The position numbers were made by a program, and so were the translations under genes. This document shows, piece by piece, positions 1 to 64,000 of a stretch of DNA of 64,000 bases. The notes under the pieces are model-generated. The model saw only the letters and a program-made list of their open reading frames with translations, ran no database searches and was not told the DNA's origin. How positions within the stretch are numbered: position 1 is the first letter of the stretch; each line of letters begins with the position of its first letter. Source of the stretch: Antedon mediterranea (taxonomy: Eukaryota > Echinodermata > Crinoidea > Comatulida > Antedonidae); the NCBI RefSeq assembly GCF_964355755.1, contig NC_092671.1:38829304-38893303 (forward strand), given 5' to 3'.

Positions 1-172
1 GTGTTCTAGGTGCACATCGGTAAAGGAAGGCAGTTCCAGACCAATCATTTTACCAGCCCGACGGATGAAAGTTTCAAGGCGTCCTTTATTCCCTCCGGTA
101 ACATTACCAGCCCAACAGGAGAGGCAATACGTCCAAACACTACATATAACGGATCTATAGAACGAAAGTAAC
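1..172 (-). mobile_element. Non-LTR retrotransposon fragment (C-terminal reverse transcriptase region)
   Basis: Read on the minus strand from about 172 down to 1, one frame is open throughout and gives a protein of the type seen at the end of LINE reverse transcriptases: FYRSVI, then a W-x-GN motif, a K-R-L segment and RRAGKMIGL. This matches my memory of the RT thumb/C-terminal region of CR1/RTE-like elements. It is cut at the window edge, and upstream (higher coordinates) the frame is lost, so it looks like a 5'-truncated copy. The exact clade is not resolvable here. Confidence 0.6.
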
Positions 173-1905
173 ATCAAATCACAGGAGTTAAATTTATATA
201 AAGTTCTCATACAATACATTCTGGGACTTAATTTTTTGCTGATGAAGTCTATATCATCATAGATGATTGCTATGGAAATAAAAATCACATGACATATTCA
301 GTTGTGAAAAAATAATCTGTTTGATGCGTGTTGAAATTTAAGAAACCATATATTTGACTCTCCCAATACCGAAAAAGCAGAAACTCTCTTAATACTAGAC
401 TTTTCCCAAGGTTTTTTTTTTACACAAACAATTGAAATAAATAAACCCTTGATTGGTTCTCAATTTATTTTTAGCATTAAAAACACATTCCGAATATCAG
501 ACAGAACTTAACCAGACATATGGTGAGCCCAAAGGTGTCCGGTATTGGGAGAGTTGACTGTATTATTCAGTTAACATGCGAAATACTGATTTTAGTACGA
601 ATAACAAAACATGTAACAGTATGCAACAAATATCTTCAATCAATGAATGGTAATGGAAAAATTCTAAGAAACACACGTTATGTATAAAAGTTATGGCATA
701 ACGACACATAAGATTACCCCGAGACAAAACAAATTAGCATGCATCACACCCGTTAAAACAGATTGCAGAAACGTGTCCATATTACGTGATAGTCATCACA
801 TTTTTTCACAGCATATACATGTGGGATTACGAGAATTGACGGCGCAGATCGATTTAATTGTCAACATTATGATCTATGCAATTTGTAAGAACACATTTTG
901 TATCTGGTTTGTAAAAATATTTGACATTACGGTATAAAAATGATTTGCAAACAAAATTTTTTAGCAAATCTTTTTTCTAATAGCAGTCAATATATTGTAA
1001 GAAATTGGATTTTAATGTTTACAATTTACACTATATTATACAATTACAACCTCTATTAAAACAAATCTTCAAAAAATAAGTCAGAATTTTACAATTTGTA
1101 ATGTAATAAATTAAAACTGTCTGTACTGTAGAGTGGAAGAAAATATCAAGAAAACACAGGAAGGCCAAAATAGACTCACTGTACATAAATATTCATTTAA
1201 ATGTTACTTTTAAAAACAACTTTTCTCTTTATTGTCAAATGTAATGTATTTAGAAAATATCAAGACATTTGTGAAATGGTTGTAGTTTATACAAAGAATA
1301 AAAATTGACTTACATTTTCTAATAAATATTTTTAATTTCTTTTTTTGATTTTTAATAAAAAATAATGTCCAAAAGTCAGTATGGATAAATTATTTTAATT
1401 ATGAATAAAAGTGCAAAGTAGTAAGAATAAGATATAGCATTGAAAAAAATATCTTACATAAAAAAAAATTAACATAGGTTAGAATGTGTCATTTATCGCA
1501 AACGAGGAATTTAAAACGTTTTAATTTCTCATTTCATCAAAAATGGAAATAATTCAAGAAGCCGTAGATAAATTATGGAAGAATTTTGTAAATATTGCAA
1601 ATGGTACTTAAGTTAATGTATTTCTTTGAATTGTAGCAATTGTACTCTCATCAATTTAGCATCCCATCCTTCAGCTATCCAAGTTAGCATATTTATTACC
1701 ATCTATATGATACATCTATATAATATGACTCCTATCCATCATCTCTTTTTCTATCCAATGAATTTCTAAGTTATTGAGAGCTTATGTGAGCACATTATCT
1801 TAAAAATCACTTATTTACTTATCAAACCCTTCGAAGGAATGACAGTTTTAATTTAAAAAATACAATTATTAGAATTTTAAAAGTACTATATTAAACTAAT
1901 ATTTA
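173..1905. other. AT-rich intergenic sequence
   Basis: No convincing exon or repeat is seen on either strand. The short open frames here, for example at 680-937, have no coding character. Confidence 0.5.
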
Positions 1906-1908
1906 GCA

Positions 1909-2325
1909 AGTGAATGGCCGAGCGGTTAAGACAGTGCAACCGTAATTACGTAGCTATAACATCGGCAAGGGTTCGAGGCTCACAAGCTCCATGGTTCTGG
2001 TGGTAGAACAAGTCTTCTCGGATAAGGACTATAAATCGTAGGTCCAGTGCACACATAGCTCATGTGCACTTTAAAGAACCTAGTATATCTTTTGAGATGA
2101 GTAGGGGGTTACCCCGGTGTATTATTATTAGTACATCACAGCCATTGATCACAACGTCGTCCTAGCCACTCTCTCACACACCCACCCTTATAGCCTGCTT
2201 ATAATAGCATTTGGACCGCCAATGGCGCCAGGTAAATGCTGAAGCAAGTTGTTCGCTCTTACCTCAGAACCAAGTCAGAGGTAATTGTGGAGAGACCAGT
2301 CTTTAACTGAAGAGGTCACTAAATA
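1909..2325 (+). mobile_element. SINE-1 copy 1 (tRNA-derived)
   Basis: The head carries a pol III A box (TGGCCGAGCGGTTAAGACA) and B box (GGTTCGAGGCTC) like a Leu/Ser tRNA. It is followed by the family body: CATGGTTCTGGTGGTAGAAC, GTGCACTTTAAAGAACCTAG and the tail CTGAAGAGG. This copy has an extended tail compared with the others. Related copies are at 14020, 15226, 27299, 33533 and 45335. Confidence 0.85.
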
Positions 2326-2429
2326 TAAATTAAATATTTCAAGACAATACTAGTATTGTATAGCAATTAATTTATACTGTACAGTGTATTTACCTTTGAC
2401 CTCTATGCATTAAACCACAAATTACATCA

Positions 2430-5400
2430 ACTGAAATAAATGTAACTTAAATTACTTTAATCAGATGTTTGCCTTACTCCGACATAATTTGTACTTTAAG
2501 TACATATTGAGAAGACATTCCCATCTCCATCTGTCAGGCTTCTTCAAGACTGCTTTGAAAACTTACCTTTTTAACTCATTCTTCTCTAATAGTTTTCTGG
2601 CTTTTTTGCATAATGGGCTATATATTATAAGACTGAATTATCATTATTTTTATTACTTTTTCAAGTAATTCTTTACTCACTTGTAAGACGTTGAAGTACT
2701 TCTACTTCTTATTTCTGGATCAGCGTTGCCATTGGCAACTGCATCTTCTACCACCAAGGCATCTTGTTGACTATACTCCCTCACAAGACGATCTGAAAGA
2801 TTCAACATGAGAACACCTTTAATCTCTGTCTACACTATCAAATTTTATGTGACAAAAAAATATATGGATACGATGATGTCATATCACTACCATATTTGGG
2901 CATATCACTACCATATTTGGGCATATCACTACCATATTTGGGCATATCTATATATATATATAGACTGTTAAGTATAGAAATATTTATCTATAAGCACTAT
3001 ATAGAAAGATCTATATAATTATTTGTTCTACTTTTAAATATGAAAATGATGATGTTATTAGTAAATGATACAATGATAATGTACTGTATAATCACTATTA
3101 GTTATAACAATTAAAAAAACATATCAAGAAAATCTGTGTGTGTGGTAAAAAATTGTCTTTATTCAGTGGATCAATTTAATCCATGCCGTTAGACAGTGTA
3201 TAGTGTGCATATTATGCAAAAATATTAATTACACAATTGAAATTATGAATATGACCACCAAGGCAGAGGCTATCATTACGTAAATTGTGCAGCAAAAGCA
3301 TAAACAACTAATTGACAGAGAAAAGCATATGAATCTACTCTAGTTTTAAAGCTCTGTCTACACTATCAAAATAGTTTGACAAAAAAAATATTGTGTGCCC
3401 AAATATGCTAGTGATATGGCCAAATATGGTAGTGATATGACGTCATCATGTCCATATATGGGCACAATCATCACATTTTTTTTGTCACATGAAGTTTGAT
3501 GGTGTAGACAGAGCGTTTAATACAATGAATAAATGTTTTTTGGATTTTTCCAAAGAAGTATACTAAATACTACTGTAGCATACGGTATTGTACTGGTTGA
3601 GTATTTATGCGCTAAAAATACTATTATATATATATATTCATTTTAACAAAAGATATACTATAAATATAAAAAAAATCATTCTATTTTACCTTGTTGAAAT
3701 ATTGTACGCACATCATTAAAGCCGGCCTGTAAGCTACTGATAAACATTATGGACTGATAGAAAAAACTCTATCAACGTGAGAATTTAAGATGAGTCAAGT
3801 CGGATATTGTTACATGTCACAGAATTATGTGGATGTACAACGGTGATATTGACACAGTAGAAGAGAGTTGTTTGCACCTTTCAGTTCATTTAGATTAACT
3901 TTACAATTCTAATGTTATTTCTGATTTCACAACTAAAGTACAGTATTCTAATCAACACAAAATATAAAGTAACCGTCTTTATAATGATTATATATCCAAC
4001 ATACTGTTAGCAAACACAATGATACCCGGTTCAAAGGCTATGATTGAATAGGGGCCATTAAAAAGTATTTTAGTTTACACTTCATAAAAAATAGCTCTTT
4101 AATTCCAGTTATATTCACTCCAAATAGCGGTTATTTCTATTGTGTGTCGTCCCAAAAAATCCTGAGGTACAGTATTCACTGACCTATACAAAAATGCATA
4201 AAGATATTACAAAATTAGCAAAGTTCCAAATAAAATCCCCTGATAGTTTAATTTTAGTAATCTAGATTCTGTGAATAAAAGAAACTCGCTTTGAATCAAA
4301 ACTAGTGTCCACTAATGATATTAAAATAAAGCGTATAATTTGATTCGAGCATTTGTACAGTTCCTTGAAGTAAGCGAAAACAAAAAAAGATTTCAATTTG
4401 TGAGCAGGTGATTATCAAACATTACAAAAACAAGATAATAAAACAATTATCCACTCAAATTTGACTCCTGCAGCAACAATGATGTCCTTACAATATTGAT
4501 ATCAGCATCAAAGTGATTCAATATAGAAGTGCGTTACTCATATCAAATGAAATAAGAAGATGAAATGATGATATGATATATATCAGGATGCTGACATGAA
4601 TGTAATTACAGCATATCGTACAAGTAAAAACTCAGCAAGGTACTACGATTAAGTTTCTTCTTTGATAAATAGTAATACAGCTTAAATTGAACCAAGAACA
4701 AATAAAAATTTTTTTATTTAAGTCCAAACTGGAAAGACACAGAAATATCCCTCAGCTACTGTACATAATAGCAAGACTATCGCAACAAAAGACAATCTGC
4801 TTTCAGGAAAAATACTGAAATTAAGCGGATAAATTGGAGCTGAATAAATGGGGCAGATTCACAAGGTAATGAAATTTACAGTTAGCAAGATATTCTAAAG
4901 AGCGTAACATACTTTAAGATAAAAATAAATTAAGAAGCGAATTCATTATAGAAAATACACGGCTGCTGCCAGCTATACTCATAAAAACAATGCTGCTGAA
5001 ATACAGTACAAATTTTAATAGCTGCACTTAAGTAGAAAAGATACTAGAAAAAGTTTTATAAAAAAATAAAGAGACGATAATACATACAGTTGTAGCAAAT
5101 AAATATATTATTATAATTCCAATTGATTGTACAGTATGGTTTATTTTTATATAATTATTTTATAAATAGTTTTATCTAACGTCTAATAAAAGCCCTTAGC
5201 AAGTTAGTACTTTGATGATGATGATGATACTATAATAATAAAAACTTCTGACCTGATGATAATAACAATAATAATGCTGATGATGATAATGATGATGATA
5301 ATGACGATAATAATAATAATAATTAATAATAATATAGTAGAGACAAGATGAACTAAAATTCCAATATTCTCCTGCAAATACGCAATATGATCCAGTGCAA

Positions 5401-6666
5401 TTACTGTCTGCAACTAGCAACGATGAATTTACAATTGCTGGAACAATGCTTTTACACCTTCAAATGAAGATCAATTTTGTAAAGCTGAACTGCTTTTAGA
5501 ACAACACAATTTGCGATCGTAATGACTTTAGCAAAGAAATAACAAAAAAACTGAAGTGAATTTACGAGTACTGACTTTACATCAAAGCTGAGCTAGATTA
5601 GCCACACGCTGAGTTTCACATCTTTTTATAGCAAAAGACAAACATTGGTTTTACGCAATTACTAGTTGGTAACAAGTGAAAATTTCCTGAAGCATTTAGC
5701 AGGAGTCTGACTAAAAACCATCAGGTGATGAGATTCTCATAACACCACCTCTACACTTCAACATTTATTAATTATGAATATATTGATTAGAATGTAATTA
5801 AATGACATCATCACAACTAATTATGGGAAAAAAGACCAAAAGGAACTCCCATGTGTTGTGTATGGATTTTGCTTTATTTAAGTCCCAATGGCTATTGATT
5901 TCTCCAGGCAAAGATTATACAATTATTATTATTATTTCTAATCTAAAGTAAATCAATAAATTTGAATATTTAATGAATATAATTGAATAATACCTGTGTG
6001 GAAGTTAATCAACAAAATAACCATAAGTGCTTGCTACTGTATTCGTTCTTCAAAACACATTCTCTCCTACTATTCTAAGTAGCTGTGACCTACATTTGAA
6101 TAATCTAGGTCATAACAATCAGACTAGTTTTTCACTAACTTGATGGACTGTAAAGGTTTTCATTTTTCGGTCATGGAGAAATATAATACATATTTTTAAT
6201 TATTAAATATGTTTTATTTTCTATTTATGGATTTGCATTTTGCAATTTTCAAGCTTAATCCACATCAATTAACTGGCAATATCAGTTATACTAGTAATAT
6301 TAAAAACAAAAAAGTACTACTTTGATACCTTCAAATATTGTATAATGTACAGTGATGTGTAAACAAAATTAAATACTGTAGCTTAATCCATTAATGCAGC
6401 GAATTGAGTTCTTTACTTTAATCAAAAGGGCTGATAGCATTGCCAAACTCTCTGATAACATTCTTAATGTTTACAAAAAGCATACAAAATTAACATTACC
6501 AAATGAAAAACAATGGGTGGAATGGAATACTACTCTATTGCTGAAATGCGACATTGTCAATTTGATGGTATGCCTCACCATTTCTACCATTTCCATATGT
6601 TTCAAGCACTTTCATAATTTCTTCAAAAGTATTACCCTGTTCATCTGTACTGATAGCTGTAGCCAT
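2430..6666 (-). CDS. Unrecognised small gene; four coding exons visible, probably one missing
   Basis: I do not recognise this protein. Visible exons on the minus strand are: 6666-6579, starting at ATG (MATAISTDEQ) with donor G/GTGAGG; 3753-3690 (SIMFISSLQA), acceptor CTATCAG and donor CAAG/GTAAAA; 2792-2681 (RLVREYSQQD), acceptor TTTCAG and donor AA/GTGAGT; and 2617-2567 (LCKKARKLLEKNELK), acceptor ATATAG and donor AG/GTAAGT. From 3753 onwards the phases fit exactly. A further acceptor near 2431 would add one residue and a TGA stop. The first exon ends in phase 1 while 3753 opens in phase 0, so an exon between about 3760 and 6570 was missed, or one boundary is wrong. The intron 2680-2618 is only 63 bp. 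No membrane segment or known motif is seen; the last exon is Lys/Arg-rich. The ATG exon has its own acceptor upstream (AATCTAG), so the 5'UTR is spliced. Confidence 0.55.
2819..2948 (+). mobile_element. MITE-1 copy 1 (TA-flanked, Tc1/mariner-like)
   Basis: The left terminal repeat (CTCTGTCTACACTATCAAA) is followed by the family body. A 21-bp internal unit containing CCATATTTGG is repeated three times in tandem at 2880-2942. The right end is degraded into a TA run. Confidence 0.75.
3347..3519 (-). mobile_element. MITE-1 copy 2
   Basis: Both terminal repeats are present (AAGCTCTGTCTACACTATC and its inverse). The body is in the opposite orientation to copy 1 and holds CCAAATATGG, TGACGTCA and CCATATATGG. 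Confidence 0.85.
5210..5340. repeat. GAT/AAT microsatellite tract
   Basis: Imperfect runs of GAT, GATAAT and AAT triplets. The minus-strand open frames here encode only low-complexity Ile/Tyr/His runs and are not genes. Confidence 0.8.
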
Positions 6667-6730
6667 CTTGGTTTCAGCCACAAACTCAATTCACTAGATT
6701 TAATACATTACACAAAAATTCAAGAAAACT

Positions 6731-6890
6731 TAAAGCTCTGTCTACACTATCAAACTTTATGTGACAAAAAGAATGTGATGTGCCCATATATAGACATGAT
6801 GATGGCATATCACTACCATTAAGCATCACTATCATATTTGGGCACATCAAACCTTTCACATAAATTTTGATTAGTGTAAACAGAGCTTTA
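6731..6890 (+). mobile_element. MITE-1 copy 3
   Basis: A full-length copy with both ends (TAAAGCTCTGTCTACACTAT and ACAGAGCTTTA) and flanking TA dinucleotides. Both CArG-like boxes carry one mutation. It lies just upstream of the first coding exon of the leftmost gene. Confidence 0.9.
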
Positions 6891-7179
6891 GTTATTTCTT
6901 AGCTGAATCAGAATGAAGCCTAATTTCCACATTTCTGAAATACATCATCGACCTGTGACATTTTAAAATAATTACACATTCGACATTTGTGCTTATGAAT
7001 TGTCAATTTACAGACCATATGTGATTCAGTTGAGTAACTACAAATCCACGAACGGATAATTAAGTGTTAAATTACTAATGATAATTTATTATTTCGCTAT
7101 TAGAAATTCACGCAACAACCAGAAGTGTGCTCATTTATGGAAAATTCTACGAAATGTAGTTCATGTTTAATGTTCTAAA

Positions 7180-7795
7180 TTATGAATGTTCACAGACTTA
7201 CTACTGTATGTTAAAAAGGCTTCTAACTACTTTAAACTATTTTATTTATTGATGTTAAATGTCAATATTGTGCGAGCTATATTTTCTGTCAAATGTTCTA
7301 AGTTACACAAACCAACAGTGGTGTTGGTAGTCTGTGAGTGCTAGCTTACCTGGATAAACCGACAATAGCCTTTCTCCTCGAAGAGTAAGATATACCTCGA
7401 AAAGTAGAAATTTTCATTGAACACCCCTCTCCACAAATGGTATAGTCCATGAACTATGCCCTCAAGTGAGAGCCTCACCACAAACTACCATCATCAATTC
7501 TTTTTTTCGGTTTATCCAGGTAAGCTAGGCACGAAATAGACTATGAATGTTTACAGTATACTGTACATGTTAAAAAGGCTTCTTCTACAGTAACAACTTT
7601 ACTAAACACGTTTTTAAACAATGTGTTATGTTTTATAAATGTTAATATTGTGTGAGCTATATTTTCTGTCAAATATCCTAAATTATGAATTTTTCTTATA
7701 CTGTACCTGTTAAAAAGTCTACTACTTAAGTTGTTGTTGTATAGTACAATATACAGTACATGTCAAAATTGTGCGTGGTATATTTTCTGTCATCT
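7180..7795. repeat. About 110-150 bp tandem repeat, three units, interrupted by a TIR element
   Basis: Units at about 7190-7305, 7546-7695 and 7696-7795 share GTTAAAAAGGCTTCT near their start and AGCTATATTTTCTGTCAAAT near their end. The first and second are separated by the inverted-repeat element at 7341-7528 with its flanks. Confidence 0.6.
7341..7528. mobile_element. Short TIR element with perfect 22-bp ends
   Basis: The 22 bp at 7341-7362 (starting CTAGCTTACCTGGATAAACC) are exactly inverted at 7507-7528. There is no coding capacity. It looks like a MITE of about 188 bp inserted in a tandem array; no second copy is seen in the window. Confidence 0.7.
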
Positions 7796-8110
7796 TGATT
7801 GTTTCTTCTTAAGACATGAAATCTGCACGCAATTTACAAGATTTTTATATTTGTATAGTGAATGAGAATTCCAAAACTATACAGAAACCATCTTAAATAT
7901 TATTCTAATCACTTTACGTTTTTATCATACTACACATATTTTTATTAATTCCAGTCAGAAAAAAAAGTTACAGTTTCCACAATTTTTCACCATTAAAACT
8001 CTGAAATGTGAATATTTTAATCTTGACCAGACCATTTAAACATGAACTTGAAGACTAAATATCAAAACATTTTAACAAATCAGAAAATAAATTATAAAAA
8101 TGGTTTTATT

Positions 8111-8600
8111 ATGCACTTTTCAATTGTATAACCCCCGGGAGAGGTGTATCATGGATGCGTCACAAATAATTATTACATTGGTGCGTGAAAAAACTTATAG
8201 TAGATGGTACGTCACATCAATAAACAATGGTTTGTCAATGTCCGTCACTTTACCACCCATCATAATCATGAGCATGGTCCGGTGCACATCAGACAAATGG
8301 CGCACATCAGACAAATGGCGCACATCAGACAAATGGCGCACATCAGACAAATGGCGCACATCAGACAAATGGCGCACATCAGACGAATGGCGCACATCAG
8401 ACGAATGGCGCACATCAGACGAATGGCGCACATCAGACGAATGGCGCACATCAGACGAATGGCGCACATCAGACGAATGGCGCACATCAGACGAATGGCG
8501 CACATCAGACGAATGGCGCACATCAGACGAATGGCGCACATCAGACGAATGGCGCACATCAGACGAATGGCGCACATCAGACAGGGGTCGTATAGTGCAT
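8111..8600 (+). mobile_element. MITE-3 copy 1, enlarged by an internal minisatellite
   Basis: The left end ATGCACTTTTCAATTGTATA, followed by GGGAGAGGTG and GTACGTCA, matches the intact copy at 20549-20801. The right end survives as a shortened GTATAGTGCAT. The middle is replaced or expanded by an 18-bp tandem array (8284-8582), which doubles the element from about 250 to 490 bp. Confidence 0.75.
8284..8582. repeat. 18-bp minisatellite, 16 full units
   Basis: The unit is GCACATCAGACRAATGGC. The first five units carry CAAATGG and the next eleven carry CGAATGG. The array is otherwise essentially perfect, which suggests recent expansion. Because 18 is a multiple of 3, all frames crossing it stay open and give spurious repeat proteins. 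Confidence 0.97.
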
Positions 8601-9580
8601 TTAGTATAATGGCTTAAATATAAATTTGTTTGTCTAATGTACAAAGAAAGAAAGTATTGACAATGTATGTAGAAATATATTTTAATTATTTTTAATTTTA
8701 CTGTACCTGAAAGAGGGTGAGGTAAATTGTTAGTCATTGTGCGACGATGATGATTCCAGGAAGTCACTTGTCAGATTTTTAAGTAATCAAATCATCCATA
8801 AATAAAACTAAATCTGAAATGAAAAAAATTATAAAAATCAATCTTTTTGAAACAAAAAGCTAAATGAATCGCTACATGTACAGACATTTCAACTTCAATA
8901 AAACCATATTTATTGCAATGTATCTTTTTAGTCAAAATTGCTATCAACCGACATTTCTCTTTTGTAATTTTACAAAAGATAAATAGGCCTAGACTAGGGC
9001 CTAGTTAGTACTAGAGTAGTAACCTAATTAAAAAAGTTTCTTGTTGTTGTTAGCTTGTTTGTTTTGTTTTCTTGTATAAAATTGTTCGCATACAGAGGAG
9101 TAAGGGCCTTAAAATACCAACCTGCCTGCCTCTAGTCTAGGCCACCTTTTATAGGCTAGTATAGAAGTATCACGTCTCAGTACAGTTACTAAATGCTAGG
9201 CCCAACATTTAACACCAAACAACCCCACTCATCGATAGATATTTCTGACACTCTGACTCAATCAAGTCCAGCCTAATCATAATGAATCTTAATTATTAAG
9301 GAGGTCTAAAATAAAAGAATAGCGTCTGTGCTGGTGCTAACTAATTGATTGATATAATATAATAACAAAACAATCATTAAACTCACATTTTCAAGTTTTG
9401 GAACATCAATAAAATACTACAGCCACACATAAAGTAGCCTTTCCTAGCTAGGCCTAACTAACCTTGTCCTTGTGAATTTGCGTGTCACCTGACGTTCCAT
9501 ATCACGGCCACCGGTGTTTTTTAATTTACGCTCGAGCTTCACTAGGGCATAAGACGCCATCTATAATTAAATTATAAGTA
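8601..9580. other. Non-coding; possible promoter of the leftmost gene near 9470-9560
   Basis: The tract 9470-9560 is locally richer in CpG (TGACGTTCC, CACGGCCACCGG, ACGCTCGAG) than its surroundings, as expected for a metazoan 5' end. The spliced-5'UTR gene at 6666 (-) is the nearest candidate. No exon was identified. Confidence 0.25.
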
Positions 9581-9859
9581 TTTAAAGATATATTTTCCCC
9601 CTGAACATTTTTTTTTTTAATTTTGCTGAATTATTCCATTTAATATCACATAATAGTTTGACCAAAAATTATATCTAAAAAAATTATTTACCTGAAAAAA
9701 CTGTAAATTAAAAAAAAAAAAATTGGTTGCTAGCCAATAGGTTTTTGGTTGAATTTAACAGTTTATTTTGTCTTTTTATAAGTGAAAACTTTATTTAAAA
9801 ATTTTTTTTTTTCTATGAAAGTGATTTTCGTGTTTTTGGGGGAAAATACATCTTGAATA
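9581..9859 (-). mobile_element. MITE-2 copy 1 (reverse orientation)
   Basis: It starts TTTAAAGATATATTTTCCCC and ends GGAAAATACATCTTGAA. The inner GTTTTTGGTTGAA, TCTTTTTATAAGTGAAA and poly-A/T blocks match the forward copies at 24068 and 31098 in inverse. Confidence 0.75.
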
Positions 9860-12800
9860 AAATAGATAAAACCAATAAACATGAAACATAAAACAGTACT
9901 ACTGTACAAGTATGTATTGTTTCAGTGAAACACTGTTAAATTTCTTTATTATCATGTTTCTCAAAAAACACCATTTATTCCCCATAAAAGCTGCGCTTAT
10001 ACAAGATATATTCCAGAAATTCACACTCGTGTTTACAAGCGTTTTCAGGAATAAGCAATATACTATATAGGGCTAATAAAGTACAAAATTATTTTATGCA
10101 ATAAATGTAGACACCATGGTTTCAGATTCAATTGCATTAGAACATTCTAAATCTTTTACAAAAACCATTGGGAAATTCCAAACAACTTTGGATTTTCCCA
10201 ATAAACATATAAACTAAAATAAACAGAGAAGGCATGTTACAACAAAATAAACATAATTTACACCCAAAAAGAAACAATAAGCTGCTAAATCTTGATTACA
10301 AAGATGAGATGTATATGTGGGCCTAATAGAGGGCAAAGTATTGCTGTCAAGTGCACGGTAGGTTACCTTGTGTGGACAAAGTTCGTATCACTTCTCTCTT
10401 CGTGTCCCCACTCCCGCCCAGGACAATATACAATTTGAAATATTATGTGCCTTAAATATTCAATAAGATTTATATCATATCATATTCATTTTTTAGTCCA
10501 TTGACTTTCTTTACTAAATTTGCTCATTATCAACAATAAAGTTCATGAACAGAAACATATTTTCCAATAAAAGACTGCTTTTGCTCTAACTATGGCGCAT
10601 GGCAGAAAGCTTGTTTTAAGAGTGGTATCTAAGGCCATGTTAGTTTTGAACCCCCTCCTACATTTTAGAGACTCCTTAAATTTAAACAGTCCATTCTGCA
10701 GCTGTTAATGATACAAAAAGCAAGCTATAATGCTTCTAATATTGAAATAACAAATCATTTCTCCATAATGAACATTAATTGAAGCCCTTTCACAAAGTAC
10801 AACAAAATAAAAACCAGGATGGGGAGGTATCATTTTGGTTTTTTGGTTGGTATGTATGATATCATATACAGATTGTACTTTTCAACAAAGATATCTCCCT
10901 GCCCTAATCATCCTAACTTATAGTTGAATATTACGTATGATGATTATAAAAAACAAAAACAAGTTATTTTTCTTTTCGATATTATTACAAATAATATTTC
11001 ATAGCAGATTACCAATAATAGTATAATTAATTCTAATTATCAATAAATTATATGAAAAATAAACGACTTGTCAATGTGTTTGATGCTAACAATTCTATCA
11101 AATATTAAAACATAATGTACAGTGTATGTATATACATATACAATTGCACTAGCCTTAGTGACAGCCATGTATGTACAAAAATAGTATTTAATTTTTACAA
11201 ACAAAGGTAACCTTTGACCCAACCTTTGACCCAGCTTATACCTTGATCAATCAAGAAAAAAAGTGAAAAAATTGGACACGATGAGTAATACAGTTTTAAT
11301 AGTACAATAATTATGTAAAGTAATTTTAATATCATTATTATTAAAATAATTCATCCATCCATCTTCTTGTTACGAGGTGTATGAATAAAAAGTACGCTTT
11401 AAGCTATTTCTTCTTTTCAAGTGCCTGAGTTTTGTTTTTCATATGTACACAATTATAAAAATGTACAGAATAATAAACAGTTGTATAGTATGCTTTTACA
11501 ACTGTTAACAAAATTGTTAACATAAATCTTACCTTATAAAAATAATGATATTTAGTTTGATTACAAAATGAATTATTAGTCTATTATATTGATATGTTGG
11601 TTTGCTTAGAAAAAGGTAACTATTATAAATTTCATATTTCTTTATTTGAGTAATAACAATAAAAATGGGCCTATATTGGTTTTATTTATTTACGAATATT
11701 GAAAAATTAAATATCAGGAAATATAAATATGACTTTTGGGATAATCAAAATGTTAAGAACTATGCATTCTGGGAAATATTTGTTTGAACATGTGCAGTAT
11801 AGCCACAATGCATGCACCAATTTTATATAATCTTGTATGTATATTTTCAAACTTGCTACAGCCAATTACTTTTGAAATTTTGAGATAAGTTTAATATTGA
11901 TATGAAATAGAAAATCGAAATTAAATTTATTAGTTAACACATGAAATGTATACAATTTTAATTTTGGAAATTACCAAAAGTATCAGATTAAGAATAAAAG
12001 AAGTGACTTAAAGAGAAGCAACACGTTACCTAGGCACTATGGTTTTTCTACAAGTTGGACAATCGGTATCATTTATCAGTGAAAAATGTGGTAATAATAA
12101 TAAATATACAAGTTTCATGAATATACTTTAAATTAATAATAATCAATAGGACTACTAATGTAAAATTATCAAATTTTCTATAAAAAACGTTTGCCAGAAA
12201 TTTATCTTCAAACTAATACTCAATAATTTTTGCAAGGTATTTTATTTATAATATAACATATTTTTTTTTTTATTTACTTAAAAATAAAAGATTTTTAAAG
12301 TGCGATTTCAAAAATAGATTAAAATACTGGCAAGAATTTAGCAGAATGAAATTGAAAATACACACTGCTGCAGGTAGGTCTATTGTAGACTTTACGTGAG
12401 GGGAAAGAATTAAGTCTACATCTAATAGGTTTGGGGAATAGATATATTCTTGAGGCAAAGAGTGTGAGGTTTAGTGTTGTACAGTAATTGGTAAAATTCA
12501 GATTTAACTGTTTGTAGTTAAGGTTCGTTTCACATCTAGTAACATTATCAATTGTAAGCTATTTCTATTGTTAAATGCATGTGTTTGAAATTTATTCAGA
12601 GATTTACAATTCAAAAAATGACTGAAACCAACCCACAACTAGTATAAAGATTACAGATGAACGTGTGCCAATAAAAAGTAAACAAAAAGTCAGAACAAAA
12701 ACAAATATTTCTTGTAAGACTGAATGACATTGATTATCTCTAAAAGACAAATATTTGAAAAACAAAATAGCACCCTCTACTGTTCATAAACCTACTTTGA

Positions 12801-12999
12801 TAATGCAAAAATAATCTAGCGCCCTCTATTTGTCTGGTATACTAGAGAAAATTTAAATAACCTATTGTCAAAAGTGCTGTAATAAAGTTGTAGAGTAATT
12901 CTGATCGACCGATTTAAAATGGCATCACATGCCACAATATAATTCATTTAAATTTGGATTTAATAGATAAACTCATGAATTAAACACCTAAATACCACG
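9860..12999. other. 3' flank and probable 3'UTR of INO80D
   Basis: AT-rich sequence with no exon-like block. The 3'UTR of the minus-strand INO80D gene must lie in its right part. Several TTTATT (AATAAA on minus) hexamers occur, so the cleavage site cannot be picked. Confidence 0.4.
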
Positions 13000-15900
13000 T
13001 CAAGATCCACTTTCTTGAGTTCGGACATGAGGAACTGTACTCGGACTAGAAAGCGCCACCATAGGCGTTGAATTTTGAATTGCGGTCGGATTAACATAGT
13101 TTGCATGAGGCTGGTCTGTGTTCTGGGGCACAGCTGCCGGTGTAAACAAGCGTTCGTGAATATCACGCAACAACGGTAAGGTAACCTTAGACGGGAATGA
13201 TGGCGAGAAGCCCGGTAACGTCGTGTGCATAGTGGCGCGAGGTTGAATCATAAAGGGCAACGTTGAAGCAGGTTGCACTAATGCAGCGTTCGTTGTATTC
13301 CATGGCATTCGAAAATTCTGCATTAATAGCTGGTTGGCTGTAGCAGCCATTTGTGAGGCAGGTATTTGTTGCTGACCTGGGAGAAGCCCAGTCTGTGCTT
13401 GATTTAGAGGTCTACCTTGCAAAATTTGATTTGCAAATTGTGCAGTATGTTGATTAATAAGCTGGTGGGGTTGTACAGACGTATGGGGTGACATTGTTTG
13501 GTCAGCGCTAAATTGTCGTTGTAAGTTCAACATTGTGGCGTTAGCTTGATTCAATCCATTGGTTAGTAATGAAGTATCAACCAAGCCATCTTTGCCTGGT
13601 GTTGCAGGTGATATCATTGGCCGCGGCACAGTCATCATTCCTGCATTAAACGTCCCTTGCGTTGTAGCTAATGTGCTTTGCGTATTTGGGCTGAAAGAAT
13701 TCGTAGGAAAAGAGTTTCCAATTTGCATAGTATTGAGTCCGTTGAGGGAGTTTTGTCGCAACGTATCCTCCATTAATCTCGTGGCAGCAGCCTGTAGGTC
13801 ACTAGGTAGTTCATTTGGGTCACCTTGATTCATTGATTCCTCTTGACTTGAGTTACTATCCTGATCCGACATCATAGCAAATGAGAACTGATCAAGTGAA
13901 GCTTTAGCATTGCTCACGTCGTTGGAGGCTTGAAGAAGAGCACGCTCCAGTTCTTCTTGTTCTTCTGTGGTTGGCAAAAAATCACCATTTTTACCTGAGA
14001 AAAAAAAAAATAATTTTATAAGCTAGCTTGTCAACCAACTCATTACCATCAAGCAGGTTAAAGAAACTCGGATTAGCCCTCTACACACCCACGGCAGCCA
14101 GAAGTTACCAGGATGAATGACATGGGCAGATAGACCAGTACACCAGGTTATCCCCCTACTGTTCTGAAGAATACACTGGGTTCTTTGAAGTGCACATGAG
14201 ACAGACATGTACACAGGATTTCCAGTTTTAAGTCCTCATCGGAGAAGACTGGGTTGACGAGAGCCTTGAATTTTGGTCTAGGGAGCGACCTGCCTTAACT
14301 ACTAGTCTACTTGTCATTAAAAATGTCTTTTAAAATAATATAGTAGATCTACAAACCTCCAAACATTTTAACTCCAAATATATCAGTCAGATCATCCGCC
14401 TGAAGAGGTAACAAATTGGCAATATCGTTGTTTTCCAACACGTCATCCTTGTCATCTCCATCTATCTGAAGGTCAGACGTATCGATCGGTAAGCCAGCAT
14501 GCGCATCAAGATTAAAAGAGATATCACTCGCATCTATACCATCGATACCATCAGGTGCTGGGCTTAGTTGAGATGTGTCTATACCAAGGTTTAAAGATGA
14601 TAGCATCTCAAAACCTAAAGGTTCTATTGAAAGGAAAATTCAAGAAAATATTAGAAAAAGTATTATGCTTCATGAGGCACAAAAATGATGCCATTTTGAA
14701 ACAAGCTCAGAACTACAGTCCTACTAATATACAGTCAAATCACTCAAAACTATGACACACTCACATAACCTTGACCTTGATTTAGCAGGGGGGGGGGGGT
14801 GTCCCCTGTGAAATCTCAGGAGAAACACAGAGAGGCCTGTTTTTGTATTGTGCACGTGTGTTGCCCTACAATTTAACTGCTCAATCACAATACACTAAAA
14901 ATTAAATAGCGACCCTAACTATGCAATGACAACACTTTATCCCAAGAGTTCGAAAGCATGTAATACATCGGGAGATTAAATCAAATCAATTTACACAGAT
15001 GTGAAAAGGGTTTAAATGCTATGCCACCAACCTAATGGAGGTACAGGTTTCTGTGGACGGGCTGCTTTCTGTTGCTTCTTTTTCTTCTTCTTAAAAGGTC
15101 TTGTTAAGGCAGAAGGCTTTGTCTTCTTTCTTGGTCTACGTGGTTTAGATTGGCATTTCTAAAAAGATGATAATTTCATAAAAGTTCAATAAAACGTTGA
15201 TTGATTGAATTGAAATATATATTTATACTGGGTAACCTCTTCAGTCAAAGACTGGTCTCCCAGAGGGCCCAGTTGGTGATCAGTGGCTGTGATGTACTAA
15301 TACATCGGGGTAACCCCCTACTCGTCTCGAAAGATGTACTAGGTTCTTTAAAGTGCACACGAGCTAGATGTGTACAATAAACAATATAAAGTAGATTCCC
15401 TCCTTTAGGACAATCATATTGAGGGATAATTTCCCTTAAAATAAACATAGGGGAAATGTGTTTTAACACTATAATAAACTCTTATTCAGCATTTTATTTT
15501 CGTTTTATTTCGTAGGCATCCAACAGAGAGTAACCCATCAATTACAGGATTGATAAACTATTTTATAATTTTTTCGTGCAATTAAGTCTCATATGAGGCT
15601 TAGGTAGTGGAGTTGAAAGAATTGTGAGTTACATACAACCCTGGCACTATGTTAGGATTGAACCTTGGGATTGGAACGCAAGCATGTTAACCACCAAGCT
15701 ACAGCTCTCCACTAATACAGTACTCCACATTAACAATAATCATTAGATAATTCAAGTGGTAATTCTTCTTACCAAAACACTAGCATGAAAATCACAGAGA
15801 ACTCTATCATTGTCAATGATAAAGGCAGTATTTGCACACTGTGTATAGTCAGACTGAATTCCTGTACATTGGTAAAAAATCTGTTGATGATCATTTTCTA

Positions 15901-18900
15901 TAATATCTTGATATAGCAGTATAAGGTCACTAACATAGATCATTACATTCAATTCAGAGCGAGTTACTATCCACAAGTAGTGCATTAGAATTACGGCCAA
16001 TCTACACACAGATGAGCAGTAATAAATATAGAATCTGTGTTATTTCTTATGACCATTTACACACAACACGGAGCGGACAGGTGGTTTCTGCTCAGGATAG
16101 ATACAGATACTATGTGGTTCAAGCTACATGGTGACTCAGACCGTTACCACTCGTCTGTGTAAATTGGCCTTTAGGGTTTGTTTACTATACATCAATGTAT
16201 GTAATGTTAAATTCTATTTGTTTGTCTGCAATATATCAAATAATAAAAAACAATAGAAAAAGGATACGGTTGAAACAATGTGTTGCAAAAGGCATGCTTT
16301 TTGCTCCACACTCTTTGCCATCTTCATCTTTAAAACAACAATCAGGGGCGTGACAAACTTTCCGATGCTTTTCTCTGTTTAAAAAAAAAACCACACTTAC
16401 TCATTATTAAATATATATACAAACAGTTAAACATGTATAGTGTATAGTGAACTGGGAATATCAGGGAGATGTAAAATATTTATTTATTTTACATCTCCCT
16501 GGGAATATGATGTCTTAACTCATTAATGAATTGTAGGGGTGTATTCTATTGATAAATATATTTTTAAATTGTAATTGTTAATATTACTAAATTAATATCC
16601 CTATCAGGTGAGGCTAAAAGATTTGTATCATTCATAGATACTTTATTCAAAGCCTAAATATAAATAAAATAAATAAATATGGTAGTGTGATCATGTCCAT
16701 ATATAGGCACAACACATTTTGTTGTCACATAAAGTTTGATAGTGTAGATAGAGCTTTAAATATTGTACATCTTCATCTAATATTTTTTAAGCTTTTTGTT
16801 CCAATAATAACAAGGATCTTACATTACAAATATTTTTAAAAACATACCGTCTGGGTAATTGGTTTTTAATTTCTAGAAGCAACTTTGTCGTTGATGCTAC
16901 GTGTTGCCTGGTGGCTTCTGATAGAGCTAAGCATGATGCACGCTCCGACGCTTGTTCACGCTTTGACGACTCTGACCTCAACGCTAACAGACAGTTCTTA
17001 CGAACATGAGATTTAAGTTGTTTTAAATAATCACTACGAGATATTTCAGTGCTACTTCTGAAAGGGAAATTAAGAGGTAAATGCAATCAATTAGAGTGTG
17101 TTACAAAAAAAAATTTAAATAATCACAAAAAGCGATATTTTAGTGCTACTTCTGAAAGGGAAAACAGTTACAGAAGAGTTACATGCAATAAATTAGAGAG
17201 TATATTAAAAAAGTTCAACCTACATGGTGTTACTACTATATAGTACTGTACATAAATGACTAGTTAATGTTTAAAATAGATAAATATATCATAATTGTGA
17301 CTGTGAAACCATGGCGGTACAGAAAGAAATAAAAATATTTATGTAGTTTTAGCCTTTCTTTCAATGTGTTGTTCATTTATGTGTAATAGAGGATGCTTCC
17401 TATTATGGAACTTGTTTTTGCGAGTTAGATAAATTCTTGGCAATCAGTATTTTTTTTAAATTACATAAACAAAACATTGGCAAACTGAGTTGTACAGTAT
17501 CTAAATGAAATACTGTACAAAACATTCAATCTGCTACTGTATCTCCAATTTGTTTTCCTATTTAATTACAGCATCTTCGCATACAGTATATAACACAATA
17601 CTCAAGGTCACAATCATAAAGCACATATATAGTGTGTAATATATTATTACTATTTATACTAAAATTACCACCAACCAAAGGTCTACTGTCCTTTCTGCTC
17701 CAGTATTATCACACTTACTGTACAGGAAGTTTGAGTCAATACAAGCCAGTCATTTGGAATTCTATTATTATAATATGATATCAGAGTAAATATAAATAAT
17801 AAGACGACTTAGATGCTACATACTTTTTTGTTTCTTCATCAGATGGTGAGAAAGATGTCCTATGACAAACAGGAACTTGGTTACTTTCCTTATCACTATC
17901 TTCATCTTCAGAGTCTTCTAAACCTAAACAATTTAAAATTAAGTGTTATTGGAGAAAACTGTACAAAAGAAATACAATTCAAAGATGATACAAATAATTT
18001 TAAAAACAATTGTAATTTTATCAAATGCATGATGTAATTGTGAATGTTTTGTTTTACCATATTTCTGTTGAGGAAAACAAGTTTTCCATGTACACATTTT
18101 TATATATGGAACAAATAAAGATTTGATTTGATTATGTATTGGGAAGTGTTTAATTATGATATTATTATTCTACATATTCCAATGGATATAATAACTTTAA
18201 AAACTATAACCTTGTCTACACTATCAAACTTTATGTAAATAAAATGTGATGTGCCCATATATGGACATGATGAAGTCATATCACTACTCTATTAGGGCAC
18301 ATCACACTTCTTTTGTCATTTGATAGTATAGACAGAGTCTGTACAAGTAGTTTCAAACATGCAAAACTAATTAACTACAACAATAGAAAGTAGCTCCTTT
18401 ACAAAGTCAGGAAGTTCACACATAAAACATGCATGGGATATCCTATTGTTCACTGTAGTAGAAATTAAACTGTTTAATAAATAATATTAATATCACATTA
18501 ACAGTGTGTAAAGCTCTGTTTTTCCCTGGTTTAACACTATCAAACTAGTGTGCGATGTGCCCAAATATGGTAGTGATATGACATCATCATGTCCATATAT
18601 GGGCAGATCACATTTTTTCGTCCCATAAAGTTTGATAGTGTAGCTTAAAATGTAAACTCAGTTTTAATCTATACCATTTATAAAATGATTTATAGTTAGA
18701 AAAAAAAAAGCTATGTTTCCTACTCAGACATCAGATTCTATTCTGGTATACGAACTCATCTTACCTAATGGAAATAGATCTAGATTCCGATGCTCTTCCG
18801 CTCGGTATAAATCCTTTAATTTATCAACTTCTTCAATGTCCGTTTTCTCAATAAAAACCTGCCTTGGTCGTTTTGGTCTTGCTTGTAATATTGGCACATT

Positions 18901-20458
18901 GGGTGGCAGATAGGGAGGTGGAATATGGAATGGTTTACTATTAGTATTAGAATTAAGCGCTTTACCATCTGCTGTAGAGCAACTGCTGCTAACGTTAGTT
19001 CTTGTGTTAGAATTTGAATTTTCCTGAAACGTTCTAAATGGGGGTAAAGTTTCAAGCTGAACTGCCGAGAAAGGTAAACATTTTGGTGGTTGTTTTAATT
19101 TTTTCGCTCGCTCTAAAATCTGTTTTTGCCTTTGTAAATGCAGACGGACTTTATTCTGTTCCAGTTTATCATAAAAATTGTCCCGAGTTTTGCTTTGTCC
19201 AAGCGATTTACTAATTTTCGATTTTGACTTTGGTTTGCTCTGAGTGTCCGAGCTACTGCCAGCATGATTATCAACATGATGGTCAATTATTTTCTTTGGA
19301 GGAAGCGAAAGAAGATGCGCTACGATTGAGTTAACGTGAGAAGCCGCTTCTGGCGATGAGAAATTGTTAATTTTTTCCTCCTGCATCTTTTGTTGGTTAA
19401 TGATGCTTTCAATAAGGTCCATGTCGCCAATGTTGCTGGCAACTGAGTTGTTGAGAAAAGAGGGTAATTCATCTTTTGTATCCTTATTGTCTCCATGTTT
19501 ACTATTTGATTCTGTATTTTTCTTTTGTTTTATTCGTTTTGGTACAAGTCCCAAAACTTGCATGTGACTGTTGCAGTATCTGCAGAAATTAAATAAAACC
19601 AAATCAAAATCAAATCAATGATTGCTGATTACAATAATACGTTATTTCATTTGTAACAACATCACAAACATGAATGCATGTAATCTCATTCTCTAATCAT
19701 TGTATGGAACAATCACAAACAAACACACATTACAGGTACTGTAGTAGGACATTTCATTTTTTGACATCATCACAAAAAAGATACCAACCTCTCTATGAGC
19801 ATACAAATACCGTATGTTTACTCCATCCCTTATTCATTGTACAGTACAATGAATAGGAGTGTACATACAGATGGTTCACAAATGCATGTTTTTTTCACAT
19901 ATTTGTAAAATCAGTGACACTTTATACACTGAAAATGGCAGTGTATTTCGTCTGTCATTCGTCACCATATTTACCTGCAGTACAAAAGGGAGGTCCAACC
20001 CACATTTCCACTTTAAATCTCTGTCTACACCATCAAACTTTATGTGACATGATGTGATATGGACATGATGATGTCATATCACTACCATAGTTGGGCATAT
20101 CACCATCATATTTGGGCACATCACACTTTTTTTGTCAAACTAGTTTGATAGTGTAGACAGAGCTTTAGGATGGGATTCATATGTAGCCATACACCAAACA
20201 TATAAAAGGTATAAAATAAAGCATTAAGGCAATAACTCACTTTCTTTCTTGGTCTTCTGGTATAGGATTAGTGCATCGTAAATTGTTGTATTTGGCGACA
20301 AATTCACATTGCTTGAATGGCGCAGACTTGTCTTCTAACACATGGCGTATGCAAAAGGCAAAGCCCTTTAATCGTCTTTGTTTACATAATTTGTTACTGT
20401 ATGAGCAGAGTGGCTTGTTGTCAACGTCGGAATAGTGTATGTGCTTTCCCTCATACAT
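13000..20458 (-). CDS. INO80D: INO80 complex subunit D
   Basis: The product is a subunit of the INO80 ATP-dependent chromatin remodelling complex, acting in the nucleus. Nine coding exons on the minus strand are 20458-20241, 19579-18765, 17923-17824, 17057-16848, 16374-16268, 15906-15773, 15158-15032, 14623-14357 and 13994-13000. All have GT-AG borders and matching phases and total 991 codons with the stop. The start MYEGKHIHYS matches the vertebrate start as I remember it. Residues 1-80 hold a Cys/His zinc module (LCSY, LCKQRR, FCIRH, then QCEFVAKYNNLRC and YCNSH). A second module of the same kind spans about 450-528 (VCHAPDCC, CGAK, THCFNHI; YQCTG, QCAN, LCDFH). A basic stretch RKKTKPSALTRPFKKKKKK follows at about 535-560. 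The acidic LLPLQADDLTDIF region and GKNGDFLPTTEEQEELERAL match the conserved C-terminal part. The last 300 residues are a Gln/Asn/Pro-rich tail that looks disordered. Upstream of the ATG an acceptor (TTTAG) suggests a spliced 5'UTR, probably starting near 22.3 kb. Confidence 0.95.
14020..14295 (-). mobile_element. SINE-1 copy 2 (degenerate, reverse)
   Basis: On the minus strand it keeps parts of the body (CTTCTCCGATGAGGACTTA, GTGCACTTCAAAGAACCCAG, GGGGATAACCTGGTGTACT). The tRNA-like head is lost. It lies in the last INO80D intron. Confidence 0.6.
15226..15400 (-). mobile_element. SINE-1 copy 3 (body only, reverse)
   Basis: Inverse of the family tail and body: CAGTCAAAGACTGGTCTC, CATCACAGCCACTGATCA (seen inverted), CTCGTCTCGAAAGATGTAC and CTTTAAAGTGCAC. 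The tRNA-like head is missing, as in 5'-truncated retroposition. It lies in the INO80D intron 15159-15772. Confidence 0.8.
15485..15711 (-). mobile_element. SINE-2 copy 1 (tRNA-derived, reverse)
   Basis: On the minus strand a tRNA-like head is present (A-box region TAGCTTGGTGGTTAACATGC, B-box region GGTTCAATCCTAAC), followed by GTGCCAGGGTTGTA, TTTCAACTCCACT and GAGTTACTCTCTGTTGGAT-type sequence. A second copy without the head is at 41213. It lies in the same INO80D intron as SINE-1 copy 3. Confidence 0.75.
15995..16169. mobile_element. MITE-4 copy 1
   Basis: The ends GGCCAATCTACACACAGATG and CGTCTGTGTAAATTGGCC are inverted repeats. The interior AATATAGAATCTGTGTTATT, TATGACCATTTACAC and CCTTTAGG flank match the copy at 37294-37454. 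Inside an INO80D intron. Confidence 0.75.
16462..16501. repeat. Perfect 17-bp hairpin flanked by a direct repeat
   Basis: CAGGGAGATGTAAAATA is followed by a 6-base loop and its exact inverse. CTGGGAATAT occurs on both sides (16452 and 16499), as a target-site duplication would. In an INO80D intron. Confidence 0.7.
16676..16758 (-). mobile_element. MITE-1 copy 4 (half element)
   Basis: Only the part from GGTAGTG through GTCCATATATAGG to the terminal repeat TGATAGTGTAGATAGAGCTT remains. Within an INO80D intron. Confidence 0.75.
18205..18341 (+). mobile_element. MITE-1 copy 5
   Basis: Both ends are present (CTTGTCTACACTATCAAACT and GATAGTATAGACAGAG). It has one perfect CArG box, CCATATATGG. 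It lies in the INO80D intron between exons 2 and 3, 170 bp from copy 6, which is in opposite orientation. Confidence 0.85.
18509..18647 (-). mobile_element. MITE-1 copy 6
   Basis: Inverse body with CCAAATATGG and CCATATATGG, both perfect CArG boxes. The left end is disturbed by an inserted TTTTTCCCTGGT-like stretch and the right end reads TTTGATAGTGTAGCTTA. Confidence 0.85.
20014..20167 (+). mobile_element. MITE-1 copy 7
   Basis: A full-length copy with ends TAAATCTCTGTCTACACC and GTAGACAGAGCTTTA, placed 74 bp from the donor of the first INO80D coding exon. A deletion removed the first CArG box. Confidence 0.9.
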
Positions 20459-20548
20459 TACTCTCTAAAGGAGCACCACCATTAGCTAAAGAAGAACAAA
20501 CAAATTTTTCTAATTATCAGTAAAAAACACAAGTTAATATCAAAGCTA

Positions 20549-20801
20549 ATGCACTTTTCAATTGTATGACCCACTAAACAACCCCTGGGAGAGGTGCGTC
20601 ATGGGTGTGTCATTTACAAATAATTACTGATGCAGGGGTGCATCAACAAACCTAGATGGTACGTCATATCAATGAACAATGGTGTGTCATGGTCACCTAA
20701 AGCTAAGTCACATTTTTTACGCACGGTCAGTGCTTCATGGTATTCATAAGGTATGACGCACCTCTATAATGTATAGTGGGTCATACAATTGACAAGTGCA
20801 T
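20549..20801 (+). mobile_element. MITE-3 copy 2 (intact)
   Basis: The 26-bp ends (starting ATGCACTTTTCAATTGTATG at 20549) are inverted with one mismatch at 20776-20801. There is no coding capacity. It lies close upstream of the INO80D start codon, in the 5'UTR intron or the promoter-proximal region. Confidence 0.9.
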
Positions 20802-23800
20802 AATTTACCAGAAATTCTACAAATTGCACTTCTCATATCCTTGGTGCTTTTATTAGGTTTAAAGTACTGTATCTTGGTGTGTAGAAGAAAATTGCCAAAT
20901 TTAAGTGGCCCGTAAATGGCACACCACAGGTGCGTTTTAGATGTGTACAGGTAAGTGATCGCACTTCCACGTCTAAAAAAAGGCCCGATTTAGCATTTAA
21001 TAATGATAATTCATTTACAGTACCAGAATTTACAGAATTCCAAACAGGACGTATCATTAATCTTGTTTCAAAATGTTAATTTAAATCAGATTCCCATATC
21101 TATTTTATGAATTCATCTCAAGGGCCATTGGATCAAGTAAAAATAATTATTTTATGCATATTTTTAAAAATTTCTTGGTGTAATATCGACTGGAAACGCT
21201 CCAAATGTTCTAATACAGTAGTTAGGTTAAGGTTTTCACTAGGCCTAGACCTTGGGTGAGCACTCAAATTTAAGGGTATTTAAATTTCTTTGTTTTGGTT
21301 CAACAAAAACCTAACAAATTCAAGAATTGATGAAAACATAAATTATTTCATAAAAACTGATTTTTAATTAAAAAGATGCAAAATGCATACTCTGCAGTTT
21401 ATTTATAAAATGTAGGCATAAAATAGAAATATATGCTACCTAGTAACTACCACTGAAGCTACAGTATAATTATGTAATTATATAACATATTATATTTTAT
21501 TAATATTTGTATTAGGTATTTAATGAAAGTTAACCAGTTTTTCTATTACTCTGTATTATTTTTTTATCCAAAAAAGCTTCTGCTGCATGTTGCTTAACAA
21601 CAAATTGTATCTGCCAAATTGCGAGATAAATGTATCTAACATAATGTATTGTCACAAAATAATCCTGGTTATTTAAAGAACTAAATTTGTCAGTCCTATA
21701 AGAAATTGTGTACTAAGAAGTTTGAATTCAGTTTTATTAAAACACACCCTTTTAGGCCCTACAGTATCCTACAAAACAACACACGACGATCAAAAATCTA
21801 ACTCCCGCGGTCAAAGACCGCGTCGAGGAGGGCGGGCCTCACGAATTATGTTGCTTCGATTTTGAGTCGATCGTGAAAGAAGGCCTGATGATTTTGTCTT
21901 ATTTTATGTTTTTTTAATACCTACTAATCTAAATATCAACAAATATAGTTTCTTGAATCATCTATCAAACAAAATATACATAATGTGTTTTATAAGATTT
22001 AATAAATTACCCATAAAAGAGAATTTAAAAAACAAACAATTTACAAAAATATTCAAACCTGAAAACATTCGTAAAGTATATTTTTCTACAAAGTAATTAC
22101 ATTTTCCAAAAATATAAATCCATTAACCTATGCCAGAATCACCTACCGTATTATGATTATTTGAATTCTCAAATATTAACGCAAAATTCGAAAGGGAAAT
22201 GATCCCATGAAATCCATATCAAAGATGGCTGCCGTTTTGCGTGATAAAAGGTTATTGCTGTTCCTACGCCCCGTTTTCTCTAGCGGTGTGTGACAACCGC
22301 ATGGCCTTTATCGGCAGCGCGCTGAAGCCGCCCTACCACGGTGTGTTTAGGCTTTAGGAATAACAAAATGACTAATCGACCTAATTGTTTTTCATTAAAT
22401 CGTCTAAATAATATGATGTTAGTGCTGTTCCTAGCTAATTTCTCTTTCATCATACATTAAACTATATTCAGTACAGTCGAAATAAAGTAGTTCGAAGGCA
22501 TGAGCGAGCAAACTCGACATTGCCCAAAGCAGCTGGTTTTACAACGCGGGAAGGCGTGCCATTTTGAAAGCATATGAGAGGGAGAGTACCATATAGTTTA
22601 CATCAAATTATTATTATTTATACGCATTAAATATGCTTTTCGTTACAGTAAATGTGTTTTTAGATATATTTTCCTTGGTATGCTATAATGGAAAATGAAT
22701 TTGGCAGCACAGACTCTTCAAAATACATCATTTAAAATCGCTAAGCCATACTTGAATCGTTCGAACTTGTTTGGACGAGAACACCGACGAAGTCAGCGGT
22801 ACCTTTGCACATTGTTTTACACTGTATACCCGTACCATATACATGTTAGTCTTTCATAACTGAAGTATTATTCTATATTATGACATACTCTAAAATTATA
22901 TTTTTAATATTGTATTTTATTAATTAGTTATTGAGTGATAAATTATGTTGTTTTGGTTTTGTACAGTGTTTATTTGACAGTACGATCCCTGTATTTGTAT
23001 TCAGCCAATAGAAGCATTCTTTAGATACTTGTAATTTTCAATCGGCCAATTGTAAAGAGGGTCTTATATGTGTGAATGGATCCCATTGGATATTGGTTTA
23101 AAGACCTCTAACCGAAGCCATGTGATTATACTACTAGTGTATACAAACTTACGTTTGGCATTGACAGATAGATTATCCAATTGTTTTCTTCGTTTCCTCT
23201 CAGTGATATCTCATTTGCATGCGTTTCACTATTTTTTTTTCTACCAAAATCTTTTATAAATACATAATATAATAAACCGTCTTATAAATAAACGTAGTGG
23301 TCTATGTATTTTTCATGCTTGATGTAAAAGAAAAATTTAAAAAACAACTTTTTTTGCCATTGAACGTGATGTTTATTTAATCCAGTTATTTTTCCAGTGT
23401 GCCCATGTTGAAAATTACTGAGAAACAGTTATTTTTGTAGGAATTATCAGTTTATAAGCTTTGAATTTTCATATTGTTATTCACCATCAAACATAAAAGA
23501 TAAAAGATATTTTACACTGATAGTTAAGGCCTAGTAGAATTTTAGTATTTTATTTTCTATATTGTAGGTTGTTTATTGTGGGTTGGAATTACATTGAGAT
23601 TATAAATGAATATCAAATTTCAATTGAAAAAAAAATAAAATTATTTCACCAAGAAGTAATTAAGTTGATGGCAATTTTGCACCGTGAGAAACAAAGTAAT
23701 ATTAATGTCAGCATGTATTGCATCATGCCACTCGAATTGTGATAGCTTCCTTAAACTACCCCAATTTCAGTGTATAGATTTACAAACTTTAAAGCAGTTG

Positions 23801-24067
23801 GTTGAACTTTGTGTCATGTGTTGTGCGCTTGCAAGCAAATATTTGTATGTTTTTAATTTGATTTTGGAAAATTGATTGATTGATATGAAAAAAAAACACA
23901 AAGGAAACAATTGCAATTTTTTAAACTCAGGTCTAAAAATAACCATAATTATAGGTCATTGCACTTTATTCAAAGATTTAACATTTTAATTTGAACCAAA
24001 TATTTGAAACAAAATATATTATAAAAGTATTCATTTTAAATATCTGCACCTTTTGCACATTTTAATA
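20802..24067. other. Non-coding; probable INO80D promoter near 21770-22340
   Basis: The tract 21770-22340 is GC/CpG-richer than its surroundings (CTCCCGCGGTCAAAGACCGCG, GGCAGCGCGCTGAAGCCGCC). It lies upstream of the first INO80D coding exon and is the best candidate for the transcription start. A second CpG patch is at 22490-22560. No exon is recognised in the rest. Confidence 0.35.
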
Positions 24068-24389
24068 TTAAAGATGTATTGTCCCCCAAAACCATGAAAA
24101 ATGAAGATTAATAAAATCAGACTTTAAATAGGCCATTTTGCAGTTTTAATACAGTTATTCACTTCTGTAATAAAAAAAACCCAAAAATAATTATTTCACT
24201 TATAAACAGACAAAATAAACGTGTAATTTCAACCAAAAACCAGAATTTTTTTCTTTATATTACATTTTATTCAGTTATAATAATTTGTTTTTTTTTATCT
24301 ATTTTTTGGTCAAAGTGAATAACTATTATGTAAAATTAAAATGGCATATTAAAAAAAAAATGTTTTTAGGAGGACAATATATCTTTAAT
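24068..24389 (+). mobile_element. MITE-2 copy 2 (reference copy)
   Basis: The ends TTAAAGATGTATTGTCCCC and GGAGGACAATATATCTTTAA are inverted repeats. The internal landmarks CAGTTATTCACTTCTGTAA and TTGGTCAAAGTGAATAACTA recur in every copy. There is no coding capacity. Confidence 0.85.
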
Positions 24390-24587
24390 AATTAATAACA
24401 AAAATGGATAAAAAATGAAAATTGTAAAATACTGTAATCTACAATGGTATCAAAAACATTATCGAAACAATTTATAGGAAGAAAAATTAAAAAGTAACCT
24501 TTATCATATTGTACTTTGCATAACAAATATCCCCCTCCTCAAAAAAAAAATTAAATTAATAATTTGGATTATACTTATTAGTTATTC

Positions 24588-24742
24588 TAAAGCCTTGTGT
24601 ATAATATCAAACTTTATGCGACAACAAAATATGATGTGCCCATACATGGACATGATGTCATATCACTACCATATTTAAGAATCACTACCATATTTGGGCA
24701 CATCACACTTTTTTTGTCAAACTAGTTGGATAGTGTAGACAC
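24588..24742 (+). mobile_element. MITE-1 copy 8
   Basis: Nearly full length. The left end is mutated (AAGCCTTGTGTATAATATC), the right end is GATAGTGTAGACA, and one perfect CArG box, CCATATTTGG, is present. Confidence 0.85.
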
Positions 24743-25546
24743 TACAGATCTTAATAGTAATATATTTAATAATATATTGTGGCAAGAATTATAAAACATC
24801 TCAGAGACATATATAATAATATATGTCTGAACATACTATTAATAAAATAAGACGTAATTACTGTATGTAAATAATTAAAAATAAAAATTTTACTAATCTA
24901 TAAAACAAAATCAGTAATTTGTAATAAAATATTAATTATGTATGTACTACTGTACTACTCGGTAATTAATATTATGTTGTACCCAGGGCCAAAAGGAGAG
25001 CAGTGTCTTTGACAGACTGGACCATGTATCTGGTATTGTGCATAAATACAAAGGAGAGAACATTCAATTAAATTTTATATCATTTATGTACATTAGGTAT
25101 CAAATTGCTGGAATTACAAAATATGATATGAAAACAAATCAATCCATTGTCACATCAGTAAACCATTTTAAAAGACAAACATTCATCATTAAATTACATT
25201 GTAAACAATTTTTAGTGTGCTGCCCATAAACATGATTGAGGTCAGACATTAAGGTCAAATATTGAGGTCAAATATTGAGGTCAAATATCGCCAAAGTTAT
25301 ATTTATTGTAGCAATCCGTTTCAAAGTAAACACAGCACTCAAAAACATTTAACATTTTAGCATTATTCATGTGCCGCTGATACAAAACCATTTGTTTAAA
25401 TTTATTGGTTACAAAGCCTAGGAAGAAATAAATGTATATTTTTGGAAAGAAACGCATAGAATACACAGATAAACGTCCCTAAAACTAAATTACAAAGAAA
25501 ATGCACCCAAATTAGGAATAGTTTTTATTTATAGGATAATTTTAAT

Positions 25547-28500
25547 CTACTTGTCCGTTGGTAGGTTAAAATGCCAGCCTAACACTTGTCTATCAAATCC
25601 ACATGTAAACAGGTTTATGTTAGATGTTTCCTCATTCCAAGCTGTACAAGACACCATACGGTGATGACCCTACAGTGGACAAAAGCATACAATATATATT
25701 AACAAATTTATTATAGAGGGTAATCATCTTAAAGATGTATTGTTATGAAAAATAAATATTTATATCAGACTCTGAATAGGCCATTTTGCAGTGTTAATGA
25801 AATTATTCACTTCTGTAAGAAAAAAAATTAAAAATTAATTATTTCACTTATAAAAAGACAAACAAAATGTTTAAAGATGTATTTTCTCAATCCAGTTTTT
25901 GGTCAAATAAAAGTGAATAACTATTATATGACATTATAATGGCATATTAAAAAAAAAAAAAATTGAGGGGGGACAATATATCTTTATTGTTAACCAAAGA
26001 CCATTGTCTGACAGATAATTTGACTTTTTTTTGCTTTAAATTACAGTTTCTTGGGTAAATATTTTTTTTTTTCGATTCAATTTTTGGTCAAAGTGAATAA
26101 TTATTCCACGACATTAAAATGGCATAATCAACAAAAATATTTTTAAATAATCTATTTTCAGGGGGACAATATATCTTTAAACTTTATTTATGGAAGGTAA
26201 TTCTCTAGAATGTGCTTTTATAGTTTGAATATGATTGAACTCTGTATGGGAACAACATTAACCTCTAAGGTTATGCACGCCATAATGCGATATTATACTT
26301 GTACCTGTCTATTACTTCTTGGTAATCGTCCAATCCTTACGCCGTTTAAATCGTACAATCGGATGTGTCGGTTGTCATGGGGAATTGCTATCACATGACT
26401 CGTAGGTGAAATTGATAATCTAAGAAAAAACGTGAAATAAAAAATAAATACAATTTGTACACACACTTTGTACTTTGATACTTAATGTAGAAGATCTGAG
26501 TTAGAAGCAAAGAGGTTATATTAATTGGCTAGAGAGTGAACTCCAATGCACAATCACAGCATAAAAAGCAATTTATCTCTCTAGAATTTTTAATTATCAT
26601 CTCTATGAGTACTTACTTATTGACAAGCAAAGACGTTATAAAATTGGCTAGAGAGTGAACTCCAATGTACAATACAATACCTCTCTAGAATTTTAATTAT
26701 ACCTCTATGGTGAGTACTTACTTATTGACAGCAGAGTCTGTTCTTATCATGGCAATTGGTGTCCTCATATTTTTCAAATCCCACACTTTTACAGATCTAT
26801 CATCTGATCCACTTACTACTTTATCATTTGGAGCAAACGATGCTGAAGTAACAGCGCTGAACAGAAACAAGCATTTTATTATTTTTAGCAATATGCTTAA
26901 TAGGTCTAAAAGTTTTAATTATCAAAGCAATGGAATGTCTTAAGCTCTGTCTGTAATATCAAACTTTATGTGACAAAAAAATGTGATATGCCTATATATG
27001 GACATGATGATATCATATCACTACCATATTCCATATTGAACTATTTCAATTAATGACTGAATTTATGGCAAAAGTAAATTTATTAATAAATTCAAATAAA
27101 ACCCACTCTGTATGGCCTTGGAACACGTTGACAGAGTGAATGCTGCGATCTCTAAAGTCCCACAATCGGAATGTTGTGTCCGTTGACGAGGTAACGACCA
27201 GTCTCTGACTTGGATGAGTTGAACAATGAGTGAGGTCTTGATCATGGCCTGAAAACAATCATTTAATAACAAATCTGTAAATAAAAAAACTGGAAACTTG
27301 CAAGTGGTCGAGCGGTTAAGACAGTGGAAACGTAATTACATAGCCAAAACATCGGAGAGGGTTCGAGGCTCACTCGCTTCATGGTTCTTGTGGTAGAACG
27401 AGTCTTCTCTGATAGGTCCAGCTCATGTGCACTTTTAAGAACCTAGTAGATCTTTCGAGACAAGTAGGGAGTTACTCCGGTGTACAAATACATCACAGCC
27501 ACTGATCATAACTGAGGAGGCCACCCAGTATAAATAAACAATAAAAAATAACAAATAATAACTCAAAAAATTTAACTTTTCTTGAGGTTCAAACGATTTT
27601 AACATTTACCTGTTAGTGATTGTATTGTGGTTGATTTTTCAACATCATAAATATTAGCTGACCTATCCCATGATGCAGTTACGATCTGTTTGCCTCCCGC
27701 TATCCAGTCCGCTGCAATGACAACCCCAGTGTGCTCTCCGATGACACACTGCGCTGTCTTTACATATATGATGTTCTCACTGTCACCTAAAATATGAAAT
27801 TATTCACATTATTTACTTCCAACAGCGGTCAAATGGAGACGGGAAAACGAAACATTTAATATTACAGCCTGGTTCATGTGAAATGCCTCGATCTTCATCT
27901 TCAGGTACTGTAGTACAGTACCTATATATACCTACTTACTGCAGTAGTAATAAGAAAGAGGCAAGCATCAATTAAAGGTACAGTATAAAACTGCTGTGCA
28001 TTTTTTTAATTCTTTATATTGGGTATCCTCTTTAGTAAAAATAACTCAGAGGGCCCAGCCCAAAATCACAGTAAAATTACAAAATGATTTAAAACAAACA
28101 ACAATACAAAAACAATAAAACAAAGAATAAAATACCACCCCACCCACCTCACATTCTAAATAATTATTATAACATGACCAGAAGAAAACCAATTGAATAT
28201 AAATAAAGTCCATCAAAATCATAAGTTGTTGCGGAATAATAACATACCATCTTGGTCTTCTTTATCTGACCCATCCAGGTCATCTCCACTCGATGGATTT
28301 GACCTCTGTAAACAAATGTGTTATTATTATTCTTTATTCACCAATGGCAGATTGGAGAAAAGAAAAATTGCTTTTGCTAATCAAGGGTTTGTCCCATACT
28401 AATAAATACATTGTATACAGAACAATGGCAATAGAAATACTTTTTAAATTTTTGTAAGGGCATGTGGCGCAGTGTGTTGGACGTTCGACTACCGATCGTG

Positions 28501-31500
28501 AAATTCGAGGGTTTGAATCCAACTCTCTCTCCATTGCTTGTATCCCTTAGGCAAGACACTTTACTTACGTTTGCCTCTCTCCAGCCAGGTGTATAAATGG
28601 GAACCTGGTTAGATCAAGACACAACTTTGTCTTACTTAGATTACTAGCTGCATTATGGGAGTATGTTTCCATATGTGTTTGATCCCAAAAAATGACTGGG
28701 GTAATAATGTTCAGCGCTTAGAGGTTTCATAACACTAGGCGCTATATAAATCCAAGATATTATATTATTATTAATACATAGCAATGAAATGAACATAATA
28801 AATAAAGGTAACATGAGAGAACTAGAACACCTAGTTCATAGAAAAAATGATTACTTGGGTATATTTACATTTCCTTCTGATATTTGAGATGCAACAGGTA
28901 GGCTAACTGTAGACTTCCATACATGAGCTGTGCTATCACCAGAAGCTATAAACAAAAGGAGATCAGCATGTGCTGAATTTATACTTGTTTTTTTGTTTTT
29001 GTTTGTATCTGTTTTTGTATCTCAGAGCATGGACCTATAAATAATTTATAGGTCCATGCTCAGAGCAAACATAATTGATTTGTTTATTTTATATGCAAAT
29101 GAATATAAATTAAAATAAAGTATAATTAAATTTTCCACTGATGAATGAATTAATATTTTAAACAACAGAAGAAGCACAGCCAATAACTAAAATGCAATAT
29201 TTAGCATAATGTAGTAGAGATAGCACTCTACAGTATATCTCCAAAACTTGGTATGCTTCTCATGTACTATTCATTTTTGGTGCTTCTGGGACAATATGTC
29301 ATCTGTTATACTTACAAACTACTTCTTAAGAAAAAGATTAACCCCAGATTAATTAATTAACTTCTAAATTAGGTCTGAGCAGTGATACTGTTGTTGGTCA
29401 AACACTGGACACAGCTGACCACTAATGATATCTATATTGACCACCTACGTACCTGTTAGGACAAGTGGTTCTTTAGGATGAAACCGTATTGAATTTACAG
29501 ATCCACTATGGCCAACATATTGCAACAAACATGTTCCCGTTTCTATACTCCACAGGCGAGCTGACCGATCTAATAGGAAATATTAATATAGACATTTTTT
29601 ATACAGTACTATATATATATGTAGTTTTAAAATTATTATACAAAAAAAGTGTAAAGACACCAAAGATAATAATTGTATTGTCAGTAAGTCAGTTTTCATT
29701 ATATATTTCATTCGTATATTTGTTCAATTTATAACTGCAATACACTGCAAGAATATTAAATTGATATGGATGAGGTAATTTAAATTAAAAATAATGTTTT
29801 CTATTCTGTTTACACGTCTGTAATAAAATGAACAAATTAATGTGTTTTATTCTATAGATGTTTATATTCAAACAATTTAATGAAATATAAAAAAAAGAAG
29901 AAACCTAAACTACCTACCGGCCGAGGCTGTTCCAAGAACTGGATTCTCCCCCTTTGACACGCTCACCTCCCATACCCCATCTTGGTGACCTTTGTATGAC
30001 CTTACAAGTTGACCTAATGACGTACTACTTGGACCTTTGAAGCTAAATACATTCTACAAACAAGAATATATTTATCAAAATTTATTCCAAAACTCACATA
30101 TTATTTCAACAATTTCATAACAAGTTTAATCCTAAATTCATACATACTGTTACTATTAATAAACAACAACAAAAAAAGAATTAGAAATGGTTTAATCTAG
30201 TGATTTTTAATCTGGTTTCTATGGTGATATCTAGGTCAGTAGCATAACAGGTGATTTACAAGTTTAGTTACCTTTCCAGACGCAACCCTCGATTTAGGAC
30301 GAATTAATTGACTAATCTGATTGGATGCTGAAAAATATAAAATAAGAACATTGTTGAACACAACACACAAACATTTGAATAACAACATTTAACTTTGGAC
30401 CTAAATTATTAATCTATCAATCAGACCTGCCAACACTACAGGCTAATATTTAATAATGTTACTGCATGAATGACAACACCTACTTAAAGTGTATCAATCA
30501 AAGATTTAATTTAACAGTCTAGAATAAATCATTAAATTTTAATATAATTTGGCATTTACCATTGATTTCAATAACAAAATTTAATCAGAACCTAAACATT
30601 CAATATGTAATTTATAATTTAACATGTTGTAATAGAATACACTACGCAACAGATTGCATGTTAGTGCTATCAAAATTAATATCATGAAAATCAATACAGC
30701 GTTATAATGTAATATTAATAAATATATTATGTACACAAACAATTTTTATTATAAACATGTAGAAATTGTCCTACACAAGAAATCGATTAGAGAATGAAAT
30801 ATATGAGCTAGGTCAGTCAGTGATCCACTATTGCTACAATCAATCAAAATGTATTAAATATAATATTTAGGAGACACGATTATAATAAAAACAAGTTTAA
30901 TTGTTAGTACAGACTATTGAAATGTTTACATAGTTGGCCATTGTGTATGCAATTTGTTTCTGTAAACTTTAGAGAGATAACAATAACTTAACATCATGTG
31001 AGTTTATGATGTTTCAGATACTGGGACCAGTATGCTGTTTGCATACTATTAATATTTAAACAATCAAATCAAATTAATTATAAAATATAAATAATTATTT
31101 AAAAATATTGTCCCCCAAAAACATGAAAAATGAAGATTAATAAATCAGCAGTTTTAATAAAGTTATTCACTTCTGTAAAAAAAAAACCCCACAAATAATT
31201 ATTTCACAGTTTATAAAAAGACAAACGGTTAATATTAACCAAAAACCATTATTTTTTGCTTTAAAATTAAATTTACATTTTTTTAGGTAAATTTCTTTTC
31301 CATCCACTTTTTGGTCAAAGTGAATAACTATTATGTGACATTAAAATGACTTATTCAACAAAAAGTTTAAAAAAAATTATTTTTCAGGGGGACAATATAT
31401 CTTTAATCATTTTTTTCAGTAATTTTCCTTTTGGATTTAATAATTAAAAATATATATACTGTATATGGATTTTGGTTAAAGTGTTTGATATTTCTTCTGT

Positions 31501-34119
31501 AACTCCACTGGTAACAAATATGATTTATCAATCATACAGGAAAATACTTATGCTTCTAGATCTTGCTTAATAAAAGGTACTGTATACAGAATGGGGCTGT
31601 AAAACAAACAAGTTACAGTACCTTTGGACTTAACCTTAGTGTTACCATCCACGTCAGTACTGACACCGTCTGTACGTCCAAGCTGAGCAGCCTCTAGTTT
31701 CTCAGTCAATGCTTCAACTTTATCTTGCACTGTAACAAAACAAACAAAATCGTTTAAAAAAAAATCTTCTTATAAAACAATTAATAAACTAATGTCTGTA
31801 AAGCTCTGTCTACAGTATCAAACTTTATGTGACAAAACAATGTGATGTGCCCGTATATGGACATGATGATGTCATATCACTACCATATTTGGGGATATCA
31901 CTACTACTACTATTTGGACACATCACACTTTTTTTGTCAAACTAGTTTGATAGTGTACTGTAAACAAAGCTTTAGACTTTGCACATTGAAATAAAACATT
32001 AGTATGTACACATCATATATCTGTATTATAACATTAGGATGTCTACTTTACATTTTAGATGTACTGTATGTGCTTACGATTTGAGCATGTGCTTATATTT
32101 GATATTACGATGTGTTCTTGAAAATGGGTAGATCAAGACACAACTTTGCACTGATTAACTAGTTGTAGTATCTTTCCATACGTGTTTAATCCAAAAAATG
32201 ACTGGGGTGCGGTTTAGTTATATTTAGGAAGTAGTTCGGCTATGTTTTACACAAGGTGTGCCCAACTTATGTACAAAAAGAAATATCGAGACCGGGTAAT
32301 AATGTGACGCACTTAGAAGCAAAAAACACTATATAAGAACGAATATTATTATAATTTGAAGTTACCCTTGATATTGTATTATTGAGGTATATGTTGTGCA
32401 TACATTCTGAGCATGTGCTTATTTAACATTACTGATACATCAAAACATGTATTTTTATTTTAGAATTTTGCCATTAACTCACTCTACTTATACACAAATA
32501 TTACCACGCTAAGGTTCACTGCTTATTTGCAATTATGACCATATTGTAAAAATCACAATCATATTTTTCAGGATTTAAAAATGTTTCTAAAAAATCATCC
32601 GACTAAAAACAAATAAATCAATAACCATAATGGAGTGATTATTGAGTGCATCATCACTTGGAAGAATATTGGAGACCGATAATTTGTCATTAATAATCAA
32701 AAACCATTTTGCAAAACTGCATAGATAGGCACCTTATCAAGAATAACTTATGGCGTAATGTGTTTTAGAGAATTATTTAAAGCACTCATAAATAATGAGG
32801 ATTAGTTGCCAATATTATTTTTTTAAAATTTATATTATACTATGTCAGTATCTAAACAGAAAAGGGTGAAGATGTTTATTTTAAATTACAGTATTGTGCA
32901 AAGATACAGTAAGGAAACTCATCACTGAGAAATAATTGAGCCTGTTAATGCTGTATTATTATTATTATTATTATTATTATATCAAAATTTATAAAGCGTC
33001 AATTCAAAGACCGAGGCACAAAATCAAAGGCGCTGGGCATGTTAGTGGTCGAAAAAATGAGTTTTGAGCAATTTTTTAAATAAGGCAACAGAAGAGCAGT
33101 GTTTAATTTGTGGGGGGAGTGAATTCTCAATCCAACACATAAGAATTATTTGAGGAAACAAAACTAGAGAATGAACTGGGCAACATCAAAGTAATGGGAA
33201 CAAGAAAATAGCCGATGTATCTCTTTAAAATTAGATTAATAATTAAATATTAGGAAAAAAAAAAAAATTCAGAACAGTACATTTTTAAAACTTACTTAGT
33301 GTCATATTTGATGCAGTAAATGAAATAACAATAACCCTCCTGACCCATGGTGGTGGTGAAAATGTGATGTGCCCATATATGGACATGATGATGTCATACC
33401 ACTGCCATATTTAAGCATATCACTACCATTATTTGGGCACATCTCAACTAGTTTGATAGTGTAGACAAAGCTTTAGAGTAGGACTCTCTTTAACAAACGC
33501 ATTTAATTAATACCACCCTCTAAATACAGTGAAGAGTGAGTGAGAGGCCGAGCGGTTAAGACAGTGGAACCGTAATTACGTAGCCATAACATCGGCAGGG
33601 GTTCGAGGCTCACTCACTCCATGGTTCTGGTGGTAGAACGAGTCTTCTCGGATAAGGACTATAAACCGTAGGTCCAGTGTACACATCTAGCTTGTGTGCA
33701 CTTTAAAGAACCTAGTACATCTTTCGAGACGAGTAGGGGGTTACCTCGGTGTACTAGTACATCACAGCCACTGATCAACAACTGGGACCCCTGTGAGACC
33801 AGTCTTTGACTGAAGAGGTTACCCAGTATAAATATATATTTCAATACGAGCCCAACAAGTCAACAAGGACATCTTTTAGAGTCAACCAGACAAATATTCC
33901 TTTCTTCAACAACTTACATGCTAAATTTTCTGCATAAACCCCCTCAAATTCATGCTCGATTTGCTCGAACAACTTCTGAAGTCTTGAGCGAATTTCAATT
34001 GGTAGAATGCTGTCATTTTCATAGACACGATGTCGAAGTCCTCCGTCTCTGGAGCTGTGTGAACGCCGGATTGAAAGCCGCTGTTTGCTAGCCTTTTTCA
34101 TGCTCCCTTCAGTAGGCAT
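25547..34119 (-). CDS. WDR37: WD repeat-containing protein 37
   Basis: A WD40 beta-propeller protein; in vertebrates WDR37 is known to pair with PACS1/PACS2. Twelve coding exons on the minus strand are 34119-33918, 31729-31622, 30327-30272, 30053-29918, 29569-29453, 28945-28855, 28303-28248, 27786-27610, 27248-27107, 26856-26722, 26419-26305 and 25669-25547. Phases join exactly to 486 codons including TAG, close to the roughly 494 residues of the human protein. The N-terminus (MPTEG, then SLP-type [17 protein letters not shown] and a coiled coil [17 protein letters not shown]) matches the family. The propeller repeats are clear: [63 protein letters not shown] with [22 protein letters not shown] and the closing FTCGFDRQ. 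An acid-rich linker sits at exon 7. The exon 7 acceptor that keeps the frame is ACAGAG/G rather than the ACAG two bases earlier. A 5'UTR acceptor (TTCAACAG) lies about 10 bp before the ATG. Confidence 0.96.
25729..25986 (+). mobile_element. MITE-2 copy 3
   Basis: Left end TTAAAGATGTATTGT, right end GGGGGGACAATATATCTTTA, internally shortened. It is in the last WDR37 intron and runs directly into copy 4. Confidence 0.8.
25988..26180 (+). mobile_element. MITE-2 copy 4 (5'-truncated, head-to-tail with copy 3)
   Basis: Starts in the middle of the family (GTTAACCAAAGACCATT) and ends GGGGGACAATATATCTTTAA. Copies 3 and 4 form a short tandem pair with a single shared left end. Confidence 0.8.
26941..27030 (+). 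mobile_element. MITE-1 copy 9 (left half)
   Basis: The left end TAAGCTCTGTCTGTAATATC and the body through ATATCACTACCATATT are present; the right half is missing. Between WDR37 exons 9 and 10. Confidence 0.8.
27299..27532 (+). mobile_element. SINE-1 copy 4
   Basis: A copy with head and tail: A box GTGGTCGAGCGGTTAAGACA, B box GGTTCGAGGCTC, tail CTGAGGAGGCCACCCAGTAT. It is antisense to WDR37, in an intron, 50 bp upstream of an acceptor. Confidence 0.9.
28455..28775 (+). mobile_element. SINE-3 copy 1 (tRNA-derived)
   Basis: The head has box A-like GTGGCGCAGTGTGTTGGAC and box B GGGTTTGAATCC. The body holds CTTAGGCAAGACACTTTACTT and AAAAAATGACTGGGGTAATA, and the tail GGCGCTATATAAATCCAAGA is followed by ATT repeats. 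This tail type is familiar from echinoderm SINEs (memory, not checked). Confidence 0.85.
29025..29061. repeat. Perfect 18-bp hairpin, one-base loop
   Basis: GAGCATGGACCTATAAAT is followed by A and then its exact inverse. No second copy is seen in the window. It is intronic in WDR37. Confidence 0.85.
31098..31406 (+). mobile_element. MITE-2 copy 5
   Basis: Left end AAAAATATTGTCCCCC, right end GGGGGACAATATATCTTTAA, with TTGGTCAAAGTGAATAACTA inside. WDR37 intron. Confidence 0.85.
31799..31974 (+). mobile_element. MITE-1 copy 10
   Basis: A full-length copy with TA on both sides, ends AAGCTCTGTCTACAGTATC and GTAAACAAAGCTT, and one perfect CArG box, CCATATTTGG. WDR37 intron 1. Confidence 0.9.
32110..32350 (+). 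mobile_element. SINE-3 copy 2 (5'-truncated, interrupted)
   Basis: Shares GTAGATCAAGACACAACTTTG, AAAAAATGACTGGGGT and the tail CACTATATAAGAACGAATATTA with copy 1. About 85 bp of unrelated sequence interrupts it after GACTGGGGTG. Confidence 0.75.
32955..33110. repeat. ATT microsatellite plus probable retroelement 3' end
   Basis: A run of ATT triplets is followed by TTTATAAAGCGTCAATTCA and AAAGGCGCTGGGCATG. This arrangement is typical of inverted SINE/LINE tails. Family not identified. Confidence 0.4.
33358..33475 (+). mobile_element. MITE-1 copy 11 (left end missing)
   Basis: Starts at AATGTGATGTGCCCATATAT and ends GTGTAGACAAAGCTTTA. One perfect CArG box, CCATATATGG. WDR37 intron 1. Confidence 0.85.
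33533..33832 (+). mobile_element. SINE-1 copy 5 (best preserved)
   Basis: A box GAGGCCGAGCGGTTAAGACA, B box GGTTCGAGGCTCACTC, full body and tail GACTGAAGAGGTTACCCAGT. It lies only about 85 bp downstream of the WDR37 first-exon donor, antisense to the gene. Confidence 0.92.
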
Positions 34120-34130
34120 TTCGAATCTGT

Positions 34131-34837
34131 TGAAATTAAAGTTTATTAAATAAAATGAAAGTCTGAATGACTAAAAATTAGTATATAGACCTAGGCCTGA
34201 ATCTGTTTTGTCATTGTGGTTGTTTAAAAATAAAAAAACAAATTTCTCTCACTGGAATTAATAATAACGTCTAATAATTCTTAATAAATATTAAAGATAG
34301 ATTTACACTTAGTTGACAGACTTCCCCAAAACAATAGTGGTCTAGCAAAAAACTACATTTCCATTTCTGCCCTATCTACACTGAAATGTTGTGATTTACT
34401 AGGAGGCCTAGCCTAGCTAGTGCCTAGAACTGATGAGAGGGAGGTCTCTATGCGGTCACCCTCTATATGCCTGCAGCCTAGCCTAGCTTTAAAAGGGTTA
34501 CAACCGCAGAAAATGATACTTGCCTGCCGCAAAACGCAATACGATTAGAATATAATATTTATATCAAACAAAAGAATATGAAAAGGTGCTGTTCCTAAAT
34601 CAACTTATCACGATCTTGTTCCATCATCATCCATCATAAATAAATAGATTTGATGAAGATGAAATCGTCGTGTGTCATATCACAAAAAAACAACCATAAC
34701 CTTGTTTTTCTAGATAAAGATGGCTCCCTCAACGATTCTAAACCTCATTAACTTTTTTTTGTGATAATTGTTTTTCTGAAACACTAGAAAACGAGTGTGC
34801 TGCCCTCTATACGAAATAGATAAACAAAATATTAAAA
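34131..34837 (-). promoter_or_regulatory. WDR37 5' flank / probable promoter region
   Basis: Upstream of the WDR37 ATG exon and between it and the next minus-strand exon. Holds small GC-richer patches (GCCTGCCGCAAAACGCAATACG at about 34520) but no TATA box that I can defend. Assignment is by position only. Confidence 0.3.
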
Positions 34838-35893
34838 CTAATAATATACAGTACTAACAATTATTATCAGTGAAATGTCTCTAATAAATAATAATAATTT
34901 ATTTTGCTTTCCCAATAATTGGGATCTTCGAGTTCTTTGATTAAAATACATATGAGATACAGGAATAGATACTTCTACAGTATACACATCTTGTTCTCTG
35001 TCAGTGTCATATACCGTCCATCTTCCATTTACTCTGCACACAATTATAATTATATAACATAATCTTTGACTGATGGAATTTTGTTCCAACCGCCCCCCCC
35101 CCCCCCTCCCCACCCACTACAGTATTGAGTACAAACCGATATCGTTATTATTCCAATCACCAACATTAATATGGTAGTTAATTATTAGATTTATATCATA
35201 GCTGGAAATCAATTAATTGCATACCATAAACTCCATTCTTTTGCCATTTGATCTGGTTATGATCTTGAATTGTATGCCCTTGATGACCCCTGACCTATTT
35301 TATGGATTTATTATCAACATCACAGTTGCCTCCTATTATTTCTAAATTCTAAAATTTATATTTTTTATGTCTATTTAAATTACCAATATAATTATTACAA
35401 ATTTGAATTATATTATCCAAAAAAAATGTCAATACATTAAAAAAACTGTGAAGAAATTATCGGCTAGAAATAAATCATAAAGCGAAGCACAGCACTGAAG
35501 GCATTAAATATTGAAGTTGACTGTGTGATAACACAGCTCATCCTAAACCAACGGTATCAAAACACCCTAAAGGTCTTTGACCAATAGAGCATGCTCACAA
35601 CACCAATTTCAGTCCGTACTTATATGTTTTAAGCTCGGATATATCATTGATTATGCACACTAAACAATTATTTCTTCTAAAATTCATGTTCCGAATCATT
35701 TAGTATTACGGTACCTATTAACAGATAGCCAGTATGACGAGACGTTTTTACATAGCCCTCTGTCTATATTTAGTAACATTAATTTACTAGGTGACACAGC
35801 AAAGCAATGTGTTGTGGAGCATTCACTCCAAAGAGTAGGTTCGAGTTTATTAACAGTAATGTCATTATAGTTAAGGGTTAATTCCTCCAATAA
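34838..35893 (-). CDS. Unrecognised gene, last two coding exons
   Basis: Exon 35893-35715 has acceptor GTCTTAG and donor AATAG/GTACCG. Exon 35033-34838 has acceptor GTGTGCAG and ends in TAA. The join (AG + A) keeps one open frame across both, giving LLEELTLNYNDITVNKLEPT at the start, CSTTHCFAVSPSK, NVSSYWLSVNRVNGRWTVYD across the junction and VSIPVSHMYFNQRTRRSQLL. The codon content and splice sites make a real gene likely; I cannot name the family. The last 26 residues are AT-rich and Ile/Leu-heavy, so the true end may be earlier. It lies between WDR37 and the ADAR-like gene, on the same strand; upstream exons were not found between 35.9 and 39.9 kb. There is no evidence for a full-length product in the window. 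Confidence 0.5.
35089..35107. repeat. Poly-C tract
   Basis: A run of 14 or more C with flanking CCTCCCC, just upstream of the acceptor at 35034. Confidence 0.9.
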
Positions 35894-36187
35894 CTAAGAC
35901 AAACAGAACATGATATGCCTTTGTTGCAAATGCCATCCATATCATTAACTCACATCACCATCGATAAAAACTGTAAAATATGTAAATAAAACCTTTTAAA
36001 CTACAACTTTTTAAGCATTTTATCGTATTTTAACTTCCAAATTGTGTATACTTTTTAAACTTAAGATTTGAGCAATAATGTGTGTGTATTTTATTTTTCA
36101 ATTTTTTTTTCTTATATTTTATATATATCTGTTTTTAATTGTACTAATATATTTGCCAATCTTTAAGAAGAATTTCGGCTGTTGTTT

Positions 36188-36767
36188 ACCTCCGCCAAGG
36201 AGGTATATGTATGTGTTTGTTTGTTTGCAGGATTACTCAAAAAGTAATTACAAGATCTTTACTAAAATAAATATACAGATATGTGGTCAAGGACCATTAA
36301 ATTTAGGGACCATTTGGGATCATGGTCCCAATTCTGGACCATATTTTGAGTATACTGTTCAGACCTGCTAGTGTTAAAAGATAGGACAGAATTTTTCAAA
36401 AGCCGGCGAGCAGTCTTAAAGTAACAAGTAAACTGAAATTGCATTTTCTCGAGAACTACTTGTCCAAAAAACTTCATTTTTGTACAAGAGGCAAGAGTTA
36501 TAATTTGTGATTTTAAAACATAATTTGATTTAATGTGGACGTTTTTTGATGCGAGTTTTAAAAACCTATTTCTTTTCAAATTCACTCGTTTGATTTTCGT
36601 GTTGCTGTTCTATTGTTAGTCAACTGAAGCTATTGTTAATTGAAAGGCTTGTTACATAACCATTACACCAAACTCGCATACACATGCTTGCAGTGAAATT
36701 AGCCTAAATCACAAACAGCATTATTTTACATTAGGCGGAGGTATGCACTCTCGGAGTGGCTTTCTAG
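36188..36767 (+). mobile_element. Helentron-like non-autonomous element, family Z
   Basis: The 5' end is a palindrome, ACCTCCGCCAAGGAGGT, right after a T. The subterminal 3' repeat GGCGGAGGT (36734-36742) is the inverse of the first nine bases. Then come a hairpin (CACTC-TCG-GAGTG) and the terminal CTAG followed by T. This is the architecture described for Helentron/HINE rolling-circle elements: asymmetric terminal repeats, a 3' stem-loop, a CTAG end and insertion between two Ts. The 580 bp have no coding capacity that I believe. Confidence 0.75.
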
Positions 36768-37293
36768 TTTTATATGATAATGGACAAATAAAGCTTTACA
36801 CTATTCAGTATGACTGTAGTCTAGACTCTACTAGGATCTTCTAGGCCTTATTCACCAATCACACAACCATCATTGTAGTATTATGCTTACATCTTTTTTT
36901 TATAACATTTATTTATTATTTTATCTCTCATAACAGGTGTCTAATTAAAGAATTTAATGCTGTGGGTATTAGCATTGACAAAATACCAAGATGATTATTA
37001 ATACTTTAAAAGGTTAATGTCTATTTTAGTCCTTATTGTTTGAAGTGTCTGTTGTGTGATATGACAAATACTACGTCATCGTCAGTTTTAAACATTCTAC
37101 AATTACTTTCATCATTCAGCAGCATATTTTGAAAAATTCTAAGGATATATTTCAGTAGCCATATTCACCAATCACGGGTCAATCACATTTAAGTGAGATA
37201 TTTCTCTTCAATATTATTTCACAATAAGTATATAAGCACTTCCTTTAGATTAATTTAGCCAGGAGATATTATAACGGTAATTATTTCTCTAAG

Positions 37294-37454
37294 GGCCAAT
37301 TTACAAATAGGAGCGGTAAATGTAAGTGGAAAACCATGTAGCTTGTCTATCTATATAACCGCCCGTCCGCTTAACGCTGCGTGTAAATGGTCATAAGGAA
37401 TAATATAGATTCTATATTTTTATTACCGTTACCGCTTGTCTGTGTAAATTGGCC
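37294..37454. mobile_element. MITE-4 copy 2
   Basis: Ends GGCCAATTTACAAATAGGAG and CTTGTCTGTGTAAATTGGCC. The interior AAATGGTCATAAGGAATAAT and AATATAGATTCTATAT match copy 1 at 15995 in inverse. Confidence 0.8.
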
Positions 37455-38064
37455 TTTAGGCTAAGCTTGAATGGTGAATACGGCCACAGCATTTTAGCTC
37501 GTATCGATTTTTTAAGAAAAACATAACTGAATATTAGTGTTTTGACAACAAAATAAAGCAATGACTAAACCTTCATAGTTTTTATTGCAATTGACAAAAG
37601 CATAATTGAACATACATGGGCTACTAACAAGATCACAAGTGCAACCTTGTATGTTATACAATAGAGCAACAAGCATTAGGAAAAAACTACATTATACATG
37701 GGGTTAGGATACCCCCTCTCCCCACCTTAATGTGGCATCATCCGCTATACAGTACAACTGTGGTAATTTACATAGCCATGGTGAATTAATGGGTTTCAAC
37801 ATGGTAACTCACTTCAGTTGCATTTACAGTACTACAAAAAAAGGTGATTTAACAGGAATTCAACAAGAAATATAGTGTAAAATTATGTTGTTTCCGATAG
37901 TAAGTGTTAATTTTGTCCCCCTTTTTCAATAATAGATGGTGTCGGACCAAACATAACAGTATATCACTGTATTATATCAAAATTGTAGTATACAAGAATA
38001 AAGAGCTACATCAAGAAAACAGCAGTAAAACATGTACTCTATAGTATCATATCCAAAAAGGATA

Positions 38065-38212
38065 ATTACACGACGATGTAATCGCATGACGATGTAAACA
38101 CATGACTAATCACATGACGACGTACTGTAATCACATGACAACGTAATCACACGACAACGTAATCACACGACAACGTAATCACACGACAACGTAATCACAC
38201 GATGACGTAAAA
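38065..38212. repeat. 16-bp minisatellite with ACGTAATC units
   Basis: The unit is ACACGACAACGTAATC. Four perfect copies lie near 38150-38205, with diverged flanking copies (CATGACGATGTAA). It lies downstream of the ADAR-like gene. Confidence 0.85.
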
Positions 38213-39896
38213 TTAACAATTGAATAGTTACACACATTTAATCATACATACAAATTAAAAACTATTAAATTCATTACAAATCTAAAATTAATGAAATTCA
38301 TGAATAGATTAAAAAAATTCACATGCACTTATTTGGTCCTACATAGGTGCAAAACTAATACAAACACAAATACTAACGGATTCTACAATCAATAGATTTG
38401 GAGCTCTACACTATCTCACATTTTTAAATAATATGTAGAGGATACAATAGGTTTATCAATGATAAACACATAGTGGGTATAAAAATTCTTTTGGAAAATG
38501 ATGTTTTGATAATCATCTGAAAATATATGTAGCTAAACCAAAAGATAAAGTCACAGTAATTAACTTAATTAGAATCAACAACGTTGAGTCAAGACAATCT
38601 AACAACAGAACGCTGAGCTCACTTTCCAAGATAGGAACTTTGATCTTATGTCTGGCTGCAACGAATACCACAACAGTACTGTACTATGTACATATTCTCC
38701 GCGATGCGCAGTGTCTGTTAAAGGCCATGGAAATGTCGCAGCCACAGATAAACCCTTTGATCTCTGGAGCTCAGCATCCTTTTATTAGATTGCTTTGGTT
38801 GAATTAACTTATTTTGTACTGGATGAATACTGAAAAAAAATGTTATTATAAATAGTTGAGGAACTAAATGGATTCTTCCATGAGACTATATACTGGTGCA
38901 AAGTACACTATTATAAAACACTCTTAATTTTGTTTAGTTTGATGAGGAACGACGATCAACAGACACTACATTGTACAAACAATTGCAGAAAGAATCATTT
39001 GAGTATTACAGTATAGCTTTGTTTGATGAAGATCTCATTAAAAAATTATTGTGTAAATAAAGTTTATTTTTTTTATTTTATTTTATTTTATTCAATTTCC
39101 AGGTAACATACAAAAATCATAAACAAGGTACGGCATCATTCAATAAAACAGAACAAAAGTACTATCAGCACCTGCGGGTAACCAAAAGTACAATTGTACT
39201 TTTGTTTGAAATTGATAACCATTTCAATTTCAATTCAAATTCAATTGTTGGAAATAGATAACCGTTTCTATTGCAAAAACAACTTGCTAAGACCTCAATT
39301 GAGAGCAGCCCTGCTACTGTAGTGTAGTGTGCAAATAGTGCTAATTTTGCAGGTTTCTTTGCCATTTCCACATGAGTACAAAAGCCCTATACTGTGGATG
39401 AACCACAACCATGTGTTGGTTGACATAACATGCCTAAATACACACTATACAGTCTACAGCTATAATGAGATGAAATTACTATCGACGTTAAATAAGCAAC
39501 TGCAGTGTTTGGTCACAATATGCTTGTTGAATTTTGTAAAACGTACATTATTTTCAGTAAATTATCAAAAACCTTTTAATTTTAACCAGAATATTCAAGA
39601 AATTTCCAGATGCATAAATGAATTTATACAATTTAAAGCTTTGGATCAATAGTATAAATCAATTTATTCAATATTTCAAAAATTGAAATTGAAAAAACAC
39701 AGAATAATTTTAGTCAGAGTCACTTTTTTACAACCAACTCGATAAAATGATGCATTTGTACATGAAATAGGAAAGTATTAAACTTAAAATATTAAAATAA
39801 AAGTCATAATTTTCAGTTTAAAATTCCACATATCTTGATAAAAACAGTGTAGCGTGGTATAAGGAATATGAAAGCGCTCATCCATATCAAAATAGT

Positions 39897-42800
39897 TCAA
39901 AGGTCAAACATATCCTGTTCAATAGGCTTTTTGATCCAGAGTCCTAAACCAGCTTCTTCAAATCCTTTCACTAGTTGCCTCTTCGTCTCTTGGTACTCGG
40001 TAGCCTGGGCTTTTGCGTCGCAATACATCTTGACCTCTTGCTGGTGGTCAACGTAACTCGGGAGTAAACGGTACAATCGTTTGAACGAATAGTACAAAGC
40101 GTACTTCGATAATCTAGAATACTGTTCGTTCTCATCTTTCCCGGTCATCGTGTTGATTACCTCGATTCCGCTGTCCCCGCTCGTCCAGTTGATACTAAAA
40201 TTTGGCGCCTTCCCAGGCTGCCGAGACTCTGCATTGCTGATTCCGCTTAGCATCGGTTTGTTTAACTTGTACTGGCCTGGCAGATTTTCTGAATTCTTCA
40301 TACGTGTGTGGACAGCCCTCAGCAAATGCTCAGCATGGTACAGTGACCCTAATATGATACTGCTTAGGTAGATAGGCTTAACGAAGTGTGATAACAGAGC
40401 TCCTTGTACACCCAGTATATTCCATCTAACAAAACAATAATATAATATTTGTAATTTGATTTTTATTATATCCAAAAACAAAGGGAAAATTACTGGGGAG
40501 GGGGATTGATAATGCTGTGGGTATCAGCGGCTGGATTTCAATATAGATTGAAATCAAATAAGCATTGAAAAAAAAATGACAATGCTGTGGGTATCAGTGG
40601 CTAGATCTCAATGGAGATACAAAATAAAATATGCACTGAAAAAATGACAATTCTGTGGATATCAATGGCTGGATCTGAATGGAGATACAAAATAAAATAA
40701 GCCCTGAAAATTGACAATTCTGTGGATATCAATGGCTGGATCTCAATGGAGACACAGTACATATAAAATAAGCAAAAAGCTAAATCAAAACAAAGTAACA
40801 GCTAAAAATAAATTGCAGAGCTTTCAGGTAATATTACAATAATCCTTCCTCAGTGCAAGTCTTTAATATGTACAGTTTTGTATACCAACTTACTAAGGGA
40901 AACATTTCGAAATAACAAAATAATATATAACATTATGATTACAGAAAATTTTAATTCATGATCAGTATTTAAATACTCCACAGTACAGTATAGAATTTAT
41001 GCAAATTAGACATGATGAATTATAAACTGATGATGCAGAAAAAAAAACACAGAGAGTGTAAGCCACAGATATTGTAACATAAATCATAATACTATTGAGT
41101 GAACTGAGTGAAGTACTGTACTAACATATTCAGCTCACACTGTATAGTAATACCAATTTGGGAGTAACACAAGCTTAACACCAGGGTAGTTATAATACCA
41201 GCAGTATTTTATTTAAGTTCAATCCTGACCTAGTGCCAGGGCTGTAACTCACAACTCTTTCAACTCCACTCCTTAAGCCTCAAATGAGACTTAGTTTTTA
41301 CAGTGATTAAGTATGATAAACAGATAAATTATAAAAATAGTTTATCCTTTGGCGAGTTACTCTCTGTTGGATGAGTACAGTATGAAATAAAAAAATGTTA
41401 AAATGCAATTGTTTTCCTGCTATTAATAACCCTATAGGTTATTGACATCAGTAAACATAGGCTTCTGAAAGTGATTTTGTCTGTTAAACAATAGAATATA
41501 TTGTAATGTATTGCCAATAGTCTAGTCATTGGTTTCGTTTATGCCTGCCACCAGTTTTTAGTTTGTACTCGGATAGGCGTGTTACACGGCAGAAACTCAA
41601 CTGGTGTTAACCGCAAGTCATTGTCCAAAACGACGAGGGCGTATTCTCACGTTCCCTCGACCATCTTTCACTTGTTTTTGCACATTTCACAACCATTAAG
41701 CAAATTTTAAACTCAGACTTAGCTGATGTTTTGGAAATAAACCTCTTTGGAATTTGAATGTCAGAGTGGTAATAAAGCGTGTACACAGACAACATTAAAC
41801 CTCTTTCAACAGTTAATGTGTTTAGTTACATTTTCTCTAATAACTTTTACATTTCAAAGTGTTGTGGAGCATGTTCAATGATATAGGATGTAATAAATAG
41901 TATAATTACACATTCATTTGGCAGGTGGAAGAGGGTCTACGCTTTCTAGAGCAAATCATCGGTGGAAATTAACGGTTGTTATAAAACTAGAGAATAATAA
42001 ATTGTGATATAAATAGCTTTGTAATAATAACAGAACAATGACGACAACAATTAGTTAGTCAAACAAGACAGTAAATTATGAAAAATAGGAACGTATTGTA
42101 TGCACCCTATTATACAGTAGTAAAGCTGTGTGCACTATCAAACTAGTTTGACAAAAAAAAGTGATATGACATGTCCATATTTGGGCACACCACAATTTTT
42201 GTCACATAAAGTTTGATAGTGTAGACCAAGCTTATGTATAGTCCCATGCTCGAATACAATCCCAGGCTACATTGAGACAGTTCAATTTGGTAAATTTCAA
42301 AAATTTATTAAACCCCTTAAAGCCCCCCTTCCCTACGTTTTTTAGATCTAAATTAAGATCACAAACTATATTTAATGTAAAAATAATACTATATGGTCCT
42401 ATTGCGATAACTTTTTTCGTCTTTAAACGGTTAAAAATGTGAAAAATAAGTCGATTCTAATAATTATAGAGGCCCGCTATAAATCCCAAAATGCATTGCG
42501 CGCGGATTGATATTTTTGTTTTTCACCTGTAATTCGCCCACTTTTCGATCGATCGTGAGGCCAAAACAAATGGAAGACTCCTAACTTTTCAGCGAAAATA
42601 CCGGGTTTTCCCCAATTTGTATCAACGGAGTCTGGCAAAAATAGAAAGACAATTAATGCAGTAACTATACAACGTCAGGCTAGGTATATAGCTAGCGTAT
42701 GATGTTCGTACGTTACCGATGTTTACCAGCTAGGCCTACAAAACTAAGCCTAGCTAGGCTAGGCCTAAGACCGTCCACGAGAGGTCGATCGCCGCGAGCT

Positions 42801-45125
42801 ACTTAGGTAGTGCATTGTTTCTCACTTTTTATCATAATTTACCATAAAACGTAAATTTAAGACAAGGAATGACATGGTTTAATGTTTTTAAAGTAATATG
42901 TATTATTTTCCAAAAAACGTCCAAAATTGCAGGGAAGGGGTCTTTAAATGAAACACCCAGGCCTCTTAGGACTACAGTTCTGTATAATAATATAAATAAA
43001 GTAGGATGTGTACATCCAAAATATACTGCATACAAAGAAATATTAAACATTGCGGAAGACATTAGCTCAGATATACAAGACTAGGCAGACACACATTCCA
43101 TTATTATCATTTCTTTAAATGTCAACCAAATGTCCGGGATACATTAGAGTTTATAAAACATTCCGTCGTTTAATCATCAGAATGCATTTTGTAAAAAGAA
43201 TTAGATTTACTGGCCGGACAAAAATATTGGTTCCGAATCTGGATAAACTGTAAAATTGTATGTAATGAACTTTGACCTTTAGCATCTTAAAAACAACAAA
43301 TTGACCTTTAGCATGTTGACATTAATAAATGCAGATAAAGGAATATAATATTTACAAAATTACGAATGACATTTAATTGTACAGTATGCGCATTATTGAT
43401 TGGATTTCGATATAGGATATACAGTAATAGGATCTACAGTAGATTTGTTATGCATTTTATTTATTGAATTATTATTATATAATATTGTGTTTGCTTGAAA
43501 TTATAATTCAAAGAAGTTCCTTTTGAGAAATGTAATGAACTGTAATGATAGATTCCTTACTTATTATAATAAATAAATAATCAGATTTCTCAGATAAATA
43601 ATAAAAATAATATTTGAAATATTTTTCTTACCTAGCTAGTTTGTCGCTACATGACATCGTGAGTAACCTTTCACCTCTGAGTACGCCATCCCACGTCTGA
43701 ATAGTTGATGCCGACTTAACAGGAATCGTTCCTTCACCAGACTCAATCTTGGTTCGAAGCTGTCCTCGTGCTTTGCGATTTGGGTGTTTATCACTCAAAT
43801 CCGCCTCACCCGTGGCTTCATGCGGTGAAAAAATACGAGCATCTCCGCAAGGAGACGTGCTAATGTACAGATGAAAGCGATGGCCTTCGCGTAGTTGGAA
43901 TCCGTTACCTAAGTTTTCAAAAACGGATTGCTCAATGGTTTCTCTGTCTTTGTGCAATTCAAGTTGTGAATAAAAGAAACGCAACAACGAACGGCGCGCT
44001 ACGATCTCTGCATGGCAATCGTTAACGGCTAAACCCTTTTCAGACATGTATTCACCGCTCACGCATTTCGTTCCAGTTGTGATACACAAAATTTGCGATT
44101 TTGAAAGGTCGTCTCCCACCGTCATCACAATACCGGCCAAGACTTTACGCTTTGCATACTGCGAAGAAAAATTGTCGGTTAACTCGCCAAATTTCTGAAG
44201 AACGAGCGTGTGCACGTGATCCGCCAGCGTCATAGCAGGAACCATGTAAGGGTCTTCACTCTGTATTGGCTGTAAACCAGGTGGATGCATCGGCTGCACG
44301 TCAAATATCTCAGCTAAGGCTAACTGAGCGGCTCGCGCCTTCGCTTGTTTTTTGTTTCTACCGGATCCCGTAAACGTTTTACCATCTAACTTGACACTAA
44401 TTACAAAATTCTTTGCGTGACTTTCACCCGACTCGGAGATAAACTCGTAATCTAGTCCGGGCCGCATCTCATTCAGAATCATAATTGGGTTCTTTCCACT
44501 TGGTTGATCAGGCGGTGTAGGTTGCGTGAGTTTAGAATTTCCATTGTTCTCCGGGGGATTCGTTGAAACCACTGCGGAACTTGTTTCAACATTTGGAGGC
44601 GGGTTAAAGGGGTCCACACAATCTGATGTGAAATCGCAACTGTAAATACGCTGGCCCATCGCTAAATGAGCTTCGTTTGGATTTGGAAACTGGATAAACG
44701 AACGCAACGCATTTTCAGCTGCATTCAGTTTTGCCTTTTTCTTGGTTGTGCCTTCTCCCTCAAATGATTGTTCGTTAACGGTAACAGACATACAAAATGT
44801 CGGGGCGTGTATTGGGCCTTTTTGCGCGACCAATGAGAATTTCAAACCTGGCTTAATCTCGTGCAACTCCATAAGAGCGTTTTTCGGTAGGGCTGGCTGT
44901 TTCATCTTTTTTGGTCGTTTTTTGTTTCTTCGTCGTCTCGGGGTATTTACGTCTGTAGAATCATCCGTCGTGTCGGCATCTCCTTCAAACTTCCGTTTTA
45001 TCCCCTTTTGATAATCCTCGCTCACGTCGCCTCCAAAATCTTCGTTCTGCAACATGGTGTCTAACATGGTGTCCAACATTGTGTTCACATTTTCTTTCAT
45101 GTCAAATACGTCTTCATTAATATTG
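39897..45125 (-). CDS. ADARB1: ADAR2-type double-stranded RNA adenosine deaminase
   Basis: Converts adenosine to inosine in double-stranded RNA, normally in the nucleus. Coding exons on the minus strand are 45125-43632 and 40425-39897; the join AG+A restores the conserved [10 protein letters not shown] sequence. The first in-frame ATG is 45100-45098, giving 665 residues, slightly shorter than human ADAR2. Because the 45125 acceptor splits a codon, an upstream coding or leader exon may exist. Order of parts: basic signal [11 protein letters not shown] at about 55-65; dsRBD1 about 74-137 (ending [13 protein letters not shown]); dsRBD2 about 205-267 ([14 protein letters not shown]); deaminase from about 310. 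Catalytic residues are intact: CHAE (H363, E365), PCGDAR (C418), SCSD (C484), and the base-flipping glutamate in SGEGTIP. The C-terminus [20 protein letters not shown] and [13 protein letters not shown] matches ADAR2. One 1.5-kb exon carries both dsRBDs and most of the catalytic core. ADAR1 is unlikely, because there is no Z-DNA domain and only two dsRBDs. Confidence 0.95.
40507..40762. repeat. About 70-bp tandem repeat, nearly four units
   Basis: Units start with GACAATKCTGTGGRTATCA and contain GGCTGGATCTCAATGGAGA. They lie in the ADAR-like intron, 80 bp upstream of the terminal-exon acceptor. Identity rises towards the right. Confidence 0.85.
41213..41400 (+). mobile_element. SINE-2 copy 2 (head missing)
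   Basis: Starts inside the B box (GTTCAATCCTGACC), then GTGCCAGGGCTGTAACTCAC, TTTCAACTCCACT and GAGTTACTCTCTGTTGGATG. Same family as 15485-15711. In the ADAR-like intron. Confidence 0.8.
42121..42234 (-). mobile_element. MITE-1 copy 12 (short)
   Basis: Both ends and flanking TA are present (TAAAGCTGTGTGCACTATC and GTGTAGACCAAGCTTA). The centre is deleted down to one perfect CArG box, CCATATTTGG. In the ADAR-like intron. Confidence 0.85.
42925..43084 (+). CDS. Possible plus-strand terminal exon or retroposed fragment inside the ADAR-like intron
   Basis: An AG acceptor (AAATTGCAG) is followed by an open frame of about 50 codons ending TAG ([38 protein letters not shown]). The composition is more protein-like than the other short frames nearby, but no partner exon and no known family were found. 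It may be a decayed transposon or pseudogene piece. Not recognised. Confidence 0.2.
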
Positions 45126-45334
45126 CCTATAAACAAAAACAAAATTGAACGTTATTTACTTTTAAATTATTCACTTATGGCTAGAGTACGAATTTTTTAA
45201 ATAAAAATATCTTAAAACTATTTGCTTTAAAATAAATTAAAATGAATACACCAATTTATTTACTTACTGTATTATTTAAAATACAAGTAAATTACAAAAT
45301 TATGAAAATTACAAAACAATAATATTCTGTATGA

Positions 45335-45607
45335 ATGAGTGGCCGAGTGGTTAAGACAGTGGAACCGTAAAAACGTAGCCATAACATCATCAAGGGTTCA
45401 AGGCTCACTCGCTCCATGGTTCTAGTAAACCGTAGATCCAGTGTACACATCTAGCTCATGTGCACTCGAAAGAGCTACCGTAGTACATCTTTCGAGCAGG
45501 TAGTGGGTTACCCTGATGTACTAGTTCACACACAGCCACTGCCACAAACTTATGTATACAGTGGGCCCTCTTGGAAAACAGTCTCTGACTGAAGAGGCTA
45601 CCCAGTA
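45335..45607 (+). mobile_element. SINE-1 copy 6
   Basis: A box GAGTGGCCGAGTGGTTAAGA, B box GGTTCAAGGCTCACTC, tail GACTGAAGAGGCTACCCAGT. Upstream of the large ADAR-like exon, antisense to that gene. Confidence 0.9.
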
Positions 45608-46479
45608 TAAAGAATAGATAACAAATATAAACATTATGCTGATCCTACAGTATAATCACATGACACATCTTTTGTGTGTGTGCTTCTACTTCAGGACAAG
45701 GGTGAACATATCACCTTAGGCTACTGCCTGCTGCTATGGTAACCAAGCTGAGAGTTTGAGGAATGTACAGAAGTGTACTCACTTCGGTGCTGTTTGAATT
45801 AATTGATCTCAACAAGTTTTACTCTCTGTTTCAATAAACATGAACCACTAGAGTAAAGTCATGAGTAAACAGATCAACTCTTTGGGGATAGAGACACTGG
45901 CTGTCTTCTGTCCACAAATAGGTTTTCATTTGATATATACAGTAATACCACAAAGGAACAACAAAACAGATTAGACTCTTGATAATTATAAGATTAGTAT
46001 TTTACTTAATGTACTATACTGTAGCTACTTATAATTCACAAACTTTGGATAGTAAACTGTGGTTTAGCAAATGAAACATTAATTTGTTGTGGTTTACTTC
46101 AAATTACAATAATTTACAAAAAATGAAAAAAAAAAATATTTGGCCATATCAAAGTAATATTAAAGTTATTCACTTTAAGTCGAGCAGAAAACAACAAGTT
46201 TACGTAATTTATTAACAGGTACATTAATTTGATTACATTTCGTTTGAAAAATAGTCACGAGTAAAACTAAACAAAGATTTCAAACCACGAGTATACGTTA
46301 TGCTAATTAGGATTGTTTACAACTAGTCACGGTTGAGGTGTTTTCACACAGTTCGCAAGGAAGTTTTATGATTATGTATACAGAGTAGCCAAACAAGCGC
46401 GTTGAATTATGAGATATGTTTTGACTGAAAACTTTGACTGACAAAGTTATTTTTTTAACAAAAAACGTCTGTATTTCGG

Positions 46480-46600
46480 TTAAATTATGTTTTTTTCTAC
46501 AAAATTTTGGTGAAAGTTAATAACTATTATGATACTTCAAAATTACCCACTTCTTTTCGAAATATTTTTTTAAAAAGGGAAATCAAGATACATCTTTAAG
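46480..46600 (+). mobile_element. MITE-2 copy 6 (degenerate)
   Basis: Keeps TTTTGGTGAAAGTTAATAAC and the end AGATACATCTTTAA. The left part is barely recognisable. A following GGATTGTCCCCCTAAAAATT may be the start of another copy. Confidence 0.4.
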
Positions 46601-46651
46601 GATTGTCCCCCTAAAAATTGTTTTCAAATTTTTTAATGAAAAAATTTATTT

Positions 46652-46735
46652 GATAAAAAAAAATGCGATCATGTGCCCATATATGGACATGATGATCACT
46701 ACCATATTTGGGCGTATAACTACCTGTTTTGATGC
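46652..46735 (+). mobile_element. MITE-1 copy 13 (both ends missing)
   Basis: Only the core remains, but with both perfect CArG boxes: CCATATATGG and CCATATTTGG. Confidence 0.7.
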
Positions 46736-47849
46736 ATTGTTTGTCTTACTGTATTTTAAAAGCGCCTTTGAGAATGTTTATTCGTGAAAAGAGCGCTACA
46801 GTATATAAATGTGGTATATTATTAACTACCCTAACAAATCAACCAATTACTATAGCAAGTCTTCAAAAGAGAATATTATTAAAATATTATTTGAAAATCA
46901 GACAACAATTAACATTTATGTTTGTACAGGTTAACTCTATAACAATACAAAACAAATTTGTAGAAGATCTACTGACCTTTACTTTGTGTCCTATAAAAGT
47001 AAACCTAAAATGAGCATGCTGCAAACAAGAACTGAAATCTACGGTTTTACTATACCACAACTTTTTAAACAGTGTGTTTGCTAAAAACCAATAGTGATTT
47101 TCATTGATTGTTCAGACAGACAGGAAGACCACATGAGAAATTAATAATTTCACATTAATATTTTTTACATTGAAAATGATTTTCTATTGCGCAATATGTT
47201 CAGGGTTGTCTGAAACTTTCAATTTTCACTACCTACTGTACCTCAAATCCCCAGCAGATATCGTCATATTTTAATTCAAAGCATCTTTGCCTCGTCTGTT
47301 TTAAACCTTTTGCTACAGCGTTGATGTTACATTCAATGTGTACAATACTATTGTACACTATTTAAGATAACTTTAGCATTAATGATAAGTTGTGGGTGAA
47401 TTGTGAATGTTGAAATACTAAAATTGGATACTTAAAAAATAGATTTTAAGGTAGATGAAAAAAAGGGTTTTAGTAATTGTTGTAGACACAACGGTATATA
47501 ATTAACAACTACTAATATAATGTAAAAAAGCTATATAATTTATTTCCAAGTGAATAACATATTAGATTCAAATCGATGAACAATAGATAAGATTGCAACA
47601 AGCTAGAAATGATGTGTATCAGGTAAGGATGAATGTTACTGTGTGTTTTAACTTTAGATACCAGTGATATTAAGAGTTTCACCAGTCACATACTTTGACC
47701 AATAGGAATTAAGAATTATAATAATGTCCTTATCATATGGATAGGGAGTGACCACATTCCTACATGTAGACTAGTGTACTGTGGGCTAATTAGGTGATCA
47801 TTTAGAATAAAATGATCACCTATTGTTATTGTACAAAATCTTTATTATT

Positions 47850-50800
47850 AGTTATCCGCTTAGTAGCGGATAACTCCTTGTAATCGTCCTGTTACTTTTT
47901 TTTTTTTTTTTTTTTTTTAGTTATCCGCTTGGTATACCAAGCGGATAACTCCTTGTTATTGTATGAGATCAACATTTTTTTTCTGTATTATTCTTCTTTC
48001 CATCCTTCCTTTTTGTGGATCGCGTTTCTCTAAAATGTGTAAACATAACATTTCATAACTTTGACAACATATGGGCATTTACGTGAAGTTGTGCACCTCC
48101 TATTTTTGAATGACGTCATAGTTGCGCAACGTGACTTACGCGCAATTTTATGAATTTCAATGATTGATCATAGATTAAAAACCAAAAGTCATTTAGTATT
48201 GACACTTTGACAAAATTTAAGTCATATCAGGGGCAAACTTTCTACGGATTAGAAATGGCATGTTTCACAAGAAGTTACGCACGCACGCGCATTTAAAATT
48301 TCAAAATGCGCAAAATTAATTTCTAATCAACTTTTTATGCGTTTCTTGTCATTTTGAGCATGTCAAAAATTCCCACGGGCGCGCAATTTTTTACGCACGC
48401 GGTGCGCACGTAGCGTTAAAAACATTTTTTTTTTCTTGAATTATATTTTTCAAGTCTTTCCTAGTAATTTTGAAAACAATTTAGACCTTTTCCAATTTAA
48501 ATAACGCCACACGAACACGTTGAATTAAACATTTCATGCGCGTTTTTTATGAAAAAGCTTAAAAAATCGTCAAAATTTTGTCTTTTTTTAAACAGTCATA
48601 GTTTCTAAAGTAAACCGTGAACCGTTTATTTTTATTACAAAATCTAGAAGTTGATGAGTTGTAGATATCGGATCATGCATCGATAAGGCTAAAAAAACAT
48701 TGTGACGTCATCGTATGGCCACACGAATGTAAAATATAGGATTTTTGTCTCTTTCGTTATTGCTCATCACATTCAATGGAGCGCATCACGCTTATCTGTT
48801 TTCCTTTTTCTCCTACATTTATACATTGTGTAGGTCAATCAACTTTCTTTAGCATGAGATAAAAATATTTTAATTTTTATGACGTCATCATGCCTAAAAA
48901 TTTTAATTACGTGGGTCATTAATTTCATCTTTACAGTAAATTTTATTCTGTAATAGCTCGTAAGAATAAAATGTGATAATCACGATTAAAACGTTTTCTG
49001 GAAGCAATTGGATTGTAGATACGAATTCATGTAAACATTTTGCCAATCGGATGTTGTGACGTCATCATATGGCCAGTTGAATAAAAAAAGTTGTATTTTT
49101 ATATTTTGCGTAATAGTTCATCACATTTAAAAGGGTGCGCATCTATATTTTACGTATTCAAATTTCTTCTACACGTTAATATGTTGTTCCTAAGATAATT
49201 TCCTTCTGAAATTGCTATCTAAGTGTTTCATTTTGATACCGTCGCCATGTTAAAAATTGGAATAAATGGCGGGTCCCGTAATTTCACCTATTCTACACTG
49301 TATGTAATATGTATACAGATTATACTGTTTGCATGTATATACTATATGACACAAAATTGACAGAATTCAGCACTAACAGCATATCATATTCTTCAGTTCT
49401 TGTCATAATGCCATAATCTTTATCTGTGTGCAATATTCCAACGTATGACGTGCACGTGGCGTTTGTCGTGGTGCGGATAACTAACTCGTCAAAGTGACGA
49501 GTTTCATGTCTAGTTTTTCTTATTTCTTTCTCCCTCATTTTTGTGCCTCACGTATCTCAAAAACTTGTAAACATAACATTTCATAACTTTGTCAACATAT
49601 GGGCATTTACATGAAGTTGTGCACCTCCTATTTTTGAATGACGTCAGAGTTGCGCAACGTGACTTACGTGCGATTTTATGATTTTTTATGATTGATCATA
49701 GACTAAAAACCAAGCATAAATTTGTTTTGACACTTTGTGAAAATTTAAGTCATATCAAGGGCAAACTTTTTGTGGATTAAAAATGCCATGTTTTACAAGA
49801 CGTTACGCGCGCACGCGCATTTCTCCTCTATTTTTGTATCTCGCGTATCTCAAAAACGTGTAAACATAACATTTAATAACTTTGTCAACATATGGGCATT
49901 CACGTGAAGTTGTGCACCTCCTATTGTGAATGACGTCAGAAATGCGCAACGTGACTTACGCACGATTTTATGAATTTCGCGTATTTAACATAGATTTAAA
50001 ACCATATAACAATTTAAATTGAAACTTAGCAAAACTTTAATTTATATCATGCGCTAACTTTTTGTGGAAAAAAATTGCGTGTTTTACACAAAGTTACGCG
50101 CGCACGCGCATTTAAAATTCAAAATGCGCAAAATTAATTTTTAATCAACTTTCTACGCTGATCATGACATTTTGACCATGTCAAAATTTCCCACGCGCGC
50201 GAACAATTTTATGCGCGTGGTGCGCACGTAGCGCTAAAAGTATTTTTTTTTTATTGAATTATGTTTTTCCAGCCTTTTATAGTAATTTTACAAATTTTAA
50301 AACAATTTCGACTTACAATTACGTCATACGGGCACGTTGAATTGGATACTTTACGTGCGTTTTTGATGAAAAAGTTCAAAAATTTGTCAAAATTATGCCT
50401 ATTTTTAAACAGTCATAGATTCTAAACTACGTGGAGAACTTTTTTTTAATTACATATTCTGGAAGTTGATGAGTTGTAGATATCGGATCATGCATTAATA
50501 TGGCTAACCGGAAATTGTGACGTCATCGTATGGCCACACGAATGTAAAATATAGGATTTTTGTCTCTTTCGTTATTGCTCATCACATTTAATAGAGCACA
50601 TCTCCACTTATTCGTTGTCCATTTTCACCCCGATTTTAATATAATCTTGGTCAATCAACTATCTTTTGCATGAATTAAATTTTTTTCTATTTTTTTAACG
50701 TCATCATGCCTAAAAATTTAAATTACGTTGGTCATTAATTTCATCTTTACAGTAAATTTTAATCTGTTTTAGCTCGTAAGAATAAAATGTGATAATCACG

Positions 50801-51334
50801 ATTAAAACGTTTTCAGGAAGCTATTGTATTGTAGATACAAAATCATGTGAACTTTTTGCCAATCAGATGTTGTGACGTCATCATATGGCCAGTTGAATAA
50901 AAAAAGTTGTATTTTCATATTTTGCGTAATAGTTCATCACATTTAAAAGGGTGCGCATCTATATTTTACGTATTCAAATTTCTTCTACACGTTAATATGT
51001 TGTTCCTAAGATAATTTCCTTCTGAAATTGCTATCTAAGTGTTTCATTTTGATACCGTCGCCATGTTAAAAATTGCAATAAATGGCGGATCCCGTAATTT
51101 CACCTATTCTACACTGTATATAATATGTATACAGATTATACTGTAGTGTTTGCATGTATATACTATATGACACAAAATTGACAGAATTCAGCACTAACAG
51201 CATATCATATTCTTCAGTTCTTTTCATAATGCCATAATCTTTATCTGTGTGCAACATTCCAACGTATGACGTGCACGTGGCGTTTGTCGTGGTGCGGATA
51301 ACTAACTCGTCAAAGTGACGAGTTTCATGTCTAG
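47850..51334 (+). mobile_element. Helentron-like element Y1, nested in X
   Basis: 5' palindrome 47850-47875 (AGTTATCCGCT, TAGT, AGCGGATAACT). The 3' subterminal GCGGATAACT (51294-51303) is the inverse of its first ten bases, then comes the hairpin AACTCGTCA-AAG-TGACGAGTT and CTAG (51331-51334). Without Y2 it is 1890 bp. Its left part contains a block duplicated at about 297-bp spacing (49551 and 49848), both starting ATCTCAAAAACKTGTAAACA. Confidence 0.75.
47919..49513 (+). mobile_element. Helentron-like element Y2, nested in Y1
   Basis: 5' palindrome 47919-47950: a perfect 32-bp inverted repeat starting AGTTATCCGCTTGGTA. The 3' GCGGATAACT (49473-49482), hairpin 49483-49503 and CTAG (49510-49513) follow. 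The 1595-bp body is closely similar to Y1, especially the last 450 bp. It is inserted in a poly-T run of Y1. Confidence 0.8.
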
Positions 51335-52946
51335 TTATTGTTATTATTCTTCTTTCTGTACACTTTTTGTTTAGCAATTATCTCAAAAACTTGAATAACA
51401 ATGATCACACAAATTTCACAATGTCTTTCAAATACTTTAACTTAGCCATAATAAGCTTTTCAGCGGGATCACTCAACCGTGACGTTACGTATACGCGATT
51501 TTGTGAAATCACATTATCAATCATATGTCCATAATTGATTATCAAATATTTATGAAATTCACTACACGTAAATTTCAGGTCAAGGTAAAAAATATTAGCA
51601 AATAAAAACTCGCGCGTCTCAAGGTCATGCACGTGAAATCGCGCGTAAAGATTTTAAAAAGGTCAAAATTAAGTTTTGATCAATTTAGAGCATGAATTAG
51701 GCCATTTGCGTGTTTCAAAAAATTACTGCGCAAAAATACGTTTTTGCGCACGCAATCCTTAAAAAGCGTAGAAAATAAAATTTGATGTGTACATCACATT
51801 CTGCACACAATCCTTAGTACATTCTCCGATTTTGAGTCCAGTCCGACTTAAAATAACGGTATACGAGCAAGTTAAACATGACAAAATGCGCACATTAATT
51901 GAACAAAAGTGCTAAAAATGGTAAAAAGTAGGGCCCTTTTAAAATGAATATAACTCTTCAGAATGGAAGATGACCCCCAATTTTTTTAACTTAATATGGA
52001 AGCCAATGAGTTGCAGATATAAATGTATATACACATTAGACGTACAAAATGGTATGACGTCATCAAATGGCCACTTGAATTTAAAAATTAGTAATTTTTA
52101 TCTTTTTGTGTGGGTTATCACATTCAATAGAGCGCATCTCCGTTATTTGAACCAAATTTTTGCTCAACTTTTAGTATGTGCTTGCTCAATTAATTATCTT
52201 TCTCATGAGTTGTCAACATTTTCATTTTGATGACGTCATCATGCGTAAAAACTTGAATAACCTAGGTCGTGTATTTTCAGCTACACCATACATTTGAATA
52301 TCTTACAGCTCTTCAGAATTAAAGGTGACCTTGAAGATTATAACTTATTATGAAAGCTGATTAAATGTAGATATGAATTCATATAAAAATTAAGCCTATC
52401 GGATGTTGTGACGTTATCTTATGGCCAGTTGAAGTTAAAAAGTAGTTTTTAAATTTCTTTAGTTGAAGTTATACAAATTTCAAAGAGCGCGCATTGCGCT
52501 TCTACGTGTCAAATTCTCTTCCAATCCTTATATTTATTTGCTCAATTCATTATCTTTCGTAATTGTCATCTTCGAGTTTATTTTGATAATTCTATCATAC
52601 CAACAATTTAGAACACGATGTGGGTCCCGTAATTTCACCTACGCTACACTGTATATAGATATACAGTATATACTGTACATATTGTATATGGCATATGATA
52701 GGCACTATAAGCGTATGCATCATGTCATAGGATGGCGTACATCAACTTTTTACGATCGTATGTTAACGTACATGCATGTTTAAAAAATGTTAATTTCATT
52801 AAAATGATAAAAATGATCACCTATAATTCGTCAAAGTGACGAATTAAATTCTAGTTAATACTTATTATTACTTTTACTGGAAAAAGTTGGTAACTGCCTA
52901 AACGACCTTGCTATGTAGAGATAAATGCAAGGTTGTTGAACTCTAT

Positions 52947-54036
52947 GGTTGTGTTCGTACGTATAAAAAAATAAGCGTTTATTTTCAACCTAGCCCCAAG
53001 GCATGCATCAGACACCGTTCGTACGTACAGATTATTTACCGATTATAACCAGTTTTATGCCCATGCTTGAACGATTCATGGCCATGAAAAAAACACCACG
53101 GTGTAAAGCATATGCCCTGCGACTTTGCCGCGAAAAAACGCCGGTGACAAACGCCTATGCTTATACACTGTGGTGTTTTTCGATGGATTTTAAGTAGTGA
53201 CAAAAAAATGTCTAATTTTTTTCAATTACACAGTGATGTAGGCCAATCTTTTAAGAACATTTCACAGTAATTTGTTTTCTCATACGATCCTCCGTTCAAG
53301 AGTTACGATTTTTTAATTAACATGGTGTCCTGAAATCCTGTGAAAACGCTATGTTATTTCTGTTGGTTACGCTTCGTTGCACGGCATAATTTGTTTGTCA
53401 TCGATCGAAGATGTCTTCTGTTTTGTGAAAAAGGCGTTCACTGTTATTAAATATTTTTACCAACTACAACTTGTTTTCTTACGACCACCTTTAATGCACT
53501 TTCAGGGAACAATTTCATTTTAAAATTTTGTTTAGCAATTATTGCTTATCAAACTGATTTTTTAGTCGAGAAACATAGTTTTGTATTGTCTTTTTTGCTA
53601 CACAATTTTATAAATGTGTAGCAATAAGGTTGTTTTGTATAGCTTTTTGCTATGCTACACTGGCGAAATTATTCCCTGACTTTGAAGCTGAAAATCCTGC
53701 CAAGATATGCCTACTCCTTACGACCATTTTTATGTTACTTGACGATGATTTTGAGCCTACCCTGAACAACGATTTAGACCAAAATATTGACGATCGACGT
53801 TCTAGCCCTGCAAACCAACAAGGACAACACCGCCTCAAACACGAACGTTGTTATCGGAGATTAATTACACGCCGTAGGCTGATCGGAGATTTATTATACG
53901 CCCGTAGGCTGAATTTACCTCTAAATTTGGTGGACTTTTTACCTCGTTTGTTAAATAGCTAAAGGCAAAATTTAATTACCGCACGCGACTTCACAGCGGG
54001 AATAACTGGTAAATTTCAACCCGTACGAACGGGCCC
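52947..54036 (+). mobile_element. Candidate DNA transposon (Harbinger-like ends), 1.09 kb
   Basis: The ends GGTTGTGTTCGTACG and CGTACGAACGGGCCC are imperfect inverted repeats, flanked on both sides by TAT. The short 3-bp duplication suits the PIF/Harbinger group, but the superfamily is inference. The interior is richer in GC than the flanks and carries one open frame, 53630-53962. Confidence 0.5.
53630..53962 (+). CDS. Hypothetical 110-residue frame inside the candidate transposon
   Basis: An open frame with an acidic middle (DDDFEPTLNNDLDQN) and an Arg-rich C-terminal part (CYRRLITRRRLIGDLLYARR). There is no DDE triad and no recognised transposase motif. It could be a remnant of the element's DNA-binding protein, or only a chance frame. 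Its codon content is more balanced than the surrounding AT-rich DNA. Confidence 0.3.
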   Translation: MFCIAFCYATLAKLFPDFEAENPAKICLLLTTIFMLLDDDFEPTLNNDLDQNIDDRRSSPANQQGQHRLKHERCYRRLITRRRLIGDLLYARRLNLPLNLVDFLPRLLNS

Positions 54037-56169
54037 TATAATGTATTCAACTCTGGTAGAGTAATTTAAAATATAAAATAAATTAAATGTTCTATGAAAA
54101 CCACCTATACTGATTATTAACAGTATTATGGGGGTGCTACAGGGTAAAGAAATTTGATTTAGATTTCCATACAGTTCTACCTACGCAATTTCACATCTGG
54201 TAAGCTTCGTTAAGATAAAAGATTGCTTGTTTGTGGGTGCACTTGGTTATTTCAATGTTAAGAAAATCGTCTGGATGTATACCTGCAGCAGGAAGTGTAC
54301 TTACTTGGGACCAACAGAAAATCATGATATTTTTACCTCCATCCATCATCCATCCGGTCCATTCATAATGCATGATGCATCATTCATGAAATGGCTGCCC
54401 AGCCAGATCAACCATCACAATAAAACAACCAAAGACTTGTGTGTCTACATACAGACGGAGTTCCATACAGACTACCGCTCTGCTGTTCATAAAACAACCA
54501 TAACTACAGTACCAGACGGTCTAGGCCTAGCTAACAAACTAACCTAGCTAGGCCTCCTCCTCCCCCCGAAGGGTAATTTCTCATTGACATGAAATATGGC
54601 TGGCTAGCTAGGCAAGGCCTTATTAGGCTTAGTAGGCCTAGTAGTAGGCCTAGGCCTAGGCCTAGGCCTACATGGATCTCCGCCTACATTACAAACATTT
54701 TGAAATAATTGATATAATTACACTAAAATACAACCTACCAGCCTCCATCATGATTAAAAGATGGAATACAACAACTTGTTTGTATAAATACAGCTAATAA
54801 TACTAGCTTTTGTTCGTGAATCAAGGCTCAAGCTCCTAGGGAGAAGCATGCACAAAATACAGCCAGTTGTGTTGTTTCGGGATGATGATGCTACCGCCGC
54901 CGCGCCGCGCGAGATGGATAAAAATACCAGCGTGCTTTGTTTGATAGAGGGCTCACCTCCATATACCACCAGAAGAAGTTTTATTTTTTTGGTGAAAATT
55001 GTTGTTTTATTATTTGCCATTGTTTTGTGTACCACATTATAAAACAAACATTTGTTATACCTACATACCGAGAAAATAAAATACAGTACGTAAAACGAGT
55101 AAATACAGGATAATCTCACAATTTTCCAACAAAAACAGACGTTTTCACCATTATACAGTCCAAAGTTGCCGTCATCAACCAATGTGAAATAATAAACAAA
55201 TAATACATAAGTTTTAATATAGATATTTTATTAGGCCATGACTCGTAACAATTTCTTTGATTTTTCAATGTTTTTCTCATTTTCATATTATGTACTTTAT
55301 CTAATTCCATTTTAATATAAGATGTTCTTTTAATGTGATAACTTTTTTATATGTGCAAAATAAAACTGTCACGTTTTATGTTAGCCTATGGTTGTATTGT
55401 CTTTACTGAAAGGAATAAAATTAAATAAATAAATAAATATTTTGGGAAATTTTACACAATTTAGCCTTTGTCTACAATGTAAATTTTCGTTTTATTTAAT
55501 AAAACCCTTGAATGAATGAATGAATGAATATACGTAAGTTCAATCAATCCCACATCGTTTTTATCTACCCATTCAAAGTGGAACAGTCCCACGCGATAAC
55601 AATTGTATTCATAATTGAGCATTGGGCTCGATATGGGATGGCATGCTACGAAACTTCAAACAGAATTTATCATATTTGACCACATATACTCTGAATAATA
55701 ATGTATTTAGTACCTACTTTAGTGGCTAATTCTGTGGTATTTACGTAATAATATAGCAATCTTTGTTATTATTTGTCACGAATCCTGGTATTTTTGTTTG
55801 GCCTGTGCGTCATAATATAATGCATACGACGTCTGTCATTTTAGTCTTACACATTCATCTGAATGATGACTAGGCCAGGACTGTTTTTAAAGCACCTTGG
55901 TATTACTTCGATAATAATACACTTTTGTTTCGTTGCTGTGCAGTGATTTAGCTAATACCTGGTATTCAGACTTTTTTTGCCATTTTTTTTCATTCATTCG
56001 GATCGGATTATTCAGGTTTCATTATTGTTCTTATAAATTTGTAAAGTTGCCCAGCGTGACGTGATAGCCAAAAACGGAAACTGCAATCGTTTCCCAGCAT
56101 TGAAATAGGTGTCGAAACCCGGAAAGACGAACATTGTGTTTTTTACCTTTCGGCGAGTTTCATATTAAT
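54037..56169. other. Intergenic; possible 5' region of the ADAR-like gene
   Basis: Holds a GGCCTA-rich tract (54625-54672) and a GC-rich patch at 54885-54920 (CCGCCGCGCCGCGCGAG). The patch could be the minus-strand ADARB1-like promoter, by position only. The stretch 55900-56169 should contain the start of the EGF-receptor transcript. Confidence 0.3.
54625..54672. repeat. GGCCTA short tandem repeat
   Basis: Runs of TAGGCC hexamers, with diverged copies on the left (GGCTTAGTAGGCC). Confidence 0.85.
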
Positions 56170-59100
56170 ATGGATACTTACTTGTTTGGTTTAATTGTGA
56201 CGACAATTTTACTTTTATGTAAAAATTCAGTCGTCTTGTCCAAAGAAGAAGAACAGCACTTATGTAGGTAAGTCAATGAGACAGAGGCCTTAGGATCAGA
56301 TCAACTGTCAATACTGTGTAAGAATGTGTCCAGGAAGAGTCTAATATTGACACATCGAATAGTTCTATCAATGACATCAACTTTAAGTAAGCCTATACTA
56401 CCCCCAAAGGGGTGTATGATATTATTTATAAAGGAGGGTATAGGGGTAATGATGTCAACGCAATGTAGAATTGTTAAGAAAATCGTTATATGACCTGATA
56501 TGCAGACTCAATTCAAGTGAAAATGTTTTAGTCTCAACGATTATAGGCAAGTCTTGTATAAGTCAAAAATGCTCTCTAGGTGGAATGCTATCCTGAGATG
56601 AGTATTAGTTATTTGTCTACGGTTTATTTTTAATTCATTTATATGTAATTTATCTATGGACCAGAGATTACGAAATAAAAGATTGAATGAATGAATTATT
56701 TCTAATCTCTTAAAAGGTTGTATTAGGCCACATGTCAGCCAAGTTTTTCGATTTTCTTAAGTTGTCAGATCATTCAGTTTTAGTTCTTAATACTAATTAT
56801 TTTAGGTGGTATACCCCCGGGTATACCTTTATAATGACCACAGTATCACCCATTGAAAGGCGAGTATACAAATTAATGACTCACCGAAATTCCTTTATAC
56901 AAATTAATGATCGTACCTCACTGTCAACCAAAAACCATCGCAAACGGATTACGGTGATTAAGATCGTCGTATGACACATAGATTTGAAAGTATACCCTCG
57001 ATTAAGTACCACTTTATATTTAAAATAAACTCAATTATACAAGACTCAACCCACTCATTACACTCAGATATTATTATTAGCAGATCAGGAAGGGCTAGAC
57101 TGCCAACACTTGAAATCACAATGCCATAGGCCCACAATTCCGATGATAATTGGATACTTTTTTTTCTTATTTTAAGTTTTCCTGTTGTAACCCGCTATGA
57201 TAGATGTTGGAACTTTTTGACAAGATATTATAGCTGTGATGTTGATTATTGGTAAGATTATTTGTATATTTTAACATAGCGAATGTAATATATCATGATC
57301 ACTACAAAATGATGTGAGAAACAATGAGTGTATTATAATTAATAATAATATTTAATAATTTATTTAATTCAATTATCATACTGGATAAAAGAGCCAATGA
57401 TGATGAAATAAAAGTGGAAAACCCACAGAAGACAAAAAAAAAAATAATTAAAACGGTCTTTCAGTTGGCAACATAAACCGCGTGTTATTATACGGTATTT
57501 GAGAAAATAATATTTTAATTTTAGGTATATTGGATGCTGTAGTGGATGGACAGGGAAAGACTGTACGCAAGGTAGGTTCTCTTCCAGTCATAGACCATAA
57601 TATTAAAATACATTTAAATGTAGACTGAAGGAGAAGATACGGTAATTTGTTAACAAGTAAAATATGTTAAGGCTCAGACGGCTGAATACTGGGTTTTATA
57701 TGAAGCGGTTTTTTTTCTAAAAAAGTGGGCGTTTCTTGATAACGCTGCAACCGATTGACTTGCGAGCTGCGCCAACTTGTGTACCACATCCCCCTCCTCT
57801 CCCTACCTGGGGATTTCTAGTTGACTTTAATTTAATCATGCGTCTGATGAGTACATGCGATCGAAAATCTACCTATGGATTCATGCAACGTATGTTGAAT
57901 AGTGGTAAAATCATTGTTGCTTGTGTTTGCAAACATAATTATATGCTACATAACTCCTAAATGAATGGAGATGGAGAAGCATTCTATATACTTAAGTTTA
58001 GAGTTGTCTTTTTCTGTTTATTAATATGGATGATATTTCAGAAATTTAAAAAAATTGAATTGAATTGAATTGAATAAGGACCAAAATAATGTTTTTTTAA
58101 TTAATTATGTTGTCATTATAAAGTGTGTGAATCAGGGCATCATGGTTACAATTGCGAGGAAGATTGTGAATGTGACAGTGAAGAAGAAGATGTATGCAAC
58201 TCTGTGGATGGGTCGTGTGGTAATAAGGCACAGTGTATGCACTGCAACACCTACCAACGCTGTAATGGAGACACCAAATGTGAGTGTATGCCCGGGTGGC
58301 AAGGAGAGCATTGTAATATGCCGTGCGATGAAGGTGCCTACGGACAACACTGTAATCAGACGTGTGACTGTGTTAACGGTATGTGTAGCAACATAGACGG
58401 TGAATGTATATGTGAAACTGGATGGTCTGGTACGACCTGCAATATGACGTGTACTACGGGTTTCTATGGTAATCAATGCGATCAACCATGTAACTGTTCT
58501 AACTCTGCTTCGTGCGATCCTGTCACTGGCACCTGTGATTGCCCACCTGGATTTTATGGTGATAAGTAAGTAACTTTGATTTCGATTCTATTATTTTTAT
58601 TAAGCATAATACTTAATGCAAATTGGATTATTATTGTTGCCAAGTATTCCTTACAACAAACTGTTAATTAATGTATCACAACTATATCTCTATTTTTAAT
58701 TTACAGGTGTCAAACTGTTTGTCCACCTGGATTTTTTGGCAAGAACTGCTCAACTGGTTGCCTCTGTAGCGTCGGTCAAGATTGTGACGCAGTTACTGGT
58801 GCTTGTGAAGGAGGTAGTTGTGCCATCATTGGCATCGTTTTCTCATCATCATCATCATCATCATCATCATCAATTTTCACATAACATGTTATTTCATACT
58901 GTTACCATTCTCAACAACAAAAACGAGATACAGTCAGTTTCTTCCACAGTTCCTTTTTTAATATTCAATATTGTTAATCTTTGTAGATGAACTAAAAGAC
59001 GCCAATTCCAGCGTCCAGGACTCCAGCAAAGGAGTAGCGATTGGCGTCAGCGTATCCGCAGTCTTCTTATGTCTTATCATGGTCTGTGTCATGGTGGTGC

Positions 59101-60131
59101 TATGGAAGAGAAGACAAGGACGTACGTCGAAATCTGTCGTCGGCGAAGCAGCAGCAGAGATATCAGAATCTCCAGGTAGTCGTCAAAGTAATCTTTATCG
59201 TATCCATCTGGTTCCTCAAAGCTCTCTTGATGACATCGTCATGGTTGGAAACTTTCACTCGCAAGGCCGTAGTGAGAGGTTAAAAACAGACGAGGCAAAG
59301 ATGCTTTAAGATATAATTATTATTATAAAATAAGACGATCTGTGCTGGTTAATTGGGGACGGTGGTGAAAATTAAAAATTTCAGACGATGCGAGCCTCAT
59401 GCTGGCTACGGCCCTGACTCAACCTTGATGTCGGAAAAATCATAATTGCTTAGATAGTTACCATTGTATTCTAAACTTAATAAATAAATTCTTCTTTAAT
59501 TCCATTTCTAGATATTGGTTTATCTGCACAAAGTACCGACAATACGGCTACACCATCACCCTTACCGACGTACCATACTCTAGAACAACCAGGTGGTAAT
59601 CTCTACTACGAAGTTGACATTGGTAACCGACCGCAACATACTTACGAAAATGACAACAGAGTAAAAGCGATCAATGGTATTGAGGATGATGGAGAATATG
59701 ACATGCTCCGAGGAAACCAGCAGCCACAGGTTGACCGATTTAATCCTAAAACGAGTACAGACTTAGCTGATGATAAAACCACATCCACACAGTACGACAT
59801 TACAACCCCGTTTCCTCATCTGGAGAGTGGCACACCAGGGAATTATGAGGAGCTATCTGAATGTTACGAAACAGTTGGCGATACGTCGTACGCAATACCA
59901 ATACCATTACAACAACAAAAATCGCCATCAACGCCAAATGACTATAGCAAACTTAACAGAGAAATGTGTCCAACTGCAGATGAAGACAGCGGCGGCGATT
60001 ATGGAAAGTTATTAAAAGTTGAAGAATTTAATGAAAGCGACGAGGAATACGACACACTTGGAGTAGTTAAACACAAACGTACAAACAATAGTAGTAATGA
60101 TACATACAATGTTTTGAAAGTAGAACTTTAA
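56170..60131 (+). CDS. EGF-repeat transmembrane receptor, MEGF10/Draper/SREC-like
   Basis: A likely cell-surface engulfment or scavenger receptor. Six exons, 56170-56267, 57525-57571, 58124-58565, 58707-58813, 58987-59175 and 59512-60131, have GT-AG borders and join to 501 codons with the stop. Exon 1 encodes a signal peptide (MDTYLFGLIVTTILLLC). Next are Cys-rich EGF/laminin-type repeats of the MEGF kind: GCCSGWTGKDC, CMPGWQGEHC, CETGWSGTTC, CPPGFYGDKC and CPPGFFGKNC. A membrane helix (GVSVSAVFLCLIMVCVMVVL) and a stop-transfer KRRQGR follow in exon 5. The tail of about 230 residues has seven YxxL motifs (YHTL, YDML, YEEL, YSKL, YGKL, YDTL, YNVL), as in Draper/MEGF10 signalling tails; paired spacings are about 15 residues, longer than a classical ITAM. 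It is shorter than MEGF10 (fewer EGF repeats, no evident EMI domain), so SREC/PEAR1-like is an equal option. Exon 5 stays open past its donor to a stop at 59307-59309. Confidence 0.85.
58845..58871. repeat. CAT microsatellite in an intron
   Basis: Nine CAT triplets between exons 4 and 5 of the EGF receptor gene. The frame running through it gives a His run and is not coding. Confidence 0.9.
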
Positions 60132-60142
60132 AAGGCATTGCT

Positions 60143-60238
60143 ACTGAAATGTTTATGTACTGAAATGTTTGTGTACTGAAATATTTGTGTACTGAAATAT
60201 TTGTGTCCTGAAATATTTGTGTCCTGAAATGTTTGTGT
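60143..60238. repeat. 16-bp minisatellite in the 3'UTR
   Basis: Six exact-length units of ACTGAAATRTTTGTGT start 11 bp after the receptor stop codon, so they are in the mRNA. Confidence 0.92.
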
Positions 60239-62149
60239 CTTATTAGTTATATGATAGGGTAGTTCCTTAGTACCATGGTATGAGCCTCTTAAACGTCTAG
60301 ACACTTTCAGAAACCAGTTTAAAATCACATAACTTTTATTTAACCGTTGCATTTAGACATAACACTGTACCTAACTAATTATCCCGTGTTATTCATCCAA
60401 TATTAACCCAACCAAAGTTAGATTAAATGCAGTTATAGAAAAACATGCCAAATTCAGATCATGCCTCTAAACTTTAACCTCCCTTACGATACCATATATT
60501 ACTATCCCCTTTCTCCCTAAATCAAAACAAACCCCCATTTAAACTATTATATAGTGCCCTCTTACTTTACTGATTATGTAATATATTTTATATCAGAAGT
60601 ATTGCTTTTAATTATATATAATATCTATATTATATATTGTACACCAATTCACATACAGTACATTTTACTCATTACTGACACCTACTATGCTTCTATGTTA
60701 ATACAGTATCATGTAAGTTGTTCTTTAGTAGTATAGGTAAAGAATCAACAGTACGCGCTGTTATATATAGAAGGATAGGAAACACAGACATGCTTTCATG
60801 GACGCGTAAGAATCCAGCAGCCGAACAACGGCGGGCTCTAGATATGGTTCCCGTCTAATTCCACGTTTGGATGGATCGTGATGATCTGATGTGTTCTCGC
60901 GTCTGTGCTCTACTAATTTTGATATTATTAATATTTTGATAATCATTTTGATAAATAATCATCGTTTGCATTTTATAGATAGTAGGCAAATAGTAACCAG
61001 GATGTGGTTTACGCCGCCAACGGAACTGTTGTATCTTCTCCTTTTATTATCTTTGATACAACTTACGAAAGTTAATAAACATTAAATTAGAGACATTGTA
61101 TCTGATCTTAGTTTTACATTTTTCTGAATTTGTTTACTCAATTTTAGCCTCTAAATAAACAATATGTGGTAATCCATGGATTTCAATAAAATAACTTTGT
61201 TTTGAATTATAGTAATTAATATTTAAACTGAACATACATATTTCATTTTTTGTTAATTAATTAAACATGAGTTTAAACAAAAAAACTCTTATTAAGTATT
61301 AACTACATAAGTTAAATACTTAAAAAACATAAATTATATTTAATCAAAACGATGATAAATTAATAATAATTTAATATCACGAAACAATAAATAAATTACA
61401 TTTATTTTTCTTATAATTAACACCCAACTTCTGATACACATACTTCACTTTGACAAAACCTCACATTAGATCACATCACATATATAAATAATTATCCATA
61501 AATTTGCACCATTTCATTTAAAACATTTTACTGAAGATAAAACCACTATATATATATTATATCTTGCGAAAACCACAAAATTAATTTCAAATATGAAAAC
61601 AAATTCTAAATAAAGTGAGGTAAAACATCATGACTCGTTATTTTGATTTTCCTGAAATGAACAAAACAAGTTTTAAATATTTACCACAATGGCTTAACTA
61701 ACTTTATTCAGACTTTATTTTATATTATCATATATCTTGCAATGTATAAGTCTACTGTTATTCAATTACTACTATTGATTCCAGTCAGAGGAGTATCTTT
61801 TAACTTTGGTAAGAGTTTTGTACGTAATTTCAGATGCTTTACGTTTGGTAACCAATATTAAATGAGTCATAACAATTGATCATTATTCAATTAATCAATA
61901 AACTTACCAATTAATTACCTTAAAATAATACTTTAATTATAAATAACAAGGTGACTGTACTACACTAACAGCTTTAAACTTAATCATGAAGTAATAACTA
62001 TTACTCCATAATTTGATAGATAGTTGAGTCATAGATTACTAACTATTACTCCATGGTTGAGTTGATACATCGTAAGTTGTTTATACATAATAGAATGCTA
62101 GGTTGGATCATTATATCTTCACAGTAGGTGGATGGACACTCCTTGATTG
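60239..62149. other. AT-rich intergenic between convergent genes
   Basis: The 3' ends of the plus-strand receptor and the minus-strand V-ATPase gene face each other. No further exon or repeat family is recognised. Confidence 0.45.
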
Positions 62150-63511
62150 CTAGACGTCGTCATCAGTGTTGAGTATTGGTTCAAAAGAGAAAGGACGGAA
62201 TGGATGGCCTTCTCCTTTGTAGAATTTGCTCTGGAACTCAACCCTAAAAGAAAAATATTCATTCATATATTGTGTTTTATTTGTGTCTAGAGCAGTGGCA
62301 TAACGGCTTTAAGCACTCACTGGCTAAACCCAGGGGCCCGCAGCTTATGGGGGCCCATGAGCAGTGCCCAGAGGGAAAAAAGGCATTAAAACATGTAGAA
62401 AAAGGCTAAAAACGCCCCAGGCGCCTCCAGCATTGGGGATTGGGGTGGGGGGGGGGGGGGGGGCTTGGGGTTCCTAATCCAGGGACCTCAGGCCACTGTT
62501 TTACAACACTGGTCTAGAACACAATTTATATATTATATGTACTATTATTATTATTATTTGTATGTATAATGGAAATAAATGAAAATAATGTTCTCGACTA
62601 AAGTTGTGCAGTTATGTGATGATGTCATGACCCTTTTAGTTGGGATTGTAGTTTAATATTGGAAGTATACAGATTATAAAAGATTATCAAGGATTATTTA
62701 AGATTATAAAAAACAATTAAAGATTATACTAAAGCCGATATTCACATTTTATTCCAAAGAAATAAGATAATGTAAAGACTTACCAATGAAGACGAAGAGT
62801 ATGCAAGAAGGCAGACAAGCCTTCCATAAATAGTAGAATACCAATGGTAAGCACTGCCCAGAATGCAAACAGCAGGTAAGTGGCAATAGCTCCTATGAAC
62901 CCTTCCATTCCAAAGCCCAACGCCAACACCATCGTCCACAGTACCTCTGACAATTCTGTGAAACAAAAATATAGCAATCGGGTTATGATCTGTGATTCGA
63001 AACCTCTACCTAAAAAAAATGGAAGCTCTACTTTTTACCATCACAAAATATTTATTTATGTGGTCAAACATTTTCAGCAGTGGCAAAACTGAGATCCCCG
63101 ATATGTAGGAATACTGGAGGTACTGTAGGATGTGTAAACGATACAGCCATAACGTATTCAATGGTATGGGCTAGGCTAATAACTCATCAGCATGGGCCAT
63201 AGATGTAGATAGGCTGCTGTGTGAGAGATACAACCTAGCTAGGTAATGTACTTGAAAAACCTACCAGCATGAGCAAGGCTGAGAGCCCATAGACGTAGGT
63301 AGGATGCAGTGTGGGAGATGCAGCCTAGACAGTATTCAATGGTGTGGATTCCTTGGTAGATCAAAACCTCGCCAAGTTCAAACTCTTCCTGTTCAGATTC
63401 ATCCGAGCTGGTTGACTGCGATTCATCCAGTTCATCGTGGTGGATTATCTCGGCACTGTCATCGCCGAGTTGCTGCGACTTTGTCATTCTTGCACCCTGG
63501 TATCTTGATGT
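62150..63511 (-). CDS. ATP6V0A1: V-type proton ATPase a subunit, C-terminal three exons (partial)
   Basis: Subunit a of the membrane Vo sector, carrying the proton half-channels. Exons on the minus strand are 63511-63265, 62955-62784 and 62243-62150, all in phase; earlier exons lie beyond 64000. The first encodes an acidic cytosolic loop ([20 protein letters not shown]) followed by [20 protein letters not shown] and WALSLAHA; the arginine in YLRLW is the family's essential proton-transfer residue. The second gives [10 protein letters not shown], two hydrophobic segments and [15 protein letters not shown]. The last gives [20 protein letters not shown] and ends LNTDDDV. The acidic loop differs between paralogues, so a1 is the best guess among a1-a4. 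Confidence 0.92.
62293..62511. mobile_element. hAT-like short element with 8-bp target duplication
   Basis: It begins CAGTGGCATAACGG and ends TTACAACACTG (CAGTG/CACTG termini). It is flanked by GTCTAGAG and GTCTAGAA, a 7/8 match as expected for hAT insertions. A run of about 18 G is inside. It sits in the last V-ATPase intron. Confidence 0.6.
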
Positions 63512-63716
63512 CTACGGTAAAATGAAGTAATTTATTAATTTAATTTCTATATTTTACATATAGGTGATAGTCTGTACTTACCCACGCAAAGGCACAATGC
63601 TCAGCATCAAACAAAAAAAAATATATAATTGAAGTGCAATACTTTATAAGGCTAGTTAATTTTGAAGTCGCAATACTCACTTGCATTTTTATTCAAAACT
63701 TATTGCCAGGGACACT

Positions 63717-63843
63717 TAAAGCTCTGTCTACACTATCAAACTTTATGTGACAAAACAATGTGATGTGCCCATATATGATGTCATATCACTACCATATTTG
63801 GGCACATCACCCTTTTTCGTCTAGTTTGATAGTATAGACAGAT
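63717..63843 (+). mobile_element. MITE-1 copy 14
   Basis: Both ends are present (TAAAGCTCTGTCTACACTAT and GATAGTATAGACAGA), with a deletion in the first CArG box; the second, CCATATTTGG, is perfect. In a V-ATPase a-subunit intron. Confidence 0.88.
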
Positions 63844-64000
63844 GAGATAACTTGTTTTGATGGTCACAACATAGACAAATATAAAATTTGGTTGGTAACT
63901 AAAGTTTTTTTACCACAAAATTAATTATCATTATAAGTTTAATTGAAATCTAATGAAACCTTTCCACGAGTCAGTACAGTACATCAATACATTTACAACG

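Follow-up and report, generated by a model that had tools for sequence, protein, structure and literature searches.

Why should three elements lie inside one another, each inserted shortly behind the 5′ end of its host? In the window, by which we mean the whole 64-kb stretch of DNA that was analysed, the non-coding Helentrons (HINE type) X, Y1 and Y2 are properly nested at positions 47792-52854, with boundaries that could be defined to the base:

47792..52854, + strand: element X, the outermost, 1578 bp without inserts (from end sequences and in silico removal of Y1)
47792..47821, + strand: palindrome at the 5′ end of X (fold z -5.6)
47822..47849, + strand: landing site in X, 5′ side (ATTGTTATTGTACAAAATCTTTATTATT); Y1 starts at host offset 58
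47850..51334, + strand: element Y1, inside X, 1890 bp after removal of Y2
47850..47875, + strand: palindrome at the 5′ end of Y1, loop type TTAGTA (fold z -9.6)
47876..47918, + strand: landing site in Y1, 5′ side, with a long T run at its end; Y2 starts at host offset 69
47919..49513, + strand: element Y2, the innermost, 1595 bp (from end sequences and length)
47919..47950, + strand: palindrome at the 5′ end of Y2, loop type TTGGTATACCAA (fold z -7.8)
49473..49513, + strand: 3′ end of Y2, with the inverse of the 5′ arm, the hairpin AACTCGTCA-AAG-TGACGAGTT and CTAG
49527..50113 (49527-49822 and 49820-50113), + strand: tandem duplication in Y1, 297 bp, 83% identity
51294..51334, + strand: 3′ end of Y1, with arm, hairpin and CTAG
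52811..52854, + strand: 3′ end of X, with the arm AAATGATCACCT, the hairpin AATTCGTCA-AAG-TGACGAATT and CTAG

The initial annotation had proposed these six ends and their pairing as true nests with offsets of 58 and 69 bp; exact end searches verified the positions of the ends, and the pairing held as well. The exact 5′ arms are AGGTGATCATTT for X (at 47792) and AGTTATCCGC for Y (at 47850 and 47919), and within the window exact copies of both are confined to the nested locus. The only TCGTCAAAGTGACGA hairpins in the 64 kb, with up to two mismatches allowed, are the three at the 3′ ends, all of them exact (49486, 51307 and 52828). As single-stranded DNA all six ends fold better than shuffled sequences (z -3.3 to -9.6, with at most 1 of 200 shuffles doing as well). 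Removal of the inserts restores X to 1578 bp, compared with 1563-1593 bp in 13 insert-free X copies, while the extra length of Y1 is due to its internal tandem duplication. Among the fetched copies, the nearest relative of Y2 is found in L038 (97.2% identity). Insertion had been described as occurring between two Ts. The Ts at the borders are real, but instead of a plain TT being cut, inserts seem to carry one T per side, with T(A/T)AT as the favoured left flank, as judged from few alignments.

Helentron-like ends had also been claimed, and this assignment is supported beyond the window. The subterminal inverted repeats of Helentrons and HINEs are present in X, in Y and in a third family, Z, as a 5′ arm with its inverse near the 3′ end. 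Near the 3′ end, an exact stem-loop is present in 526 cases for X and 1039 for Y. All 63 free-standing copies are directly preceded by a T and all 100 parsed 3′ ends directly followed by one, and rejoined hosts have no target duplication beyond these Ts. A Rep, helicase and apurinic-type endonuclease partner exists for Z: the search for an autonomous relative with sister ends, which had been suggested along with the annotation, led to an element bounded by Z-type ends with a 3109-aa ORF carrying Helitron_like_N, PIF1, Exo_endo_phos and OTU domains. A Z-type 3′ end lies at C1:11509087 with Z-type 5′ units opposite, and a second locus has such 5′ units, too. A search for an autonomous partner of X found none, nor was the TCGTCAAAGTGACGA hairpin found near the second Rep group (L022/L023, ORFs of 1636 and 1379 aa).

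Two other classes were considered and rejected. Canonical Helitrons are not known to have terminal inverted repeats. Helitron1 is described with 5′ TC, 3′ CTRR and insertion between A and T in the part of PMC4067079 used here, and although CTAG does fit CTRR, the ends AGGTGATC/AGTTATCC, the T flanks and the inverted arms rule against this class. The terminal anatomy does fit the Helitron2/FoHeli class, which has asymmetric terminal inverted repeats, a palindrome at either end and a Rep/Hel lacking an endonuclease, but the ORF of the Z partner has an endonuclease domain. As described in the same part of PMC4067079 (Thomas et al. 2014), X, Y and Z have in common with Helentrons and HINEs (DINE-1 type) the subterminal inverted repeats, the 3′ stem-loop, insertion at TT or T-rich sites and the border Ts; HINE-Mo has palindromic 5′ repeats as well, and non-autonomous copies outnumber the Rep/helicase/endonuclease partner there as in this genome. 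The Rep ORF of Helentron-Da-40 is reported there on the minus strand.

Nesting at this position is a general property of the families. The 354-Mb genome has 517 exact 5′ and 526 exact 3′ ends of X, and 1049 and 1039 of Y, while reversed control patterns gave no matches genome-wide. Over contig 1 plus the first 13.86 Mb of contig 2, a nested element lies behind the palindrome in no fewer than 27 of the 85 X and 23 of the 93 Y 5′ ends (totals summed by hand). When exact X and Y ends were parsed in contig 1 and in contig 2 below 13.86 Mb, none of the 36 consecutive 5′-5′ distances fell between 201 and 1643 bp. Among the loci fetched, 59 5′ ends trail another 5′ end by 51-128 bp, and these 59 insertions at the 5′ site compare with two X, Y or Z insertions elsewhere in host bodies. 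Many of these loci had been selected because they have stacks or arrays; C1:5728882, C1:5797817, C2:5501918 and C2:11810412 are outside the fetched set, and L030 and L040 within it gave no clear nest.

Strand-checked ends, with L008 left out, comprise 63 free-standing, 59 stacked and 34 tail-to-head 5′ ends; 57 of the stacked ends are distinct by flank, and five are in L013. The second common spot is directly 3′ of a resident 3′ end, usually exactly as CTAG-TT followed by the new 5′ end. The typed nest parse has 49 stack junctions (L014 on its proper strand, L008 left out as a duplicate of L007). An open element was available for 66 typed 3′ ends, of which 61 close one of matching type and five are mismatched (L007, L008, L017, L027 and L039). 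For 17 closings no element was open, and 43 openings were never closed, many of them because a fetched stretch ends. Once inserts are removed, 17 of 21 host bodies measure 1464-1610 bp. Repeated landings result in arrangements such as X( Z( Y( Y) Y( Y) Z) X).

The claim that the internal position is almost the same thus stands as a rule, which tabulation over genome copies bears out, but it is not absolute. An earlier test with exact X and Y ends only had suggested that no X, Y or Z copy lies elsewhere or reversed in a host. This was overturned by a both-strand scan of 59 fetched loci of at least 1 kb: in L014 a reversed Z nest interrupts a Z body at 1436, and in L065 a Y body contains, at 1348, the 3′ part of a reversed Z, of which 216 bp were matched. 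As the contig-wide exact parse was done without Z ends, more off-site Z insertions may exist. Short 3′-3′ distances of 421 and 585 bp (L062, L063) are not counter-examples; both loci are 5′-site nests with an internally deleted host.

The landing site is T(A/T)AT-like and lies just behind the resident 5′ palindrome, where the T-rich stretch had been taken for a preferred landing site. It could be a passive landing pad, a good target sequence that attracts insertions by its letters alone. Free-standing copies favour such letters, with TAATT or TTATT as left flank in 47 of 63, and the 5′ site contains these motifs; the TAGTT of tail-to-head junctions comes close to them, and the two reversed Z copies in bodies demonstrate that other sites are used. 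However, the motif-weighted share expected for the 5′ site is only 7.1% in Z, 8.5% in X and 16.4% in Y when both strands are considered, and 11-25% for the same strand only, while 59 of 61 insertions are found there. Even at the highest both-strand share this gives P 6e-44, a guide only since many loci were picked for their stacks.

A second observation concerns the families. Genome-wide, one exact match has an X insert at a Y 5′ site, although Y sites are about twice as numerous as X sites (1049 vs 517) and at least as T-rich. X 5′ sites have received at least 28 X inserts among the matches listed (100 of 254; counted by eye, some belonging to one C3 cluster), 52 Y inserts (65 matches minus 13 tail-to-head) and at least 81 Z inserts among the first 100 matches, which are those listed (also by eye). 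The ratio of X to Y inserts is 28:52 in X hosts, with the X count being at least 28 among the matches listed, and 1:261 in Y hosts (Fisher p 7.5e-19). As Y and Z freely enter X sites, strictness would hold for X only. The asymmetry might have been a matter of chronology, but X does not look like the older of the two families: nearest neighbours have a median identity of 0.964 in X and 0.920 in Y, with terminal branches of 0.025 and 0.046, in a comparison of 26 X and 26 Y that were differently sampled (contig 1 supplied 13 of the X as solo copies, the Y were drawn from nests and many subfamilies, and the outlier X L082, at 0.72, was kept in). Since the average distance between copies is smaller in X than in Y, chronology is not supported as the cause. 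The T-rich stretch thus remains the preferred spot but is probably not the sole cause, and we regard insertion by target sequence alone as unlikely.

Nests could also arise from a single insertion by local amplification, through rolling-circle concatemers, slippage or unequal crossing-over. Identical neighbouring 5′ units occur at C4:19496551-19496766, three like Z units in L021 and about seven X units, with bodies not recognised, in L013; L017 and L019 have bodies without a 5′ unit, and there are sister copies within L015 (tail-to-head X at 97-98%) and within L041 (Z at 97.7%). Identical stacked units and bodies without 5′ units indicate that slippage or unequal exchange also acts. Yet local duplication does not account for most copies that share a locus. 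The nearest relative is at the same locus for two of four X and two of four Z, but for none of 13 Y, which are 82-93% identical to their neighbours while several are 97-98% identical to copies elsewhere. Moreover, X, Y, Z and several loop types occur together in stacks, tail-to-head neighbours are from different families in 11 of 34 cases, and 5′ and 3′ ends are balanced genome-wide (517:526 and 1049:1039). As a general explanation, local amplification is very unlikely.

We consider it very unlikely that nests were made once and then moved as a unit, according to the chimeric-excision model that the part of PMC5148889 used here puts forward for the FoHeli elements of Fusarium. This published fungal model would account for the same junction letters at distant loci, and L101 and L102, with different flanks but the same junction position, have compared insert parts that are 95% alike. 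Against this, five loci with the same host subfamily and an insert at host position 74 have different flanks and three insert loop types, and the compared insert part (bases 60-240) is 57-94% alike among them and 78-95% in a set of three loci. The pairs L064/L065 and L066/L067 share junctions at only about 85% identity, and L007/L008 is a segmental duplicate, because the flanks match too. For most sets tested, composite mobility is thus ruled out as the source of identical junction letters, L101/L102 being the exception. New copies mostly arrive independently, about 51-85 bp inside resident 5′ ends and usually in the same orientation.

FoHeli is a close precedent. In the part of Chellapan et al. 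2016 (PMC5148889) used here, elements of Fusarium oxysporum have the first 31, 65, 73 or 85 nt at their 5′ end repeated, self-insertion is suggested as the cause of the multiple 5′ termini, and at one Metarhizium locus a 5′ end may have been entered twice. The target of FoHeli1/2, between TNAT and T, agrees with T(A/T)AT here. That part describes Helitron2-like elements, mainly with multiple 5′ termini and one 3′ terminus, whose spread as chimeras is supposed; here, in contrast, matched nests with bodies and 3′ ends are found at hundreds of junctions, the inserts are independent in most of the sets tested, and there is a family bias. What appears to be new is the scale, the precision to the base and this family bias. 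The part of PMC4067079 used here mentions clusters and neighbouring insertions but not repeated landing at one base behind a 5′ palindrome. It cites clustered Helitrons of bat, silkworm and maize with head-to-tail neighbours, including distantly related ones directly adjoining one another in bat and maize, and ascribes the bat and silkworm arrays to bypassed termination; here nesting at one internal spot dominates, and 11 of the 34 tail-to-head neighbours differ in family.

From the insertion patterns we infer that integration would be steered by the resident 5′ end. Recognition of this end is the better reading than a T-rich stretch alone, because the motif predicts only 7-16% and X avoids Y sites while using X sites. 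It is reasonably probable that X, Y and Z are non-autonomous Helentrons whose independent arrivals at resident 5′ ends are steered by a recognised terminal structure. The three families would be HINEs mobilised by a putative rolling-circle Rep/helicase/endonuclease; the integrating Rep-DNA complex may recognise a resident copy by its terminal structure, with the 5′ hairpin as the most likely feature, and would then nick the adjoining T-rich strand. Such recognition would account for inserts lying at a near-fixed distance and usually in the same orientation, for bodies being rarely hit and for the family bias. We put forward more tentatively, as a serious candidate rather than an expectation, that the target is chosen via the terminal hairpin of residents of the same kind, in a self-targeting that would be base-precise, strongly orientation-biased and partly family-specific.

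To our knowledge, target choice by Helitron-type elements is largely an open question. Here the landing spot is nearly base-fixed in known host sequence, with hundreds of replicate events, so that target choice becomes directly testable (hairpin versus T tract, X versus Y). The expectation that the family tends to grow as nested dolls is borne out, nesting behind the 5′ palindrome being common genome-wide, with the 59 of 61 insertions in fetched loci. The nests account for arrays which annotation might label as satellites or assembly errors, and they provide relative dates for family activity without a clock. If self-targeting by hairpin recognition is true, it would be the opposite of target immunity: inserts would accumulate at one spot, and each nest would be a time-ordered record of the activity of the family.

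The window contains three non-autonomous Helentrons of the HINE type from two families, X and Y, and all three sets of ends were found where the initial annotation had placed them.

47792-52854: X, the outermost element, ends located in the sequence
47850-51334: Y1, a Y copy wholly within X, ends located in the sequence
47919-49513: Y2, a Y copy wholly within Y1, ends located in the sequence

The three-fold nesting was also correctly described, each inner element being entirely enclosed by the next one. All three begin with a palindrome that has a T-rich stretch behind it, and end with the inverted 5′ arm, a hairpin with an AAG loop, CTAG, and then T; these ends fold more strongly than shuffled DNA. 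As the longest ORF across the span has at most 106 aa, the elements look like non-coding copies. After in silico removal of the inserts X measures 1578 bp, matching 13 empty X copies (1563-1593 bp), while Y1 measures 1890 bp, its excess length being a 297-bp internal duplication.

The proposed preference for landing behind the 5′ palindrome holds genome-wide, beyond the trio of the window. The genome (354 Mb, 18 contigs) was surveyed with exact end patterns and with reversed control patterns, the latter giving 0 matches genome-wide. There are 517 5′ ends and 526 3′ ends of X, and 1049 and 1039, respectively, of Y. A third family, Z, was found within nests (GGTTATCCGC... / ...GCGGATAACC-hairpin-CTAG). 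Spacing was analyzed where the end lists are complete, on contig 1 and on contig 2 up to 13.86 Mb. In this sample, successive same-strand X/Y 5′ ends are separated by 51-76 bp, by 125-201 bp (mostly with another unit in between, at the loci fetched) or by at least 1643 bp, and none are 202-1642 bp apart. Consecutive Y 3′ ends are mostly spaced by ~1510 bp, the length of the element minus its first 65 bp. Together, these distances are characteristic of nesting just past the 5′ palindrome. When the nesting position was tabulated for the same sample (summed by hand, Z inserts included), this 5′ site was occupied for at least 27 of 85 X and at least 23 of 93 Y 5′ ends.

Loci with multiple ends, fetched from elsewhere in the genome (L numbers), were parsed as typed brackets in which a 5′ end opens and a 3′ end closes an element, e.g. 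X( Z( Y( Y) Y( Y) Z) X) for L006. Where a closing had an open element to pair with (66 cases), the type was correct in 61, and in 21 of these 61 the closed element held others inside. The five mismatches are from L007 and L008, which belong to a single segmental duplication, from L017, which has an additional Y body, and from L027 and L039, where degenerate inner 3′ ends are present. Beyond the 66, there are 17 closings without an open element and 43 openings that are never closed, many of them at the border of the fetched stretch. Host bodies rebuilt without their inserts measure 1464-1610 bp in 17 of 21 cases, the others being Y1 of the window and the X bodies of L009 (1276 bp), L031 (1653 bp) and L017 (3106 bp).

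The 59 stacked 5′ ends at fetched loci lie 51-128 bp past the preceding 5′ end, all but two of them at 51-85 bp. In the sample from contigs 1 and 2, no cluster contains an exact X or Y end of the opposite strand. When 59 fetched loci were scanned on both strands, two off-site X/Y/Z insertions were clear, with L030 and L040 left aside, both of a reversed Z and both in the 3′ part of the host body: a Z-in-Z nest at position 1436 of another Z body (L014, C1:3167500-3173150; C denotes contigs of the genome, G000) and a Z 3′ part, matched over 216 bp, at position 1348 of a Y body (L065, C4:10027370-10031400). As the contig-wide exact parse is based on X/Y ends only, there may be further off-site Z insertions. 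Two short 3′-3′ distances were rejected as exceptions, both being 5′-site nests with a deleted host body. The bodies with unexpected lengths (L025, L026, L029, L035, L036) contain other elements, among them a long-inverted-repeat element in L025 and, in L026, a sequence with a 3′ end that, from its letters, reads as retrotransposon-like. Two Y copies, L035 (C1:5800800-5803650) and L036 (C1:5766200-5769150), carry the same 972-bp non-X/Y/Z insertion at the same place; thus, a Y copy has multiplied, by copying or duplication, together with another element inside it.

Y inserts occur 261 times at Y sites and 52 times at X sites (65 matches minus 13 tail-to-head cases, where a new 5′ end directly follows a resident 3′ end). 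X inserts were found at least 28 times at X sites (among the first 100 of 254 matches), at least three times, plus one doubtful case, at Z sites (among the first 100 of 123 matches), and once at a Y site. At least 81 Z inserts are at X sites (by eye, among the first 100 of 123 matches). For X versus Y inserts in X versus Y hosts, Fisher's p is 7.5e-19, copies from the same cluster being perhaps non-independent. Median nearest-neighbour identity is 0.964 for X versus 0.920 for Y, in samples drawn differently; X does not look older than Y. The T-rich stretch might be a passive landing pad, but because of the family bias, the distance and the usual orientation, recognition of the resident end is favoured, and we infer that this end likely steers insertion. 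If every position is weighted by the flanks that free-standing copies prefer, the expected share of the 5′ site is 8.5% for X, 16.4% for Y, and 7.1% for Z.

To their left, 63 free-standing copies have T(A/T)ATT as the preferred flank, its final T being invariant. Insertion between Ts, as initially annotated, needs one refinement, as the Ts seem to come from the insert: a few alignments of joined hosts with uninterrupted copies suggest that it supplies one T on each side, which would make T(A/T)AT the target. The Fusarium oxysporum Helitrons FoHeli1/2 are placed between TNAT and T (Chellapan et al. 2016, PMC5148889). A second frequent landing spot immediately follows a resident 3′ end (34 cases), the start being exactly two Ts past CTAG in 27 of them; TAGTT at this junction nearly re-creates the target. 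Such tail-to-head pairs, which join different families in 11 of the 34 cases, could be concatemers. However, the eight alignable pairs show 81-97% identity and most thus look like separate insertions.

When same-family copies with a common locus were compared to all fetched copies, the nearest relative shared the locus in 0 of 13 cases for Y, in 2 of 4 for X (the tail-to-head pair in L015) and in 2 of 4 for Z (a nested pair in L041). The inner X of L002 has 98.5% identity to an X of L011 and 88.2% to its own host, and two locus pairs with identical junction letters are only ~85% alike. At five loci of one host subfamily, the insert is exactly at host position 74 with differing flanks, and the inserts are 57-94% alike over the compared part. 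Three more loci have position 56 in common (inserts 78-95% alike); two of these, L101 and L102, have inserts that are 95% alike and may have spread as a composite. One base has thus been struck repeatedly, mostly by different copies. That the nests arose through recurrent insertions at the 5′ site, most of them independent, is well supported.

L013 (C1:21821850-21827000) has a stack of about seven X 5′ units, which appears in part internally duplicated; in the 4.6 kb that follow, no X 3′ end could be recognised. A four-deep Y stack (C4:19496551-19496766) shows equal, identical intervals (slippage or exchange), and a six-deep Y stack (C4:20621756-20622053) consists of mixed subfamilies.

Helitron_like_N (PF14214) matches 87 places, 39 of them within open frames of at least 2800 aa. 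One of these 39 frames, on C1, belongs to the autonomous relative that had been sought: its 3109 aa include OTU, Helitron_like_N, PIF1 and Exo_endo_phos domains, and it is antisense to the Z-type ends around it, which are 5′ units (L019) on one side and a 3′ end (C1:11509087) on the other. At a second Rep locus, three Z 5′ units are ~8 kb from the Rep domain. Each of the Z 5′ units beside Rep loci may be the autonomous element's own or that of a nested Z copy. Part of the Z-type autonomous element is 100% identical to another locus over 2.4 kb, which points to a family that was probably active recently. An autonomous partner of X was not found in this genome analysis. A tRNA-His gene (L024:5406-5477, C1:11508905-11508976) is situated ~110 bp outside the autonomous Helentron, past its 3′ end, and a ~343-bp tandem repeat, of a kind seen at many other loci, is found within an autonomous Helentron near the Rep ORF start (L020, C7:12080800-12085200). 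Rep/helicase ORFs, mostly of ~3000 aa and several ~21-24 kb apart, cluster on the same strand (C8:799805-936734, C1:14509036-14555074, C1:23049359-23175497, C4:19884407-20017998), as if the large autonomous Helentrons were themselves arranged in arrays. A second Helitron_like_N group (L022, C1:6984700-6994699; L023, C8:12192500-12202499; 98.6-98.9% identity over ~9 kb), with no TCGTCAAAGTGACGA hairpin in the fetched part, is a different rolling-circle family that seems to have been active recently.

A clear precedent for the anatomy is FoHeli: Chellapan et al. describe copies in which the first 31-85 nt recur and propose self-insertion with subsequent chimeric excision (PMC5148889). No prior report of base-precise, family-biased nesting at such a scale was recognised among the papers listed in open-access searches, which is weak evidence of absence. 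The nesting noticed in the window was rightly observed and is part of a genome-wide rule.
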